A stretch of DNA of 64,000 bases from Salegentibacter sediminis (lineage in GTDB: Bacteria > Bacteroidota > Bacteroidia > Flavobacteriales > Flavobacteriaceae): assembly GCF_002078605.1 (NCBI RefSeq), contig NZ_MSJR01000001.1, forward strand, positions 248,001-312,000, read 5' to 3'. Within the stretch, counting starts at the first letter, position 1. Every line of letters starts with the position of its first letter. Shown here one piece after another: positions 1 through 64,000 of the stretch. A program made the translations under genes and the position numbers. The notes below the pieces were generated by a model. The model searched no databases. It saw only the letters and a list, made by a program, of their open reading frames with translations, and was not told the DNA's origin.

Positions 1-153
1 ATTAGGATTGTGTTCCTGTTTCTTCAGGTGCTCAATGGCATAAGTACTTCGCATATACCAATGAATGGTGTCTACGTTTTCACTAAGCATTTTTACAATT
101 GCAGTCGCCCAGCTGCCTCCGCCAATAACGGCAAAAGAAGGAGATTTTTCCAT
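1..153 (-). CDS. gpsA: Glycerol-3-phosphate dehydrogenase [NAD(P)+], 5' part only
   Basis: Only the first 51 codons lie in the window; the gene continues past the left edge. The N-terminus carries a Rossmann dinucleotide-binding loop, AVIGGGSWATAI at about residues 8-19, followed by the KMLSEN and IHWYMR segments usual for bacterial GpsA. The family reduces dihydroxyacetone phosphate to sn-glycerol 3-phosphate in the cytosol, the first step of phospholipid synthesis. The ATG at 151-153 is preceded by a TATTTTTG -7 element 18-25 bases upstream. Family assignment is firm; the catalytic half is not visible. Confidence 0.88.
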   Translation of the reverse strand, partial: MEKSPSFAVIGGGSWATAIVKMLSENVDTIHWYMRSTYAIEHLKKQEHNPN

Positions 154-171
154 AATTAGATTTTCTATTGC

Positions 172-202
172 CAAAAATAAACAAAATAAAAGGATATAGA
201 AA
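172..202 (-). promoter_or_regulatory. Candidate Bacteroidota promoter of gpsA
   Basis: On the minus strand TATTTTTG (172-179) matches the TAnnTTTG -7 element. A TTTC, one base off TTTG, lies about 19 bases further upstream. The predicted start site would leave a leader of roughly a dozen bases. Inferred from consensus only. Confidence 0.45.
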
Positions 203-334
203 CCGTGGAAATTAGATGTGGTATGGGATAAGGGCTAATGGCTTAAATTTTAACATGTTAAAATAAACCAAGAAAGCAATCTTTCTGAAAGGCAGCCCGT
301 TATTTGTTTGTTCTTTATTCCAAAAAGGAGAAGA

Positions 335-418
335 ATGGATTTTCTTAGTTTTTTTGGTTGGTTATTTAGTTTGAAAAACGCCGTTGGATCTTGTGGTCTT
401 CCGGCGTTTTTTGCTTAG
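335..418 (+). CDS. Possible 27-residue hydrophobic peptide (uncertain)
   Basis: ATG at 335 opens a 27-codon frame ending TAG at 416-418. The first half is hydrophobic and aromatic (MDFLSFFGWLFSL), and the second half includes a single Cys (GSCGLPAFF). A purine-rich AAAAGGAGAAG lies just upstream, unusual where Shine-Dalgarno sites are rare. The second half of the frame coincides with a GC-rich hairpin, so the coding reading may be fortuitous. No family is recognised. Conservation of the frame in relatives would be needed to accept it. Confidence 0.22.
   Translation: MDFLSFFGWLFSLKNAVGSCGLPAFFA
375..412 (+). terminator. Stem-loop with T-run, possible terminator
   Basis: AAAACGCCG (375-383) pairs perfectly with CGGCGTTTT (402-410), loop 18 bases, followed by TT. 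Its position upstream of, and not after, a known plus-strand gene makes the role unclear. It could end a short transcript starting in the gpsA/Kbp interval. Confidence 0.4.
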
Positions 419-503
419 AAATCTAACAAAATTTTAGGACGACTTTTGGAAATAGAATGATTATGCTTTCGTAATTTACTGTAAATTAATAAAATCTAAA
501 AAG

Positions 504-1007
504 ATGGGAGTATTTTCATTTATTAAAGATGCCGGAGAAAAAATCTTTGGCCGGGATAAAAAAGAGGCTGAAAAGCCAACCGAAAGAACAGAAAATACCC
601 GCGAAAAAGCAGATCGTGAAAACGTTAAGGCGGCCTCAAAATTGGAGACTACCCTGCGAGATCTTAAATTACAGGTGGAAAATCTAAATATTAAGATTGA
701 AGATGATATCGCCACCATTACCGGAAAGGCAGAGAACCAAAGCACTAAGGAAAAAGTAGTCTTGGTGGTAGGAAATTCAGAAGGAATTGCCAAGGTGGAC
801 GATAGAATGACGGTAGATAAGACGGAGCCCGAAGCTAAGTTTCATACCGTAGAACGCGGAGATACTTTAAGCAAGATCGCAAAGGAACATTATGGAGATG
901 CCATGAAATACCCGGTGATCTTTGAAGCAAATAAACCTATGCTAAAAGATCCCGATAAGATATATCCCGGGCAGGTGCTTAGAGTGCCACACCTGGAGAA
1001 AAAATAG
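504..1007 (+). CDS. BON and LysM domain protein, potassium-binding protein Kbp (YgaU) homologue
   Basis: The 167-residue protein resembles E. coli Kbp/YgaU from end to end: an N-terminal GVFSFIKDAGEKIFG, a BON domain (about 48-105, containing NIKIEDDIATITGKA and VGNSEGIAKVDD), and a C-terminal LysM domain (about 113-163, with the diagnostic HTVERGDTLSKIA and the closing KIYPGQVLRVP). Kbp is a cytoplasmic K+ sensor in E. coli, and LysM domains otherwise bind peptidoglycan. No signal peptide is visible, which favours the cytosolic Kbp role. The main difference from E. coli is a longer charged, Lys/Glu-rich linker at 18-47. Monocistronic, with a terminator after it. Confidence 0.85.
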   Translation: MGVFSFIKDAGEKIFGRDKKEAEKPTERTENTREKADRENVKAASKLETTLRDLKLQVENLNIKIEDDIATITGKAENQSTKEKVVLVVGNSEGIAKVDDRMTVDKTEPEAKFHTVERGDTLSKIAKEHYGDAMKYPVIFEANKPMLKDPDKIYPGQVLRVPHLEKK

Positions 1008-1013
1008 AAGTTA

Positions 1014-1140
1014 AGACTGTTTAAAAGTTTTGAGGAAGTTACTTTGAGGGCAGACGACGTCCTACAGCTTGTAGTTCCACGATGAAAAAAGTAGGTTCAA
1101 TCAGCTAAACTGAACGACCAAAAGGGTTTTTAAACAGTCT
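1014..1140. repeat. 127-bp intergenic element bounded by 13-bp inverted repeats
   Basis: AGACTGTTTAAAA (1014-1026) is the exact reverse complement of TTTTAAACAGTCT (1128-1140). The interior holds smaller inverted pairs: CTACA/TGTAG around GCT near 1072-1084, and GTTCA/TGAAC near 1095-1115. No coding capacity is evident. The form suits a miniature inverted-repeat element or a structured RNA inserted between the Kbp-like gene and its terminator. Whether it recurs elsewhere in the genome cannot be seen here. Confidence 0.5.
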
Positions 1141-1157
1141 TTCTTTAAATAAAAGTG

Positions 1158-1190
1158 AAATCCCGATAACACCGCGGGATTTTTATTTTC
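1158..1190 (+). terminator. Intrinsic terminator after the Kbp-like gene
   Basis: AAATCCCG (1158-1165) pairs with CGGGATTT (1175-1182), followed by TTATTTT. It lies between the convergent ends of the Kbp-like gene and nadD. The T-rich side favours plus-strand termination. Confidence 0.75.
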
Positions 1191-1208
1191 TGATTATCGT
1201 ATAAACGA

Positions 1209-1793
1209 TTACTTATAAAAATTCATCAGCTTGATATAATCCCAAACCGCAGATGGAAGCATTGGTTTTATATTTTTTCCCTCTTTTACCGCTCGTCTAA
1301 TGAAAGTCGAAGAAATTTCCATCACCGGGGCTGCAACCCGGGTGATCTTTGAGTGCTCCTTGAATTGTTCTGCGGGCTTCCCGACAGCAATTCTCGGGTA
1401 AACATAGATCTGATGATTTTCAAGGATCACCTCGTAATTCTTCCACTTGTGAAAGCTTTTCAGGTTGTCTTCCCCCATAATGGGGCAAAATTCATTTGTA
1501 GGATGTTTTTCCTGAAGATGGGCCAGGGTGGTAACAGTGTAATTGGGCTGAGGTAGGCCAAATTCGATATCGCTGGGTTTTAAATTTTCGTAGCCTTCGC
1601 AAGCCTTATACGCCATTTCCAGGCGATGATGATTTTCCAGCAAGCTGCTCTTCTTTTTAAAGGGATTGTGAGGGGTAACTACCAGCCAAACTTCATCCAG
1701 GTCTGAGAATTCGGCCATATGATTGGCGATAATTAGATGCCCGATATGCACCGGATTAAAAGTGCCGAAGAACAAGCCTATCTTTTTATTCAT
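1209..1793 (-). CDS. nadD: Nicotinate-nucleotide adenylyltransferase
   Basis: This enzyme adenylates nicotinate mononucleotide to deamido-NAD, the penultimate step of NAD synthesis, in the cytosol. The 194 residues show the nucleotidyltransferase fold signature GTFNPVHIGH (10-19) and the ATP-binding ISSTFIR (160-166), both in the expected places, and the length is normal for the family. It is the last gene of yicC-gmk-nadD. Its ATG overlaps the end of gmk by 8 bases, so translation is probably coupled. Confidence 0.96.
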   Translation of the reverse strand: MNKKIGLFFGTFNPVHIGHLIIANHMAEFSDLDEVWLVVTPHNPFKKKSSLLENHHRLEMAYKACEGYENLKPSDIEFGLPQPNYTVTTLAHLQEKHPTNEFCPIMGEDNLKSFHKWKNYEVILENHQIYVYPRIAVGKPAEQFKEHSKITRVAAPVMEISSTFIRRAVKEGKNIKPMLPSAVWDYIKLMNFYK

Positions 1794-2379
1794 TTTCTGC
1801 TGGCTTTTCTGCTTTTACATAACTCGCCACCAGCTCATAAGCTTCCTTAAGCGCCGTGCCCAGGTGATGATTTTCGATTATAAAATCGAATTGAGGAGCC
1901 GTGGCCAGTTCTATCGATGCTTTTGCCACCCGCATATTTATCTTGTCGTCGCTCTCGGTCTTCCGCTTTTTCAATCGAATTTTTAATTCTTCGATGCTGG
2001 GCGGTTTAACGAAAACAGCAAGGGTTTTTTCTGGATAGATATTTTTAATATCGAGTCCGCCAACCACATCAATATCGAAGATCACGTTTTTCCCTTTCGC
2101 CCAGATGCGTTCTACCTCTGCTTTTAAAGTTCCGTAGAAATTATCGCGGTAGACTTCTTCCCATTCCAGGAACTCGTCGTTTTTTATCTTTTTCTTGAAA
2201 TCTTCAGTAGAAAGGAAATAATAGTGCTGCCCATCAACTTCATCCCCGCGTGGGGCTCGGGAAGTCGCCGAGATCGAGAATTCCAGGTTAAGTTCTTTCT
2301 GCTTTAATAAATGTTGGACTATCGTGGTCTTTCCCGAGCCCGAAGGCGCCGAAAACACGATAAGTTTGCCATCGCTCAT
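1786..2379 (-). CDS. gmk: Guanylate kinase
   Basis: Phosphorylates GMP (and dGMP) to the diphosphate using ATP, feeding GTP and dGTP synthesis. Residues 8-20 contain the P-loop (SAPSGSGKTT), followed by the GMP-binding SRAPRGDEVDGQHYYF segment near 40-55. The length of 197 residues is normal. The ATG directly abuts the yicC stop codon, and the 3' end overlaps nadD, so the three genes are clearly one transcript. Confidence 0.97.
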   Translation of the reverse strand: MSDGKLIVFSAPSGSGKTTIVQHLLKQKELNLEFSISATSRAPRGDEVDGQHYYFLSTEDFKKKIKNDEFLEWEEVYRDNFYGTLKAEVERIWAKGKNVIFDIDVVGGLDIKNIYPEKTLAVFVKPPSIEELKIRLKKRKTESDDKINMRVAKASIELATAPQFDFIIENHHLGTALKEAYELVASYVKAEKPAENE

Positions 2380-3237
2380 TTAGAGTACGTTTAAGAGTTG
2401 TTCTTTTATTTTTTCCAGCTCATCCTTCATCTGAACCACAAGTTGTTGCATAGGTGCGAAATTGGATTTACTGCCAATAGTATTGATCTCCCGACCCATT
2501 TCCTGAGAGATAAAGCCCAGTTTTCTTCCGTTAGAATCTTCAGAATTGATGCTTTCTTTAAAATATTCCAGGTGGTTTTCCAGCCTCACCTTTTCTTCGG
2601 TGATATCGAATTTCTCGATATAATAAACCAGTTCCTGTTCAAATCGGTTCTCATCAACATTTTCCTTGAGATCGGCTACGCCTTTTTTTAAGCGTTCCCT
2701 TACGGCTTCCACTCTTTCGGGGTCGATTTCAATCACCTCCTGGAGCAGGCGGTCAATATTCTCAACCCTTAATTTAAGGTCTTTTTCCAAAGCTTTACCC
2801 TCTGCGCTTCTAAAATCGTTGATTTCTTCCAGCGCTTCAATTACTGCATCTTCTATAGCCTTAAATTCAGTCTCGTCGATTTCTTCCCGGGCGGTACTCA
2901 ACGCATCTGGCATTCTTACAGCCATTTTCAGCAATTCGGTTTCATCGCCGTCGACAATATTTTTTAGCTGCTGAATGTATTTCTTTACAACCCCAGGGTT
3001 TACCGAAGCCGTGGTTTCCTCTCCGGTGATCTCTACAAAAAGAGAAAAGTCTATTTTCCCGCGGGTGAGGGATTTAGAAATGGTGTTTCTTAGCTGAAGT
3101 TCTTTTTCGCGATATTGCGAAGGAATTCGTGCGTTTACATCAAGATTTTTGCTGTTGAGCGACTTGATCTCTACGGTGATCTTTTTGGCCGGAAGTTGCG
3201 TTACGCTTTTTCCGAAACCTGTCATTGACTGAATCAT
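2380..3237 (-). CDS. YicC/YloC family endoribonuclease
   Basis: The 285-residue protein begins with the diagnostic MIQSMTGFGK and ends with the DUF1732 region (RKLGFISQEMGREINTIGSKS, about 237-257). E. coli YicC and B. subtilis YloC have been described as endoribonucleases involved in RNA decay; the exact substrate here is unknown. The central part (about 150-230) is rich in Glu, Lys and Arg and probably helical. First gene of yicC-gmk-nadD, driven by a strong Bacteroidota-type promoter 21-50 bases upstream. Confidence 0.92.
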   Translation of the reverse strand: MIQSMTGFGKSVTQLPAKKITVEIKSLNSKNLDVNARIPSQYREKELQLRNTISKSLTRGKIDFSLFVEITGEETTASVNPGVVKKYIQQLKNIVDGDETELLKMAVRMPDALSTAREEIDETEFKAIEDAVIEALEEINDFRSAEGKALEKDLKLRVENIDRLLQEVIEIDPERVEAVRERLKKGVADLKENVDENRFEQELVYYIEKFDITEEKVRLENHLEYFKESINSEDSNGRKLGFISQEMGREINTIGSKSNFAPMQQLVVQMKDELEKIKEQLLNVL

Positions 3238-3257
3238 AGGCGATTTTTAAGCTTGCG

Positions 3258-3287
3258 CAAAGATAATCAATTCTAAAGCAGCGCAAA
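3258..3287 (-). promoter_or_regulatory. Bacteroidota-type promoter of yicC-gmk-nadD
   Basis: On the minus strand TTTG (3284-3287), an 18-base spacer and a perfect -7 TATCTTTG (3258-3265) are followed by the yicC ATG about 20 bases downstream. This is a near-ideal match to the phylum consensus. Confidence 0.75.
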
Positions 3288-3346
3288 GCGACCTATACGC
3301 TATTTTAAAATTCCCTCTTCTGAAGCTTTCAGGTTTGAAAAGAGGT

Positions 3347-4312
3347 TTATTGAGAAAAGCCCTGTATAAATTCCAAAGCCCTTTCTTCGTGATAATAGCT
3401 TTCCTTATTCTGAATAAATCCTACGTGTCCCCCGTGAGCCGGGATTTCTAAATGAAGAGTTTCAGAATTCTCTGCTATTTCTATCGGATAGCAGGTCGCC
3501 GATAAAAATGAATCATTTTCAGCATTGATAATTAAAGTGGGAATTTGAACATTGGGTAAAAACTGAAGTGAGCTGCATTTCTGGTAATAATCGGCTGCAT
3601 TTTTGTAGCCGTGAGCCCGGCTGGTGTAGAGCTCATCGATGTCCCGAAGCGTTTTGCACCCGTCGATTTCCTTTTTCGTAATTCTCTCCGGAAAAGCCAG
3701 GTGCCGCTTGAATAATTCTTTTTTCAGGTTTCTTATAAAGCGTTTTGAATAAATAATATTTCGCGGTTTACTGATTTCTTCCAGCGAGCCTCCCAAATCG
3801 CAGGGTGTAGACACCGCTACCGCCGATTTTATTTCTGAAGGTATCTTTACATTTTCACCTAAATACTTCAGCATTAAATTTCCTCCAAGGCTAAAGCCTA
3901 CCAAAACGATTTCATCGTATTGATTTCCCTTTAATATATGCGATATCACCGCCTCCAGATCTTCGGTTGCTCCGGCATTGTAACTACGATAGAGCCTGTT
4001 CATCTCTTCGCTGCAACCTCTTAGATTCATCGCGGCTGTATCCCAGCCATCTTCTTTGAAAATACGGGCCATGGCTTTCATATAAGGACGTTGGGCATTA
4101 CCGGCAAGTCCGTGCAGGAGGATTACCAGTCGATTATTTTTTTCAGAAGAATAACTTCGGTCCAAATCGAGAAAATCGCCGTCCTCCAGTTCAATGCGGT
4201 TGCGTTGGGTGGTGCTAAAGGCCACCTTCCTTAAGCTGGAAGCATAAATGGTCGAAAAATGGGCGTTTCGGAATATTCGCGGGGCCGTATATGTGGTTTC
4301 TATCAATGGCAT
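3347..4312 (-). CDS. YheT-family alpha/beta hydrolase
   Basis: A 321-residue hydrolase of the COG0429 (YheT) group. Visible catalytic features are the oxyanion region LLHGLAGNAQRPYM (65-78), the nucleophile elbow GFSLGG with Ser141, an acid at Asp267 (NAEND) and His296 (PAHGGHVGF), all spaced as in active members. There is no signal peptide, so it is probably cytosolic. Substrates of this family are poorly defined; esterase or acyltransferase activity toward lipids is the usual guess. It stands alone, between yicC and the divergent thioesterase. Confidence 0.87.
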   Translation of the reverse strand: MPLIETTYTAPRIFRNAHFSTIYASSLRKVAFSTTQRNRIELEDGDFLDLDRSYSSEKNNRLVILLHGLAGNAQRPYMKAMARIFKEDGWDTAAMNLRGCSEEMNRLYRSYNAGATEDLEAVISHILKGNQYDEIVLVGFSLGGNLMLKYLGENVKIPSEIKSAVAVSTPCDLGGSLEEISKPRNIIYSKRFIRNLKKELFKRHLAFPERITKKEIDGCKTLRDIDELYTSRAHGYKNAADYYQKCSSLQFLPNVQIPTLIINAENDSFLSATCYPIEIAENSETLHLEIPAHGGHVGFIQNKESYYHEERALEFIQGFSQ

Positions 4313-4397
4313 TTGCGGCTAATTTCTGCAAATTAATTTTAAGCACAATAATTATGCACGCATAATATTATTTGTTAGTTTTATTAAAAAATTTACA

Positions 4398-4886
4398 ATG
4401 TATATTAAAGAATTCGATATCCGCTGGAGCGATATAGATGCCAACCGTCACCTGGCCAATACAGCCTATATAAATTTTATGAGCCAAACCCGCATGAGCT
4501 TTTTAATGGAAAACGGTTTTGGCCATGAAGAACTGGCAAAATATAACCTGGGTCCGGTAGTGTTTTATGAACATGTCTATTACTTTAGGGAGGTTTTTGC
4601 CGGTCATCCGGTTAAAGTGACGCTGGAATTAAGAGGTCTTTCAGAAGACGGGATGTATTTTGAATTTCTCCATAATTTTTACGATCATAAGGGAAGGAAT
4701 TTCGCCAGCTGCGAGATGATGGGGAGCTGGATAGACCTTAAAGAACGCAAGCTCACCAAACTTCCTCCCGAATTGTATAAAAATCTTGATAGTCTTTCCC
4801 ACACTGAGGATTTCAGGATTTTAACAAAAGAAGACACCCGAAAATACGGAAAACGTCCTCAGCATATTGAACCACATCAACTTTAG
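4398..4886 (+). CDS. Hotdog-fold acyl-CoA thioesterase
   Basis: The 162-residue protein has the 4HBT hotdog pattern near the N-terminus: an Asp-containing segment WSDIDANRHLANTAYINFM (10-28) followed by a long helix. It resembles 4-hydroxybenzoyl-CoA/YbgC-type thioesterases, which hydrolyse acyl-CoA or acyl-ACP. The physiological substrate cannot be told. Its stop codon directly abuts that of the convergent transporter gene, leaving no room for a shared terminator. Confidence 0.85.
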   Translation: MYIKEFDIRWSDIDANRHLANTAYINFMSQTRMSFLMENGFGHEELAKYNLGPVVFYEHVYYFREVFAGHPVKVTLELRGLSEDGMYFEFLHNFYDHKGRNFASCEMMGSWIDLKERKLTKLPPELYKNLDSLSHTEDFRILTKEDTRKYGKRPQHIEPHQL

Positions 4887-5783
4887 TTAATTTCTTATTT
4901 CAGTTTTCTTTTTGGTAACCATATAAACCCCGGCAAACACCAGGAGGCCGGCTACAACTTTGGTTAGATTCAACGAATCGGCGCCTGTACTTATGGCATA
5001 AACTATGGCGATAAGGGGCTGCAGGTAAATAAAAGCACTTATGGTTGATGCTGAAAGTTGTTTTAGCGCATAAATATTCAGCAAATAGGTAGAAAAGGTT
5101 GTGCCCAGCCCAACGAAAGCCATTTTCCAAATCGCATCAAATGGTAAACTGCTCCATTGCACATCTGTGAATTCACCAATGGTGATCGGGAAATTTATAA
5201 AAACAGCAATCAGGAATAGCCACTTCATAAGGGTAAAGGAATGGTATTTTTTGGTTAAAGGCTTTACAAGAATCAAATAAAGTCCGTAGGAAAAGGCGTT
5301 TACGATAAACAGGATATTTCCCATAGGGATATTTGGAGCATTGGTGCCTGTATCTGCACTAAAAAGCACGAGAATTAAGGCCCCTGCAAGGCCAACGATA
5401 ATCCCGAGGCTTTTTAAAATTGTGATGCGTTCCCGAATTAGAATGGAAGCAAGAATTAGCACCATTACCGGCGAAAGGGTAACAATCACCGAGCTGTTTA
5501 TAGGAGTAGAGAGACTAAGGCCCTTAAAAAAGAACAGCATATTAATGACCATTCCAAAAACAGCGCATCCAAGAATCCGTGGCCAGTCTGAAGTGGCTAT
5601 TTTTTCGCGAGGGCCCAGGAAACTAATAGCCCAAAAAAGAATTGCTGCACCAAAAACCCGAAGAAATATGAACCCGAAAGGCCCAATGTGAAAAGGCATC
5701 ACTCCTTTAGCTACGGTATGGTTTATTCCGTAAATCGCACTGGCAATAGTTGCTGCAATAATTGCCAGGGCACGATTATTCAT
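4887..5783 (-). CDS. EamA/DMT-family transporter
   Basis: A 298-residue inner-membrane protein with about ten hydrophobic segments arranged as two EamA repeats (roughly 5-140 and 150-292). Features include the N-terminal AIIAATIASAIYGINH and a short basic C-terminus (KKKTEIRN). Members export or import small metabolites and amino acids; no substrate can be assigned. It overlaps the 3' end of the ArsC-like gene by 8 bases and is probably cotranscribed with it. Confidence 0.9.
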   Translation of the reverse strand: MNNRALAIIAATIASAIYGINHTVAKGVMPFHIGPFGFIFLRVFGAAILFWAISFLGPREKIATSDWPRILGCAVFGMVINMLFFFKGLSLSTPINSSVIVTLSPVMVLILASILIRERITILKSLGIIVGLAGALILVLFSADTGTNAPNIPMGNILFIVNAFSYGLYLILVKPLTKKYHSFTLMKWLFLIAVFINFPITIGEFTDVQWSSLPFDAIWKMAFVGLGTTFSTYLLNIYALKQLSASTISAFIYLQPLIAIVYAISTGADSLNLTKVVAGLLVFAGVYMVTKKKTEIRN

Positions 5784-6129
5784 TTATAGATTTTTTTGCA
5801 GCTTCCACCATTTTTTTTGAGTTTCCGACAAAGATCTCATCGTTCTTGATAATCACAGGGCGTTTCAAAAAAGTATAGTGTTCCAGGATAAGATTTCTAT
5901 AGCGGTCTTCGGTGAGTTCCTCCAGGTGTAGTTCTTTTTCTCTGTAGAGCCTTGCCCGTTTGCTGAAAAGCGCTTCATAACTTCCGGCCAGCTCCTTCAT
6001 TTCATCGATTTGTTGCTCGGTGATTCCTTCGGTTTTTATATCCTGAAGTTTAAACGCTGCAGGCGGGTCCAGTTCTTTAAGGATTCTTTTATTCGTATCA
6101 CAGGTAGAGAGGTGATAAATCTTTTTCAT
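5776..6129 (-). CDS. ArsC/Spx-family thioredoxin-fold protein
   Basis: A 117-residue protein with the ArsC-family layout: a beta strand, then STCDTNKRIL (8-17) at the redox site, a helical middle, and the conserved RPVII near 91-95. The active-site motif is C-D-T-N: a single Cys without the CxxC partner, as in YffB/ArsC proteins that use one thiol and unlike redox-sensing Spx. The role could be arsenate reduction or glutathione-type chemistry; it is not settled. It sits upstream of, and overlaps, the EamA transporter. Confidence 0.8.
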   Translation of the reverse strand: MKKIYHLSTCDTNKRILKELDPPAAFKLQDIKTEGITEQQIDEMKELAGSYEALFSKRARLYREKELHLEELTEDRYRNLILEHYTFLKRPVIIKNDEIFVGNSKKMVEAAKKSINE

Positions 6130-6140
6130 ATTGAAATACT

Positions 6141-6932
6141 TTATAATTCAAGCTTTATGTATTCCGAAATTTCACTTTGATCAAATTCCATCCTGTATGG
6201 GCCATCGGCGTAAGCGGCAATTTCGTAAGCGTTGTAATAGAGCATAACTTTTGTACTGCTGAAACCGATGTTTTGCGGAAGTTGAAATTCATCATTTTCA
6301 AATAACAAGCCTGTACTGTTTATGGATTCCCCTTCAGGAACTCCCTGTTCTTTTCTGAATCTCTTCTCAACAAAAGCCTTAAAGTCTTCGGTAAAAAGTT
6401 CATCCTGGGAATAAATCGCTCCGGTCTCGGGATTAAAATTCAACCAGGTTACACTGCTATAGCCGTGGGCACCACCTTCAAAAACTTCAGAATCAAACTG
6501 AATGGAAACTAGCTTATCAGACTCATAGGTAATTTCACTATAAATCGTGGCCTCCCAGGGAGTATTATATCCCGGGAAATCTTTTTTGGTCTTTTCGTAA
6601 TTTTGGATGAAGATATCGGCCATAGCTTCTACCGATTCGATATTGGGTTCATCTTCATAACCCAGGATATAGCTAAGATGGTTTTCGATTTCTTTATTGA
6701 TTTCTTTCTCCCGGGTTTTCGTGCCTGAGGCCACAGGGAAATTAAGATCTATAAAACTGCATTTTTCAGTTTCAGGGTCACAGTTATTTGCACTTCTTTC
6801 TACTGAATAATTTAAAAATTGGAGACTTTCGGGTTCCTGCTCGCAGGCAGAAAAAAGAAAGATAAGGCTGAAAACAGAGAGTAGTTTTTTCAATTTTATG
6901 GCTGTTAAATTGAAAGATAAAGGTACAGCCAA
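6141..6932 (-). CDS. DUF3298/DUF4163-type lipoprotein
   Basis: The N-terminus contains a basic stretch, a hydrophobic core and the lipobox FLFSAC (Cys30 from this start), so the protein is probably a lipoprotein. The mature part (about 230 residues) resembles DUF4163/DUF3298 proteins: a region with ETEKCSFIDLNFPV, then the conserved FEGGAHGYSSVTWLNFNPETG block. Function unknown. The ATG at 6932 gives a 13-residue extension before the basic region; a TTG at 6893 would give a more typical signal peptide, and a TAtcTTTc-like -7 just upstream of it is compatible. Confidence 0.75.
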   Translation of the reverse strand: MAVPLSFNLTAIKLKKLLSVFSLIFLFSACEQEPESLQFLNYSVERSANNCDPETEKCSFIDLNFPVASGTKTREKEINKEIENHLSYILGYEDEPNIESVEAMADIFIQNYEKTKKDFPGYNTPWEATIYSEITYESDKLVSIQFDSEVFEGGAHGYSSVTWLNFNPETGAIYSQDELFTEDFKAFVEKRFRKEQGVPEGESINSTGLLFENDEFQLPQNIGFSSTKVMLYYNAYEIAAYADGPYRMEFDQSEISEYIKLEL

Positions 6933-6933
6933 T

Positions 6934-6965
6934 TTTGCTATTGCCCAACAGGTATGCTACATTTG
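6934..6965 (+). promoter_or_regulatory. Bacteroidota-type promoter of the PLP enzyme gene at 6983
   Basis: TTTG (6934-6937), a 20-base spacer and TACATTTG (6958-6965) match TTTG-N19-TAnnTTTG. The ATG at 6983 follows 17 bases after the -7 element. Confidence 0.75.
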
Positions 6966-6982
6966 CTTAAGACTCAGTAGCC

Positions 6983-8125
6983 ATGAAATTCAACACCAAG
7001 ACTATACACGGCGGTCAGGAAGATACAGATCCCGCATACGGGTCGGTCATGCCACCAATTTACCAAACCACTACATATTCGCAAAGTACCCCGGGCGGGC
7101 ACAAGGGCTTTGAATATTCCCGCAGCGGAAATCCCACACGAACAGCCCTGGAAAAGTCGCTTGCCAGTATTGAGAATGCAAAGTATGGCTTGGCGTTTGG
7201 TTCTGGTCTTGCTGCGATAGATGCGGTGATGAAATTGTTTAAGCCTGGTGATGAGATCGTCTCTACGAATGATCTGTACGGAGGCTCTTACCGGCTTTTC
7301 ACTTCTATTTTTGAGAATTTCGGAATAAAATTCCATTTTATCGGAATGCAGGATGCTTCAAAAATTGAGGAGTATATTAATGAAAACACAAAACTCATTT
7401 GGATAGAGACTCCAACCAACCCCATGATGAATATCATCGATATCCAGGCAGTCTCAAAAATCGCCAAAAAACACAAGTTGCTGCTGGCGGTAGACAATAC
7501 TTTTGCTACTCCCTATTTGCAGCAGCCTATGGATTTGGGTGCTGATATCGTTATGCACAGCGCGACCAAATATCTTGGGGGGCATAGCGATGTGGTGTTG
7601 GGGGCACTGGTGGTGAATGATAAAAATATTGCTGATAAATTATATTTTATTCAGAATGCAAGTGGTGCGATTTGTGGCCCACAGGATAGTTTCCTGGTGC
7701 TTCGCGGAATTAAAACTTTACACCTGCGCATGCAGAGACATTGTGAAAATGGGGAGGCAGTTGCAAAGTTTCTTAAATACCATCCAAAAGTTGACAAGGT
7801 ATATTGGCCTGGTTTTGAAGATCAGCCCAACCATGATATCGCTAAAAAGCAGATGACAGGTTTTGGCGGAATGATCTCTTTTACCACCAGGGAAAACACT
7901 TTGAACAGTGCCACAAAAATAGTTGAAAAGCTTAAAGTCTTCACTCTGGCTGAATCTCTTGGCGGGGTAGAATCTCTTGCTGGCCACCCGGCCAGTATGA
8001 CCCACGCTTCCATTCCAAAGGAAGAAAGAATAAAGACCGGGGTAGTAGATTCCCTTATTCGTCTTAGTGTAGGCGTGGAGGATGAAGAAGATTTAATTGA
8101 GGATCTGAAGCAGGCTTTGGAATAG
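6983..8125 (+). CDS. Cystathionine gamma-synthase or gamma-lyase
   Basis: This 380-residue PLP enzyme belongs to the Cys/Met metabolism family. Visible features are the substrate/cofactor segment YSRSGNPTR (45-53), the PLP-phosphate site SGLAAID (74-80), the Asp of AVDNTFATP (171), and the Schiff-base Lys196 in HSATKYLGGH. The family makes cystathionine from an activated homoserine and Cys (MetB) or cleaves cystathionine to Cys (gamma-lyase). The sequence alone does not separate the two, so no symbol is given. It is transcribed alone between a strong promoter and a strong terminator. Confidence 0.9.
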   Translation: MKFNTKTIHGGQEDTDPAYGSVMPPIYQTTTYSQSTPGGHKGFEYSRSGNPTRTALEKSLASIENAKYGLAFGSGLAAIDAVMKLFKPGDEIVSTNDLYGGSYRLFTSIFENFGIKFHFIGMQDASKIEEYINENTKLIWIETPTNPMMNIIDIQAVSKIAKKHKLLLAVDNTFATPYLQQPMDLGADIVMHSATKYLGGHSDVVLGALVVNDKNIADKLYFIQNASGAICGPQDSFLVLRGIKTLHLRMQRHCENGEAVAKFLKYHPKVDKVYWPGFEDQPNHDIAKKQMTGFGGMISFTTRENTLNSATKIVEKLKVFTLAESLGGVESLAGHPASMTHASIPKEERIKTGVVDSLIRLSVGVEDEEDLIEDLKQALE

Positions 8126-8147
8126 AGTTAGTTTTCCTAAAAATATC

Positions 8148-8184
8148 AGCCACGAATTCAGGGAAAGAATTCGTGGCTCTTTTT
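8148..8184. terminator. Strong bidirectional terminator
   Basis: AGCCACGAATTC (8148-8159) pairs perfectly over 12 bp with GAATTCGTGGCT (8167-8178), followed by CTTTTT. The loop is AGGGAAA. It separates the convergent PLP-enzyme gene and the cysteine-desulfurase-like gene. Confidence 0.9.
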
Positions 8185-9409
8185 AAAAGATTTCTTTCAA
8201 GACTCCAATCAATTTTTTTACTTCATCGACGGTATTGTAATGCACAAGGCTTATTCTCACCACGCCGTTTTTTTCCTCCAGACCCAGATCGTGGATTAAT
8301 TTTTTAGCATAAAAATCGCCAAACCTAATACCGATGCGATGCTCATCTACCTTTTTCACGATTTCGTCGCTTTTCATCCTGGAATGAACAAAGGAGATGG
8401 TAGGCACCCGTTTATTTTTATCGGCTTCAGGGTAACCTATAATTCTGATTTCAGGATTTTCTCTAAGGAATGTCAATAAAGGAACACTTATCCTTTCCTC
8501 ATATCTCGCAATAATATCAAAGCTTTTGGCAAGTTTTTCCGGGGTATCTAATTTCTTTGTGCTGCGAAAATGCTCCCGGTAAAATTCCTCGAAATATTCG
8601 GTGATTCCCAGCAGGCTGTAGGTGAGCTCAAAATTGAAATTGCCGGGTTGAAACTTATAAGGCACATCTTTCTTCCCGAAAAAATAATGATTTATTCCGT
8701 CCATTTCGTACAGTAAATCGTATTTCCCGTACATAACAGCAAGATGAGGGCCATAGGTTTTATACCAGCTGAAGACATAAAAGTCTACATCCAAATCTTT
8801 TACATTTACCTGCCTGTGGGGGGCATAGGCAACCCCATCAACACAAATAAGAGCCCCGGCTTTATGCACTTTTTCAGTAATTTCTCTAATAGGGTTAATC
8901 GTTCCCAGTACGTTGGATACGTGGTTTACTGCAACCAGCTTAGTACGTTTAGAAAGAAATTTCTCAAGGTCTGCGAGATCCAGTTCCAGGCTTTCGGGGT
9001 TTAGCTTCCAGATCTTCACCTTAATACCTTTCTCCTGGAGATCGGTCCAGGGGGAAACGTTGGCTTCGTGATCGGTATTTGTGACTATTACCTCATCCCC
9101 TTCCTGCCATTGTTTGCTAATGCTCAAACTCAGGATTCGTAGGAGCATACTGGAGGAGGCTCCTATGACTATTTCTTCAGTTCGTGAGGCATTGATAAAT
9201 TTTGATACTTCATTGGTAGCGTAATTGAGTTTCTCTCCCGCTTCTCTGGAAACCTTATAAGAAGCACCCAGTTGCACATTATGATGCAAAAGATATCCGC
9301 TTATTCTTTCAGCTACCTTGGCGAGGGTTTGCGAGCCCCCAGCATTATCCATATAAGTAAAGTCCTGCTCCAGTGCCGGAAACTTCCGGCGTACAAAATT
9401 TATGTCCAT
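8183..9409 (-). CDS. Cysteine desulfurase-like class V aminotransferase
   Basis: A 408-residue fold-type I PLP protein. It carries the DNAGGSQ motif (21-27) typical of the VC1184-like subfamily, HEANVSPW (114-121), the PLP Asp in CVDGVAYAPH (189-198), and Lys217 in SWYKTYGPH as the Schiff-base residue. A clear catalytic Cys loop as in IscS/SufS was not identified, so sulfur mobilisation is uncertain; other class V reactions are possible. The ATG overlaps the stop of the upstream peptidase gene as TAATG, indicating translational coupling. Confidence 0.82.
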   Translation of the reverse strand: MDINFVRRKFPALEQDFTYMDNAGGSQTLAKVAERISGYLLHHNVQLGASYKVSREAGEKLNYATNEVSKFINASRTEEIVIGASSSMLLRILSLSISKQWQEGDEVIVTNTDHEANVSPWTDLQEKGIKVKIWKLNPESLELDLADLEKFLSKRTKLVAVNHVSNVLGTINPIREITEKVHKAGALICVDGVAYAPHRQVNVKDLDVDFYVFSWYKTYGPHLAVMYGKYDLLYEMDGINHYFFGKKDVPYKFQPGNFNFELTYSLLGITEYFEEFYREHFRSTKKLDTPEKLAKSFDIIARYEERISVPLLTFLRENPEIRIIGYPEADKNKRVPTISFVHSRMKSDEIVKKVDEHRIGIRFGDFYAKKLIHDLGLEEKNGVVRISLVHYNTVDEVKKLIGVLKEIF

Positions 9410-11775
9410 TAATCCAGGAGGCTTTCGTTAAATAGTTTCAGAATACGCTTATATTCATCGGTCCAGCTACTGGGTTCAACAAAACCGTGATCTTCTACGG
9501 GGTAAACCGCCATCTCCCAGTTATCTTTTTCAAGTTCGATAAGGCGTTGAGCAAGTCTTACCACATCCTGAAAATGAACGTTTACATCAAGCATTCCGTG
9601 GGCTATTAAGAGGTCGCCTTCAAGACCTTCAGCAAAATAAATAGGAGAAGATCTGCGGTAGGCAATTGGATCTTTTGAAGGTTCATTCAAAATATTGGAG
9701 GTGTACCCGTGATTGTAGTGAGCCCAGTCGGTCACCGAGCGCAATGCAGCGCCTGCTTTAAAAGTTTCAGGCTCATTGAACATTCCCATCAAGGTGATAA
9801 ATCCACCATAGCTTCCACCGTATATGCCAACTTTATCTGGATTAATGTCATGATTTTCTATGAGATATTTCACTCCATCTACCTGGTCACTCAAGTCTTT
9901 TCCACCCATATGCCGATAGATTCCGGTTCTCCAGTCACGTCCGTAACCTGCACTTCCACGGTAATCGATGTCGATAACGGTATACCCCAGATCGGTTAGC
10001 AGATTATGGAACATATATTCCCTGAAATAGCTGCTCCACCATTTATGCACATTCTGAAGATAACCTGCACCGTGCACAAAGACTACCGCGGCATCGTTTT
10101 TCACATCAGCTTCAGGTTTGTAAAGTCTGGCAGGAACCATAGCTCCATCTTCAGCCTGGAATTCTATCATTTCGGGAACACGCCAGGAATACGATGAAAA
10201 CTCTTCAGACTGCCCCGCGGTTAGTTTTTCAGCTTTGGAATTGGAACGGGTTCTTTTTAAATATAACTCCCAGGGCTGGTTGCTGTAAGAATGCCTGATA
10301 GCCATATATTTCTCGTCAGGAGAAAGATAAACCTCGTTATTTCCCGGCATCTGGGTTAATTTTTCCATTTTGCCACCCATTAGCGGCATCTTATAGAAAT
10401 GACGTTCCCCGGGGCCGACTTCTGAAGTAGTTAAAAACCAGTTTTTATTATCATTGGATAATTCAGGGTCAAAAACTTCGAATTCCCCACTGGTAAGAGC
10501 CTTTTTATTTCCCGTATCTACATTGAGTAAATAGAGGTGAGAGTAACCTGTTTCCTCACTTTGAAAATAAATATGTTTATTATCGGGGAGCCAGCCGAAG
10601 GTACCCCCACCGTAATAGGTATAGCCAACACCAGGACCGGCAATCCAGGCTTCATCGCGTTGGCGGTCAAGGCTTCTTAATTTTCCGCTTTCCAGATCTA
10701 TTGCCGCGATCCAGCGGTCTTTGTTGTCTTTGGAACGAATATTAACCACCGCCTTTTCACCGTTTTCAGAAAAGTAGGTTCCCGATGGAATTACTTCTCT
10801 TTCCATCTCTTCCCAGTCGCGTTCGGGGTAATCTTCGGTATAATCGGGCAGATCTTCCAGGCCGGGAAGAGTTTCGGTATCAACCATAAAAACAGTATCC
10901 TTCTCAAAATTGTAAATAGCAAGTTCAACCGTGGTTTCATCATCTCCTACCTTTGACCTGGCGGGAAGATTAACCGTATATCCCGATTCATCTACATAAT
11001 TCGGCACCTCGGTGCTTTTCCCGGGTTTACGGGTAATGAGGTTAAAAGTGGCATATTTGGCATTAGGGGCTACCTGTAGATTACTGATGCTGCGATCTTC
11101 CAGGTAAAAAGTGAAATCTTCTTTTTCGGCAACGGCTTTGCGGTGTGCTTCTGTTTCTTCTTTTTTTGTTTTTCTCTCACGTACAACCCCGAGTAATTCC
11201 AGGTTTTCTTTCTTAACCCAGGCATCCTTTTCAGAGGCATCTTCAGTTTTTTCCTCTTTTTTATTGCCTCTTTCAATTTTAGTAAGTTGATCAAGTCTGG
11301 CTTTTTTATAGTTAAAGAGATAGGCATTGTTTCCTGAAGTAAAAGTCATCAGGTTTTCATCGGCCATAAACCGGGGATCTTCAATTTTTTCTGAAAGATC
11401 AACGAGCTGGGTTATCTCGCTAGATTTTAGATCGGCGATGGCCAGATTCTCATTTTCAATAATCAACTTTTTTGTTCTTTTTTTATTAAGATCGCCAGCG
11501 CTGGGAATTATCTCTCTGCGCTCCTCCAGGCTTACTTTCTGAATCTTAGATTTATTCTGAATATTGATCTTATAAAGGGAGTCACCTGGGTTAGCCTCAG
11601 GATTGTAATCAAAATAAATATTCTGGCTATCGTAACCCCATTTAATATTTTCGGGAAAGGTTCCCATCCAGGCGGGATCCTGCATTATTTTTTCTACTGA
11701 TAGTTCGCTCTCCTGGGAAAACCCATTGGTAGAGATAAGGGTAAAAATGAATAAAAAAAGTAATGTTTTTCTCAT
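9409..11775 (-). CDS. Secreted S9-family prolyl oligopeptidase-like peptidase
   Basis: A 788-residue protein with a signal peptide (about 1-20), a long N-terminal beta-propeller region and a C-terminal alpha/beta-hydrolase domain (about 530-788). The catalytic triad is visible: Ser655 in GGSYGG, Asp730 in HGMLD and His763 in EDHGF. It is a probable periplasmic or outer-envelope aminopeptidase of the DPP-IV/acylaminoacyl-peptidase type. A Lys/Glu-rich insert at about 165-220 (KKEEKTEDASEK and following) is unusual and probably exposed. It lies upstream of, and coupled with, the class V aminotransferase, and divergent from the M28 peptidase. Confidence 0.92.
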   Translation of the reverse strand: MRKTLLFLFIFTLISTNGFSQESELSVEKIMQDPAWMGTFPENIKWGYDSQNIYFDYNPEANPGDSLYKINIQNKSKIQKVSLEERREIIPSAGDLNKKRTKKLIIENENLAIADLKSSEITQLVDLSEKIEDPRFMADENLMTFTSGNNAYLFNYKKARLDQLTKIERGNKKEEKTEDASEKDAWVKKENLELLGVVRERKTKKEETEAHRKAVAEKEDFTFYLEDRSISNLQVAPNAKYATFNLITRKPGKSTEVPNYVDESGYTVNLPARSKVGDDETTVELAIYNFEKDTVFMVDTETLPGLEDLPDYTEDYPERDWEEMEREVIPSGTYFSENGEKAVVNIRSKDNKDRWIAAIDLESGKLRSLDRQRDEAWIAGPGVGYTYYGGGTFGWLPDNKHIYFQSEETGYSHLYLLNVDTGNKKALTSGEFEVFDPELSNDNKNWFLTTSEVGPGERHFYKMPLMGGKMEKLTQMPGNNEVYLSPDEKYMAIRHSYSNQPWELYLKRTRSNSKAEKLTAGQSEEFSSYSWRVPEMIEFQAEDGAMVPARLYKPEADVKNDAAVVFVHGAGYLQNVHKWWSSYFREYMFHNLLTDLGYTVIDIDYRGSAGYGRDWRTGIYRHMGGKDLSDQVDGVKYLIENHDINPDKVGIYGGSYGGFITLMGMFNEPETFKAGAALRSVTDWAHYNHGYTSNILNEPSKDPIAYRRSSPIYFAEGLEGDLLIAHGMLDVNVHFQDVVRLAQRLIELEKDNWEMAVYPVEDHGFVEPSSWTDEYKRILKLFNESLLD

Positions 11776-11962
11776 AAGTAAAATTTTCTATCAGGTATGG
11801 ACTTGAAACCTGAGGGGGTTGTTTTGCTGAGGCAAGATACTTAAATTCTGAAAAAAATCCTGAAGCCCTGATTTGGGTTTTTGTGGCAGGGGAACTGAAA
11901 CCTGACTTTGTACTAAATATGATATATTTGAGAATAAAACATTATCAACCTAAAACTTTACG
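11776..11962. promoter_or_regulatory. Divergent promoter region between the S9 and M28 peptidase genes
   Basis: TATATTTG at 11923-11930 matches the -7 consensus for the M28 gene, but the nearest TTTG (11907-11910) is only 12 bases upstream, so the -33 is not convincing. The 10-mer TGAAACCTGA occurs twice in direct orientation (11804-11813 and 11896-11905), once near each gene, and could be a shared operator. This is inferred. Confidence 0.4.
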
Positions 11963-13504
11963 ATGAAGTATAAACTACTATTATTTTGTTTTTTTCTGGT
12001 TTCTATGGCTGGTACCGCCCAGGACCAACTTGTGGACAATATTATTAAGGAAGCCAATGAAAATTCAAAGCTCGAAGAACTCGGCCATGAGCTAATGGAT
12101 GTTATTGGACCACGCCTGGTGGGAACTCCGCAAATGGATAATGCTCACAACTGGGCAGTAAAAAAATATGAAAGCTGGGGTATAGCTGCAGAAAAACAGC
12201 AATGGGGCACCTGGAAAGGCTGGGAGCGGGGAGTAACCCACGTAGATCTTGTGGAGCCAAGAGTCCAGAGCTTGCAGGCACGCCAACTGGCCTGGAGCCC
12301 TTCTACTAAAAAGAAGGGAGTGATCGCCGAGGTTGTTTTGCTTCCTGAGGCTTCAGATTCCCTTGATTTTGTAAAGAATCTAGCAGCAGTAAAAGGTAAA
12401 ATAGTTTTGGCTTCCATGTACCAGGCTACAGGCAGACCCGATGAAAACTGGGAAGAATGGGCCACCGAAGAATCCTTTCAGAAAATGAAAGATCAGCGGG
12501 AAGAACAGGAACAAGCCTGGGAGGAAAAAATGGAGAAGACCGGTCACAATAACAAGAGTCTTCATTTGGCTCTTGAAAAAGCAGGTGCTGCCGCTATTGT
12601 AACGTCTTACTGGTCCCGCGGTTTTGGAGCGAACAAAATTTTTGGGGCTTATACAGAAAATATTCCTACTGTGGATATGAATCTTGAGGACTACGGACTG
12701 GTGTACCGACTTGCAGAATATGGGGATATACCAAAACTGAGAATTGTTGCTGAATCGAAAGATCTTGGCGAAGTTCCTGCATTTAATACCATCGCGAGAA
12801 TTGAAGGAACCGAAAAACCTGAGGAATACGTTATCCTCTCCGCTCATTTTGATTCCTGGGATGGCGGAACCGGTGCTACCGATAACGGAACAGGTACCTT
12901 AGTGATGATGGAAACAATGAGAATATTAAAGAAACTTTACCCAAATCCCAAACGAACCATTATTGCAGGGCATTGGGGAAGTGAAGAGCAAGGATTAAAC
13001 GGTTCCCGTGCTTTTGTAAAAGATAATCCCGGTATTGTTGAAAATGTCCAGGCGGTATTTAACCAGGATAACGGAACTGGAAGAGTTGCCAGAATAAATG
13101 GACAGGGTTTCCTGCATTCTTATGACTATCTTGGAAGATGGATGGAAGCAGTGCCCGATGAGATTAAGTATGATATTGAAACTACCTTTCCTGGAACACC
13201 TTCCGGAGGGGGATCAGATCATTCTTCTTTTGTGGCCGCAGGTGCCCCGGGTTTTATGCTGAGTTCTCTTAGCTGGAATTACTGGAACTACACCTGGCAT
13301 ACCAATTTAGATACTTATGATAAGATTGTTTTTGATGATGTAAGAAGCAATGTGATCTTAACTGCAATCCTTACTTATATGGCTAGTGAAGATCCAGAAA
13401 CTACTTCCCGTGAGCAAAGTGTGCTTCCCGTTAGCAGAAGAACGGGAGAGCAAATGACCTGGCCGGAGCCCCAGGATGCCACCCGAAGGGGAGGCCTGGA
13501 TTAA
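11963..13504 (+). CDS. Secreted M28-family zinc aminopeptidase
   Basis: The 513-residue protein begins with a signal peptide ending near the AQ at 19-20. A PA-domain-like region (about 115-280) precedes the M28 catalytic domain (about 285-500). Visible zinc ligands and catalytic residues are His295 (SAHFDSW), Asp307 (ATDNG), Glu341/Glu342 (GSEEQGL), Asp369 (NQDNG) and a late His in GGGSDHSSF. All are present, so it is probably active in peptide scavenging in the periplasm or outside the cell. It is divergently arranged with an S9 peptidase, suggesting a common peptide-utilisation theme. Confidence 0.93.
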   Translation: MKYKLLLFCFFLVSMAGTAQDQLVDNIIKEANENSKLEELGHELMDVIGPRLVGTPQMDNAHNWAVKKYESWGIAAEKQQWGTWKGWERGVTHVDLVEPRVQSLQARQLAWSPSTKKKGVIAEVVLLPEASDSLDFVKNLAAVKGKIVLASMYQATGRPDENWEEWATEESFQKMKDQREEQEQAWEEKMEKTGHNNKSLHLALEKAGAAAIVTSYWSRGFGANKIFGAYTENIPTVDMNLEDYGLVYRLAEYGDIPKLRIVAESKDLGEVPAFNTIARIEGTEKPEEYVILSAHFDSWDGGTGATDNGTGTLVMMETMRILKKLYPNPKRTIIAGHWGSEEQGLNGSRAFVKDNPGIVENVQAVFNQDNGTGRVARINGQGFLHSYDYLGRWMEAVPDEIKYDIETTFPGTPSGGGSDHSSFVAAGAPGFMLSSLSWNYWNYTWHTNLDTYDKIVFDDVRSNVILTAILTYMASEDPETTSREQSVLPVSRRTGEQMTWPEPQDATRRGGLD

Positions 13505-13523
13505 TTCAGGAAGAATTTTCATG

Positions 13524-13562
13524 AAAAAAATCCGTAGTTCTGTTGAGCTAGGGTTTTTTTGT
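13524..13562 (+). terminator. Probable terminator after the M28 peptidase
   Basis: A-rich arm and TCC (13524-13533) face a complementary GGG-T7 arm (13551-13560), with a TAG/CTA inner pair. The stem has mismatches but ends in seven T residues. Confidence 0.5.
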
Positions 13563-13574
13563 TTTGATTTCTTT

Positions 13575-13940
13575 TTATCCTTCCAAAGGCGCACCTACAG
13601 GTACTGAACAGGAATGCCCAGGTTCTCCGTGAGGCGGATTGATCTTAGGAGTTGAACTCTTCAATCGCACCGGAGACTGGGTACTGGTATTTTGACGGGT
13701 AGTGGCAGCCTGGTCTAAAGGCGCTCCTACCGGAATATCGCAACGGTGATAGGGCTCCCCGTGTTTAGGATTCAATTCGGGAGCTTCTGCAGCACTGGTA
13801 CTGCCTTGCTGATTAGTGGAATTTACACTTGGCGCAGTTTTAGCAGCTTCCGAAGTTTTCTCTTCCTCCTTGCATGAGGTAAAAAGCCCGAGGCTCACTA
13901 CCAGGATAGAAAGTAATATTTTTGTTGCTGAATTTTTCAT
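13575..13940 (-). CDS. Lipoprotein with two NPxHGEPxHxCxxPVGAPL repeats
   Basis: A 121-residue protein of unknown function. A signal peptide with lipobox LFTSC (Cys23) is followed by a charged, Ser/Thr/Ala-rich linker. Two copies of a 19-residue motif lie at 57-75 and 101-119; both keep N, P, HGEP, a second His, one Cys and PVGAPL. The paired His and Cys in each copy could bind a metal or haem, but no known cofactor motif matches. The protein would be anchored to a membrane facing the periplasm or outside. Related short motifs appear in other Bacteroidota hypothetical proteins; no role is known to me. Confidence 0.8.
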   Translation of the reverse strand: MKNSATKILLSILVVSLGLFTSCKEEEKTSEAAKTAPSVNSTNQQGSTSAAEAPELNPKHGEPYHRCDIPVGAPLDQAATTRQNTSTQSPVRLKSSTPKINPPHGEPGHSCSVPVGAPLEG

Positions 13941-13996
13941 AAGGGTTTATTTTTCCTGATTTGCTAAGATAGAAAGAAAGCCAGCGAATTAATAAT

Positions 13997-14983
13997 CTAA
14001 TCGGTAAGTTGCTTTAATTCCTCGTCGCTAACATCTAAAAGCCCGGCTTTTGGCAATCTCCTTAACATTTCACGCCAGTTTTCATCTTTTTTGAAGATCT
14101 TATCGAAAACAGGCTTTGCTTCCTCGATTTCTCCCGCGTTGGCCAGGGCTACCGCCTTCCAGAATTGCATTTCCAGGTTATCGGGGAACATTTTTTCAGC
14201 GGTGCCATATTCCTCCAAAGCCTTATCTACGTCACCATCTTCCATAGCAAGGTCACCACGGTTCATATATTCATAGGCACGGGCAGTCTTTAAGAGTCGT
14301 TCCAATTCTTTGATAGGTTCAGCATGATCATCTACCCGCAGGTCTATTTTTTTATCTTTCCAGCTTTCCTCAACTCTATTAGCTCCAACTACAATCAAGG
14401 CTGCCGATTGTTTTCCGCGGATATCCCCTCCTGTTTCCTGTGCTGCTTTTAGGGCTTCCAGTACCCTTTCAGCCAGGGGGAGATGAGAATTACTGCTGAA
14501 ACTCTCTGCCATAGCAGGAACGGTTTCATCGTTAAGCATCATATTGGCCTGCACCGAAAAATTTTTTTCGGTGATATGGCTGGCGGCTTCTACACAATTC
14601 TGGCCGGTGAATGCGGCAGTATTCCCGCGGCTGTCCAAAAAAGCCACCTGCCTGTATTCACGTCCACTGTCTGAATTGGCGATTTCTTCCAAAGCTTCTA
14701 CTGCGGTTTTCCCTTCTTCCATTAATTCAAGTCCGCGAGGGCCATACTCCGGATTAACGAAAGACTGGGTGGCAACAACCCCAACGCCGCTTTTCCCCCA
14801 GGCTACCAATGGGCCTACAGAAAACCAATGGCTTTGTACACCAACCGCCATTTCACCTGTTACACTGTCGCGGGCTACTATAGAATAAGTGTGGGCAAAT
14901 GCCTCTTTCTCAATTCCAGGATTTTGAGAAAAAACCGGCAGACTTAAAATAATTGCCATTGCAGAAAGTAAAGTTGTTTTCAT
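13997..14983 (-). CDS. Secreted DUF1028 family protein with TPR-like C-terminus
   Basis: The 328-residue protein starts with a signal peptide (cleavage near VFSQ, about 17-20). Residues about 28-225 match DUF1028, an Ntn-hydrolase-like fold, with FAHTYSIVARDSVTGEMAVGVQS at its beginning. In place of the peptidoglycan-binding domain found in some members, the remainder (about 230-328) has TPR-like helices (YEYMNRGDLAMEDGDVDKAL, FWKAVALANAGEIEEA). Enzymatic activity of DUF1028 is not established. Confidence 0.85.
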   Translation of the reverse strand: MKTTLLSAMAIILSLPVFSQNPGIEKEAFAHTYSIVARDSVTGEMAVGVQSHWFSVGPLVAWGKSGVGVVATQSFVNPEYGPRGLELMEEGKTAVEALEEIANSDSGREYRQVAFLDSRGNTAAFTGQNCVEAASHITEKNFSVQANMMLNDETVPAMAESFSSNSHLPLAERVLEALKAAQETGGDIRGKQSAALIVVGANRVEESWKDKKIDLRVDDHAEPIKELERLLKTARAYEYMNRGDLAMEDGDVDKALEEYGTAEKMFPDNLEMQFWKAVALANAGEIEEAKPVFDKIFKKDENWREMLRRLPKAGLLDVSDEELKQLTD

Positions 14984-15091
14984 ATTTAAGTGTTTAGATA
15001 TTTGGAATATGCAATCTTCTTGAAGGAGTGGGGTTTTTACTGAAAATTGAAAAATGCGCTGTTATAAGAAGCAGATGAATTATTAAAGCCT

Positions 15092-15397
15092 TTATTGTTT
15101 CTCTTTGATACTGTTTACTTCAATATAATCGGGGCCTCCATCTACTGGGTAACCTTCTACTTTTTCACCTTCAATGTTAACGCTTTTACCTTCATATTGG
15201 CTGAGGTCTATCTTCTCACTCCGAAGCGCGTAAAAAGTATCTTCGGTTGTTAGAGTATGCGTGCCATATTGATACGAGGTAATTCCTGTGGCTTCGAGGG
15301 TGCCGGTAAGCTGAAGTTGATCGTTTTGACCGTCAGGGGAATTACATGTATTGGCGAATAAAAAGATGAAACTGCTTATAGTTGCGAGTAATTTCAT
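15092..15397 (-). CDS. Small secreted protein of unknown function
   Basis: A 101-residue protein with an N-terminal signal (MKLLATISSFIFLFANTC). Cys18 may be lipidated, though the lipobox is imperfect. The mature part is beta-rich (LQLTGTLEATGITSYQYGTHTL, KSVNIEGEKVEGYPVDGGPDYIEV) and resembles short OB-fold-like domains that bind nothing known. No family was recognised. It is a stand-alone gene upstream of tRNA-Arg on the other strand. Confidence 0.65.
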   Translation of the reverse strand: MKLLATISSFIFLFANTCNSPDGQNDQLQLTGTLEATGITSYQYGTHTLTTEDTFYALRSEKIDLSQYEGKSVNIEGEKVEGYPVDGGPDYIEVNSIKEKQ

Positions 15398-15465
15398 GAT
15401 GCAAAAATTAAGTTCAGATTGAAATTACAAAGTTTCCTGATGCTATGCGAAGTTTTAAGAGGGAA

Positions 15466-15498
15466 TTTGATTTTTTTCTCAAAACATTATTATTTTTG
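15466..15498 (+). promoter_or_regulatory. Promoter of tRNA-Arg
   Basis: TTTG (15466-15469), a 21-base spacer and TATTTTTG (15491-15498) match the Bacteroidota consensus and end 12 bases before the mature tRNA. Confidence 0.65.
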
Positions 15499-15510
15499 TG
15501 GCCTTTACAA

Positions 15511-15582
15511 GGCCTCGTAGTTCAATGGATAGAATAGAAGTTTCCTAAACTTTAGATCCAGGTTCGATTCCTGGCGAGGCTA
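15511..15582 (+). tRNA. tRNA-Arg, anticodon CCT
   Basis: A 72-base cloverleaf. The acceptor stem GGCCTCG/CGAGGCT has one G-U pair at the end. The D stem is GTTC/GAAT. The anticodon stem GAAGT/ACTTT encloses the loop TTCCTAA, with CCT at 15544-15546. The T stem CCAGG/CCTGG carries the loop TTCGATT. The discriminator is A and CCA is not encoded. It reads AGG codons. A terminator hairpin follows at 15606. Confidence 0.95.
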
Positions 15583-15605
15583 CTGGGAGTGTTTTAATCA
15601 AAACC

Positions 15606-15642
15606 AAAACCTTGTTAATCACATGATTTTCAAGGTTTTTTG
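15606..15642 (+). terminator. Terminator of tRNA-Arg
   Basis: AAAACCTTG (15606-15614) pairs with CAAGGTTTT (15631-15639), followed by TT. Confidence 0.8.
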
Positions 15643-15918
15643 TATTCACGAAATTGATTTGTACCAACCTGGCAGACATTTGGGGATATCCATAAAGAAA
15701 TAGTTTTGAAGCAGCTCTTTATTAGAGCCCCCCTTTAATTGAAGAAAATTGAATTCGGCTATAAACAGAATAATCCCTCAGGACTTGATTATAAAGTTTA
15801 TTTTGATTCATATGAAACCTCTACTTTCCGAATTCAAAAAGTGATCATTTAGATTTGATAATTTGAGGGACAAGAGTAAATAGGTAAATTATAAGATCTT
15901 TATTCCAAGATTAATTCT
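15643..15918 (+). other. Intergenic stretch with possible coding remnant
   Basis: This AT-rich stretch between tRNA-Arg and the convergent cytochrome gene holds no full gene. Two protein-like fragments in different frames can be read on the plus strand: one containing IDLYQPGRHLGISIKK (ending near 15700) and a 37-codon one from 15739 to a TAG at 15850 (containing FGYKQNNPSGLDYKVYFDS). Neither has a good start. They may be remains of a gene broken beside the tRNA; this is speculative. Confidence 0.25.
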
Positions 15919-18150
15919 CTATTTTTTCAAACTTTTTAATATATCCCGATAAGTTGAATTATTAGGTGAAATTTTCAATAATTTGTTGATAGTGTTTAAT
16001 GCACTGTCTTTTTTACCGGTTTTTAACTCTCCAATCAATTTTACGTAATGAAGATTTTCATTGTGAGGATTTGTTTTTAGTCTCTTTTTTAAAACCTCCA
16101 ATGATTTATTAAATTCTTTATTTTCCTGTAATTTCAACGCGTAATTGTAACAAGCTCTTAGATTATTTCTTTGGCAAGCCTCAGATAAATAAAACAAAGA
16201 TTTTTTTTCTTCCTCCATTTCATTGTAGAGCAAACCAAGCATAAAATAAGAGTCAGCATATTCTGGTTCTAATTCGGTAACCTTGAGGTAAAGTGATTCA
16301 GCGATTCTAATATCACCTTGGTTAAATGATAATAATGCTAAATTCATTCTGGCAACATTGTAATGTCTGTCAATTTGAAGTGCTCTTTCATAAGCTTTTT
16401 TAGCTAGATTAATTTCACCTTTGGCCTCATAATATAATGCCTGTTGAACTTGTCCAGATGCAAAATCGGAATTCATTTTCAAGCTGTTAAGAAATTCTTC
16501 TTCCGCTTTTTCAAAAGATTGGGAGGAAGGTTCTTTTTGATTTCTAATGAAATAATTTGCTGCAGATATCCGAACCATCCTCGAGGAGTCATTCAACAGA
16601 GATTCAATATATCCTGAAATCCCAATATCACCCTGTAGCGTAGATAGTTTAATGGCTTCATTTCTTACTAAGGCTGATGAGTCCTGTAGTAAATTAAAAA
16701 CCAGGTCTCGTCCCTCTTCATCAAGAATGTGATCTGATAGTCTTCTTACAGCCGTGGCTCTGACAATCTCGGGATAACTATCATTTTCCAATAAAAGGTA
16801 TAATGGTTTTATATCTCCCAAACTCCCCGGCAGCAAATGATCGGAAAAGTGATCTGCTCTTTCTTTACCAAATTTTTTTACTATTACTTCACTTGCCCAT
16901 TGGGGCGTTTTATCTTCGTGACACTGGTTACATGCATTTGGAGTACCATAAATCATGCTTTGATCTGGACGTGGTATCCTAAAACTATGATCTCTTCTAA
17001 AATCATTACCCATATATGTCTTTCCTGCCATATGACAATCGATACAGGAGGAACCGACGCTGTTTTCCTGATGCATATGATGAGAGGGGGCATTATAATC
17101 TGTACTATGACAGCTTAAACAAAGTTTATTTCCTGTTTTCTTTAATTTTGTAGTATGCACATTATGGCAATCTGCGCAGGAAACCCCGTGCTGGTACATC
17201 TTACTCTGAACAAAAGAACCGTACACATAATCTTCATCATCAATTTGACCATCAATTTCATATTCCGGATCTGTCAAGAGATGAGGTTCATAATGATCAA
17301 AAATTTTTCCTTTATAATTAAATTTCTCTGTTATTTGCGTTCTTCTGGAATGACACCTGGCACATTTGTCTACCAATTCAGTAGACGATAGGTCATTACC
17401 GATATAAAGGGTATTGGATTCTCCATGATTTCCTCCTTTCTGGTAATAGCCCACATGTTGACCTGCTGGACCGTGACAGGCTTCACAGCTGACGTTTATT
17501 TCACTGTAGTGCGTATTATAAATCTTTTGGTCTGGATTAAAATTCTTCTCTAAATCAGTCGAGTGACAATCCGCACACATGGAATTCCAGTTCATTGATC
17601 CCCCGGTCCAATGCATCCATTCATCATGTTTTATATCCAGGTCTGGCTGAAGATGGAACCATTTCGATTTTTCAGCATCCCAGGCCACCGGCAGACATTG
17701 GTATGCTCCGTCAGGAAATTTTACAATATATTGTTGTAAAGGATAAACCCCGAAGGTATACAAGATCTCAAAATTTTGATTCTCGCCGTTAGAACCTTCG
17801 GTATTCACAAAAAATTTATCTTTTCTCTTAAAGAATTTGGTAAGCTTATCCTTGTGTTTAAAATGTTGATCTTCGAAATTTCCTAAGACGGTATTCGAGT
17901 TAGCTATCTGCATTGCCTGATAATGATGTGACTCCTGCCATTCTGCATATTCTTCTTGGTGACAGGCGGCACAGGCTTTTGATCCTATAAAGGTTCCTGA
18001 TTGAGAGGAAATTTCCCCTGATTTTTCAATTGTAAGATAAGCTTCCTTTTCATCATTATGGTTGCACCCTATAAAAAATACAAGTATTAATAAGACTAGG
18101 TAAATATTAAATATTCGTGATGAAACTAAATAAAGGGCGGAAGTATGCAT
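15919..18150 (-). CDS. Eight-haem c-type cytochrome with HEAT and TPR repeats, lipoprotein
   Basis: A 743-residue protein. An N-terminal hydrophobic segment ends in the lipobox-like FFIGC (Cys29). Eight CxxCH haem-binding motifs begin at Cys60, 192, 222, 263, 325, 344, 369 and 407. The cytochrome part resembles the cytochrome c-554 / octahaem-type family. A HEAT-like region (about 445-540, ATAVRRLSDH and similar) and TPR repeats (about 545-740) follow. It probably sits in the periplasm on a membrane anchor and carries electrons or reduces an unknown substrate. No maturation or partner genes adjoin it. Base composition is lower in GC than neighbouring genes, a possible sign of acquisition. Confidence 0.85.
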   Translation of the reverse strand: MHTSALYLVSSRIFNIYLVLLILVFFIGCNHNDEKEAYLTIEKSGEISSQSGTFIGSKACAACHQEEYAEWQESHHYQAMQIANSNTVLGNFEDQHFKHKDKLTKFFKRKDKFFVNTEGSNGENQNFEILYTFGVYPLQQYIVKFPDGAYQCLPVAWDAEKSKWFHLQPDLDIKHDEWMHWTGGSMNWNSMCADCHSTDLEKNFNPDQKIYNTHYSEINVSCEACHGPAGQHVGYYQKGGNHGESNTLYIGNDLSSTELVDKCARCHSRRTQITEKFNYKGKIFDHYEPHLLTDPEYEIDGQIDDEDYVYGSFVQSKMYQHGVSCADCHNVHTTKLKKTGNKLCLSCHSTDYNAPSHHMHQENSVGSSCIDCHMAGKTYMGNDFRRDHSFRIPRPDQSMIYGTPNACNQCHEDKTPQWASEVIVKKFGKERADHFSDHLLPGSLGDIKPLYLLLENDSYPEIVRATAVRRLSDHILDEEGRDLVFNLLQDSSALVRNEAIKLSTLQGDIGISGYIESLLNDSSRMVRISAANYFIRNQKEPSSQSFEKAEEEFLNSLKMNSDFASGQVQQALYYEAKGEINLAKKAYERALQIDRHYNVARMNLALLSFNQGDIRIAESLYLKVTELEPEYADSYFMLGLLYNEMEEEKKSLFYLSEACQRNNLRACYNYALKLQENKEFNKSLEVLKKRLKTNPHNENLHYVKLIGELKTGKKDSALNTINKLLKISPNNSTYRDILKSLKK

Positions 18151-18298
18151 TTAGTAAAAACTAAATATGATATAAGAATGATTCAAAAATAATTAATTTT
18201 ATTTTAAATGTATGTTTTACGTTTGATTTAAATGATTTTAATAGACCTGGGCGACAATTTTTGTGCGGTCCTGGAGGGTAGGGTAGACTTGGTTTTTA

Positions 18299-19525
18299 TT
18301 ATGCAGCCTTTTGACTAAAAGCTTTTAAAGATCTTAGTTTCGGCTTGGACTTTAGCATCTGCTCGTGGGCCAGGAAATAATAAATAACAAAAAAGAGAAA
18401 ATACATCACCATTGTTTTCTGCCTGATAATGATTCCCAAATTAGACATTACAAAGGTCATTGCAAAAGAACTCAGTAAGAACAATAACAGGCTCATTTTA
18501 ACCTTTACAGGGGCAATCTTAATAAATTTGATGAAATTCCTCTTGAACAGCTTCACTACCAGTAAGAGATAGATAAGATTTTCAGCAGAAACGATAACTC
18601 CAAAGAATCCGGGTGCGTCAAAGAACAATGGCCTGAACCAAAAAGTGAAAAACTTCTCGAAAAGAGAATATTCGCTCATTGCTACCCCAGAGGTTGCCTG
18701 GCCTAAACTATCGGCCCTTTTATTGGTAAACGCAATAAAATCACCGATGAGGTCCTGAGAATTCCCAAGGTTTACCACTCCAAGAATCTGGTCCTTGAAA
18801 ATTAAGAGCACTCCTGCAATTAGCCCGGTGTAAACCAGTTTCTTTTTCCATTCGATTTGCTTTTTACCAAGTAAGATTCCCAAAACCGCCACTACTGCAA
18901 CGAGCAGGAAAATGTGGGGTCGAATACAAAATACCAAAAGGGAACCAAAAAAGAGCCCTTGCCAACGTTTTTCAGGATTCTTGACGGCATAGGCAAACAT
19001 CATAAGTCCTAGAAATATTGGTGCACCTTTTCCCAATGAGGCTGTCCAGAAGTGCATATTTGGAAGGAATAGTAATAGTGGTAATAAGTTAATCTTTTTA
19101 AACACCTTGATGCTATGAGGAATATTTTCTCTAAAAATTAGGTATGCATATACAAAACCCAGATAACCAATCCAGGTGAAAAGTAACATCATCATTTCGT
19201 AGCTGAAACCGAGGTAGTTTATAAATGGATAGGATATAAAGTCTATGAAACCAGTTCCAGTTGTTGCAAAATCCAACCATTCTTTTCCTTCTCTTTGCGG
19301 AACTTTAAAATACCTATGTGAGTCTGATGGGTTAACCGAGGCATAGGTATAGTAAATAGCACCAAAGAGGAGGTGATAAAAAAATAGGCTGTTCATTAGC
19401 CTGAAAGAGAAAAAGGTATGTCTTCTCTTAAGACGCTTGAAAATCTCCTGGTTTAGCAGGTATAAAAATGGAATCAGAAATATAACTTGTGCAATATTTA
19501 AAAGCAGGTTTATATCGGTCAACAT
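18299..19525 (-). CDS. Multi-pass membrane protein, EpsG/O-antigen polymerase-like
   Basis: A 408-residue integral membrane protein with about ten or more hydrophobic segments and a long extracytoplasmic loop early in the sequence (about 62-105, containing VNPSDSHRYFKVP). The mid-region motif HFWTASLGKGAPIFLGL (about 159-175) and a later basic IRPHIFLL resemble polysaccharide polymerases of the EpsG/Wzy type. No glycosyltransferase genes are nearby, so a role in glycan assembly is a weak inference. The monocistronic gene ends just after the AT-rich region upstream of the cytochrome. Confidence 0.65.
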   Translation of the reverse strand: MLTDINLLLNIAQVIFLIPFLYLLNQEIFKRLKRRHTFFSFRLMNSLFFYHLLFGAIYYTYASVNPSDSHRYFKVPQREGKEWLDFATTGTGFIDFISYPFINYLGFSYEMMMLLFTWIGYLGFVYAYLIFRENIPHSIKVFKKINLLPLLLFLPNMHFWTASLGKGAPIFLGLMMFAYAVKNPEKRWQGLFFGSLLVFCIRPHIFLLVAVVAVLGILLGKKQIEWKKKLVYTGLIAGVLLIFKDQILGVVNLGNSQDLIGDFIAFTNKRADSLGQATSGVAMSEYSLFEKFFTFWFRPLFFDAPGFFGVIVSAENLIYLLLVVKLFKRNFIKFIKIAPVKVKMSLLLFLLSSFAMTFVMSNLGIIIRQKTMVMYFLFFVIYYFLAHEQMLKSKPKLRSLKAFSQKAA

Positions 19526-19805
19526 CTTTTTAATTTGGGTTCTTCCCCCTTAAACCAACTTTCTTACCACTTTTTAATTTTCTTTTCTTCAATGAAGTAT
19601 AAAACACTCTTATAGAGGTTGTTGAATGGGGTTTTTAGTGGGTTTAAGCATTGTGAAAGAAAAGAAATCACACGTGGAGATGCTGCAAATTGGTGTGGAA
19701 TTCCACAGTTTGTTGTAGAACTCCTTATGAGATTGAATATAACAGATGCTTAACAGCAGTTGTGATCGTAAATCCTTAATTTCAGTAAAGTATAATTAAA
19801 AAGTA
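19526..19805. other. Intergenic region with a 14-bp perfect palindrome
   Basis: This interval separates two divergent genes. TGTGGAATTCCACA at 19694-19707 is a perfect palindrome. A related imperfect copy, TTGTAGAACTCC, lies a few bases downstream. It is about 100 bases upstream of the SYLF gene and may be an operator. No convincing ORF or clear -7 element was found. Confidence 0.4.
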
Positions 19806-20354
19806 ATGATGATGAAAAAATTGCAATTAAATTTCGTTTGTAGTTTCCTCTTCGCTTTGTTATTTATTAGCACAGGGATTGCCCAGAGTGAAGATCAGGA
19901 ACGATTAATAGATGACGCAGAAAGAGCTAAAACCGCTTTTGTAACCGATAACCCTGAGTTGGAAGAACTATTTGATATTTCTGCCGGATATGTAATCTTT
20001 CCCAATGTAGGAAAAGGAGCTTATATTTTGGGAGGAGCAGCCGGAAACGGTGTGGTTTATCAAAATGGAAATCTTGTTGGTTTTGCTGAATTGAGACAAT
20101 TGGATATTGGGTTTCAGTTAGGCGGCCAGGCTTTTAGGCAGGCTATTCTATTTCAAACCCAATCTGAATTGAACAAATTCAAGGAAGGGAATTATAAGCT
20201 TTCCGGTAATGCATCTGTGGTAATAATTGAAGAAGGTAAAGCTAAAAGTGTAGAATTTGAAAACGGAAGAGCTATCGTGACCATGCCAAAGGCAGGAGCA
20301 ATGATAGAAGTTTCTGTTGGAGGTCAGAAATTTGATTATAAAGACCTCAATTAA
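19806..20354 (+). CDS. SYLF-domain (YSC84-like) lipid-binding protein
   Basis: A 182-residue protein with a signal peptide (about 1-26, ending IAQ). The mature part is one SYLF/Ysc84 domain: FDISAGYVIFPNVGKGAYILGGAAGNGVVY (about 57-86), QLDIGFQLGGQAFRQAILF (about 99-117), and the closing GAMIEVSVGGQKFDY. SYLF domains bind phosphoinositides or other acidic lipids in eukaryotes. In bacteria the role is unknown, probably at the envelope. The start could be any of three consecutive ATG codons. Confidence 0.9.
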   Translation: MMMKKLQLNFVCSFLFALLFISTGIAQSEDQERLIDDAERAKTAFVTDNPELEELFDISAGYVIFPNVGKGAYILGGAAGNGVVYQNGNLVGFAELRQLDIGFQLGGQAFRQAILFQTQSELNKFKEGNYKLSGNASVVIIEEGKAKSVEFENGRAIVTMPKAGAMIEVSVGGQKFDYKDLN

Positions 20355-20368
20355 GAAATTCAATCTCA

Positions 20369-20404
20369 AAAAAAACCGGAATGTATTACATTCCGGTTTT
20401 TTTG
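20369..20404. terminator. Bidirectional terminator
   Basis: AAAACCGGAATG (20372-20383) pairs with CATTCCGGTTTT (20389-20400) around TATTA, with A-rich and T-rich flanks. It separates the convergent SYLF and phosphoesterase-barrel genes. Confidence 0.9.
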
Positions 20405-20414
20405 TGTAAAAGCT

Positions 20415-23400
20415 TTAAAAGTTGAATCCAAGGCTAAACATAAATCTGTTGCCATCATCCCCCAGGTAATACCCGAAATTTGCAGTTAAAGCGTTAAAGC
20501 CATTTATAAAGATTGAACCTCCATAATTGTCATGCCAGTCGTTAGACTCTGCCTCATCACTCCATACTCTTCCGTAGTCATATCCGGCTGTTATCCCGAA
20601 TCTAAGTGGAATAAAATCTGTTCGTACCTTTGAAAGTCCTACCCGAATATCGGTGCTGTGAAAAAAAGCAGTTTTCCCATTAAAACGTTCATTGCGATAG
20701 GCTCTAAGACTGTGGTTACCGCCCAGGGTAGCTCCGTGATAAAATTCATAATTATCCCCGAAGATCATTTCCCCGCCTACTTTGGTGGCCAGGGTAGCGA
20801 TTCCGCTGGAATGAAGCGGATAATTTATACCTAAAGAAGGTTTAAGATAGCCGAATTTATTATTGTGCTCATCGATATTGGCCTTGTAGCCTGTGGTTAG
20901 ACTAAAATCAAGTCCGCGGCTTGGGAAGGCGGGATTGTCCTGATTAAAATAACGGTAATAGATTTCGGCACCCCCGTATAGTTGATGGTTAAAAAGTTCG
21001 CTATTTTCATCAAAAGTCTGTCCTACAAATTCATTTTCGTTATAGGCTACTTCCATGGATTCCAGTATACCTTTCAGGTGAAAACTGCTACCACGATTAT
21101 TTTCTCTTATCAGAGAAGGGGCAAAACTTATTTGCTGAATCCTCACCCGGTTAAAGTCCATATCCACCAGGTCTTCGTCATAAAAACTATCATTACCTGT
21201 TCCGAAGTAATTTAAGGTGTAATTGGGGCTGGTGTATTTTGCTTCAAGTCCCAGGTTCCAATTGGGGAAGATATGTGCAAATTCCCCGGTATATTCTGCA
21301 GAAAATCCATCGGTAGCAAAGAAATAATTAAGGGAAAGGCTGTGTTTTGCCGTGAAGGGGTTTCTGGCCAGGCCATAGGTGGTGTAGGTGTTCTTAACAC
21401 CCATTTTAAAACCTGCATCGGGATCGAAGCCTATGCTGGGGAATAACACATTGGTTGAATGTTTGCGTTTCGTGGGATCATAGTTATTAATATCATAATT
21501 ATCGGTAAGCATTTTGGAACCGGTCTTTCCAAAACTGTTCTTTTTACTTTTATAATCATAGATCTTTGTTTGGCGCGGATTATCAAAATTATAGGTATCA
21601 TTGTTCTTGCCACCTACAATTTTAAGTTTAATCAGGTCATTTCCTTCTCCTTCTACTTTAAAATCGTCTTCACCTTCCAGGCCAAAGATCCATATCTCTT
21701 TGGTCTCTGAGGAAGAGTAGGCTCGTTTAAACTCTGAACCGTCACCTCCCTCTACCCGGATTTCAGTTATGCCATTAGGCTTTCGGGTTATAATAAATAA
21801 ATCGTCCTTTTCGGTGGCGGTAACAATATCGTGTTGTGTAAGGAACTTATAATAGCGCTTAGCGATATCTTCTAGATTACCTCGTCTGGCTTTAAGAGCT
21901 TTTTTAATATTTTCTATGCTTGCATCCCGGGTGTCTTCGGGCAGTGCCGCAAACGCTGCCTCAATTTTTTCATCGCTCAAATTTTGCTGAATATATTTCA
22001 CCTGTTCTTCCCATTCGGGCCATTTGGCATTTCTTATAAAAGCTTTGTCTAATGGATATGCTGCCTTGTTAAACCACTTTATATCGGCAAGATCTGGTTT
22101 AAAACTCTGAAAGGCTCTGGTTTCAGGAAAACCAAATTTCAACAATCTCACCATAAGGCCATCATATTTTGAAAAGGCCTGATCGCGATCCCTTGGAATT
22201 GGTTTGTACATTTTAACCGAATCGTTTTCTTTAAATTCGGCCCAGCGCCACTGGTCTTCGTGCCTGTCCCAATCTCCAATGAGCATATCGGCAAGCCGGG
22301 CGCGTATATAAGTGGGCTCGTGTACGTAAATGTTCTTGGTTTCTCTCAACTCAAGCAAAAGATCAGAAGTACTAAGTATATCATCAGCATTTCCAAAATC
22401 TTCAAACTCCTTATTGTGATCCCCAACGTGCTCTTCTAACATATAAAGCTTATCTCCATAATCTTCGTTATAGATATTCAGGTTTTCTTGCTTCGGAACA
22501 TAATAAAGTTTTGGATTGGCGTGATAAATATCAAGGTCTTCCATGATATCATTAACTGCAAATGGCGCATATGGGTGGGCCGTGGTGTAAAAATCCTGTA
22601 CGATTCGTTCTGCAACTGTGTTTTGCATATAATCGTAGATATAATGTCCCGGAATATTTCCCTGAATAAATCTGAGGGCACTTTTTCTGATTTCTCTTAG
22701 TGTAAATTCATTTTCATTGTCGTCGCGTAACCGAAGGGAACGCGATTGCCGACCTCCACCTTCATTGATGGCAACGGGGTTTCCCGGCAGCGTATCTATA
22801 AATAATACCGGTACTTCTATTTGTTTAGCATAAATTTGTCGGTAATGTTCACCCCATAATTTTTTGTAAGCATAAGACTTATTTACCTCTTTTTCGGTAT
22901 AAACCGAAGCTTTGAAAGTAGCTCCAAAATCTTCTTTGGAATGATAAGTAACCTCCTCCTCACTAATTCTCTCCCGCTTGATAGTCTGAGTGTGCAAAAG
23001 CTGTGGTCCCGAAGCCGTAGCCTCGTAAAATTCTACCTTTGAACTGCCATCTTTATAAACATTTAGTTTAACGAACCCGGTTTTCTTTGAGGCAAAATCC
23101 TTATCGCCTTCAGGTTTTGATCTTTGGAGTTTACCTAAGGCCCCACTTATGATCTGGGGGGTATTGTCATCTTCTATATATTGCAGATTTCTGTCGTTTC
23201 CAGAAACAAAGATCACATCTTCAAACTGTCGGGAGAGGGTTTCCAGCCTGTTACGTAATTCTTGCCGTAGTGGATTTTGGTAGGATTGCTCGGTAAAACC
23301 GGCAATTTTATTGATAAAACCATGCCGGGTGTTAGACATTACAGGATGGTGAATACTCACAATTATAGTTTTTCCCTGCTCATCTTTTAATTCATCTTTA

Positions 23401-24005
23401 AATTCAATAAAAAACTGCTCTCTGGTTTTGATCTCGCATTTATCGTTAATGTATGGATGATTGTCCCATTCTTCCAGAAACCATTGTGAATCTACCATCA
23501 CCAGGCGAACATCATCGTTTAGATCCTCCCCTTCAATAGGGCAGCCATCATTAGGCCAGAATTCTGCTTCGCTGTTATCCTGAAGAAAAGACTCCATATC
23601 GTCCAGGTTTTGGTGGCCTTCTTTGTTCCATTCGTTTACGCCAGGGGTGTAAATGATATTACCGTTGAAACCTTCCAGAGGTTTCATAAGTCTTTCTTTT
23701 AAAAAATCTTCTGTTTCTTTACGATCTTTCTTTTTTGGCGGATAACCTCCTTTTGGGGTAATATTTCCTACAATAACAACTGAAGCTTCCTTATCAGATT
23801 GTGAAGCCTCATTTATTTGCTTCAGAATTAATCCTGAAGAGTGGGAATCATCAATTCCTGTATTTGCAGTAAAATAAACCGAATGGGAAATTTTCTTATT
23901 ATTCTGGATCTCCTGGGCAGAAGAGTTTATAAAAAATAGAACCATCACGTGGCATAACAGGGCTTTACCAGGGGTCTTAGTAATCCTAAAAAATCGGTTT
24001 TTCAT
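20415..24005 (-). CDS. Degenerate metallophosphoesterase fused to a BamA/D15-like outer-membrane barrel
   Basis: 1196 residues from the ATG at 24005, chosen because it starts a clean signal peptide (about 1-31). Order: a calcineurin-like phosphoesterase domain (about 35-330), a central region with GDWDRHEDQW (577-586) and PIPRDRDQAF (602-611), and a C-terminal 16-strand-type barrel (about 850-1196) ending in Phe. The phosphoesterase has lost the usual metal ligands: the first Asp is Asn48 (ANTG), the GD is GN (Asn81), GNHD/E is GVNEW (Val123-Asn124) and GHDHN is GNDRN (Asn270, Arg272). Only the HH of SIHHP (219-220) remains. It is probably an outer-membrane protein with a non-catalytic periplasmic domain. 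Role unknown. Confidence 0.85.
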   Translation of the reverse strand: MKNRFFRITKTPGKALLCHVMVLFFINSSAQEIQNNKKISHSVYFTANTGIDDSHSSGLILKQINEASQSDKEASVVIVGNITPKGGYPPKKKDRKETEDFLKERLMKPLEGFNGNIIYTPGVNEWNKEGHQNLDDMESFLQDNSEAEFWPNDGCPIEGEDLNDDVRLVMVDSQWFLEEWDNHPYINDKCEIKTREQFFIEFKDELKDEQGKTIIVSIHHPVMSNTRHGFINKIAGFTEQSYQNPLRQELRNRLETLSRQFEDVIFVSGNDRNLQYIEDDNTPQIISGALGKLQRSKPEGDKDFASKKTGFVKLNVYKDGSSKVEFYEATASGPQLLHTQTIKRERISEEEVTYHSKEDFGATFKASVYTEKEVNKSYAYKKLWGEHYRQIYAKQIEVPVLFIDTLPGNPVAINEGGGRQSRSLRLRDDNENEFTLREIRKSALRFIQGNIPGHYIYDYMQNTVAERIVQDFYTTAHPYAPFAVNDIMEDLDIYHANPKLYYVPKQENLNIYNEDYGDKLYMLEEHVGDHNKEFEDFGNADDILSTSDLLLELRETKNIYVHEPTYIRARLADMLIGDWDRHEDQWRWAEFKENDSVKMYKPIPRDRDQAFSKYDGLMVRLLKFGFPETRAFQSFKPDLADIKWFNKAAYPLDKAFIRNAKWPEWEEQVKYIQQNLSDEKIEAAFAALPEDTRDASIENIKKALKARRGNLEDIAKRYYKFLTQHDIVTATEKDDLFIITRKPNGITEIRVEGGDGSEFKRAYSSSETKEIWIFGLEGEDDFKVEGEGNDLIKLKIVGGKNNDTYNFDNPRQTKIYDYKSKKNSFGKTGSKMLTDNYDINNYDPTKRKHSTNVLFPSIGFDPDAGFKMGVKNTYTTYGLARNPFTAKHSLSLNYFFATDGFSAEYTGEFAHIFPNWNLGLEAKYTSPNYTLNYFGTGNDSFYDEDLVDMDFNRVRIQQISFAPSLIRENNRGSSFHLKGILESMEVAYNENEFVGQTFDENSELFNHQLYGGAEIYYRYFNQDNPAFPSRGLDFSLTTGYKANIDEHNNKFGYLKPSLGINYPLHSSGIATLATKVGGEMIFGDNYEFYHGATLGGNHSLRAYRNERFNGKTAFFHSTDIRVGLSKVRTDFIPLRFGITAGYDYGRVWSDEAESNDWHDNYGGSIFINGFNALTANFGYYLGDDGNRFMFSLGFNF

Positions 24006-24274
24006 AGATTCAGAGCTTGAATTAATCGAGGTCAACTTTAACATTTTTCAAGTTTCAGAAAAAAATTTCTGCAATCCATAAATTTTAACTGATTATAACA
24101 TTTTAAAATATTGGTCTTTAAATTTTAATTTAAACTATAAACTTTAAATAATTCGGAATCCAAAGCCCTTTTAAGCGAGTGAAGTACAATTCGTTAACAC
24201 AAATATGCACTGCTGAAAAAAGCGTGGAATTAATTGATAATTCTTATCTTCACCCACCCTAAATAAAAAAGCTC

Positions 24275-25675
24275 ATGCATAGTAAATCTTATCTGATTTT
24301 AACCACGATTGTTTCAGCCCTGGGAGGTTTATTGTTCGGTTATGATACCGGAGTAATAAATGGCTCCCAATATTATTTCAGCCAGTATTTTGATCTTGAT
24401 GCCGTGATGAAAGGTTGGGTTGTTGGAAGTGCCCTCCTGGGATGTTTTGTAGGTGCAATAATCGCCGGACCTATTAGTAATTTTATGGGGAGAAAGTATT
24501 CACTTATCCTCTCAAGTATACTCTTTTCTCTCTCGGCCTGGGGCTCTGGCCTTCCCGATTTCCTTCCGCAGTCGGTGTCTTTACTGGTGGTGTTTAGACT
24601 AATTGGGGGGTTGGGAATAGGACTTGCTTCTATGAATGCGCCCACTTATATCGCAGAGATCGCCCCCGCAAAAATACGAGGTACCCTGGTTAGTTATTAT
24701 CAACTGGCCATCGTAATTGGCTTTTTTGTAGTTTTTCTGGCTACCTATTTCATAGGAAGTTCTGCTACAGAAGCTGAAAATATTGAAAACGGCTGGCGAT
24801 ATATGCTCTGGTCTGAACTTATCCCCAGTCTCTCCTTTTTAATCCTTCTGTTCTTTGTGCCTAAGAGTCCGAGATGGCTGGCCTTAAAAGGATTGAAATC
24901 CCAGGCCTTAGAAGTGCTTACAAAAATTCACGGGAAAGAGGTGGCTAATATTGAAATACAGGAGATCGAGAAATCCCTGAAGAAAGAAAAGAGCGGCTTG
25001 AAAGTGAACATTTTTGCCAAAGGGATATTTTCTATTATAGTGATAGGGACTGTGCTCTCAGCCCTACAACAATTTACAGGAATTAATGCCGTGCTTTATT
25101 ATGGTGCCGATATTTTTGAGAAAGCCCTTGGCTTCGGAAAAGAAGATGTACTGGCACAACAAATTCTGTTGGCGGGGGTAAACCTTGTCTTTACCTTTGT
25201 TGCGATGGCTACCGTAGACCGCTTTGGAAGAAAACCTTTACTCTATATAGGTTCTGTTGGGATGATGGTTGGTTTTCTCCTGTTAGGAGTTTCCCTAATG
25301 ACCGGAAATGTTGGTCTTGTTTCCCTAATTGGGGTGCTATTGTTTGTAGCAGCATTTGCAATGTCTATGGGACCAGTGGTATGGGTGATTCTTTCCGAAA
25401 TGTTCCCTAATAAGATTAGATCTATTGGGATGTCTATTGCCGTAGCGGCACAGTGGGCAGCCAACTATGTAGTGTCACAGTCCTTTCCAATTGTTGCTGA
25501 AAGTGATTTAAACAATAGTGATTTCTGGAGTGGATCTTTACCTTATTTTATCTTCTCCTTATTTATCCTGGCGATAATATTTTTTACAATGAAATATATC
25601 CCGGAAACAAAAGGGAAATCTTTGGAGGAGTTGGAAGATATGTGGGATATTCCTGAAGAATTGAAAAAGGCCTAA
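24275..25675 (+). CDS. Sugar porter, MFS family (XylE-like proton symporter)
   Basis: A 466-residue protein with twelve predicted membrane segments and the sugar-porter signatures: GYDTGVINGSQ near the N-terminus, RLIGGLGIGLASMNAPTYI in helix 4, a PKSPRWL variant of PESPR after helix 6, QQFTGINAVLYYG in helix 7, and PETKGKSLEELE at the C-terminus. It probably imports a monosaccharide with H+ or Na+; xylose, arabinose and glucose are all possible. No sugar-catabolic gene is beside it, so the substrate is open. Confidence 0.92.
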   Translation: MHSKSYLILTTIVSALGGLLFGYDTGVINGSQYYFSQYFDLDAVMKGWVVGSALLGCFVGAIIAGPISNFMGRKYSLILSSILFSLSAWGSGLPDFLPQSVSLLVVFRLIGGLGIGLASMNAPTYIAEIAPAKIRGTLVSYYQLAIVIGFFVVFLATYFIGSSATEAENIENGWRYMLWSELIPSLSFLILLFFVPKSPRWLALKGLKSQALEVLTKIHGKEVANIEIQEIEKSLKKEKSGLKVNIFAKGIFSIIVIGTVLSALQQFTGINAVLYYGADIFEKALGFGKEDVLAQQILLAGVNLVFTFVAMATVDRFGRKPLLYIGSVGMMVGFLLLGVSLMTGNVGLVSLIGVLLFVAAFAMSMGPVVWVILSEMFPNKIRSIGMSIAVAAQWAANYVVSQSFPIVAESDLNNSDFWSGSLPYFIFSLFILAIIFFTMKYIPETKGKSLEELEDMWDIPEELKKA

Positions 25676-25696
25676 GGTTTGAAATATAATTCAATT

Positions 25697-25728
25697 AAAA
25701 AGCACTGCCGTTTTAGGTGGTGCTTTTT
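25697..25728. terminator. Bidirectional terminator between the sugar porter gene and tadA
   Basis: AAAAAGCACTGCC (25697-25709) pairs with GGTGGTGCTTTTT (25716-25728), with two G-U pairs. It separates convergent genes. Confidence 0.85.
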
Positions 25729-26176
25729 AATTTAGGTTTCTTCTTTCAATAAAGAATCGCTTTAATAATGCTGAAGCTTCTTTTTCGAGAACCCCTTGTT
25801 TTACCTGAGTTTTGGGATGAAGTTTCACCCCATTTTTACGGTAACCACGCTGTTGGTCTTCAGCCCCGAACACCAGTTTAGATATTTGACTCCAGTAGAG
25901 AGCTCCTGCGCACATCTGGCAGGGTTCCAAAGTGACATACATCGTACAATTAATTAAATATTTTCCGCCTAAAAAATTGGCTGCTGCGGTTATAGCCTGC
26001 ATTTCGGCATGAGCAGTTACATCGTTTAAGGTTTCGGTTAAATTGTGGCCGCGGGCGATTATTCTGTCGTTAATTACCACCACGACTCCTACAGGTATTT
26101 CTCCTTTATCATAAGCAATTTCAGCCTCTTCAAGGGCTTTTCGCATAAAGTATTCGTCGTCAAAGGGACTGAGCAT
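25727..26176 (-). CDS. tadA: tRNA-specific adenosine deaminase / nucleoside deaminase
   Basis: A 149-residue cytidine-deaminase-fold enzyme with the zinc signatures HAEMQAI (His and catalytic Glu) and PCQMCAGAL. The flanking NLTETLNDVTAHAEM and RGYRKNGVKLHP are usual for TadA, which converts A34 to inosine in tRNA-Arg(ACG). A guanine or other nucleoside deaminase of the same fold cannot be fully excluded. It lies divergent from dxs with 93 bases between the starts. Confidence 0.85.
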   Translation of the reverse strand: MLSPFDDEYFMRKALEEAEIAYDKGEIPVGVVVVINDRIIARGHNLTETLNDVTAHAEMQAITAAANFLGGKYLINCTMYVTLEPCQMCAGALYWSQISKLVFGAEDQQRGYRKNGVKLHPKTQVKQGVLEKEASALLKRFFIERRNLN

Positions 26177-26256
26177 TATTCCAGTATTTTTTCGAAAGAT
26201 AAAAATAATAGAGCGTTTGTATTTAAAATGCTTACCATAATTACAAATTCATAACT

Positions 26257-26264
26257 TAACTTTG
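26257..26264 (+). promoter_or_regulatory. Candidate -7 element of dxs
   Basis: TAACTTTG matches TAnnTTTG and sits 5 bases before the dxs ATG. No convincing TTTG was found about 19 bases upstream. The very short spacing would imply an almost leaderless transcript. Confidence 0.4.
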
Positions 26265-26269
26265 CGCGC

Positions 26270-28048
26270 ATGGCAACACCTTTATTAAATACAATAAACA
26301 GCCCAGAAGACCTGCGAAAACTGCCACAGGAAGACCTTTTTGGTTTGGCTGCAGAGCTTCGTAAATTTATTATAGACATTGTTGCCACCAAAGAAGGTCA
26401 TCTTGGTGCCAGCCTTGGGGTGGTGGAGCTTACTATTGTTCTGCATTATGTATTTAATACCCCGGAAGACCTCCTAGTATGGGATGTGGGGCACCAGGCC
26501 TACGGCCATAAGATTCTAACAGGACGCAGGGATCAGTTTCATACCAACCGACAATTAGGCGGAATTAGTGGATTTCCGAAGCGCTCAGAGAGTATTTTCG
26601 ATACTTTTGGTACGGGACATTCTTCTACCTCTATATCAGCCGCACTGGGAATGGCTATTGCTTCAAAACTTGAGGGAAATAAGGAAAAACAACATATCGC
26701 TGTGGTAGGCGATGCATCGATAGCCAGTGGAATGGCTTTCGAAGGACTCAATCACGCCGGGGTGACCGATGCTAATTTATTGGTTATCCTAAATGACAAT
26801 GCAATAGGGATTGACCCCAGTGTAGGAGCTTTAAAACAATACCTTACCCGGGCCAGGGTGGGCTATAAACCCAAACAGGATAATATATTTGAAGCGCTTA
26901 ACTTTCAGTATTTTGGACCGGTGGAAGGTCATGATATTTCTGGTTTAATAAAAATTCTCAGGAAACTTCAGAAGATAAAAGGACCTAAATTCCTGCATGT
27001 GGTTACCACCAAGGGAAAAGGTTTAAAAAAGGCTGAAGAAGACCAGGTGAAATATCATGCTCCGGGTAAATTTAGCCCTGAGACCGGGGAGCTTTTGCCT
27101 AAAGGAACAGAAAATTTACCCTTAAAATACCAGGATGTTTTTGGACTTAGCCTTGTGGAACTTGCTGAAAAAAATGAGAAAATTATAGGGATCACCCCGG
27201 CTATGCCCACGGGTAGCTCTCTTAAATTTATGATGCAGGCTTTCCCAGATCGGGCCTTTGATGTTGGGATTGCCGAACAACACGCGGTAACTCTTGCTGC
27301 CGGAATGGCTACGAGAGGGTTTCGGGTTTTCTGTGCGATCTATTCTACTTTTCTGCAAAGGGCTTATGATCAGGTTATCCACGATGTTGCCATACAGAAT
27401 CTCCCGGTTATATTTTGTCTTGATCGTGCAGGCCTTGTAGGTGAGGATGGAGCGACCCACCACGGAGTGTTTGATATCGCCTATCTGCGGGGGATTCCGA
27501 ATTTGATTATTGCTGCTCCATCCAATGAAATTGACCTTCGAAATCTGCTTTATACCGCCCAATTAAAACTAGATTCTCCCCTTGTAATTCGATATCCGCG
27601 GGGCAGGGGTCAATTGACAAACTGGAGGCAAGCTTTTGAAGAATTAGAGATTGGGAAAGCTAGCTGTCTAAAAGAAGGCAGAGAAGTTGCTGTGCTGAGT
27701 ATTGGGAATATGACCAAAAATTCTAAACTGGCTATAGAGGCTCTTAAGCCTGAGCATAAAGATAAGGTGGGGCATTTTGATATGCTTTTTGTAAAACCTT
27801 TGGATGAAGCATTACTTCATAGGGTTTTTCAGAAATACAAAAGTATTATTACCGTGGAAGACGGGGTTGTGAAAGGAGGTTTTGGAAGTGCGGTTTTGGA
27901 ATTCGCTGCGAAAAACAGTTATCATATGGAAATCAGGTGTTTAGGGATTCCTGATGAATTTATTGAGCATGGTAGGCTGGATGAATTACAAGAAAAGTGC
28001 GGAATAAACGTTGAAAATATACGTGAGGTGATTTTATCTCAACTCTGA
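26270..28048 (+). CDS. dxs: 1-deoxy-D-xylulose-5-phosphate synthase
   Basis: Condenses pyruvate and glyceraldehyde 3-phosphate in the first step of the MEP isoprenoid pathway, using thiamine diphosphate. The 592-residue enzyme shows VWDVGHQAYGHKILTGR (about 71-87), the ThDP-binding GDASIASGMAFEGLNHAG (about 148-165), the second-domain DVGIAEQHAVTLAAGMA (about 327-343) and the C-terminal transketolase domain. It is shorter than many proteobacterial enzymes (about 620-640), because of compact loops and not truncation. Confidence 0.95.
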   Translation: MATPLLNTINSPEDLRKLPQEDLFGLAAELRKFIIDIVATKEGHLGASLGVVELTIVLHYVFNTPEDLLVWDVGHQAYGHKILTGRRDQFHTNRQLGGISGFPKRSESIFDTFGTGHSSTSISAALGMAIASKLEGNKEKQHIAVVGDASIASGMAFEGLNHAGVTDANLLVILNDNAIGIDPSVGALKQYLTRARVGYKPKQDNIFEALNFQYFGPVEGHDISGLIKILRKLQKIKGPKFLHVVTTKGKGLKKAEEDQVKYHAPGKFSPETGELLPKGTENLPLKYQDVFGLSLVELAEKNEKIIGITPAMPTGSSLKFMMQAFPDRAFDVGIAEQHAVTLAAGMATRGFRVFCAIYSTFLQRAYDQVIHDVAIQNLPVIFCLDRAGLVGEDGATHHGVFDIAYLRGIPNLIIAAPSNEIDLRNLLYTAQLKLDSPLVIRYPRGRGQLTNWRQAFEELEIGKASCLKEGREVAVLSIGNMTKNSKLAIEALKPEHKDKVGHFDMLFVKPLDEALLHRVFQKYKSIITVEDGVVKGGFGSAVLEFAAKNSYHMEIRCLGIPDEFIEHGRLDELQEKCGINVENIREVILSQL

Positions 28049-28097
28049 ATTTTTTATTTTTGCGAATCCGAATAATCCGAAGAATCCAAATTATCCA

Positions 28098-29141
28098 ATG
28101 AAAATCCAAATCCTGAGTTTTTTGGCGTGCCTTTTTGCGCTAAATGCTTCTGCCCTGTCGTTATATCAAACAATTCCCGATACCATAAAACCATCTGATA
28201 CTATTAAAGTTGTAAAACCTGAACCGGTTCAGGATACACTTTCGGTGGTTTTGGATACCATAAGCTTGGAGCCTCCAATGGTTGTTTTCTGGACCGAAAA
28301 GAATGCAATAGGCCTAAACCTTAACGAAGTGGCTTTTATAAACTGGAACGCCGGGGGGAACAATTCCATATCTGCCCTTGTACACGGAAATTTTGAAAGA
28401 AACTATAAGAAAAAATTGCTTTCCTGGAAGAATCGTGTGTCCTTTAAATATGGATTAAACGCCCAGGAAGGACGGGAGGTGCGAAAGACCGATGATGAAT
28501 TTAGATTGAATTCTTCTTTTGGGTATCGTAAAGACTCGCTTTCCAATTGGTATTATTCGGCTAAATTCGATTTTAATACTCAAATTGCTAATGGGTATAA
28601 ATACCCCGAAACCGATAAACCGATCTCCAAATTTATGGCGCCGGGGTATCTCTTTTTAGGTGTTGGTAGTCAATATTCAAGTAAGGATGAATCTCTGGAT
28701 GTTTATATCTCCCCGCTTACCCAAAAATCTACTTTTGTCCTGGACCAGCGCCTCGCAAATGAAGGGATGTTTGGGGTGCAGGAAGCACAATATGATGATC
28801 TCGGGAATTTGGTTGAAGAAGGAGAAAACGTGAGAACAGAAATAGGGTTTTTGGTAACCAGTAATTTTACTAAAGAGATAATTACCAATGTGAAATTGGA
28901 AAACAGGATAAGTTTATATTCAGACTACCTCAATAAATTCGGAAATGTAGATGTGGACTGGGAGGTAAATGCCGACCTTAAGGTAAATGATTTCATAAGA
29001 GCAAATATTGGTACGAATCTGCGGTATGATGATGATGTAAAATATAAGGAAGATACCAACGGAGACGGCGAGCTGGAAACTTTTGGTCCCCGGGTGCAGT
29101 TCAAACAGTTACTAGGTATTGGCCTAATCTATGAATTCTAA
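28098..29141 (+). CDS. DUF3078 family outer-membrane-associated protein
   Basis: A 347-residue secreted protein. A signal peptide (about 1-22) and a short Pro/Thr-rich linker (IPDTIKPSDTIKVVKPEP) precede a beta-rich domain. WTEKNAIGLNLNEVAFINWNAGGNNSISALVHG (about 65-97) is the hallmark of DUF3078. The remaining alternating pattern and the aromatic C-terminal residue (IYEF) suggest an outer-membrane barrel. Function unknown. It follows dxs by 50 bases, a gap containing a TATTTTTG -7 element (28055-28062) and short AATCCGAA-type repeats, so it may have its own promoter. Confidence 0.85.
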   Translation: MKIQILSFLACLFALNASALSLYQTIPDTIKPSDTIKVVKPEPVQDTLSVVLDTISLEPPMVVFWTEKNAIGLNLNEVAFINWNAGGNNSISALVHGNFERNYKKKLLSWKNRVSFKYGLNAQEGREVRKTDDEFRLNSSFGYRKDSLSNWYYSAKFDFNTQIANGYKYPETDKPISKFMAPGYLFLGVGSQYSSKDESLDVYISPLTQKSTFVLDQRLANEGMFGVQEAQYDDLGNLVEEGENVRTEIGFLVTSNFTKEIITNVKLENRISLYSDYLNKFGNVDVDWEVNADLKVNDFIRANIGTNLRYDDDVKYKEDTNGDGELETFGPRVQFKQLLGIGLIYEF

Positions 29142-29143
29142 GC

Positions 29144-30493
29144 CTACAGGCTTAATCCCTTATACCTTTCAAAGGAGGCCACGGTTAATCCGTCGGTTAG
29201 TGATGCGGTATAAGAACATATTTCCATAAGTATTTTATATACCGAGGTTTCCTCCTGCAAGTGCTGAAGCTTAGGCACCGATTTTAGTACAAGTTTGTTG
29301 AAGTTCGAACTCTCCTCTTCCTGAGTCGGTAAAAGAGCTTTTGTATAAGTATCCAGAAGATATGAAAGCATCTTATAGCCGGCAATTTCTTTGTTGATCA
29401 CTTCTTCGCTCTGGTATATGCGCTCAATGCTTATTTTTATAATGTCTTTGATCTGTGCTTCATAACCGCTTTTGTCAAATAAGGCCTGGTGGAAGTTTCC
29501 TGCCAGAATAGCTTCTTCGTTTTGTAAAAAGGTCTCCACGGCTTCAGATATAAGAGTGTTTATTGCCAGTGCCCGTAGATAGGCAAGCCTGTCTGAAGTA
29601 TTTTGGAGTGTATTGTATTTCTGAGTGTTGATATTGTTTTTAACTAGTTTTATAAGGTATTCCAGGGCATAATCTTCATCTATGAGTCCTAAATTAATAC
29701 CGTCTTCAAAATCTATAATGGTATAACAAATATCATCGGCTGCCTCAACCAGAAATGCCAGGGGATGCCTCGCATAACCCAAATTTCCATCTTTCCCTGT
29801 TTGAATTAGTCCTAATTCCTGGGCCAACTCCTGAAAGCTGTCGCGCTGCAACTGGAAAAAACCGAATTTCTTATCGGCGATATTAGAGGTGGGTTTATGC
29901 GGAAGGGACTCTTTAGGATATTTGGTAAAAGCCCCAAGAGTGGCGTAAGAAAGTCGGAGCCCACCGGGGATTCCCGGTCTTGTTTCGGTTAGAATTTTAA
30001 AACCATTAGCATTTCCTTCAAATTTTACCAGGTCGCGATATTCTTTTTCTGTAAGTTGTTCTTTGAAGCGTTTGCCTTTATCATGACTAAAATATTCGCC
30101 AATCGCCTTTTCTCCTGAATGCCCAAAAGGCGGGTTTCCAATGTCATGAGCCAAAGCCGCCGCTGCCACGATAGCACCAAAATCATTCATTTTGTAACCA
30201 TGAATTGTTTCCAGATGCGGGTGTTTCTCAAGGATCTTCTGTCCTGCCAGACGTCCCAGGGAGCGACCTACCACAGAAACTTCTAGGCTATGAGTAAGGC
30301 GGGTATGAACAAAATCGGTTTTAGAAAGAGGGATAACCTGGGTTTTATCCTGTAAACTCCTAAATGCAGAAGAGAAGATTATGCGATCATAATCTACTTC
30401 AAAGCCAAGGCGGGTTTCATTTTGTTCTTTTCTAAGGCGTTTATTGGTGTCTCCAAAGCGTTTTAAGGAGAGAAGATGTTCCCAGTTCATCAT
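29144..30493 (-). CDS. dgt: Deoxyguanosinetriphosphate triphosphohydrolase (dGTPase)
   Basis: A 449-residue HD-domain enzyme that splits dGTP to deoxyguanosine and triphosphate. Metal ligands are visible at His68 (RLTHSLEV), His116-Asp117 (LAHDIGNPPFGH) and a later Asp in the DDICYTIIDFED segment. The length fits the long Dgt type. Such enzymes trim dNTP pools and can limit phage growth. Upstream on the same strand, after a terminator, lies the degenerate NrdB homologue, so two proteins linked to dNTP balance are neighbours. A second ATG one codon later is an equally good start. Confidence 0.92.
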   Translation of the reverse strand: MMNWEHLLSLKRFGDTNKRLRKEQNETRLGFEVDYDRIIFSSAFRSLQDKTQVIPLSKTDFVHTRLTHSLEVSVVGRSLGRLAGQKILEKHPHLETIHGYKMNDFGAIVAAAALAHDIGNPPFGHSGEKAIGEYFSHDKGKRFKEQLTEKEYRDLVKFEGNANGFKILTETRPGIPGGLRLSYATLGAFTKYPKESLPHKPTSNIADKKFGFFQLQRDSFQELAQELGLIQTGKDGNLGYARHPLAFLVEAADDICYTIIDFEDGINLGLIDEDYALEYLIKLVKNNINTQKYNTLQNTSDRLAYLRALAINTLISEAVETFLQNEEAILAGNFHQALFDKSGYEAQIKDIIKISIERIYQSEEVINKEIAGYKMLSYLLDTYTKALLPTQEEESSNFNKLVLKSVPKLQHLQEETSVYKILMEICSYTASLTDGLTVASFERYKGLSL

Positions 30494-30660
30494 TTGTGTT
30501 GGTGTTTGAGCTCAGTAGGTTGCGCAGTCTGGTCAAAAATAATAATTCCAAAGACTTCCGGGGCTGGAATTAAGGCTTATTTTCGTTTGTTTTTAAAGGG
30601 AATTGAATTTTAGGAGAATCTTGATTAAAATTAAAACCGGGGGGTGTTTTAATAATAGCT

Positions 30661-30694
30661 CAAAAAACGCCACGTTGGGGGTCGTAGCGTTTTT
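30661..30694 (-). terminator. Terminator after the NrdB-like gene
   Basis: AAAAACGC (30663-30670) pairs with GCGTTTTT (30687-30694). On the minus strand it ends in a run of T residues and lies just after the NrdB-like stop codon, so dgt is probably transcribed separately. Confidence 0.8.
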
Positions 30695-30700
30695 GAGGCA

Positions 30701-31648
30701 TTACAAATCAGTTTTAAAACTGATTTTATCAGAATCTTTATCTATTTTCTTTCCTGCCTGTTGAAATTTGCCTACACGTTGTTCGGCCAGGCTCGGTCGT
30801 CTGTCTGCTTGATCAGATGTTTCTTCTGTATTCTTTTTACAACCAAATTTTTCAAAAAGATTATCGCTAAGCAATTTTAGGTACTGCTCCATATGTTCCA
30901 CGGGCATTCCTATTAGATTAACCGGTAAACTTTGTAAGAGAAAATCTCCTATTAAATTTTCTGTCTCCAGGATGATTTCTCTTATTTTTTCAGGAGAGAT
31001 ATCTTTTTTGATCTTTTCTGAATAGAGGTGTATGGCCAGGTCACGGTGATAGATTTTATCCCGTGAAATGAGTTCACAATAATAGTTGAATCCCGATAGG
31101 TCTTTACGTTTTTTAATCCATAAAAGGGAAGAAAGTGCTGCCGGAAAGAAAATTGCATTCAAGGCAGCAGAAGCAACCAGGGCTTCGGCCAGGGAACCTG
31201 AACCTGTCCAGTTTTTGATGCGATTTTCAACAATTTTTAACTGCGGATTAATTTCAGAAAAAAGCCTTTCTTCGGTCTTTGGTCTTTTCAAAAAAGCTCG
31301 GGTGAGCATGGAAAAACTTTCGACGTAAACATTTTCTGAAACTGCCTGAAAATCAAAACAGAAGTTCGCTTCGGGGGTATCCCCCTTAAGTTTTCGGGTT
31401 ATATTCCGGGAGGCAAGGTTTTGAGAACCGGCAAGGAAGGCCATTAAGTTCCTCAGGAAATGAACCTCGTTGGTGTTTAACTTTTGTACTTTAATTTCCA
31501 GTTTATGGTCGGAAATATCGGTGTGTGGTGTCCAGAAACGGGACGCCATTTTTTTATACCAATCCCAAATATCGTGGTGTTTAACAGGGAAAATGATGAA
31601 ACGATTTTTATCGTCTTTCAGCGTGGTTTCCTGCAGGGATTTTGACAT
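30701..31648 (-). CDS. Degenerate ribonucleotide reductase small-subunit (NrdB) paralogue
   Basis: A 315-residue protein that aligns with class I R2 over its length: NRFIIFPVKHHDIWDWYKK (14-32), FWTPHTDIS (38-46), LISRD (193-197) and LPVNLIGM (241-248). Key residues differ. The first Asp (Asp44), one Glu (Glu105) and the last His (His201) remain. The ENIHS..Y motif reads ENVYVESF, so an iron-ligand His is Tyr108 and the radical Tyr is Phe112; the EGIFF Glu is Asn164; the SRDEGLH Glu is Lys198. Redox catalysis looks impossible. The C-terminus ends DKISFKTDL, reminiscent of the R1-binding tail. A regulatory or decoy role is inferred. No nrdA is adjacent. Confidence 0.82.
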   Translation of the reverse strand: MSKSLQETTLKDDKNRFIIFPVKHHDIWDWYKKMASRFWTPHTDISDHKLEIKVQKLNTNEVHFLRNLMAFLAGSQNLASRNITRKLKGDTPEANFCFDFQAVSENVYVESFSMLTRAFLKRPKTEERLFSEINPQLKIVENRIKNWTGSGSLAEALVASAALNAIFFPAALSSLLWIKKRKDLSGFNYYCELISRDKIYHRDLAIHLYSEKIKKDISPEKIREIILETENLIGDFLLQSLPVNLIGMPVEHMEQYLKLLSDNLFEKFGCKKNTEETSDQADRRPSLAEQRVGKFQQAGKKIDKDSDKISFKTDL

Positions 31649-31733
31649 ATTTTTTGGTGCGAACCTTTTTGGTTTCCAGGCTCACGACAAATATGATGAA
31701 ATGTTTTGAAAATCAGCTAAATAAAGTTTAAAC

Positions 31734-31755
31734 GTTTTCAACAAAGTTTTCAACA
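31734..31755 (-). promoter_or_regulatory. Tandem TGTTGAAAAC repeats upstream of the NrdB-like gene
   Basis: TGTTGAAAAC occurs twice on the minus strand at 31746-31755 and 31734-31743, phased by 12 bases, about 90-105 bases upstream of the NrdB-like ATG. A related TGTTGATAA lies at 31822-31830 on the plus strand. The motifs resemble DnaA boxes (TGTGGATAA) with one or two differences. Function unproven. Confidence 0.4.
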
Positions 31756-31903
31756 CGCTGGCTTGATAAACAGTCTGAAATCTCCCTTATAGCAGTTGTT
31801 TCTCTCGAATTACCCCATAAATGTTGATAAATAAAGAATGAAACAAGTGTTAAAACTGATCAATAGGCAGGTGAACAGGATTAATTTTGAAAATTTTATT
31901 TTA

Positions 31904-32257
31904 CTAAATATTAGCGAACCACTTTTCAAACTGGTGCCCAAGTATGGGAACCGGTTTTGTTTTGTAATTAACTGCATTAATTAGCCCCATAATCCATAAA
32001 TACAGCAGGAATATGGAACCCAGAAAACTTAATATCCAACCTAAAATAGGGATCATTCCTATAATGAAAAGGCCCAGGCTAATTAATACCAGGCCCAGGG
32101 ATTGTTTAATATGAAACGTGGCAAATTCATCTCTTTTATCATTATTCAAAATAAAAGCTATCACCAGTCCGATTATTGTTAAATAAGCAATTATGGCTAT
32201 TGTTTTCGGATCAAAAGTGCCTTTAGTTTCGTTGGTATGTGCGTTTGTGTTTTCCAT
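31904..32257 (-). CDS. DUF4870 (Tic20-like) membrane protein
   Basis: A 117-residue protein from the ATG at 32257, chosen to avoid overlap with the upstream gene; a start at 32284 is possible. A polar N-terminus (MENTNAHTNETKG) is followed by three hydrophobic segments (about 20-38, 54-85, 80-98) and the conserved FHIKQSLGLVLISLG, typical of DUF4870. Function unknown. It lies 13 bases after the DUF4412-like gene on the same strand and is probably cotranscribed. Confidence 0.82.
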   Translation of the reverse strand: MENTNAHTNETKGTFDPKTIAIIAYLTIIGLVIAFILNNDKRDEFATFHIKQSLGLVLISLGLFIIGMIPILGWILSFLGSIFLLYLWIMGLINAVNYKTKPVPILGHQFEKWFANI

Positions 32258-32270
32258 GGTTTCCGGTTTT

Positions 32271-33095
32271 TTATTTGGCTGCACCTAAGGCTGCATAGTT
32301 TTCTTTAGTTATAGTAAAAGATTTTTGCTCCAACCCGGTACAACGCATATTCACATTCCGGTCGGGGTTTTTCTTGTCTAGCATTTGCATTTCCATCATT
32401 AAAGCATCGCCGTCTTCCAGCCAGTTAGCATTCCAGCCTTTTGGGATATTGCTATTTTTATCACTGTACATATTGGCAAAACTAATAGGTGCTTCTTGTG
32501 TGAGGTAGAAGGTGAATTTGTGTTCTTCGGTTTCGGTTTCATAGCCCTGGCATTCATAGCCCAGGATGTTTTTTGTTCCTATTTTCTTTAATTCTGAATT
32601 TTCATAGGGATTGGTATCGTCTTCGGGATTGGTAAGATCTTCTATTTTGCTGGCGGTTATAAAATTATTGTCGCCCGATGAGAAATACATAATACTGAGT
32701 TTCCTGTCCATATCCAGTACCATAAACATGCCTTCGGCTTGAGGCATACGCATCCCAAAATAAGGGGCGTTTTCTTCTAAAAGATAGGTCATGTCTACCT
32801 TCCCATCTTTAGTTTCCATATTTAACTGATACTCCCAGTTAAAATTATAAGCGTTTGGAACTTCGCTAATATCAACGCGATTGGCACCCATGGGGATCGG
32901 ACTATTTTTTAAGTCGGTCTCCCACATTTTATTGAGGGACTTATTGGCTTCATGCGCCGCCTTGTCTGAAATATTTTCTGTTACCGCATGTTCAACCTTT
33001 TTCTCAACTTTTTCCTTTAATTTTTTTAAGAACTGGGCCTCCATAGTGGAGATACAAAAGAGAAGTGAGAACCCCAGGAAGATTAATTTTTTCAT
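32271..33095 (-). CDS. Secreted DUF4412-like protein
   Basis: About 274 residues from the ATG at 33095, which opens a clean signal peptide (MKKLIFLGFSLLFCISTMEA). The start at 33155 would add 20 unlikely residues. The mature protein has a basic helical segment (FLKKLKEKVEKKVEHAV) and a beta-rich region with KKIGTKNILGYECQGYETE and TEEHKFTFYLTQEAP, the DUF4412 pattern. Members are envelope proteins of unknown role. Followed by the DUF4870 gene, probably in one transcript. Confidence 0.8.
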   Translation of the reverse strand: MKKLIFLGFSLLFCISTMEAQFLKKLKEKVEKKVEHAVTENISDKAAHEANKSLNKMWETDLKNSPIPMGANRVDISEVPNAYNFNWEYQLNMETKDGKVDMTYLLEENAPYFGMRMPQAEGMFMVLDMDRKLSIMYFSSGDNNFITASKIEDLTNPEDDTNPYENSELKKIGTKNILGYECQGYETETEEHKFTFYLTQEAPISFANMYSDKNSNIPKGWNANWLEDGDALMMEMQMLDKKNPDRNVNMRCTGLEQKSFTITKENYAALGAAK

Positions 33096-33293
33096 GATTT
33101 TAAATTTTAGATTATAAAATAAATTGTTGGCCTTTAAGATTAAGGGTAGGGGCAAAATCTAAAATAGGTAGGGCTATGTAAGTACCGAAGTAGGGATAGA
33201 TTCGGTTTGTATTGGGGCGAAAAATCGAAAGTTGAAGATAAGAAAATATTTCAGAACAAGAAAATAAGATGCTGAAAAACAGGGCTTTAAGGC

Positions 33294-33869
33294 TTATTTT
33301 TCCTTTTGGATTTGTTGTGCGGTTTCTTCGAGCTCCTCGTACCAGTCTTCCCCAAATTTCCTGATTAATGCATCTTTAGTGAATTTATAAATGGGCACCT
33401 GGAGCTCTTTACCCAAACTGCAAGCATCATCACAAATATGCCAGTGGTGATAATTTACAGCAGAAAACCGGGAATATTCCTGTACTCTTACCGGATAAAG
33501 GTGGCAGGAAACGGGTTTTTTAAAATCGATAAGACCCTCGTTATGGGCTTTCTCTATGCCACAAAGGGCGGTGCCTTTATAGTCGAAAGTGACATAAGCA
33601 CAATCGGCGCCTTCGATAAGCGGGGTTTCGAGTTCGCCGTCCTCTGTGGTAATATAGGTTCCCTGGGTTTCGATGGCTTCTACGCCTTCTGGTCTAAGAA
33701 AAGGCTTAACTTTTGGATAAATCTTTTCCATAATTTCACGTTCCTCTGGTTCTACCGGGGCACCGGCATCTCCGTCTACACAACAGGCCCCTTTGCAGGC
33801 CGAAAGATTACAAACAAAATCTTTGTTGATAATCTCTTCTGAAACTATGGTGTTCTTTATCTGAAACAT
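33294..33869 (-). CDS. DUF3109 family cysteine-rich protein
   Basis: A 191-residue cytosolic protein. CNLSACKGACC (20-30) together with later Cys residues in CAYVTFDYKGTALC, SCHLYP and HICDDACSLG forms the YkgJ/DUF3109-type cluster thought to bind zinc or an iron-sulfur centre. All cysteines of the family pattern appear present. The role is not known. It is monocistronic, between the DUF4412-like gene and the divergent marC. Confidence 0.85.
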   Translation of the reverse strand: MFQIKNTIVSEEIINKDFVCNLSACKGACCVDGDAGAPVEPEEREIMEKIYPKVKPFLRPEGVEAIETQGTYITTEDGELETPLIEGADCAYVTFDYKGTALCGIEKAHNEGLIDFKKPVSCHLYPVRVQEYSRFSAVNYHHWHICDDACSLGKELQVPIYKFTKDALIRKFGEDWYEELEETAQQIQKEK

Positions 33870-34056
33870 GCGGCAAAGATAATTGATGAAATTAGTTTCT
33901 GAAAAAATCTATGAAAAAATAAATGTATTAATCTATTAAGGAAAAGCGTAGGCTGCCATCTGCCTGTCTCGCGGAACTAAAAAAGATGATAAATTCTATT
34001 TAAAATCGGATGGAAATTACAAGGGAAAACTTTATAAAGAATTAATAAACAAAACC

Positions 34057-34086
34057 TTGGCAGCTTGTTTTTTAAAATTACTTTTG
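34057..34086 (+). promoter_or_regulatory. Promoter of the marC operon
   Basis: TTG (34057-34059), a 19-base spacer and TACTTTTG (34079-34086) match the consensus; the marC ATG follows 25 bases downstream. Confidence 0.7.
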
Positions 34087-34111
34087 CACAAAATTTTTCA
34101 AATCCGGAGTT

Positions 34112-34693
34112 ATGTGGAACCAATTAGACCTAAAGCAGATCTTTACCGCGGGAATGATACTTTTTGCGGTAATTGATATAATTGGGAATATCCCGATTAT
34201 TATAGACCTTCGCAAAAAAGTTGGTCATATTCAAAGTGAAAAGGCCTCTATTGTAGCGGGAATTTTAATGATCGTATTTTTATTTCTGGGGAAAGAAATA
34301 CTTAATTTAATCGGCATCGATGTAAATTCTTTTGCGGTTGCAGGTGCTTTTATATTGTTCTTTCTGGCTTTAGAAATGATCCTTGGTATCAGCCTGTATA
34401 AAGACGATGAGCCCGAGACGGCTTCTATTGTACCCCTGGCTTTTCCGTTAATTGCGGGGGCGGGTACAATGACTACTCTGGTTTCTATTCAGGCTGAATA
34501 TGAGACCATTAATATTATTGTGGCCATCTTACTCAACCTAATCGTTGTTTATGCAGTGCTGAAAGCTTCAGCCAAAATTGAAAGAATTTTAGGAAGCCAG
34601 GGTATTAGTGTAATTAGAAAGGTATTTGGCGTGATATTGCTGGCTATTGCCGTTAAATTGTTCGCCACTAACATTCAGAGTTTATTTGTATGA
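34112..34693 (+). CDS. MarC family inner-membrane protein
   Basis: A 193-residue protein with six hydrophobic segments; the N-terminal FAVIDIIGNIPIIIDL and the central PLAFPLIAGAGTMTTL are diagnostic for MarC/UPF0056. Length fits the family. MarC was once linked to multiple antibiotic resistance, but that role has not held up; function is unknown. Overlaps the next small gene by 4 bases (ATGA), so they are cotranslated. Confidence 0.92.
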   Translation: MWNQLDLKQIFTAGMILFAVIDIIGNIPIIIDLRKKVGHIQSEKASIVAGILMIVFLFLGKEILNLIGIDVNSFAVAGAFILFFLALEMILGISLYKDDEPETASIVPLAFPLIAGAGTMTTLVSIQAEYETINIIVAILLNLIVVYAVLKASAKIERILGSQGISVIRKVFGVILLAIAVKLFATNIQSLFV

Positions 34694-34887
34694 AAATTTT
34701 AATTTACAGTATTATTTTACTTGCTTTAGTCCTTATTGGCTATAGTTCTACTATCCTTGATTTTCATAACTTATTGGAGGGAGATAGTGCCAAAGCTGGA
34801 ATGGCAATTATTGCCAGTTTATGCGTTATCGTGTTAATGATTATTCTTCTGCTCTCCCGTAAAATCCATAAGAAACAACACGAATAA
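34690..34887 (+). CDS. Small two-helix membrane protein
   Basis: A 65-residue protein with two transmembrane segments (about 3-20 and 38-56) and a basic tail (SRKIHKKQHE). No family recognised. It overlaps marC by ATGA and precedes the FAD oxidoreductase by 14 bases, so all three are probably in one operon. Confidence 0.7.
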   Translation: MKILIYSIILLALVLIGYSSTILDFHNLLEGDSAKAGMAIIASLCVIVLMIILLLSRKIHKKQHE

Positions 34888-34901
34888 TCTAGGATTTTGA
34901 G

Positions 34902-35495
34902 GTGATTATAATTGGCGGAGGAGCTGCAGGATTGTCTTGCGCTTTAATCCTGGGATCTGCACAGGATAAAGATTTTGCAAGAGATAAAAACGTGGGCATA
35001 ATTATGCACCAAAAAACCTCACATCTGCAAACAGCCCTTCTTAATAATGTGCTGGGTCTTCCTGCTGGTACCCCGGGGGCTAAGATCCTAAAAGATGGTC
35101 CAAAGCATTTAGCAGAGAACTATCCCGGAGTGGTACAGATCCAGGGGGAAAAAGTAAAGGAAATTGAGTCTCAGGATGAAGGCTTCAGCGTAAAAACCAA
35201 TAAGAACTCTTATTCGGCTAAAAAAGTGGTAATCGCCGTAGGCTATACTAATACAATAACTATAAAAGGTCTTGAGGAATATATTATTCCGCATAAAAAA
35301 ACAAAGCCAGATAAAAATCGTATTCAGCTTAAGAATGAAGATCACCTGGTGAAATCAGGTTTATACGTTGCCGGTACCCTTTCTGGCTGCCGAAGTCAGT
35401 TTGCAATTGCTTGCGGAAGCGGAGCCAGTGTAGCTACCGATATCTTATCCGAGTGGAACGGGGAACATACTAAAATTCACGATAAATTAGTCTAA
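34902..35495 (+). CDS. Short NAD(P)/FAD-dependent oxidoreductase, thioredoxin-reductase-like
   Basis: A 197-residue protein with an N-terminal FAD-binding motif VIIIGGGAAGLSCA and a C-terminal FAD motif VKSGLYVAGTLSGCRSQFAIACGSGA typical of thioredoxin-reductase-like proteins. The NAD-binding domain is missing and no redox CxxC is present, so it probably is not a classical thioredoxin reductase. The start is GTG at 34902; the frame opens only 9 bases upstream after a TAG and no ATG is available, although relatives usually begin M-x-DF. Its 3' end overlaps a convergent gene by 9 bases. Confidence 0.78.
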   Translation: MIIIGGGAAGLSCALILGSAQDKDFARDKNVGIIMHQKTSHLQTALLNNVLGLPAGTPGAKILKDGPKHLAENYPGVVQIQGEKVKEIESQDEGFSVKTNKNSYSAKKVVIAVGYTNTITIKGLEEYIIPHKKTKPDKNRIQLKNEDHLVKSGLYVAGTLSGCRSQFAIACGSGASVATDILSEWNGEHTKIHDKLV

Positions 35496-35792
35496 CAGGA
35501 AATATCCGATGAGCATAAGCGGTACCGAAATGAACATCAGGATTATGAAAGCGCGGTGTAATTTTTTGTAAAGCAGTGCTATTTTAAGTTTTTTGGTAAA
35601 ATCTAAATCGGGATGATTGGAGATCTGGTGTTTGATACATTTATCAGAAACATTGGAACTGGTAACAAGTATTTCCTTCTGAAGAAATAATAAAGCACTG
35701 TTATCCAACAACCTGAAGCTTACAGCGATTATGAAGAAAAACAGGGGGGATACAATAAGGAAAATTACGAAATTTTCATAGAGTTCGTTCAC
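35487..35792 (-). CDS. Small membrane protein of unknown function
   Basis: A 101-residue protein with two hydrophobic segments (about 9-28 and 79-100) flanking a polar part with several Lys and a Cys (CIKHQISNHPDLDF). No family recognised. It lies 9 bases after ctpA on the same strand and its stop overlaps the convergent FAD oxidoreductase. It is probably the last gene of the HupE-dCMP deaminase-CtpA operon. Confidence 0.65.
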   Translation of the reverse strand: MNELYENFVIFLIVSPLFFFIIAVSFRLLDNSALLFLQKEILVTSSNVSDKCIKHQISNHPDLDFTKKLKIALLYKKLHRAFIILMFISVPLMLIGYFLLD

Positions 35793-35801
35793 TGATGCAA
35801 T

Positions 35802-37394
35802 TTATTGTTTTTTCTCAGACAATTCAATTACTTTTTCAATTATTTTATCTCCATTATTTATCAATTTCTCAAAAGCGTCTGTGCCGTAGAGCTGTGCGGC
35901 CATTGTAGCTTTCAGGTATTTTTTAAGGACATCTTTATACCGGTAAACCCTCACGTTGATATTTTCGGTTCTTCCAAACTGAAGGAAATCCCGAATCATT
36001 TCGTCACTAATTTCTATTTCCTGGTTAAAATCTTCTTTGGCAAGAGCATTATAGAATTTTCGGTTTTTTTCCAATTCATCAAATATAAAACGGCTCATCA
36101 TGCCACTTTTATGCATCAGGATAATATTTTCCATTTCGGCATTGGTATCCCGGCCCACAAACACATCGGGGATAATACCACCGCCGCCGTAAACCACTTT
36201 GCCTTCGGGGGTTTCATACCTTAACGAATCGTTTACCTCTATGCTGTCTATACTTTTAAATTCCCCGTTTTCATACCGGTGAACATAGTCCTTAAAATAG
36301 GTTTCGTTTCCGTTGTCATATGGTTTTTGAATAGAGCGTCCGGTAGGGGTGTAGTACCTTGCAATTGTAAGTCTCACTGCGCTGCCATCTCCCAATTCCA
36401 TTTCCCGTTGTACAAGTCCTTTCCCATAAGATCGTCTTCCTACAATGGTGCCTACATCGTTATCCTGAAGCGCTCCTGCAACCACTTCGCTGGCCGATGC
36501 AGAATTCTCATTTATAATAACATACACGGGAGCATTTTCAAAATCGCCTTTGCGATTGGCATAGGTCTCTTCAATAGCGCCACTTTTATTTTTGGTGTAG
36601 AGTATAAGTTTGTCGTCTTCGAGAAACTCATCAGCGATATTGATTGCTTCGGAAAGATAGCCGCCGGGATTGTCGCGAAGATCCAGCGCGATTTCTGTAG
36701 CCCCTTGCTTTTTAAGCTTTTCAAGACTTCTTCTGAATTCTTTAAATGTGGTTTCTGCGAAGCGGTTTATCTTAATATAGCCTAACTTATCCGTAAGCAT
36801 ATAAGCAGCATTTACACTTTTAATTGGGACTCTTCCCCTGCGAACATTAAAGGTAAGCAGGTCTTTTATGCCCTGGCGGAGTACTTTTAAGGTTACCTTC
36901 GAATCTTCTTCCCCTTTGAGGTACCTGGTAAGTGAGTCGTTGCTTATATTCTTGTTGAAGAGCTGAGCATCATCTGCATAAAGAATGCGGTCTCCTCCAC
37001 GAATTCCTAATTTTTCGCTGGGGCCACCTTCCAGGGCCTGAATAACCACCACCGTATCGTTTACATTATAAAAACTCACGCCAATACCCACAAAATCTCC
37101 CTGCATATTTTCGGTCACATTGGCATATTCGGTTTGAGGAATATAAACTGAATGGGGATCGAGGTTTTCCAGGATCTTGTTTACCGTAATATCAACAATG
37201 CTGTCGGTGTTCACATCGTCAACATATTCATAATCTATGTAATCTATAAGTTTGTTGAGTTTTTCCTTCCTGGGATTGGAAGAGAATAAACCTTCGGAAG
37301 AAGAGGAAAAGTTAAGCTGGGTCCCGAGAAATATTCCCAGGGCACAGGCCATTGCCAGTAACATTGGCGTATATATTTTGTAATTTCCTTTCAA
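35802..37394 (-). CDS. S41-family C-terminal processing peptidase
   Basis: A 530-residue CtpA/Prc-type protease. It has an N-terminal membrane anchor or signal (about 8-27), a PDZ domain (about 100-180, with FVGIGVSF) and the S41 catalytic core. Ser300 in NENSASASE and Lys325 in RRSYGKGLVQ form the expected Ser-Lys pair at the E. coli Prc spacing. It probably processes or degrades periplasmic proteins at their C-termini. Its ATG overlaps the dCMP deaminase stop by 4 bases. Confidence 0.92.
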   Translation of the reverse strand: MKGNYKIYTPMLLAMACALGIFLGTQLNFSSSSEGLFSSNPRKEKLNKLIDYIDYEYVDDVNTDSIVDITVNKILENLDPHSVYIPQTEYANVTENMQGDFVGIGVSFYNVNDTVVVIQALEGGPSEKLGIRGGDRILYADDAQLFNKNISNDSLTRYLKGEEDSKVTLKVLRQGIKDLLTFNVRRGRVPIKSVNAAYMLTDKLGYIKINRFAETTFKEFRRSLEKLKKQGATEIALDLRDNPGGYLSEAINIADEFLEDDKLILYTKNKSGAIEETYANRKGDFENAPVYVIINENSASASEVVAGALQDNDVGTIVGRRSYGKGLVQREMELGDGSAVRLTIARYYTPTGRSIQKPYDNGNETYFKDYVHRYENGEFKSIDSIEVNDSLRYETPEGKVVYGGGGIIPDVFVGRDTNAEMENIILMHKSGMMSRFIFDELEKNRKFYNALAKEDFNQEIEISDEMIRDFLQFGRTENINVRVYRYKDVLKKYLKATMAAQLYGTDAFEKLINNGDKIIEKVIELSEKKQ

Positions 37395-37822
37395 TCTTCC
37401 AGATCGTTTATTTGTTCAAGTTCCACTCCTGCTCTGCTTAAGAACTCCAGGCCTGAGTTGTCTTTGTAATCAATATGATAAACCAGGCGGGTAATTCCCG
37501 ACTGATGAATAAGTTTGCTACACTCTTTACACGGAGACATGGTAATGTACAAAGTTGCACCCTGGCAGGATTGGGTAGAGCCCGCTACTTTTAAGATAGC
37601 ATTGGCTTCGGCGTGTAAAACGTACCATTTGGTGTATCCTTCGTCATCTTCACAATAGTTCTCAAAACCGCTGGGAGTTCCGTTATAGCCATCAGAGATT
37701 ATCATTCTATCTTTAACAATAAGTGCGCCAACCTGTTTGCGATTGCAATGAGAAAGTTTGCTCCATTCCCGGGCTATTCTTAAATAAGCCTTGTCAAACT
37801 TAAGTTGTTTTTTCTTATTCAT
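37391..37822 (-). CDS. dCMP deaminase
   Basis: A 143-residue zinc enzyme with HAEANAI (catalytic Glu and His ligand) and PCKEC (Cys ligands), plus RKQVGALIVKDRMIISDGYNGTPSG characteristic of dCMP/ComEB deaminases. It converts dCMP to dUMP for dTMP synthesis. Overlaps ctpA by ATGA and follows the HupE-like gene by 64 bases; the pairing with a protease has no evident functional logic. Confidence 0.9.
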   Translation of the reverse strand: MNKKKQLKFDKAYLRIAREWSKLSHCNRKQVGALIVKDRMIISDGYNGTPSGFENYCEDDEGYTKWYVLHAEANAILKVAGSTQSCQGATLYITMSPCKECSKLIHQSGITRLVYHIDYKDNSGLEFLSRAGVELEQINDLED

Positions 37823-37886
37823 AGTATTCAGACTAATAACCCATTGGGTTTTAAAATGTTGTGAATGTGATTAACTGGCTAATTTA

Positions 37887-38474
37887 TTAAATAGCCAGAA
37901 AATTTTCCTGGAGTATGGGCAAAATAATTCCTATAACTATAGAAGAGACCACCAGCACCCAGTCCCGCTTCGAAACCTGGAAGACATTCTGGGCGATAAA
38001 AGCAAGAATCATCACAGCAAGTACCACGATAATTTGTGCAGATTCTATTCCAAGAGCAAATTCTAAAAGGGGGAGGAAATAGCTGTCGGTATTAGAAGCT
38101 ACCATCTTAAAATAACTGGAAAAACCGAGTCCGTGTATCAACCCGAAAAAAATCGTAGTAAAAAACAGCAGGTTTGCATTTTTATTGCGCTCTTTCCGTC
38201 CAGCGGTAAGTACGTTATAGATAGCTGTAACAATAATAGTGACAGGGATTAAAAGCTCTACCCAGCCTGGGTCTACTTTTACAATTTCATATACCGAAAG
38301 AAAAAGAGCCAGGGTGTGACCTATGGTAAAAAGAGTTACCAGCCAAACGATCCTTTTCCAGCTGGTAAAACTGTATGCAGCTACCAGAACGATAAGAAAG
38401 AGTATATGATCGTAGGCCTGCCAGTCCAGAACGTGTTCCAAACCAAGCCTGAAGTACAACCAAAATTGGGACAT
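37887..38474 (-). CDS. HupE/UreJ-family membrane protein
   Basis: About 195 residues from the ATG at 38474, preferred to 38507 because it yields the typical start MSQFWLYFRLGLEHVLDWQAYDHI. Six or so hydrophobic segments and conserved His residues (AYDHI, IGHTLAL, IHGLGFS) match the HupE/UreJ_2 family, proposed to move nickel or cobalt. No hydrogenase or urease gene is nearby, so the metal role is only inferred. First gene of the operon ending at 35487. Confidence 0.85.
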   Translation of the reverse strand: MSQFWLYFRLGLEHVLDWQAYDHILFLIVLVAAYSFTSWKRIVWLVTLFTIGHTLALFLSVYEIVKVDPGWVELLIPVTIIVTAIYNVLTAGRKERNKNANLLFFTTIFFGLIHGLGFSSYFKMVASNTDSYFLPLLEFALGIESAQIIVVLAVMILAFIAQNVFQVSKRDWVLVVSSIVIGIILPILQENFLAI

Positions 38475-38844
38475 AATATTAGGGTTATGAAGTGTCCGAA
38501 AGTACAATATATTGGCTAAATGACAAAAAGTGCCGGAATGATAATATTCTGAAAATAAGAGAGATTATTCCAAGCGCTCCCTCCACCTTAAGATTATATG
38601 TTATAAATGCTCAAAAGGGACATTTTCCTGACTATATCGTGAACAATAATAAGCGGCTTATATAGACCGGGTTGTTCTCTTCCTACAAAATGATGGACTA
38701 AAACAATATTTCCTTCTCCTTAAAAGATTTATTTGTTTTGGAAACTTGAACTATACTTTTTGATTGTTATTCCCTATTGAATTGGTGAAAGTTAGGCTTT
38801 TAAATCTATTAGATTAAGTATCTTTATTATATGCAAAATTAGAT
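38475..38844. other. 370-bp divergent intergenic region
   Basis: This AT-rich interval lies between divergent genes. It contains a TATCTTTA (38819-38826) that half-matches a -7 element for the symporter gene. No ORF, hairpin or repeat of note was found. Confidence 0.3.
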
Positions 38845-40557
38845 ATGGAAGCTACCAGTTTTGATTTCTGGATGTTCGCAGCAGGCCTCGGAATATTTCT
38901 TTTCGGGATGCATCATCTTGAGCAAGGGCTTAAAGGTTTAACCGGCAAGGCATTTAGAAAATTGCTCCAGCGTTTTACCAACATGAGCTGGAAAGGAATA
39001 ATAACCGGAACCATAGTGACTGCCATTTTACAGAGCAGCTCTATGGTAACCCTGTTGGTCCTGGCTTTTTTGGGTGGGGGAATGATAGGCTTAAAGAATT
39101 CTCTTGGAGTGGTGTTAGGGGCCAACCTGGGAACTACTTTCACAGCCTGGATGGTGGCTGCCCTGGGTTTTAAAATGAATATTGCCGATTTTTCTTTTCC
39201 TTTCCTGGCCGTGGGGATATTAAGCTATCTGTTCTTTAATTCCAGACCGGTTCTTAAAAGCCTCGGCGGTTTTCTCGTTGGTTTTGGGCTGCTTTTCCTG
39301 GGGCTAGATTATATGAAGGACTCTATAGAAAGTATCGCGACCCAGGTAGATATGACTAAAATTGCGGTTTATGGCCTGTGGGCTTTTCTTTTAACCGGAA
39401 TCGTAATTACTGCTATCTTACAATCAAGCTCAGCCTTAATAGTGATTATTTTAAGTGCGCTAAATGCCCAGCTTATTGATATTTACCAGGCCGTCGCGCT
39501 AATAATTGGTGCTAATATTGGTACTACGGCTACCATGATTATCGGCTCCCTGGGTGGTACCGCCGATAAAAAAAGATTGGCAATTGCTCACCTGATTTTT
39601 AATCTGGTCGCCGGCATCTCTATTTTTTTCTTTATAGAGGAACTGGTGAATCTCACCTATTCTTTTTTTGGTATAGGAGACCCATTGATGGAATTGGTCC
39701 TGCTGAATACTCTTATCAACCTCTTCGGAATTCTTTTGTTTTACCCTTTTCTTAAGCCATTCACTAAGTTTCTTAAAAGCCTTTTCGCTAAAGCCGTTCC
39801 CAGGGGAGAAACCTTATTCGTTAAAAATATTCCTACTGAAGTTCCCGACGTAGCCATAAAAGCACTTGATAAAGAGCTGGATCAAATATTCCTTTATACT
39901 GAAGAGTTTATTCTCGATTGTTTTCAACTGGGAGCTAAAGATAAGAATAGAGAATCCCAATGGAAAAAAATATTCAGCAGCGCCACAAACCTCACCAGGA
40001 AATACGAGAAAATAAAGCGTTTGGAAGATGAGCTCACCGTTTATTACGCCCAACTCCAGGAGAAAAATCTTAGCATTGAGCAGGCCCGGCAACTTACGGC
40101 TGGTATGATGGGCTTACGATCTATGATCTATGGGGCTAAAGATATTAAGGATGTCATGCATAACATCAGGTTTATTCTGGATAGTGATGATAAACTGGGA
40201 ACCGAAATTCTTAAACGTTTAAGTAGGCATATGAGTCTTCGATTAAAGGAAATTCATGAATTTATAATTGCCGGGGAGATTGCCCCGGAATTGCAAGCCA
40301 GCCTTCCTGCCGGCTGGTTAAAGGAAAACGAAGTGTTTTATAATGAGACCATAAGCTACCTGTATGAGCATTTAACCCACCGGGGCAAAAATGCGGTACC
40401 CTTTTCTACCTTAACCAATGTGATCAAGCAAAGTCATTCTTCAATAGATAATCTATGCAGTTCCATTATCTACTGGAAGTTAGAAAAGGGAACAACTCTG
40501 GACAACTCTGAAGCAGTGAAGCTGAAGCCGGAGACAGAAGATCAGGTTAAGTCTTAG
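38845..40557 (+). CDS. Na+/phosphate symporter family protein with PhoU-like domain
   Basis: A 570-residue protein. Two copies of the Na/Pi-cotransporter repeat are marked by TAILQSSSMVTLLVL (about 60-74) and TAILQSSSALIVII (about 189-202); GANLGTTFTAW and GANIGTTATM follow each. The C-terminal third (about 340-550) is helical and PhoU-like. The family imports phosphate with Na+ and is common in marine bacteria. No pst or pho genes adjoin. Confidence 0.9.
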   Translation: MEATSFDFWMFAAGLGIFLFGMHHLEQGLKGLTGKAFRKLLQRFTNMSWKGIITGTIVTAILQSSSMVTLLVLAFLGGGMIGLKNSLGVVLGANLGTTFTAWMVAALGFKMNIADFSFPFLAVGILSYLFFNSRPVLKSLGGFLVGFGLLFLGLDYMKDSIESIATQVDMTKIAVYGLWAFLLTGIVITAILQSSSALIVIILSALNAQLIDIYQAVALIIGANIGTTATMIIGSLGGTADKKRLAIAHLIFNLVAGISIFFFIEELVNLTYSFFGIGDPLMELVLLNTLINLFGILLFYPFLKPFTKFLKSLFAKAVPRGETLFVKNIPTEVPDVAIKALDKELDQIFLYTEEFILDCFQLGAKDKNRESQWKKIFSSATNLTRKYEKIKRLEDELTVYYAQLQEKNLSIEQARQLTAGMMGLRSMIYGAKDIKDVMHNIRFILDSDDKLGTEILKRLSRHMSLRLKEIHEFIIAGEIAPELQASLPAGWLKENEVFYNETISYLYEHLTHRGKNAVPFSTLTNVIKQSHSSIDNLCSSIIYWKLEKGTTLDNSEAVKLKPETEDQVKS

Positions 40558-40649
40558 CCTGACATCCTGGCCACGATAAAAATTGCAAGTAGAACACTTC
40601 CCAGAAGAAACAGAAATTTCAACAGATTTGCTACGCGATCATCTCTCAT
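40554..40649 (-). CDS. 31-residue single-helix membrane peptide (putative)
   Basis: A short frame, ATG at 40649, ending TAA at 40554-40556, that overlaps the last bases of the symporter gene on the other strand. It has a charged N-terminus (MRDDRVAN), a single strongly hydrophobic helix (LLKFLFLLGSVLLAIFIVA) and a short RMSG tail. That layout is typical of small membrane proteins and unlikely by chance, but no family is recognised and no promoter was found. Confidence 0.45.
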   Translation of the reverse strand: MRDDRVANLLKFLFLLGSVLLAIFIVARMSG

Positions 40650-40926
40650 TATGTTTAGATTTAGAATTCTCTATAACATAAAGTAGGTCTGCGGGGAAAA
40701 TTAAATATACAAAAATCATAGTATAAGACCTGAAGTTTTAAAGCGAATTACTTTGGCAAGGGAAGAGCCAAAACGGGGAAGAAAATTGAGATTAAAGTGA
40801 ATTTTATACTTTTTAATGCCCCGTTTTTAAGTATTTTTTTGAGTTGGTCTAAAAATTATATAGATTTAACAATAAACAAGTCTTAATTTTGACCAAAAAA
40901 TTACTTAGCTACTAACCAATACAATT
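40650..40926 (+). promoter_or_regulatory. nirK upstream region with -7 element and long stem-loop
   Basis: TAATTTTG at 40884-40891 is a good -7 element for nirK. Upstream, AAAACGGGG (40770-40778) pairs with CCCCGTTTT (40819-40827) around a 40-base loop and is followed by T residues, a terminator-like structure that could end a short RNA starting near 40755. No clear FNR or NnrR box was recognised. Confidence 0.45.
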
Positions 40927-42393
40927 ATGGCAAAACCAAATTTTAAGTTTAAATCTACTTCTATCACCTTATTACTTAGTTCTATTTTAATAGTATTTGC
41001 ATCTTGTAAAAATGATGATGAAGATACCAGGGAGGCTGAAGACATCAAAGTGAGTCAAACCATGAATGCTGAATTGACAGCCCCGCCACAGGTTCCCAAA
41101 CCTACGGGAAGGCGTAAAGCAAAAAAGCTGGTGGTGGACATGGAGGTTATTGAAGAAGAAAGTGAAATGACCGACGGGGTAAAATATGTTTATTGGACCT
41201 TTGACGGCACTGTTCCTGGAAGTTTCATAAGAACCAAAGTTGGGGATGAGGTGGAATTTCATCTAAAAAATCATCCCGACAATAAATTACCGCATAATAT
41301 AGATTTACATGCCGTAAATGGCCCAGGCGGAGGCGCCGAATCTTCTTTTGTGGCGCCTGGCCACGAAGTTGTTTTCTCTTTTAAAGTATTGAACCCCGGC
41401 TTATATGTATATCACTGTGCCACGGCACCGGTGGGGATGCATATCGCCAATGGCATGTACGGTTTGATCCTGGTAGAACCAGAAGAAGGCCTGCCCGAAG
41501 TGGACAGGGAATATTACATCATGCAGGGTGATTTTTATACCAAAGATGAATTTGGAGAGCCCGGTTTACAGCCCTTTGATATGAAAAAAGCTATTGATGA
41601 AGACGCAGATTATGTAGTATTCAATGGAAAAGTAGGTGCTATGACCGGTGATAATTCGCTTACTGCTGAAGTGGGTGAAACCGTTAGGCTTTATGTGGGT
41701 AACGGAGGACCAAACCTGGTGTCCTCCTTCCACGTGATTGGAGAAATTTTCGATAAGGTTTATGTTGAAGGCGGAGATCTCGTCAATGAAAATGTTCAAA
41801 CCACCTTGATTCCTGCCGGTGGTGCTGCTATTGTAGAGTTTAAAATCGAAGCCCCGGGAGAATATATCCTGGTTGACCATTCGATTTTCAGAGCATTTAA
41901 TAAAGGCGCCCTTGCACAAATTAAAGCCGAAGGGGAAGGAAATAAAAAGGTGTTTTCAGGAAAGATCGAAGAGGGTATTTATCTGCCTGAAGGTGGAGGC
42001 ATTCAGGAAATGCCGGTGGATGAAGAAGAATTAGCGGCTTCCCGACCTTCAGAAAAACCAGATTTGCAAGAAAAAATGGAGCTGGGTAAAAACGTTTACG
42101 GTCGTACCTGTGTGGCCTGTCACCAGGCTAGCGGACAGGGAATACCTTCGGTTTTTCCTCCCCTTGCTGAGTCTGATTACCTGAATGAAGATGTGAAAAG
42201 AGCTATTGATATCGTGCTTCACGGAAAATCAGGAGAGATTACGGTAAATGGAGAAAAATATAATAGTGTGATGACTGCCCAGAATATAAGTGACCAGGAG
42301 GCTGCCAATGTGCTTACTTATATCTATAACAACTGGGGAAATAATGGCACCGAGGTTACCGAAGAAATGGTGAAAGCTCAGCGAAGGAATTAA
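40927..42393 (+). CDS. nirK: Copper-containing nitrite reductase with C-terminal cytochrome c domain
   Basis: A 488-residue NirK that reduces nitrite to NO in the periplasm. A lipoprotein-like signal ends at FASC (Cys27). Copper ligands all appear: His123, Cys164, His172 and Met177 for type 1, and His128, His163 and His317 for type 2, with catalytic Asp126 (LPHNIDLH) and His268 (SSFHVIG). An added cytochrome c domain (about 380-488) carries CVACH (394-398), as in several Bacteroidota enzymes, and probably feeds electrons in. First of nirK-nirV-SCO. Confidence 0.95.
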
Positions 42394-42403
42394 AATAACC
42401 TAT

Positions 42404-43198
42404 ATGTATAGATTTATCCTTTCAGGGATGTGTCTTTTGATGATTTCCGCGGGTTTTTCCCAGGAATCAGAAATGGCAGCAATAGAAGGGGGCGCTTACA
42501 TTCCTCTTTATGGAAACGATTCGCTGCCGGTAAGTGTTGAAAACTTTAAAATAGATAAATATCCTGTTACAAATAGGGATTACCAGAAGTTTTTGCTGGA
42601 GAATCCCAAATGGAAAAAATCTGAAGTCAGGGCCTTATTCGCCGATGGCCGGTATTTAGCCCATTGGCAGGATGATAGCCATTTAAAACCTGATGAACTG
42701 GAGGATGCTCCCGTGACCAATGTCTCCTGGTTTGCAGCCCGGGCGTATTGCAAATGGCGGGGAAAGCGCCTGCCAAGCCTTGATGAATGGGAATATGTGG
42801 CCATGGCCGATAAAGTAAGCGCCGATGCGCGAAAAAAGGATGGTTACAATGAATTTATCCTTAGCTGGTATGAAAGACCAAAATCTTTTCACCAAAAGGT
42901 GGGAAGTACCTATAAAAATTACTGGGGGGTTTACGATATGCACGGGATGGTGTGGGAATGGACCTCCGATTTCAATTCGGTAATCATTTCGGGAGAAACC
43001 AGGCGCGATGAAAACCAGGATAATAATCTTTTCTGCGGAAGTGCAGCCATTGGTTCTTCCGATCTTATGAATTATGCGGCCTTTATGCGTTATGCCTTCC
43101 GAAGCAGTGTAAAGGGAAATTATTCCATAAGAAACCTGGGTTTTAGATGCGCACAGGATAGTAACGAAAAAGAAAATTCAGCAAATGAAGCTTTATAA
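42404..43198 (+). CDS. nirV: NirV-like formylglycine-generating-enzyme-fold protein
   Basis: A 264-residue secreted protein (signal to about residue 19) of the SUMF1/FGE-sulfatase family: VENFKIDKYPVTNRDYQKFL near the N-terminus, VTNVSWFAARAYCKWRGKRLPSLDEWEYVAM in the middle, and WEWTSDFN and RNLGFRCA near the end. NirV proteins of this family are encoded directly downstream of nirK in several denitrifiers; their role is not settled. Starts 10 bases after nirK and overlaps SCO by 14 bases. Confidence 0.85.
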   Translation: MYRFILSGMCLLMISAGFSQESEMAAIEGGAYIPLYGNDSLPVSVENFKIDKYPVTNRDYQKFLLENPKWKKSEVRALFADGRYLAHWQDDSHLKPDELEDAPVTNVSWFAARAYCKWRGKRLPSLDEWEYVAMADKVSADARKKDGYNEFILSWYERPKSFHQKVGSTYKNYWGVYDMHGMVWEWTSDFNSVIISGETRRDENQDNNLFCGSAAIGSSDLMNYAAFMRYAFRSSVKGNYSIRNLGFRCAQDSNEKENSANEAL

Positions 43199-43796
43199 AT
43201 TGATGCTCCTTAGCTTTCTGCTATTAGGGGTTTCCTGCAAAAATGATAAAAACAAAAGCGAAGAAACCGAGCCGGTGGCTCAGGCCGAAACCGAAGCCCT
43301 ACCGGAAATGAGTGTTTTTCAACTTCCGTCATCCTGGACTACTCAGGAAGGGGAAGATATTCAATTGGAGGAACTGCGCGGTGAGGTGCTCGTTATGGTG
43401 ATGATCTACACTTCCTGTCAGGCTGCCTGCCCCAGGCTGGTGGCAGATATGAGAAACATTCAGAAAAAAGTTTCAGAAGAAGCTAACGAAAAAACCAAAT
43501 ATGTTTTTGTAAGTATAGATCCTGAAGTAGACACCCCCAAACGCTTAAAAACATTTGCCAAAGAGAATAAAATGAATAATGACCAATGGTTGTTTCTTAG
43601 GGGGAATAAGGACGCTACCAGGGAATTTGCTGCAGTGCTGGCCGTAAATTATAAACGCATCTCTCCAATGGACTTTTCTCACTCCAATATTATTAGCGTT
43701 TTTGACAAAGATGGGGTGCTGGTGCATCAAAAAGAGGGCTTAGGGACCGATGATTCCAAAACCATTGAAGCTATTGAGGAGCATGCTATCGATTAA
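43185..43796 (+). CDS. SCO1/SenC family copper-metallochaperone lipoprotein
   Basis: A 203-residue thioredoxin-fold protein with a lipobox (LLGVSC, Cys18). The copper motif Cys78-x3-Cys82 (TSCQAACP) and a downstream His166 (DFSHSN) are the three SCO ligands. SCO proteins deliver copper to cytochrome oxidase CuA or other copper enzymes; here the position suggests loading NirK. The ATG lies inside the 3' end of nirV. Confidence 0.9.
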   Translation: MKLYKLMLLSFLLLGVSCKNDKNKSEETEPVAQAETEALPEMSVFQLPSSWTTQEGEDIQLEELRGEVLVMVMIYTSCQAACPRLVADMRNIQKKVSEEANEKTKYVFVSIDPEVDTPKRLKTFAKENKMNNDQWLFLRGNKDATREFAAVLAVNYKRISPMDFSHSNIISVFDKDGVLVHQKEGLGTDDSKTIEAIEEHAID

Positions 43797-43868
43797 TTCA
43801 TCGCTTCTGGTCGTCTTCACAAAGAAAATTTAGAGATAATCAAAATTTGTATTTTCGGGTACAAAACA

Positions 43869-43914
43869 AAAAACCTGCATTAGCATTGATTTTTACAATG
43901 CTAATGCAGGTTTT
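43869..43914. terminator. Long bidirectional terminator
   Basis: AAACCTGCATTAGCATTG (43871-43888) pairs perfectly over 18 bp with its complement at 43896-43913. It ends the nirK operon on one strand and tRNA-Leu on the other. Confidence 0.9.
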
Positions 43915-43919
43915 AAAAG

Positions 43920-44001
43920 TACTCGAGGTGGGAATCGAACCCACACGACCGAAGTCACTGGATTTTGAATCCAGCGCGTCTACCAATTCCGCCACTCGAG
44001 C
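43920..44001 (-). tRNA. tRNA-Leu, anticodon CAA
   Basis: An 82-base tRNA with a long variable arm. Acceptor GCTCGAG/CTCGAGT, anticodon stem CTGGA/TCCAG with loop TTCAAAA (anticodon CAA), and T arm GTGGG-TTCGATT-CCCAC. It reads UUG. The 3' CCA is not encoded. Confidence 0.95.
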
Positions 44002-44012
44002 CTGGTGGAGCG

Positions 44013-44042
44013 CAAAAGTATAAAAAATTTCTATTTTCGAAA
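44013..44042 (-). promoter_or_regulatory. Candidate promoter of tRNA-Leu
   Basis: On the minus strand TACTTTTG (44013-44020) is preceded after 18 bases by TTTC (44039-44042), close to the TTTG -33 element. It lies 11 bases before the mature tRNA. Confidence 0.5.
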
Positions 44043-44145
44043 CCAGATTTTTGATTTTTTAAAGGGTTTTAGGAGCTTTTCCATAAGTTGCCTAAAATAT
44101 TTTATAAGCAGTTGCGTGTTAGCGCTCTCAACCAGATATAATTTT

Positions 44146-44153
44146 TAAATTTG
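44146..44153 (+). promoter_or_regulatory. Candidate -7 element of prs
   Basis: TAAATTTG matches TAnnTTTG, 38 bases before the prs ATG. No clear -33 TTTG. Confidence 0.4.
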
Positions 44154-44191
44154 CGGCGCACAGTTTTAATAACACATAACAACACAACACC

Positions 44192-45133
44192 ATGTCTAAT
44201 TTCTATCCCGAGGCAAAGATCTTTAATTGTACCCAAAGCAGGGAACTTGCTGAGAAGATCGCAGCTTCCTATGGGTCTAAACTCGGAAATGTAATCACAT
44301 CTACCTACAGCGACGGGGAATTTCAGCCTTCTTTTGAAGAATCGGTTCGCGGTTCACGGGTCTTTATTATCGGGTCAACCCACCCGGGTTCCGATCACCT
44401 TATGGAAATGCTTTTAATGCTTGACGCCGCCAAACGTGCTTCAGCCAGGCATATCACCGCAGTAATTCCATATTTTGGATGGGCAAGACAAGACCGAAAA
44501 GACAAACCCCGGGTTCCTATCGCAGCTAAAATGGTTGCCAGTATTCTGGAAACCGCAGGAGCTACAAGAATTATCACCATGGATCTTCACGCCGATCAAA
44601 TCCAGGGGTTCTTTGAAAAGCCTGTAGATCATCTTTTTGCTTCCACGGTATTTCTTCCTCACTTGAGGGCATTAAACCTGGATAATCTAACCATCGCTTC
44701 TCCAGATATGGGAGGTTCAAAAAGAGCTTATGCCTATTCTAAAGCTTTAGAAAGCGATGTGGTGATTTGCTATAAACAACGAGCCAAAGCCAATAAAATT
44801 TCCCATATGGAATTAATCGGAAATGTGGAAGGTAAAAATGTGGTTTTGGTAGACGATATGGTAGACACCGCAGGAACCTTAACCAAAGCTGCCGATGTGA
44901 TGATGGAGCGCGGAGCAATAAGCGTACGTGCTATTTGTACGCACCCGGTGCTATCTGGTGAGGCATACGAGCGAATTGAAAACTCGAAACTCCAGGAATT
45001 AATTGTTACCGATTCTATTCCTCTCAAAAAGAAAAGTAAAAAGATTAAAGTGGTAACCTGTGCCGATCTTGTTGCAGATGTGATGAAGCGGGTACATGAG
45101 AATGAGTCTATTAGCTCAAAATTTATTATGTAA
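44192..45133 (+). CDS. prs: Ribose-phosphate pyrophosphokinase (PRPP synthetase)
   Basis: Makes PRPP from ribose 5-phosphate and ATP for nucleotide, NAD, His and Trp synthesis. The 313-residue enzyme contains the catalytic flexible-loop region WARQDRKDKPRVPIAAK, the DLHADQIQGFF segment with the metal-binding His, and the PRPP-binding VVLVDDMVDTAGTLTKAA. All family hallmarks are intact. It is followed by rplY at a distance of 101 bases. Confidence 0.97.
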   Translation: MSNFYPEAKIFNCTQSRELAEKIAASYGSKLGNVITSTYSDGEFQPSFEESVRGSRVFIIGSTHPGSDHLMEMLLMLDAAKRASARHITAVIPYFGWARQDRKDKPRVPIAAKMVASILETAGATRIITMDLHADQIQGFFEKPVDHLFASTVFLPHLRALNLDNLTIASPDMGGSKRAYAYSKALESDVVICYKQRAKANKISHMELIGNVEGKNVVLVDDMVDTAGTLTKAADVMMERGAISVRAICTHPVLSGEAYERIENSKLQELIVTDSIPLKKKSKKIKVVTCADLVADVMKRVHENESISSKFIM

Positions 45134-45206
45134 GCTAATATGAATTAAAGGAAATAGAAATTTCCAAATAATTCATTTTTAAGTTTTTAAAAGCCGCGAA
45201 AAAGAT

Positions 45207-45214
45207 TACTTTTG
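45207..45214 (+). promoter_or_regulatory. Candidate -7 element of rplY
   Basis: TACTTTTG matches TAnnTTTG, 20 bases before the rplY ATG, with a T-rich but not TTTG stretch about 20 bases further up. Confidence 0.4.
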
Positions 45215-45234
45215 CAGCCTAAAATTTTTCAACA

Positions 45235-45888
45235 ATGAAATCAATTACGATCAACGGATCTAAAAGAGAAAGCGTAGGAAAGAAAGCCACTAAGGCCCTG
45301 CGTAATGCTGGACAGGTTCCTTGCGTATTATACGGGGGAGATGCCAAGCCGTTGCACTTTGCAACAGAAGAAATTTCGTTTAACAATCTTGTGTACACCC
45401 CAGATGTGCATACTGTGGAAATTAAGTTTGAAGATGGTGATAAATTTAACGCCATTCTGCAGGACATCCAATTCCACCCGGTTACCGATGCTATTTTGCA
45501 CGTAGATTTCTACCAGATTTCTGAAAACAAACCTATCACTATGGAAATTCCAATCCATACCGAAGGTGTTGCCAGAGGTGTTAAAAATGGTGGGGTTTTA
45601 CGTTACAACTTACGTCGTTTAAAAGTAAGAGGTTTGGCGCAGGAACTGCCAGATTACATTACTGCTAATGTAACCAAGCTTAAAATTGGTCAGAAGCTTT
45701 ACGTCACTGCCGTAGCAGACGAGAGCTATGAAATTCAGCATCCGGATAACACAGTAATTTGCCAGGTGAGAACATCTCGTAACATCGTTGCTATTGAGGA
45801 CGAAGACGAAGATGAAGTACCAGCAGACGAAGTACCGGCAACTGAAACTGATGATACAGCTGCAGTAAAAGAAGGAGAGGATAATTAA
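45235..45888 (+). CDS. rplY: 50S ribosomal protein L25 (CTC form)
   Basis: A 217-residue CTC-type L25. The N-terminal 5S rRNA-binding domain (about 1-92) begins [21 protein letters not shown] and contains GGDAKPLHF. The C-terminal TL5 beta domain (about 95-185) follows, and the protein ends in an acidic tail ([14 protein letters not shown]). The long form, as in Thermus TL5, is usual for Bacteroidota. It is followed by a strong terminator. Confidence 0.95.
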
Positions 45889-45908
45889 TTTTTCCTTTTT
45901 TGCAAAAA

Positions 45909-45942
45909 CAAAAAAAGCATCCCTTAAGGGGTGCTTTTTTAT
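45909..45942 (+). terminator. Terminator after rplY
   Basis: AAAAAAGCATCCC (45911-45923) pairs with GGGGTGCTTTTTT (45928-45940) around TTAA, with one G-U pair. Confidence 0.9.
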
Positions 45943-46017
45943 TTAGGGATAGCCTGTGCTTTTTGGAGACTTCGTTGTAAAGAATTTTAATAATTTTATC
46001 TTTACCAAAACGAAACT

Positions 46018-46647
46018 ATGCTTTCTTTCTTCGGAAGATTACTCAATACCAAAAAGCCCCGGGAAGAAGAAACCGAACCCATGAAGAAATTTTTGATCGT
46101 AGGCCTTGGGAATATTGGCCCCAAATATGAAAATACCCGTCATAATATTGGATTTAAAATCCTGGATTTCCTGGCAGAAAAAGAGGAGATCAGTTTTACA
46201 ACCGATAAATTGGGCGATATCGCCCGTTTTAAATATAAAGGCCGAAGCTTCATTTTACTGAAGCCTTCCACTTATATGAATCTTAGTGGGAAAGCTGTTA
46301 ATTACTGGCTTCAGAAAGAAAAAGTGCCACTGGAAAATATGCTGGTTATCACCGATGATCTCAATCTCGATTTCGGAACAATTCGATTGAAGACCAAAGG
46401 CAGTGACGGGGGGCATAATGGACTGAAAGATATCCAGAATACCCTGAACACTACTAAATATAACCGCTTTAGGTTCGGGATAAGCGATGAATTTTCTAAA
46501 GGTCAGCAGGTAGATTATGTCCTTGGAGAATGGGGGGAAGATGAACTTAAAAAACTTCCCGAAAGACTTGAGAAATCGCGTGAGCTAATAAAATCTTTTG
46601 GAACTGCCGGAGTTAATAACACTATGAATACCTTTAACGGAAAATAA
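46018..46647 (+). CDS. pth: Peptidyl-tRNA hydrolase
   Basis: Cleaves peptidyl-tRNA released by stalled ribosomes. The core begins MKKFLIVGLGNIGPKYENTRHNIGF at residue 22; catalytic His in NTRHN and Asp in TDDLNLDFG are visible, with GSDGGHNGL later. The ATG at 46018 adds a basic 21-residue extension like that seen in other flavobacterial homologues; the alternative ATG at 46081 gives a standard 188-residue enzyme. Seven bases separate it from ribF. Confidence 0.95.
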   Translation: MLSFFGRLLNTKKPREEETEPMKKFLIVGLGNIGPKYENTRHNIGFKILDFLAEKEEISFTTDKLGDIARFKYKGRSFILLKPSTYMNLSGKAVNYWLQKEKVPLENMLVITDDLNLDFGTIRLKTKGSDGGHNGLKDIQNTLNTTKYNRFRFGISDEFSKGQQVDYVLGEWGEDELKKLPERLEKSRELIKSFGTAGVNNTMNTFNGK

Positions 46648-46654
46648 GCAGGCT

Positions 46655-47593
46655 GTGAAAATACACAATGGAGCTAACGCCTTTAGCAGCGAGCGACAAA
46701 CAGTGGTTACCATCGGTACCTTTGATGGGGTACACGCTGGCCACCGAAAAATAATAGACCGAATGGTTAATGCGGCCAAAGCCGGAAACCTGGAATCGGT
46801 GATCCTCACCTTTTTCCCGCACCCCCGTATGGTCTTGCAACAGGAATCTGATATAAAACTTATCAATACCATAGAGGAACGAAAACAGATACTTGCCGAA
46901 ACAGGCATTGACCATCTTGTAGTGCACCCGTTTACCCGGCAGTTTTCACGACTCACCGCTCTGGAGTTCGTAAGGGATATCCTGGTAAATAAACTTAAGG
47001 CCAGCCACGTAATTATTGGTTACGATCATCGTTTTGGCCGAAACCGTACCGCCGATATCACCAACCTAAAGGAGTTTGGGGAGCAGTTTGGTTTTGAAGT
47101 AGAAGAGATTACCAAAGAAGAAGTAGACCAGGTAGCGGTGAGTTCCACTAAAATAAGAAAAGCCTTACAGGAAGGCCGTGTTGAACGTGCCAATAATTAC
47201 CTCCAACAACCATTTTCCCTGTATGGCACCGTGATAAAAGGTAGAGGTTTGGGAAAAGATTTTAATTATCCCACGGCAAACCTCCATATTGCTGAAGAAT
47301 ATAAACTCATCCCAAAAAACGGGGTTTACGTGGCAAGAGCAGAAATTGAAGGGGAAATGTTTTTTGGAATGATGAATATCGGGACCAATCCTACCGTGGG
47401 TGGGGAAGAAAGAACTATTGAAACTTACTTTTTTAATCTCGACAAAGATCTATACGGAAAAAGCCTTAAGATTGAAATGTTGGTGAGAATAAGGGACGAA
47501 AAGAAATTCGATTCTGTTAATGCGCTTAAGAACGCGATGAAACAGGATGAGGCTTTTTCAAAGCAATACATCAAAGATAACTATGCTGAATAG
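46655..47593 (+). CDS. ribF: Bifunctional riboflavin kinase / FMN adenylyltransferase
   Basis: Makes FMN and FAD from riboflavin. A 312-residue protein starting with GTG. The N-terminal adenylyltransferase has VVTIGTFDGVHAGHRKII (16-33) and a later VSSTKIRKAL. The C-terminal kinase has GRGLGKDFNYPTANL and NIGTNPTVGG. Both halves appear active. It is followed by an overlapping HTTM gene. Confidence 0.95.
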   Translation: MKIHNGANAFSSERQTVVTIGTFDGVHAGHRKIIDRMVNAAKAGNLESVILTFFPHPRMVLQQESDIKLINTIEERKQILAETGIDHLVVHPFTRQFSRLTALEFVRDILVNKLKASHVIIGYDHRFGRNRTADITNLKEFGEQFGFEVEEITKEEVDQVAVSSTKIRKALQEGRVERANNYLQQPFSLYGTVIKGRGLGKDFNYPTANLHIAEEYKLIPKNGVYVARAEIEGEMFFGMMNIGTNPTVGGEERTIETYFFNLDKDLYGKSLKIEMLVRIRDEKKFDSVNALKNAMKQDEAFSKQYIKDNYAE

Positions 47594-48902
47594 ATGGCTT
47601 TTTAAGCAAATCGATAATTCGGCACTCATTGTTTTTAGGGTGTTTTTTGGTTTGCTTATCACCATCGAGGCCTGGGGTTCGATCTGGACTGGTTGGATAA
47701 GGCGCGTCTTTATTGAACCGCAATTCACTTTTAATTTTATAGGTTTTGAGTTTCTTCAACCCCTGCCCGGGGATGGGATGATTTGGTATTACGGCATAAT
47801 GGGGTTTTTGGGAATTTTTGTTATGCTCGGTTTTAAATACCGGCTAAGTATGTTTGCCTTCGGAATTATGTGGGCTTCGGTCTACCTGATGCAGAAGTCT
47901 TCCTACAATAATCACTATTATTTGTTGATGCTGCTTTGCATGATTTTTGTCTTTCTACCAATGCATCGCTATTTCTCCATAGATGCCTGGCGGAATAAAA
48001 ATCTAAGAAGTATCTATATGCCGCGCTGGGTTTGGCTGGTGATAGTGCTTCAGCTTTGGATAGTCTTTACTTACGCTTCAATAGCAAAGATGTACCCCGA
48101 TTGGCTGGATGGTACTCTCCCGGCAATTTTAATGAAAAGCAAGCAGGATTATTGGCTTGTAGGCGAATTCCTTCAGCAAGGATGGGTGCGCTACGCTATT
48201 GCGTATTTTGGATTATTATTCGATTTACTTATTATTCCTGCTCTTCTTTGGAAGAAAACAAGGTTTCCTGCTTTTCTATTAGCGATTTTCTTTCACCTCT
48301 TTAACAGCTTCATTTTTCATATTGGGATTTTCCCTTATCTCTCGCTGGCTTTTAGCCTTTTCTTCTTTCCTTCAGAAAAGATTAATAAATGGTTCCTCTT
48401 CCGCAGAAAACCCTATTATGACGCAGATGAGGTTATTGTGCCTAAATACAGAAACCTGATCGTTTTCCTCATTTCAGGCTGGTTTATCGTACAACTTTCT
48501 TTGCCTTTACGTCACTGGTTCTTTAAGGATAATGTGCTTTGGACGGAAGAAGGCCACCGGTTGAGCTGGCGTATGATGCTGCGTTCCAAAGCTGGGAAAA
48601 GCACTTTTAAGGTGGTGGAGAAAGGTTCGACCGATACTATTTATGTGAAAAAATCGGATTATCTCTCGCGAAAACAGTTACGTGCGGTGAACTCCAAACC
48701 CGATATGCTTTGGCAGTTTGCGCAACGCTTAAAAGAAGATTATGCCAGTCGTGGAAAAGAAATTGAAGTTTATATTGATTCCTGGGTGAGGGTGAATGGT
48801 CGCCCGGCAAGGCAGCTTATTGATCCCAAAGTTGATATGGCAGCTGAAAGATGGCAACATTTTAAACATAAAGACTGGATTTTACCCTCAAAATTAGACT
48901 AA
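47583..48902 (+). CDS. HTTM domain membrane protein (vitamin K-dependent gamma-carboxylase homologue)
   Basis: About 439 residues from the ATG at 47583; an in-frame ATG at 47547 lies deeper inside ribF and looks less likely. The N-terminal two thirds is a multi-helix membrane domain related to vertebrate gamma-glutamyl carboxylase (FRVFFGLLITIEAWGS, WIVFTYASIAKMYPDWLDG, FHLFNSFIFHIGIFPY). A soluble C-terminal region (about 325-439) follows. Function in bacteria is undefined. Overlaps ribF by 11 bases. Confidence 0.87.
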   Translation: MLNRWLFKQIDNSALIVFRVFFGLLITIEAWGSIWTGWIRRVFIEPQFTFNFIGFEFLQPLPGDGMIWYYGIMGFLGIFVMLGFKYRLSMFAFGIMWASVYLMQKSSYNNHYYLLMLLCMIFVFLPMHRYFSIDAWRNKNLRSIYMPRWVWLVIVLQLWIVFTYASIAKMYPDWLDGTLPAILMKSKQDYWLVGEFLQQGWVRYAIAYFGLLFDLLIIPALLWKKTRFPAFLLAIFFHLFNSFIFHIGIFPYLSLAFSLFFFPSEKINKWFLFRRKPYYDADEVIVPKYRNLIVFLISGWFIVQLSLPLRHWFFKDNVLWTEEGHRLSWRMMLRSKAGKSTFKVVEKGSTDTIYVKKSDYLSRKQLRAVNSKPDMLWQFAQRLKEDYASRGKEIEVYIDSWVRVNGRPARQLIDPKVDMAAERWQHFKHKDWILPSKLD

Positions 48903-48921
48903 AACTTTTCGTGGCTTTTGT

Positions 48922-48929
48922 TACATTTG
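48922..48929 (+). promoter_or_regulatory. Candidate -7 element of serS
   Basis: TACATTTG matches TAnnTTTG, 27 bases before the ATG at 48957. Its position supports starting serS at 48957 and not at an upstream TTG. Confidence 0.45.
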
Positions 48930-48956
48930 CTGCTCCAAACCGGTAGAAACAAAGCT

Positions 48957-50228
48957 ATGTTACAAGTTAATAATATCAGGGATCACAAAGAACAATATAT
49001 TAAAGCGCTGGCCAAAAGAAATTTTGAGGCCTCAGCTATTCTGGATCAGGTTTTAGAACTTGATGAAACCCGCCGAAATACCCAGGCCAGGCTCGATGAT
49101 ATCCTTGCAGAATCTAACAGGCTTTCTAAAGAAATAGGAAAACTGTTCAAAAATGGCGAACATCAAAAAGCCAATTTGATCAAAGAAAAGACCGGAAAAT
49201 TAAAGGAAGATTCCAAAGAGCTTTCAGAAAAGCTTACCGCCACAATACAGGAACTGGAGCAATTGCTTTATACTATTCCAAATGTGCCTCACGAATCTGT
49301 ACCGGCAGGAGTTTCTGAAGAGGATAATGAAGAGGTTTTTAAAGAAGGAGAAATTCCGCAGTTGGAAAAGACAGCCCTTCCTCACTGGGAGCTTGCTAAA
49401 AAATATGATATTATAGATTTTGAACTCGGTAATAAGATCACGGGGGCAGGTTTTCCTGTTTATAAAGGTAAGGGTGCAAGGTTACAACGCGCCCTCATCA
49501 CATATTTCCTTGACAAAGCTACCGAAGCCGGATATACCGAATTCCAGGTGCCTTTAATGATTAATGAAGCATCTGGTTTTGGCACAGGTCAACTTCCGGA
49601 TAAGGAAGGCCAAATGTACCATATGGCTGAGGATAATCTTTTTATGATCCCAACGGCCGAGGTGCCTATAACTAACATGTTTCGCGACAATCTTTTAACC
49701 GATAAGGATTTCCCTATTTCCTGTACCGGCTATACCCCGTGTTTTAGAAGAGAAGCGGGTTCTTACGGAGCTCATGTGCGCGGGCTTAACCGTCTTCACC
49801 AGTTTGATAAAGTGGAATTGGTAAGAATTGAAAAACCTTCAGATTCGTATGCGGCTTTAGATAAAATGGTTGACCACGTAAAAGAACTGCTTCGGGAGCT
49901 CAAATTGCCTTACCGTATTTTGCGTTTATGTGGAGGTGACCTTGGGTTTACTTCGGCGCTAACTTATGATTTCGAGGTTTTCTCAACCGCCCAGGATCGT
50001 TGGTTGGAGATAAGTTCTGTTTCAAATTTTGAAACCTTCCAGGCCAACCGCTTAAAACTTCGGTATAAAAATAAAGAAGGTAAAAAAGAACTGGTACACA
50101 CCTTAAACGGAAGCGCGTTGGCCCTGCCTCGCGTGCTTGCAGGAATCCTTGAGAACTACCAAACAGAAAAGGGGATTAATATCCCTGAGGTTCTGGTTTC
50201 CTATACCGGCTTTGATCGTATAGATTAA
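48957..50228 (+). CDS. serS: Serine--tRNA ligase
   Basis: A 423-residue class II synthetase charging tRNA-Ser (and tRNA-Sec if present). The N-terminal coiled-coil arm (about 25-110, Lys/Glu-rich) contacts the tRNA. Motif 2 FRREAGSYG and the C-terminal motif 3 NGSALALPRVLAGILENYQ are intact. The ATG at 48957 gives the usual length and MLQVNNIRDHKEQY start; a TTG at 48918 would add 13 residues that overlap the -7 element. Confidence 0.95.
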   Translation: MLQVNNIRDHKEQYIKALAKRNFEASAILDQVLELDETRRNTQARLDDILAESNRLSKEIGKLFKNGEHQKANLIKEKTGKLKEDSKELSEKLTATIQELEQLLYTIPNVPHESVPAGVSEEDNEEVFKEGEIPQLEKTALPHWELAKKYDIIDFELGNKITGAGFPVYKGKGARLQRALITYFLDKATEAGYTEFQVPLMINEASGFGTGQLPDKEGQMYHMAEDNLFMIPTAEVPITNMFRDNLLTDKDFPISCTGYTPCFRREAGSYGAHVRGLNRLHQFDKVELVRIEKPSDSYAALDKMVDHVKELLRELKLPYRILRLCGGDLGFTSALTYDFEVFSTAQDRWLEISSVSNFETFQANRLKLRYKNKEGKKELVHTLNGSALALPRVLAGILENYQTEKGINIPEVLVSYTGFDRID

Positions 50229-50275
50229 ACTCCTGAAATTCACTGCAGAACAAGTCAAATCCTTATCTTTACAAG

Positions 50276-52057
50276 ATGCGGAATTTGCTTTTTATAGCTG
50301 CCTTTTTTTGCTGGGTATTTCAACTTAATGCCCAGTCTCAGGAACTTGCCCAAAATTTCTTTGATCAGGGGGAATACGAAAAGGCCTTAAAAATCTACCA
50401 ACAGCTAGCGAAGGACAATCCGGGGAATCCAGTTTTTTTCTATGGAGTGATATCTTCTTATCAGCAGCTGGAAAACTTTGATGCAGCTGAGGAGATGCTT
50501 CGGGAAAAGCTAGAAAACACTGCCAATAACCCTAATCTGCTTATAGAACTTGGTCATAATTTTGAATTAAGAAAAGAGGAAGAGAAAGCAGAAGAATTTT
50601 ACAGGGAAGCTCTGGATGCTATAAACGCAAGGCCCAATTATGCCTATGGTATCGCCCGGGGTTTTGAAAAATATAATTTGCTTGAGGAAGCGGCCACAGC
50701 TTATGAAAAAGGGATGGCACTGCAGAGCGATCACAATTTCAATCTTCAGTTAGCCAGAATCTATGGTGAACAGGGGAAGCTCGAAAAAATGTTTGATAAT
50801 TATCTCGATCTTATGGATGAAAATCCTAAGCTGTTTCACGTTGCTAACCGGGAATTTGGTCGCTATATCTCTGAGGATGCTGGATCTGAAGCGAATACGA
50901 TTTTCCGTAAATTATTGCTGAAAAAACTGCAGGAGAATCCACAGGTTTTTTATAATGAAATGCTGGCCTGGCTATTTATTCAACAAAAAGAATTTGATAA
51001 AGCCTTTACCCAACAAAAGGCTGTATACCGCCGTGGGGAAGGGGGTTTACAGGATATACTTAACCTGGCTGTTCTCGCTGAAAGAGCCGGAGATACGCAG
51101 GCGGCCAAAAAAATTGTGGCTTATGCCATAGAAGAAGCCCCTTCAGAAAATATCGTGTTGCAGGGAAAGCGATTTCTGCTAAACCTGGCAGGTAAGGAGG
51201 CCACTACGAATTTCAGAGAGATCGAAATAGAATATCAGGAGCTTTTTGAAGAATTTGGGCTCGACCTAAACACACTGGATCTTCAGTTGGATTATGCACG
51301 CTTTCTAGCTTTTAAATCGGGGGAACGAGAACAGGCAATTGAGCAGCTTCGGGAACTATCAGAAATAACCCGTTCAAATTACGACAAGGGCCGGGTGAAA
51401 ATGGAACTGGCAGATGTGTTGGTTTTGGAAGAGAAATTTAATGAAGCGCTTATTTACTACTCCCAGGTGCAGAATCTCATGAAAAATGACGCGATGTCTC
51501 AACAAGCCCGGTTTAAAGTAGCAAAAACCAGTTATTATAAGGGAGATTTTAAGTGGGCTAAAACCCAGCTGGACGTGCTTAAATCTTCTACCTCTCAGCT
51601 AATCGCTAACGATGCTATGGAACTCAGTTTATTGATTCAGGATAATTCTATTGAAGATACAGCTCAGGTGGCATTAAAAAAATACGCCAGGGCCGATTTA
51701 ATGGCTTTCCAAGGGAAAAATGAAGATGCCATAGCATATCTGGACGAAATTCTTGCTAATCATAAAGGAGAGAAAATAGAAGATGAAGTTTTGCTGAAAC
51801 AGGCAAAACTCTATGAAAAGAGTGGAGAATTTGAGAAGGCTGAATCGAATTACCTGGAAATCATCAGGCTTTTTAATACAGATATTCTTGCCGATAATGC
51901 TAATTATTACCTTGCCGAACTCTATGCGAAGAATCTCGATAATCCCGAAAGGGCAAAGGAATATTACGAGCAAATTATCTTTAACTTTGCCGACAGCATT
52001 TATTTTTTAGATGCCCGTAAAAAATTCCGTCGTCTTCGGGGCGATACCATCGAATAA
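50276..52057 (+). CDS. Secreted TPR-repeat protein
   Basis: A 593-residue protein with a signal peptide (about 1-19, ending LNAQ) and many TPR-like helical pairs (for example NFFDQGEYEKALKIYQQLAKDNP, YREALDAINARPNYAYGIARGF, YYEQIIFNFADSIYF). Likely a periplasmic or outer-membrane scaffold; the partner is unknown. It is upstream of the DUF4286 and rsmA genes, with which it may be cotranscribed. Confidence 0.85.
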   Translation: MRNLLFIAAFFCWVFQLNAQSQELAQNFFDQGEYEKALKIYQQLAKDNPGNPVFFYGVISSYQQLENFDAAEEMLREKLENTANNPNLLIELGHNFELRKEEEKAEEFYREALDAINARPNYAYGIARGFEKYNLLEEAATAYEKGMALQSDHNFNLQLARIYGEQGKLEKMFDNYLDLMDENPKLFHVANREFGRYISEDAGSEANTIFRKLLLKKLQENPQVFYNEMLAWLFIQQKEFDKAFTQQKAVYRRGEGGLQDILNLAVLAERAGDTQAAKKIVAYAIEEAPSENIVLQGKRFLLNLAGKEATTNFREIEIEYQELFEEFGLDLNTLDLQLDYARFLAFKSGEREQAIEQLRELSEITRSNYDKGRVKMELADVLVLEEKFNEALIYYSQVQNLMKNDAMSQQARFKVAKTSYYKGDFKWAKTQLDVLKSSTSQLIANDAMELSLLIQDNSIEDTAQVALKKYARADLMAFQGKNEDAIAYLDEILANHKGEKIEDEVLLKQAKLYEKSGEFEKAESNYLEIIRLFNTDILADNANYYLAELYAKNLDNPERAKEYYEQIIFNFADSIYFLDARKKFRRLRGDTIE

Positions 52058-52067
52058 AATATTCCCT

Positions 52068-52385
52068 ATGTATATCTATAATGTTACTATTAATATTGAA
52101 GAGTCTATTCACGAGCAATGGCTCGACTGGATGAAATCTGAGCACATCCCTGATATGCTAAAAACCGGAAAATTCACAAAAGCTCTTATGACCCGGGTTA
52201 TGATTAAAGAAGAAATGGGAGGCATCACCTACTCTGTACAGTATACTGCGCCAGATAAGGAAAGCCTTGAGAATTATTATCGCAATCACGCTCAGGACCT
52301 GCGTTCCCGGGGCAAGGCCTTTGAAGGAAAAATGGTAGCTTTTCGCACAGAACTCGAGGTAATCACCGAGCAGGAATCTAATTAG
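52068..52385 (+). CDS. DUF4286 family protein
   Basis: A 105-residue cytosolic protein from the ATG at 52068, which follows the TPR gene by 10 bases; an upstream ATG at 52011 lies inside that gene. The start [12 protein letters not shown] and the segment [17 protein letters not shown] are typical of DUF4286, a ferredoxin-like fold of unknown role. Found next to rsmA in many Bacteroidota. Confidence 0.85.
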
Positions 52386-52399
52386 AACACCGATATTTA

Positions 52400-53230
52400 A
52401 TGGGGAAATTTCGTAAAAAACATACAACTCACCTTGCAGATTCAGAAGTTAGAGCAAAAAAACATCTGGGGCAGCACTTCCTTACCGATGAAAATATTGC
52501 CGAAAGAATTGCAGATACCTTAAGCTTTTCGGGTTATAGAAAGGTACTTGAAATTGGGCCTGGGATGGGAGTGCTAACCAAATATTTGCTGAAAAAGGAT
52601 ACTGAAGTTCACGTGATCGAGATCGATACCGAAAGTGTGACCTATCTCCAGGAAAATTATCCCCAACTTCAAGGCAGGATTCACGAAAAGGATTTTTTGA
52701 AGTATAAGCTTTCTGAAATTTTTGGGGACGAAGCCTTTGCGGTAATCGGGAATTTCCCATATAATATTTCGACCCAGATCGTGTTCAAGGTTCTGGAAAT
52801 GCGGGAGCAGATCCCTGAATTTTCCGGGATGTTCCAAAAAGAAGTTGCCAGGCGCATTTGCGAAAAAGAAGGCAATAAAACTTACGGGATCCTATCGGTT
52901 TTGGTCCAGGCGTTTTATGAAGCCGAATATCTTTTTACAGTTCCGCCCTCAGTTTTTAATCCGCCACCAAAGGTAGATAGTGGAGTCCTGAGGTTAACCC
53001 GAAAGGAAAACCTGAAACTGGCCTGCGATGAAAAACTTTTTTTCAGAGTTGTTAAAACAGCCTTTAACCAACGCCGAAAAACTCTTAGAAATAGCTTAAA
53101 AAGCTTCAATTTACCCGATAGTTTAAGGGAAGATGCTATATTTGGCAAGCGTCCTGAGCAACTGGGCTACGATGCATTTATTGAACTGACCTTAAAAATT
53201 CAGCCGTATGCAATTTCAGATCAGCAATGA
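52400..53230 (+). CDS. rsmA: 16S rRNA (adenine-N6,N6)-dimethyltransferase
   Basis: The KsgA/RsmA enzyme, which dimethylates two adenosines near the 3' end of 16S rRNA late in 30S assembly. The 276 residues show [18 protein letters not shown], the SAM motif [16 protein letters not shown] (about 50-65) and the catalytic NFPYNIS (about 118-124). Its 3' end overlaps mgtE by 23 bases. Confidence 0.95.
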
Positions 53231-54557
53231 GTTAATAGAAAAAATTAAATTCCTCGTCGAAGAAAAGAATAACGAGGAACTTCTTCTGCATCTGGAAGAC
53301 GTGCACCACGCCGATATTGCTGAAATTCTTACCGAGCTAAGCCTGGAAGAAGCGGTTTATGTGGTTAAACTGCTGGACAGCCAGAAAACAGCCGAGGCTT
53401 TGATGGAGCTTGAGGAGAACGTGAGAGAACGCATTCTCGAAACCCTTACTCCCAAAGAAATTGCCGATGAGCTCGAGGAAATGGATACCGATGATGCCGC
53501 CGATATTATTTCTGAGCTTTCCCTGGAGCGACAGCAAAATGTCATCGCCGAAATGGCCGATGAGGAACACGCCGATAATATTGTCGAGCTCTTGCGCTAT
53601 GATGAGGATTCTGCCGGGGGTCTTATGGCAAAAGAGCTCGTGAAGGTTAATGAAAACTGGAGTGTTACCGGCTGCATGACCGAAATGCGACAGCAGGCCG
53701 AAAATGTGACCCGGGTTCATTCTATTTATGTGGTAGACGACAAAAATAAATTAAAGGGTAGACTTTCCTTAAAAGATTTGCTTACCGCGCCAAGCCATGC
53801 CAATATCAGTGATGTTTACATCCCACAGGTAGATTATGTGAATGTGCATACCGATGGGGAAGAAGTAGCCCGAATAATGCAAAAATATGACCTGGAAGCT
53901 ATCCCTGTTGTAGATGAGATGGGCCGATTGGTAGGTCGTGTTACCATTGACGATATCGTTGATTTCATCAAGGAGGAAGCTGAGAAGGATTATCAAATGG
54001 CAGCCGGTATCTCTGAAGGGGTAGAGGCTGATGATAATGTATGGCGTTTAACACGAGCCCGTCTGCCCTGGTTGGTACTTGGGCTTTTTGGAGGTTTAGG
54101 AAGTGTTTACGTGATGCAGGGTTTTGAAGAGGCTCTCGCCCGCTACCCGGTCCTGTTCTTTTTTACACCACTTATTGCAGCAATGGCAGGAAACGTAGGT
54201 GTTCAATCCAGTGCGATAATCGTCCAGGGTCTGGCAAACAATAATCTTAGAGGAAGCCTTTTTAATCGGCTTTTAAAAGAACTAAGTTTAAGCCTTATCA
54301 ATGGGGTGGTACTGGGGTTATTAATCGTAATTTTTGGTCTTATAGTTGGACAACCGCAACTGGTAAGCCTTACCATAGCTATTTCATTGCTAAGCGTTAT
54401 TATTTTAGCTGCATTAATAGGTACTTTTGTTCCTATTATCCTTGATAAGCGCGGAGTTGATCCCGCAATTGCCACAGGACCTTTTATTACCACCAGCAAT
54501 GATATCTTTGGGATATTTCTCTTCTTTTATCTATCTAAAGTTATCCTTGGTTTTTAG
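53208..54557 (+). CDS. mgtE: MgtE-type magnesium transporter
   Basis: A 449-residue MgtE. The cytosolic MgtE-N domain (about 1-130, with [19 protein letters not shown]) and tandem CBS domains (about 135-255) sense Mg2+. The membrane domain (about 280-449) with [18 protein letters not shown] and [17 protein letters not shown] forms the channel. All domains are present. Overlaps rsmA by 23 bases and is probably coexpressed. Confidence 0.94.
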
Positions 54558-54686
54558 AAGCTCTGCCTTCGATTTTTCCTGGTTTCGGCGTCATTCTTTA
54601 TCTTTGTCTGTTGCATTTGCTATTTCAGATTAAAGTTTCTGAAAGTCAATTGTTTCACAATTTTTTAGAATTAAAACAAATAAAAA

Positions 54687-55667
54687 ATGATCATATTACA
54701 CGCCGATACCAATCATCCAACCCTTATGAAACAGCTGGAAGAAGCTGGCCATCATAATATTGAAGGCTACACTCAAACCAGAGAAGAAACGCTTGCTAAT
54801 CAGCACTTATATGATGGGATCGTGATAAGAAGTCGGTATAGTATTGACAAAGAATTTATTGATGCTGCGCCAAACCTGAAATTTATCGCGAGAGTTGGTG
54901 CCGGTCTTGAGAGTATTGATGTGGACTATGCTAAAGAGCACAATATAGAACTTTTCTCTGCTCCTGAAGGAAATCGAAATGCCGTAGCCGAACATTCTTT
55001 GGGAATGCTTTTATCCCTATTTAATAAGCTGAACAAAGCCGATCGCGAAGTAAGAGACGGCCTGTGGCACCGTGAAGAAAATCGAGGCCTGGAACTTGAC
55101 GGAAAAACGGTAGGAATTATAGGATATGGAAATATGGGAAAAGCTTTTGCTAAGAAACTGAAAGGTTTCGAGGTGGAGGTGCTTTGCTATGATATCAAGG
55201 AAAATATAGGAGATGAAAATGCCAAACAGGTCACTTTTGATGAATTTGTCAAAAAGGTAGATGTGGTTAGTCTGCACACCCCTTTAACTCCGGAAACCCA
55301 CCAAATGGTGAATAAAGAATTCATCGGGAAATTCAAGAAAGCTTTCTGGTTCATCAATACCGCCCGTGGAAAAAGCGTGGTTACCGAAGATTTGGTAGAA
55401 GCCCTTAAAGATGGACAAATTCTGGGAGCAGGCCTGGACGTATTGGAATATGAAAAGGATTCTTTTGAGAGCCTTTTTTCGAATGAGAAAAAGATCGCCC
55501 TCAGTGTAGAAAACAAGATTCCCCGCGCAATGCAGGAGCTTATGTTTTTACAAAATGTTATTCTTAGTCCCCACGTTGCTGGTTGGACGGTAGAATCTCA
55601 CGAAAGACTGGCCAGTGTTATCGCAAAGAAAATCATTGGGAAATTCGGGAAGGGAGACAAGAAATAG
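54687..55667 (+). CDS. D-2-hydroxyacid dehydrogenase family protein
   Basis: A 326-residue NAD-dependent enzyme. The Rossmann motif GIIGYGNMGKAFAKKL (about 142-157) and catalytic residues are visible: an Arg in NTARGKSVV, a later Glu and a His in SPHVAGWT. It resembles 3-phosphoglycerate dehydrogenase without the regulatory ACT domain. It may act in serine synthesis or on another 2-hydroxyacid; no neighbouring pathway gene decides it. Confidence 0.85.
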   Translation: MIILHADTNHPTLMKQLEEAGHHNIEGYTQTREETLANQHLYDGIVIRSRYSIDKEFIDAAPNLKFIARVGAGLESIDVDYAKEHNIELFSAPEGNRNAVAEHSLGMLLSLFNKLNKADREVRDGLWHREENRGLELDGKTVGIIGYGNMGKAFAKKLKGFEVEVLCYDIKENIGDENAKQVTFDEFVKKVDVVSLHTPLTPETHQMVNKEFIGKFKKAFWFINTARGKSVVTEDLVEALKDGQILGAGLDVLEYEKDSFESLFSNEKKIALSVENKIPRAMQELMFLQNVILSPHVAGWTVESHERLASVIAKKIIGKFGKGDKK

Positions 55668-55690
55668 TATTTCCCGGAAATTAAGTTAAA

Positions 55691-55730
55691 AAAGGGCGGC
55701 TCAACGAAATATTCGTTGAAGCCGCCCTAA
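55691..55730 (-). terminator. Terminator after the SDR gene
   Basis: The GGGCGGC arm (from 55694) pairs with GCCGCCC (55721-55727), with an inner CAACGAA/TTCGTTG stem. On the minus strand it ends in TTTTTT, so it mainly serves the SDR gene; it may also stop the hydroxyacid dehydrogenase transcript. Confidence 0.85.
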
Positions 55731-55741
55731 TAATATAATTT

Positions 55742-56392
55742 TTAATTGTTCTGGCTTAATTCAATAAGAGCAGATTTTATAGATTCTTCACCCTCTAATG
55801 CTTCAAAAGCCATATTCTTGGCCAGTGGGTCGGCCAGGCACATTACCAATAAGAAAGCAACATCATCACGGGAGATTTCTCCGCGCTCGTCAAGTTTTGG
55901 CGCAATTTTTACTTTTGCCAGTCCAAGATCATCGGTTAAGGCGCCGGGTCTCACAATGGTGTAAGGAATCCCACTATCCACTAGATAATCATCGGCCTCT
56001 TTTTTGGCTTTCAGGTAATGTTCCAGTTCCTTATTTTGGGAAGGATCATCGGTTCCCATCGCGCTGAGCATGATAAATTTTTTCACCTTAAATTTTTTCG
56101 CAGCATCCACCATTTTTTTTGCACCTTCCTGATCTATGCTGGTGGTTTTTTCGGGCCCTGTCTTACTGCCAGATCCGGCTGCGAAGATCACCCGGTCTAT
56201 CTTTTTAAACGCATGTTCCAGGTCCTCTTCAAGATTGGCAAAAACGGTTTCGACTTCCATATCATCGAACATTTGCTTTTGAGATTTATCCCGAATCATA
56301 GCGATGGGTTTAAAATTCTGAGTATTGTTAAGGATTTCTATCACCCTTTTTCCTGTATGTCCTGTCGCTCCTGCGATAAGTATCCTTTCCAT
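55742..56392 (-). CDS. Atypical SDR / NAD(P)-binding protein
   Basis: A 216-residue NAD(P)-binding protein with an N-terminal GATGHTG (8-14) dinucleotide motif, an acidic stretch after the second strand and FIMLSAMGTDDPSQ in the active-site region. The YxxxK of classical SDRs is replaced by a shifted Tyr/Lys arrangement (EHYLKAKKEADDYL), as in NmrA-like and atypical-5 SDRs. It may act as a redox sensor or flavin-type reductase; the substrate is unknown. Confidence 0.85.
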   Translation of the reverse strand: MERILIAGATGHTGKRVIEILNNTQNFKPIAMIRDKSQKQMFDDMEVETVFANLEEDLEHAFKKIDRVIFAAGSGSKTGPEKTTSIDQEGAKKMVDAAKKFKVKKFIMLSAMGTDDPSQNKELEHYLKAKKEADDYLVDSGIPYTIVRPGALTDDLGLAKVKIAPKLDERGEISRDDVAFLLVMCLADPLAKNMAFEALEGEESIKSALIELSQNN

Positions 56393-56509
56393 AATTTTTT
56401 GTTGTTTTTTGTATATGCTGAAAGATAAGAATGAAATAAAAGTTTCCCTAAACCAAGCTTCAGAATAACATGAAATTAACAGGCATGGGAAGTAACCCGG
56501 TGTCGGTTT

Positions 56510-57760
56510 TTAATTGCGTGTTACCAATTGAACGGTGTCGCGGGTTATTTGCTTAAGAAGAATTTCTTTGTCTTTTTCCAGGCTGGCTATTGCATCATCA
56601 TTAAAATGCCTGATGGTGTAAAGGGAAACACCCGTATTATATTTTACCCTGAACCTGGCTTTTAAGTGCTGAATAAGTTTCTCCAGCTTATTAAACCTGT
56701 TATCGACACAAACCGAAAAACTGATCGCTGAATTCTGGATGAGATCCACTTTCATCTGATAGAGGTGAAAAAGCCTGAAGATCTCACTAATATTTTCTTC
56801 CACCATAAATGAAAAGTCAAGGGAAGCAAGTGAAATAAGTACCAGCTCTTTTTTGACAATGAAGCAGGGTATCTCAGGCTCTATTCGGTTACCTCTTCTT
56901 ACCGAAGTGCCTTTTCCATCAGGTTGGACAAAGGACTTAACGTAAAGCGGGATCTCCTTTTTCTGAAGGGGTTGCAGCGTTTTTGGGTGTATAACCGAAG
57001 CTCCATAGAAGGCGAGCTCGATTGCTTCTTCGTAAGAGATCTGGTTAAGCAGGGAGGTTTGAGTGAATTCCCGTGGATCGGCATTGAGTACTCCTGGTAC
57101 ATCCTTCCAGATGCTTAAGCTTTCAGCGTTAAGGCAATAAGCAAAGATCCCTGCGGTGTAATCACTTCCTTCGCGGCCCAGGGTAGTGGTGAAATTATCG
57201 GCATCTGAAGCTATGAACCCCTGGGTGATATTTACTTGATTTCTGTCAATATTTTTTTCGATTGCTTCCTGGGTTTCTTCCCAGTTTACCTGGGCGTCCC
57301 GGTAGGTACTGTCAGTCTTAATGACGGTTCTGGCATCCAGCCAGGTGTTTTTAAAATTATGGGAATTAAGATATTCACTAATTATTGTGGTAGAAAGCAA
57401 TTCTCCGTAACTCACTATCTGGTCATACACATAATCATATCGCTTAGATTTATTATGCTTCATGAAATTCCGAATATCCTCAAGTAACCCGCTTATTTTT
57501 GAAAAAACCGGATGGGAGGGTTCGGCGAAGAGTTCTCTGGCAATTTCGAGATGAGAATTTTCAATTTCCTGAAGTTCCTCCGGAATCCTGGTTTCTTCCA
57601 GGTACTTCTTTACAATTTTTTCAATGGCATTAGTAGTTTTTCCCATCGCCGAAATTACGATAAGAAGTTTGCTATGGTCATTAGAAGTTAGTAAGTTAAA
57701 GAGGTTTTTTACTGCCTGAGGATCTTTTACCGAAGCTCCTCCAAACTTATATATTTTCAT
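56510..57760 (-). CDS. Aspartate kinase
   Basis: A 416-residue monofunctional aspartokinase. The catalytic domain starts KIYKFGGASVKDPQAV (2-17) and includes LGREGSDYTAGIFA and WKDVPGVLNADPR. ACT domains occupy about 300-416. It phosphorylates Asp at the entry to Lys/Met/Thr synthesis. Feedback by amino acids is likely through the ACT domains. Its ATG overlaps the upstream acetyltransferase by 4 bases, so the two are coupled. Confidence 0.92.
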   Translation of the reverse strand: MKIYKFGGASVKDPQAVKNLFNLLTSNDHSKLLIVISAMGKTTNAIEKIVKKYLEETRIPEELQEIENSHLEIARELFAEPSHPVFSKISGLLEDIRNFMKHNKSKRYDYVYDQIVSYGELLSTTIISEYLNSHNFKNTWLDARTVIKTDSTYRDAQVNWEETQEAIEKNIDRNQVNITQGFIASDADNFTTTLGREGSDYTAGIFAYCLNAESLSIWKDVPGVLNADPREFTQTSLLNQISYEEAIELAFYGASVIHPKTLQPLQKKEIPLYVKSFVQPDGKGTSVRRGNRIEPEIPCFIVKKELVLISLASLDFSFMVEENISEIFRLFHLYQMKVDLIQNSAISFSVCVDNRFNKLEKLIQHLKARFRVKYNTGVSLYTIRHFNDDAIASLEKDKEILLKQITRDTVQLVTRN

Positions 57761-58242
57761 TCGAGTTTTTCAATGTTTTTCTGGATTCCGTTTTCGTCCA
57801 TATGCACGGTGTACCAGTTTTTCTTAATATCGGCACCGGTGTTTTCATAGAATTCGATGGCATTTTTATTGCCTTCAGAAACGACCCACTCTACACGTCT
57901 AACGCCATTATCATAAGCATATTTTACTACCCGGTTGTAAAGAGCGCCACCCAGACCGGTACCACGCATTTTTTTGCGCACAATAAGATCTTCAAGATGA
58001 ACGGTTCTACCTTTCCAGGTAGAAAAGCGGAAATAAACCAGGGCCATTCCTTCTATTCTGCCCTTAACATCGGCTACAAAGCATTTAAAGTGTTTCTCTT
58101 CAAAACCCTCTTTAATCAAATCGTCCAGATGTATCTCTACCTCATCGGCCGCATTTTCGTATTCGGCCAGTTCTTTTATAAGTTCAAGAACCGCAGGCAT
58201 ATCATCCCGTTTAGCTTCCCTAATTTTGTAATCAACACTCAT
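57757..58242 (-). CDS. GNAT-family N-acetyltransferase, SSAT-like (copy 1)
   Basis: A 161-residue GNAT with the acetyl-CoA site RGTGLGGALYNRVVKYA (about 93-109) and the STWKGRTVHLEDLIVRKK block shared with spermidine/spermine and diamine acetyltransferases. Its paralogue lies 76 bases upstream on the same strand, with long shared runs such as DMPAVLELI and TVHLEDL. It may acetylate polyamines or a Lys analogue; adjacency to aspartate kinase points to Lys-related chemistry only loosely. Confidence 0.87.
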   Translation of the reverse strand: MSVDYKIREAKRDDMPAVLELIKELAEYENAADEVEIHLDDLIKEGFEEKHFKCFVADVKGRIEGMALVYFRFSTWKGRTVHLEDLIVRKKMRGTGLGGALYNRVVKYAYDNGVRRVEWVVSEGNKNAIEFYENTGADIKKNWYTVHMDENGIQKNIEKLE

Positions 58243-58318
58243 GATTTCTGGTTTTAAAGTTGGTTATAATTCAAAATTAGGAATAGATTTATAAAATATA
58301 CCGGGGCTTAGCTTTAAA

Positions 58319-58801
58319 TTAACGTGTGTTTTTCAGATATTCGTCCATGGCCTGTTCATCCATTTGCACGGTGCACCAGTCATCAAAGACCAGAGCTCCA
58401 CTTTTGGTATAGAAATTTTTCGCTGGAGTATTCCAGTCCAGCACTACCCATTCCACCCTTTTTACTCCTTGTTCTTTAGCGTATTCGATTACTTTAGTAT
58501 AGAGCGCTTTACCTAAACCTTTCTGTCTAAACTTTTTTCTAATCACCAGGTCCTCGAGATGTACGGTCTTTCCTTTCCAGGTTGAATAGCGGTAATAACA
58601 CAGTGCCATTCCCTCTATTTTACCATTTACTTCAGCAACAAAACAGATAAAAGATGGGTTTTCGCCAAAACCATCTCTTTTCAGGTCTTCGGCTGTGATT
58701 ATCACGGCATCGGGTTCTTTTTCGAATTCGGCGAGCTCCTGAATTAACTCCAGAACTGCGGGCATGTCTTCGGGAACTGTTTTTCTAATAATATAGTCCA
58801 T
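58319..58801 (-). CDS. GNAT-family N-acetyltransferase, SSAT-like (copy 2)
   Basis: A 160-residue GNAT, tandem paralogue of the next gene downstream. The acetyl-CoA loop RQKGLGKALYTKVIEYA and the C-terminal VLDWNTPAKNFYTKSGA are closer to SSAT enzymes, including the WN pair that the other copy lacks (EGNKNAIEFY). The substrate may be a diamine, spermidine or thialysine. First gene of the run ending in aspartate kinase. Confidence 0.87.
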   Translation of the reverse strand: MDYIIRKTVPEDMPAVLELIQELAEFEKEPDAVIITAEDLKRDGFGENPSFICFVAEVNGKIEGMALCYYRYSTWKGKTVHLEDLVIRKKFRQKGLGKALYTKVIEYAKEQGVKRVEWVVLDWNTPAKNFYTKSGALVFDDWCTVQMDEQAMDEYLKNTR

Positions 58802-58856
58802 TTCGTACGATGTTTAGAACAAAAGTACAACTTGAAATAGATAATTAACGAAAACG

Positions 58857-58887
58857 TTGTAGCAAGTGTTTATTTTAAATATTTTTG
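58857..58887 (+). promoter_or_regulatory. Promoter of fbp
   Basis: TTG (58857-58859), a 20-base spacer and TATTTTTG (58880-58887) match the consensus. The ATG at 58906 follows by 18 bases. Confidence 0.65.
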
Positions 58888-58905
58888 GTCTATAAAATCA
58901 AAATA

Positions 58906-59913
58906 ATGGCTAAACAATATCAAACCCTTGGGGAATTTATAATAGATAATCAGGCAGATTTCCCTTATTCTTCAGGCGAATTGTCCAGATTGATTAACTC
59001 CATACGCCTTGCGGCAAAAGTGGTAAACCACGAGGTGAATAAAGCCGGATTGGTTGATATTATCGGGGCTTACGGCGAAACCAATATCCAGGGAGAAGAC
59101 CAGCAAAAACTGGATGTTTATGCCAATCAAAAATTTATTCAAACCCTTACCAACAGGGAGATCGTATGCGGAATAGCCTCCGAAGAAAACGATGATTTTA
59201 TCACGATTTCAGGCTGTAACAACGACCATAAAAATAAGTACGTGGTCTTGATGGATCCGCTTGACGGGAGTTCTAATATTGATGTGAATGTTTCTGTAGG
59301 AACTATTTTTTCTGTTTATCGTCGGGTAACGCCTATTGGCACTCCGGTAACCAAAGAAGACTTTCTCCAGCCGGGGAATAAACAGGTGGCGGCCGGCTAT
59401 ATTATTTACGGTACTTCTACAATGCTGGTTTATACCACAGGTCATGGGGTGAATGGATTCACCCTGAATCCGGCTCTGGGTTCCTGGTATCTCTCGCATC
59501 CGGATATGAAATTTCCTGAAAACGGCAGAATTTATTCTATTAACGAGGGTAATTATGTCCATTTCCCGGAAGGTGTGAAAAAATACATCAAATACTGCCA
59601 GGAAGAAGACGACGACAGGCCTTATACTTCCAGGTATATCGGTTCCATGGTTTCTGATATTCACCGAAATATGATTAAAGGCGGAATATTCATTTACCCT
59701 AAAAGTTCAAAAGCTTTTAATGGCAAATTGCGACTACTCTATGAATGCAATCCTATGGCCTATATAATAGAACAGGCCGGAGGCAAGGCTAGCGATGGTT
59801 ATTCCCGAATAATGGATATCCAACCCACAGAGTTACACCAGCGGGCACCATTTTTTGCAGGAAGCAAAAAAATGGTCGAGAAAGCCGAAGAGTTTATGAG
59901 GAAATTCCAGTAG
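58906..59913 (+). CDS. fbp: Class 1 fructose-1,6-bisphosphatase
   Basis: Hydrolyses fructose 1,6-bisphosphate in gluconeogenesis. The 335 residues from the ATG at 58906 show ASEENDD, the metal site [22 protein letters not shown] and the [21 protein letters not shown] block. A TTG at 58885 would place the start inside the -7 element and is rejected. It is monocistronic. Confidence 0.95.
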
Positions 59914-59934
59914 AACTAATACTGGTTTAAAATA

Positions 59935-59962
59935 GAAAAATCCCACTCCAGTGGGATTTTTC
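59935..59962. terminator. Bidirectional terminator
   Basis: GAAAAATCCCACT (59935-59947) pairs perfectly with AGTGGGATTTTTC (59950-59962). It separates the convergent fbp and TerB-like genes. Confidence 0.9.
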
Positions 59963-59984
59963 CGTTTATTATTTCAATAAGATA

Positions 59985-60413
59985 TCATTCCTTCTTATCA
60001 AGAAGAGATTTATAGTCTTCAAAGCTTATTTGTCCTGTGAAAATCTGGATAGACCGTTTGATAATAGCTTCAGAAGCCGCGCTGGAGAAGCCTAAGCCGA
60101 TGGCGTAACGTTTAATTAGTTCCTCTTCCTCACGATCTATATGATTGTCGGCAAAAATAATTTTAAAAAGATCATGCAGGCGTTCCAGACGCTGTTCTAC
60201 ACTATTGCAGGAGCTAACAGGAAATTCCTGAGGATTTCTAACTACCGTTTTATATTCTGTTTCGGTAATGTCCATCTTATGAGCAAAGCGTTTTAAAAGG
60301 GTTTTCTCTTGTTCGTTGATCTCCCCATCCACACTTGCCAGGTTGACGATGCAGGCAAAATGGTTGATGTTTCGGAGGTGTTCCCCCGATCCGAATAAAT
60401 CTGAAATTGACAT
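59985..60413 (-). CDS. TerB-family (tellurite-resistance-like) helical protein
   Basis: A 142-residue all-helical protein with two TerB-like segments: NLASVDGEINEQEKTLLKRFA (about 25-45) and IIFADNHIDREEEELIKRYA (about 90-109). Conserved Asp/Glu pairs (DGEI, DNHID) may bind metal. TerB proteins join membrane stress complexes, but no other ter gene is nearby; the true role is unknown. Confidence 0.82.
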   Translation of the reverse strand: MSISDLFGSGEHLRNINHFACIVNLASVDGEINEQEKTLLKRFAHKMDITETEYKTVVRNPQEFPVSSCNSVEQRLERLHDLFKIIFADNHIDREEEELIKRYAIGLGFSSAASEAIIKRSIQIFTGQISFEDYKSLLDKKE

Positions 60414-60573
60414 TTATTTAGGTTTTATACTACAAATATAGCTAAAGCCAGAACCTTTTCCTTTTAAAAGTCTGCTAAAAAAGCAGATCGGTTTGGACTT
60501 TCGCTAATCTTTTCTTAATCCTTTTTTTATGAGGGGCAATTTGGGTATTTTCAAATATAAGCTCTGAAGAAAA

Positions 60574-61593
60574 ATGGAAAAACCTCTATTAGTTTTTGAT
60601 GATAAAGGTATTTATTGTGCCATTGCCGATGTCTACCTCGATCCCTGGAAACCGGTAGATAAAGCTATTATTTCTCCTGGCCACGCCGATCATTCCAGAT
60701 GGGGGCACAAAAAATATATAACTCACCATACTAATATCCCCATTATAAAACACCGGTTGGGGGATATTGAAGTCAGCGGAAAGGAATGGAATGAAAGTTT
60801 TACAATCAACGGCGTAAAATTTTCACTTCATCCGGCCGGTCATATTATTGGGTCTAGCCAGATTCGGGTAGAATATAAGGGAGAGGTATGGGTTTTTAGT
60901 GGAGACTATAAAGATGAAAATGATGGCGTGGCGGTACCTTATGAACCGGTGAAGTGCCATACTTTTATTACCGAATGCACTTTCGGGCTACCCGCTTTTA
61001 AATGGCAAGCCCAGGAGGAGGTCTTCGAGGAGATCAATGCCTGGTGGCGACAGAATAAGGAAGACGGCAGAACTTCGGTGCTCTTTGGATATTCACTTGG
61101 CAAGGCCCAGCGCCTGCTCAAACATTTAGATGCTTCCATCGGAAAAATTTATACTCACGGCGCGATAGAAAACATGACAGAAGTACTCCGGTCTCAGTTA
61201 AAATTCCCGAAGACAACCAGAATTACCCGGGAAGTAAAAAAGGAGGAAATAAAAGGAAATATAGTAATTGCACCACCAAGCGCTCACGGCACGACCTGGA
61301 TCAAAAAAATGACACCTTATGTTACCGCTTCAGCAAGTGGATGGATGATTTTTAGAGGAGCCAGAAGACGGCGAGCTATTGATCGTGGTTTTGTTCTATC
61401 AGATCATTGTGATTGGCAGGGCTTGCTGAAGTCTATAAAAGCTACAGAAGCTTCAAAGATCATATGTACTCACGGTTATACCGATATTTTTTCCCGATTT
61501 CTGTGCGAGCAGGGTTACGATGCCAGAACCGTAGCAACGCAATATGAAGGAGAAATGGGAGAATTGGAAACAAAAAATGAAACTGAAATTTAG
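60574..61593 (+). CDS. Ligase-associated DNA exonuclease, metallo-beta-lactamase fold
   Basis: A 339-residue MBL/beta-CASP-type protein: metal-binding SPGHADHSRWGH (about 32-43), PAGHIIGSSQIRVEY (about 90-104) and GDYKDENDG (about 111-119), then a late His in DHCDWQGLL. It matches the exonuclease class found with bacterial ATP-dependent ligases. First gene of a DNA-damage-response cluster with ligase and helicase; 29 bases precede the ligase. Confidence 0.88.
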   Translation: MEKPLLVFDDKGIYCAIADVYLDPWKPVDKAIISPGHADHSRWGHKKYITHHTNIPIIKHRLGDIEVSGKEWNESFTINGVKFSLHPAGHIIGSSQIRVEYKGEVWVFSGDYKDENDGVAVPYEPVKCHTFITECTFGLPAFKWQAQEEVFEEINAWWRQNKEDGRTSVLFGYSLGKAQRLLKHLDASIGKIYTHGAIENMTEVLRSQLKFPKTTRITREVKKEEIKGNIVIAPPSAHGTTWIKKMTPYVTASASGWMIFRGARRRRAIDRGFVLSDHCDWQGLLKSIKATEASKIICTHGYTDIFSRFLCEQGYDARTVATQYEGEMGELETKNETEI

Positions 61594-61622
61594 ATTTCCA
61601 CCTTCACGGAAACTCCAGCGCT

Positions 61623-63218
61623 ATGAAGAAATTTGCAGCATTAATAAAAACCTTGGATACCACCAATAAAACAAGCCTGAAGGTTGAGGCCCTCACTAAT
61701 TATTTTAAAGAGGCACCCGAAAAGGATAAAGTCTGGACCATAGCAATTCTCTCGCACCGCCGGCCACCACGACCTGTAAATACAACCTTGATGCGCAACT
61801 GGGCTTCAGAATTGGCAGAAATTCCGCTGTGGTTATTTGAGGAATCCTATCATATCGTGGGAGACCTGGCAGAAACCATTGCCCTGGTAATTCCCCCGGC
61901 AGAGGAATCTTCAGAAAAAAGTTTGAATCAGTTTCTTCAGGAGATTATCGAGCTCAAGTCTCGAAGTGAAGAAGAAAAAAAAGACTATCTTCTCGAAAAT
62001 TGGCTGGCGCTAAATTATTACGAACGTTTTGTCTTTACCAAACTTATCACTGGAAGTTTCAGGATAGGCGTGAGTCAGAAATTAATGACCCGGGCACTTT
62101 CCCGGGCTACAGATATCGATGAAGATATTCTGGCTTATAAAATGATGGGTAACTGGAATCCTTCCGAAACGAGCTTTTCAAGTCTTATTTTAGAAGAAAA
62201 TGAAGAGGATTATTTATCTAAACCTTATCCGTTCTATCTGGCCTACGCCCTGGAAGGCGATGTGGAAGACCTGGGGGACGTTTCTCAATGGAGTGCCGAG
62301 CATAAATGGGATGGTATTCGCTCCCAGGTGATTGTTCGCAACGATGAATTATTCGTTTGGAGCCGGGGGGAAGAACTCGTAACCGATAAATACCCCGAAT
62401 TTCAGGAGTTTGTAGGCACTATTCCTAATGGGACCGTATTAGATGCCGAGATTCTTTCTTATCCCAATGGGCAAATAGGAACTTTTAATGATCTTCAAAC
62501 CCGAATTGGAAGGAAAAACATCAGTAAAAATCTGCTAAAAAAGAACCCGGTTATTCTTAAGGCATACGATATTTTGGAGTGGAAGGGAAAAGACATCAGG
62601 AATCATCCTTTTGCTGAAAGAAGAAAAATTCTCGAATTGCTTTATGCTGAGGTCTCTTCTGAAGATTTCCCACTGCATTTATCTGAGAAAATTTCGTTTC
62701 AATCCTGGGCGGAAGTGGCAGAAGAAAGAGAAAGAGCACGGGAAGAAAAATCGGAAGGCTTAATGTTGAAACGTCTTGATTCTCCTTACTTGGTGGGAAG
62801 AAAAAAAGGCGATTGGTGGAAATGGAAGGTCGACCCCCTTACGGTTGATGCGGTGCTTACCTATGCGATGCGTGGCCACGGAAGAAGGAGCAACCTCTTC
62901 ACCGATTATACTTTCGGATTATGGGATGAAGAGAAAAAAGAGCTGGTAACCTTTGCTAAAGCATACTCCGGCCTCACCGATGCAGAATTCAGAAAACTGG
63001 ATAACTGGATTAAAAAAAACACTCTGGAACGTTTTGGCCCTGTGCGAAGTGTAACTCCCCACCACGTTTTTGAGATCGCTTTTGAAGGGATAGCCGAATC
63101 TAAACGGCATAAAAGCGGAGTAGCAACCCGTTTTCCCAGGATGGTACGCTGGCGAACCGATAAGAATATCCACGAGGCAAATACGCTGGAAGAGTTGAAG
63201 GCATTGATACCTAAATAA
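61623..63218 (+). CDS. Ligase-associated ATP-dependent DNA ligase
   Basis: A 531-residue ligase that seals nicks using ATP. The N-terminal DNA-binding domain (about 1-200) precedes the adenylation domain with the nucleophile Lys228 in EHKWDGIR, and the OB-fold domain with WKWKVDPLTVDAVL. It is unlike the essential NAD-dependent LigA and serves the repair cluster. Middle gene of three. Confidence 0.93.
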   Translation: MKKFAALIKTLDTTNKTSLKVEALTNYFKEAPEKDKVWTIAILSHRRPPRPVNTTLMRNWASELAEIPLWLFEESYHIVGDLAETIALVIPPAEESSEKSLNQFLQEIIELKSRSEEEKKDYLLENWLALNYYERFVFTKLITGSFRIGVSQKLMTRALSRATDIDEDILAYKMMGNWNPSETSFSSLILEENEEDYLSKPYPFYLAYALEGDVEDLGDVSQWSAEHKWDGIRSQVIVRNDELFVWSRGEELVTDKYPEFQEFVGTIPNGTVLDAEILSYPNGQIGTFNDLQTRIGRKNISKNLLKKNPVILKAYDILEWKGKDIRNHPFAERRKILELLYAEVSSEDFPLHLSEKISFQSWAEVAEERERAREEKSEGLMLKRLDSPYLVGRKKGDWWKWKVDPLTVDAVLTYAMRGHGRRSNLFTDYTFGLWDEEKKELVTFAKAYSGLTDAEFRKLDNWIKKNTLERFGPVRSVTPHHVFEIAFEGIAESKRHKSGVATRFPRMVRWRTDKNIHEANTLEELKALIPK

Positions 63219-63256
63219 ACCATCCAATCTTTAAAACCAGTATGGTCCTTTCAGAA

Positions 63257-64000
63257 ATGAACAAAAACCAACTTATAAAATTAGCCGAAACCTGGTTTGA
63301 ACAACAGGACTGGAAGCCTTTTGCCTTTCAGAAACAAACCTGGGCGGCTTTTTTGCAGGGAAAAAATGGCCTGTTGAATGCCCCCACGGGTAGTGGAAAA
63401 ACTTATGCGCTCTGGATCCCCATTGTTTTGGATTACATAAAAAATAACCCAGACTATAAAACTCAGCATAAAAAAGGACTAAAGGCGATCTGGATCACAC
63501 CTCTTCGGGCGCTTTCGGTAGAAATTGAACAGGCGGCGAGCCGGTTTGCCGATGAATTGGGTAGCGGATTAACAGTTGGAATCCGCACCGGCGATACCTC
63601 TCAAAAAGAAAGAGCAGCTCAAAAAAGAGCTATGCCAGATCTTTTAATCACTACTCCTGAAAGCTTGCAGCTTTTGCTTTCTTCAAAGAATTACGATAAG
63701 ACATTTAAAAATCTCAATGCCGTGGTTGTAGACGAATGGCATGAATTGCTGGGTACCAAACGCGGAGTGCAGATGGAGCTGGCTCTATCGAGATTGAAAA
63801 GCCTTTCTGAAAAGCTGAGAATCTGGGGAATTTCGGCTACGATTGGAAATCTCGAGCAGGCGCGGGAAGTTCTTTTAGGTCCCGACTCCGAAGCTTTCCA
63901 GAATTCGGTTTTGGTTAGAGCTAATCTTAAAAAGAAAATAAAGGTTCATTCGATTATTCCTGAGAAAATGGAAAGGTTTCCCTGGCGAGGGCATCTTGGC
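63257..64000 (+). CDS. Ligase-associated DEXH-box helicase (Lhr-like), 5' part only
   Basis: Only 248 codons are visible; the gene runs past the right edge. The Walker A motif APTGSGKTYALW, motif Ia WITPLRALSVE, motif Ib TTPESLQLLL and the DEWH box (VVVDEWHELLG) are intact, followed by SATIGN (motif III). It belongs to the Lhr-related helicases found with MBL exonuclease and ATP-dependent ligase in bacteria. The ATG at 63257 is preferred; one at 63242 is in frame. A phosphoesterase (PdeM) gene is expected further downstream. Confidence 0.9.
   Translation, partial: MNKNQLIKLAETWFEQQDWKPFAFQKQTWAAFLQGKNGLLNAPTGSGKTYALWIPIVLDYIKNNPDYKTQHKKGLKAIWITPLRALSVEIEQAASRFADELGSGLTVGIRTGDTSQKERAAQKRAMPDLLITTPESLQLLLSSKNYDKTFKNLNAVVVDEWHELLGTKRGVQMELALSRLKSLSEKLRIWGISATIGNLEQAREVLLGPDSEAFQNSVLVRANLKKKIKVHSIIPEKMERFPWRGHLG

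Follow-up and report, generated by a model that had tools for sequence, protein, structure and literature searches.

Inactive relatives of R2, the small subunit of class I ribonucleotide reductase (RNR), are known from eukaryotes. Yeast Rnr4 (Y4, or β-prime) and the apicomplexan protein R2_e2 (PfR4) have an R2 fold without the residues that make the radical and occur in RNR complexes, and the R2_e2 of Plasmodium is reported in complex with R1 and R2 (PMC3824934, in excerpt). Class Ic R2, from Chlamydia, carries a Phe where the radical Tyr would be and has its metal ligands intact; its centre contains manganese and iron (PMC3824934, in excerpt). In class Ie R2 the metal ligands are replaced, three Glu being swapped, and Lys213 follows Arg211-Asp212 (PMC8902622, in excerpt); the Tyr is kept and converted to DOPA, and NrdI was required to obtain active preparations (PMC8463856, in excerpt). 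A tyrosine in the C-terminal tail is conserved across all characterised class I RNRs and is essential (PMC8463856, in excerpt). A functional class I R2 has the R2 fold, a metal site of six ligands (or one of the known metal-free arrangements that still provide a radical residue), the C-terminal radical-transfer Tyr and an R1 partner. Among the open-access titles and abstract openings listed by our literature searches, none describes an R2 pseudoenzyme that stands alone in a bacterium, and the one paper there that mentions both Salegentibacter and ribonucleotide reductase concerns a phage and a sponge microbiome.

We have found an R2-like gene with no nrdA beside it in Salegentibacter sediminis, within an analysed window of 64,000 nucleotides (G000:C1:248001-312000) from a genome of 3.26 Mb in 22 contigs that is rated 100% complete. 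The features of the locus are listed below; residue positions were worked out from the frame.

30701..31648, minus strand: orphan R2/NrdB-like coding sequence ('QNK' variant), 315 aa, frame unbroken
31734..31755, minus strand: operator-like element TGTTGAAAACTTTGTTGAAAAC, 22 bases, starting 107 bases ahead of the start codon
30659..30697, minus strand: hairpin, putative terminator, immediately downstream of the stop codon; G+C-rich stem followed by a T run
29144..30493, minus strand: dgt-like HD-domain gene, 449 aa, named dgt by likeness (Pfam gives the HD domain alone); context, not part of the mechanism
31421-31423, plus-strand coordinates: Q76, first ligand (canonical Asp)
31334-31336, plus-strand coordinates: E105, ligand, kept
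31325-31327, plus-strand coordinates: Y108 (canonical ligand His)
31313-31315, plus-strand coordinates: F112 (canonical radical Tyr)
31157-31159, plus-strand coordinates: N164 (canonical ligand Glu)
31055-31057, plus-strand coordinates: K198 (canonical ligand Glu)
31046-31048, plus-strand coordinates: H201, ligand, kept
30764-30766, plus-strand coordinates: F295 (canonical tail Tyr, equivalent to E. coli Y356)

The encoded protein belongs to the R2 family, its sole confident Pfam match being PF00268, ribonucleotide reductase small chain (E 2e-44; 152.5 bits against a cut-off of 33.6). An AlphaFold2 model built on a 32-row alignment has the R2 fold at moderate confidence (mean pLDDT 71.8, low over residues 274-315); the best Foldseek matches to it are R2 structures, human R2 3olj at the top (E 4.4e-11), and the solved structures nearest by sequence are eukaryotic R2 proteins. 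The NCBIfam beta-subunit models give the protein at most 44.8 bits, but the canonical NrdB of a relative from another genus (G021) also stays under their cut-offs, at 178.8 bits, so the low score is weak evidence by itself.

Within this fold the cofactor site has been dismantled. Aligned with its relatives, the canonical ligand set D-E-H-E-E-H reads Q76-E105-Y108-N164-K198-H201, four of the six ligands being changed and E105 and H201 alone remaining, and both redox tyrosines are gone, the radical Tyr being Phe112 and the C-terminal radical-transfer Tyr Phe295. We inspected the ligand residues of 106 distinct R2 sequences from the loci that were fetched, a sample beyond which a diverged orphan in another genus is possible: 92 have D-E-H-E-E-H and both Tyr, one (from G047) has E-E-H-E-E-H and both Tyr, and the remaining 13 are Salegentibacter orphans, a distribution that argues against chance as the cause of the dismantled site. 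These orphans take two forms. In the QNK trio, which consists of the S. sediminis protein and two homologues of 87-88% identity, Q76, F112, N164, K198 and F295 are invariant and position 108 holds Tyr in two proteins and His in the third, from G007, so that three of the four changed ligands are common to the whole trio. The EKK form, found in 10 Salegentibacter genomes, has the ligands E-E-H-K-K-H with two Lys in the metal site and keeps His108 and Tyr112, the latter in 10/10 as against Phe in 3/3 QNK proteins. K198 stands directly after Arg-Asp in 13/13 orphans, and in 12 of them Phe or Leu replaces the tail Tyr, which is present in 19/19 aligned canonical sequences. Since both redox tyrosines and most ligands are gone and a class I alpha subunit was not found in the genome (see below), the protein cannot act as radical generator in S. 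sediminis, and the alignment supports the view that the protein is a pseudoenzyme unable to make a radical via any known R2 route. An earlier note on this DNA, made from the sequence by itself, had described an NrdB-like pseudoenzyme with the R2 framework and with Y108, F112, N164 and K198 in place of catalytic residues; the description stands, as do the four substitutions, to which Q76 and F295, overlooked there, have to be added, and the case is stronger than the note made it. Its proposal that conservation of the substitutions be checked in relatives has a divided answer, F112, N164 and K198 being fixed in the three QNK proteins and position 108 not.

By synteny and by tree, the gene is the ortholog of canonical flavobacterial class Ia nrdB. 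In G021 the block runs MarC, DUF3109, nrdB, nrdA (813 aa), dgt. Among 47 named loci outside the genus (of 57 in total), nrdB is followed by nrdA in 45 and the other two stop at a contig edge; dgt comes next after nrdA in 10 of the 47, and does so in several other genera. All 10 named Salegentibacter loci have nrdB followed by dgt, without nrdA. The genus set comprises 15 genomes, S. sediminis included: the operon nrdA is missing at the nrdB locus in every one of them, 13 have the orphan nrdB with an intact frame and dgt as the next gene (QNK in S. sediminis, G001 and G007; EKK in 10), and in the other two, G005 and G010, the orphan is missing and no nrd gene lies in the interval that precedes dgt. 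The S. sediminis protein keeps Trp39, Asp197, E105 and H201 and the R2 fold of the canonical proteins. It differs from them in being only ~39% identical to the G021 NrdB, in lacking four ligands, both redox Tyr and an NrdA partner, in a shortened NPFDFM...GKTNF segment and in its R1-binding tail, where ISFDADF has become ISFKTDL. A profile made from the 13 orphans finds a match in at least 296 of 397 family genomes; among the matches listed, three Salegentibacter genomes score 570, 544 and 473 bits and those elsewhere at most 345.

In the sequence tree the 13 orphans are monophyletic (support 100), with stem lengths of 0.53 for all, 1.16 for QNK and 0.83 for EKK, compared with 0.06 between the canonical NrdBs of G021 and Gramella jeungdoensis. 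At sites conserved in canonical proteins, 11 carry one and the same new residue in QNK and EKK, E198K and G99D included, and 43 of 169 are retained in both, W39 and D197 among them. Judged by sequence, the two forms are of shared origin. In a tree of neighbouring proteins G005 groups with the EKK genomes at support 100, and G010 with the three QNK genomes at support 77; its split between the genus and four outgroups has support 69, so that the rooting is not firm. The simplest history is that nrdA was lost before the genus split, nrdB was retained, and nrdB was then lost twice.

We propose that the gene descends vertically from the nrdB of the flavobacterial class Ia operon, whose order is nrdB, nrdA, dgt, that loss of nrdA at or before the base of Salegentibacter would have orphaned it, and that the orphaned NrdB was probably rebuilt into a metal-free, radical-free R2-fold pseudoenzyme. 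In deoxynucleotide supply this protein may now act as a binder or scaffold without catalysis of its own, under the old RNR signal and with a partner other than NrdA. We give this reading of a pseudoenzyme with a new role, taken as a whole, a probability of roughly 0.6; its origin and its non-catalytic nature, taken by themselves, we regard as very probable.

The alternative that survives best, though we think it unlikely, is that the orphan behaves as an Rnr4-like β-prime. Though inactive itself, it would then join an active R2 or bind an R1, and in that way help a class I reductase to assemble, stabilise it or inhibit it. The likeness, drawn at the level of description and not residue by residue, lies in an R2 fold without cofactor residues, and an active R2 and R1 are indeed at hand in 11 of the 13 orphan-bearing genomes, which also encode a class Id nrdBA pair. 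Such pairs occur in 13 of the 15 genus members, the exceptions being S. sediminis and G007 (61% complete). The partly conserved T-D-(L) end of the tail also fits. However, Rnr4 and R2_e2 act beside an active R2 and R1, and neither was found in S. sediminis: the single PF00268 match in the genome is the orphan itself, and a PF02867 search finds no class I NrdA but one 851-aa NrdJ, a class II, B12-dependent reductase that passes the adenosylcobalamin-dependent NrdJ_Z model (572 bits, cut-off 400). The S. sediminis orphan is nevertheless under constraint similar to that of the others. Conversely, G005 and G010 have class Id nrdBA without the orphan, class Id and canonical class Ia NrdB share only ~22% identity, and the tail is the least constrained part of the QNK proteins. 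With no NrdA and no other NrdB found in S. sediminis, inhibition of NrdA cannot be the role of the orphan there, and we have rejected it for this species. The earlier note's suggestion of a protein that binds NrdA as inhibitor, switch or sensor therefore fails, and the normal nrdAB that it wished to see sought elsewhere in the genome was not found in S. sediminis.

The class Id NrdB of Salegentibacter, though likewise a PF00268 protein, is of a separate lineage with its own nrdA. The solved relative closest to that of G001 is 6cwo, which we take to be the same F. johnsoniae protein as 6CWP and 6CWQ. These two, its sister entries, are class Id (PMC8463856, in excerpt). In G001 the pair sits between genes of 212 and 280 aa, and the 280-aa gene has nrdA next to it there and in 9 of the 10 EKK genomes; the locus of G011 stops at a contig edge, and G005 and G010 have no nrdA within 1.5 kb of that gene. 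In S. sediminis this site is mid-contig and otherwise syntenic but the pair is missing, the two genes that flank it in relatives being adjacent and 44 bp apart (L200 9846-9890, G000:C19); with nrdA present at that site in relatives, the pair has most likely been lost from S. sediminis.

With class Id absent, NrdJ is the sole class I or II reductase found in S. sediminis, and as far as these two classes go the species probably depends on B12 for ribonucleotide reduction. NrdJ is present in 15/15 Salegentibacter genomes, and 19 of the 45 relatives from other genera encode it too (34 of 60 genomes in all), so that we have rejected NrdJ as a trigger specific to Salegentibacter.

A second alternative, which we rate as quite unlikely, is that the gene is a relict in slow decay, its function having gone with NrdA and its frame being merely unbroken so far. 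The very long branches that followed the loss of nrdA are what decay would give, and G005 and G010, members of different clades, have no copy of the gene at all, so that it is dispensable in some lineages. We estimated dN/dS by the Nei-Gojobori method in 14 orphan pairs, of which 12 are unsaturated in dS. In all 12, which cover both clades, the ratio lies between 0.090 and 0.154 (0.11-0.15 within the QNK trio); one of the two saturated pairs gives 0.219 at dS 2.6 and the other no value. For genes neighbouring the orphan in the same 12 pairs, 68 values of a possible 72 were obtained, from 0.004 to 0.097, and 68/68 lie below the orphan's, so that constraint on the orphan is moderate. Against decay, however, stand these low ratios themselves, a ratio of ~0.13 on the S. 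sediminis branch (by three-point subtraction), the 13/13 intact frames, an operator-like element kept in 13/13 orphans, and new ligand-site residues that, position 108 in QNK aside, are fixed within each clade. The earlier note's view that the full-length gene is under selection and is not a decaying pseudogene agrees with these values.

The selection is unevenly spread along the protein. In QNK (3 pairs) dN/dS is 0.14 over residues 1-45, 0.10 over the core (46-272) and 0.46 over the tail (273-315), and in EKK (4 pairs) it is 0.04, 0.12 and 0.16 over the same regions; the tail has few sites, which makes its values rough. On these ratios and the stem lengths, the orphans changed very fast early and are now under purifying selection, and since the core is lower than the tail, the constraint is mainly on the fold and not on the old NrdA-binding tail, to whose resemblance to an R1-binding peptide the earlier note had appealed. 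We note that the final T-D-(L) is mostly common to QNK and EKK despite an overall identity of ~36% (one EKK protein has P-D-L and four lack the last residue), and that the conserved end could mean that the tail still binds an alpha-like partner. Taken together, the sequence comparisons indicate a genus-level orphan R2 pseudoenzyme under selection.

What leads us to place this pseudoenzyme in deoxynucleotide supply, and to name NrdJ and the dNTPase-like Dgt as the first candidate partners, is that it has kept the upstream element of nrdB. TGTTGAAAACTTTGTTGAAAAC occurs as an exact copy only here in the S. sediminis genome, with one other site at three mismatches. The element is found at -98 to -108 with 0-5 mismatches in 13/13 orphans, and at about the same place with as few mismatches in 35 of 92 non-orphan nrdB genes, mostly those of the closest relatives; the other 57 have at least 6 mismatches, no better than shuffles (of 525 shuffles none fell below 6 and three reached 6). 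Since the S. sediminis gene supplied the pattern, the match in QNK is circular, but that in other genera is not. Most of the more distant canonical genes have a poor version of the element or none, so its label as an RNR signal rests on the close relatives, whose canonical class Ia nrdB genes share it with the orphan. Whether the partner is one of the two candidates, NrdJ or Dgt, is doubtful, and we advance only tentatively the specific idea that the orphan is a metal-free regulator of deoxynucleotide supply that acts on NrdJ or Dgt under the old RNR control element.

Some Flavobacteriaceae have a two-box structure, TGTTGAAAAC-TT-TGTTGAAAAC, ahead of nrdB, positions 31734-31755 of the window included. 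It does not resemble the NrdR box.

Downstream, the hairpin at 30659..30697 (-20.9 kcal/mol; fold z-score -6.9) is conserved in the three QNK genomes, and EKK genes have a similar arrangement downstream; the consensus scan did not pick it up. It is a probable terminator, and its position after the stop codon suggests that the orphan forms a transcription unit separate from dgt. We accordingly set aside co-transcription with dgt, the strong hairpin and T run standing directly after the stop codon, and adjacency to dgt may be merely inherited.

A third alternative takes the orphan out of nucleotide metabolism altogether, as a helical protein adopted for ligand binding or for a structural role. 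Fast remodelling, with the redox chemistry lost and the fold retained, is compatible with such an adoption, but the operator-like element of nrdB and the adjacency to dgt are both present in all 13 orphans, and, although both could be meaningless inheritance, we think the idea very unlikely.

In the pseudoenzyme that we favour, the old metal site may have become a charge-balanced, metal-free core. The four carboxylate positions carry no net formal charge in either form (Q, E, N, K for QNK; E, E, K, K for EKK), and K198 would stand in for the metal through a putative pairing with E105; in EKK two acids would be balanced by two lysines. The Lys directly after the conserved Arg-Asp recalls class Ie, in which Lys213 has the same place, and the Phe at 112 recalls class Ic. 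Class Ic, however, combines its Phe with intact ligands, of which the S. sediminis protein keeps 2 of 6, and in S. sediminis the exchanges affect an Asp and two Glu, plus a His in two of the three QNK proteins, where class Ie swaps three Glu. We read the Lys as convergence and not as membership. For QNK we have ruled class Ie out, there being no Tyr to become DOPA, no tail Tyr, no class I alpha found in S. sediminis and no match to NrdI (PF07972) in any of the 15 Salegentibacter genomes, a profile that matched 3 of 14 control genomes; the earlier note had likewise kept the protein apart from class Ie. That the orphans are instead a new metal-free catalytic R2 of this general kind, with K198 as the cation and another residue as radical carrier, is highly improbable even though EKK orphans retain Tyr112 and His108, given the missing QNK Tyr, the absence of NrdI matches, the tail Tyr lost in 12/13 orphans and the S. 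sediminis genome in which a class I alpha subunit was not found.

If the tentative idea of a regulator acting on NrdJ or Dgt is right, S. sediminis would have an R2 pseudoenzyme that stands alone and does its work in the absence of any class I reductase, and one genus would hold two chemically different, equally charge-balanced forms of it. The inactive R2s of yeast and apicomplexans are described beside R1; here R1 is gone from the locus in all 15 genomes, no class I alpha was found in S. sediminis, and R2 is kept under purifying selection, which suggests that a very old protein has taken on a new task outside catalysis and lets one ask what the R2 fold does beyond radical making. The two replacement sets in sister clades also offer a route to ask how the core of a metalloprotein survives metal-free.

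Salegentibacter provides a natural test system, with species that have or lack class Id and that have or lack the orphan. In one of those without the orphan, G010, we also observed a second class Id nrdB copy (G010:C1:11430-12098, L101), which has two in-frame stops and lies beside another nrdA copy; this second nrdBA is apparently a duplicated, broken copy.
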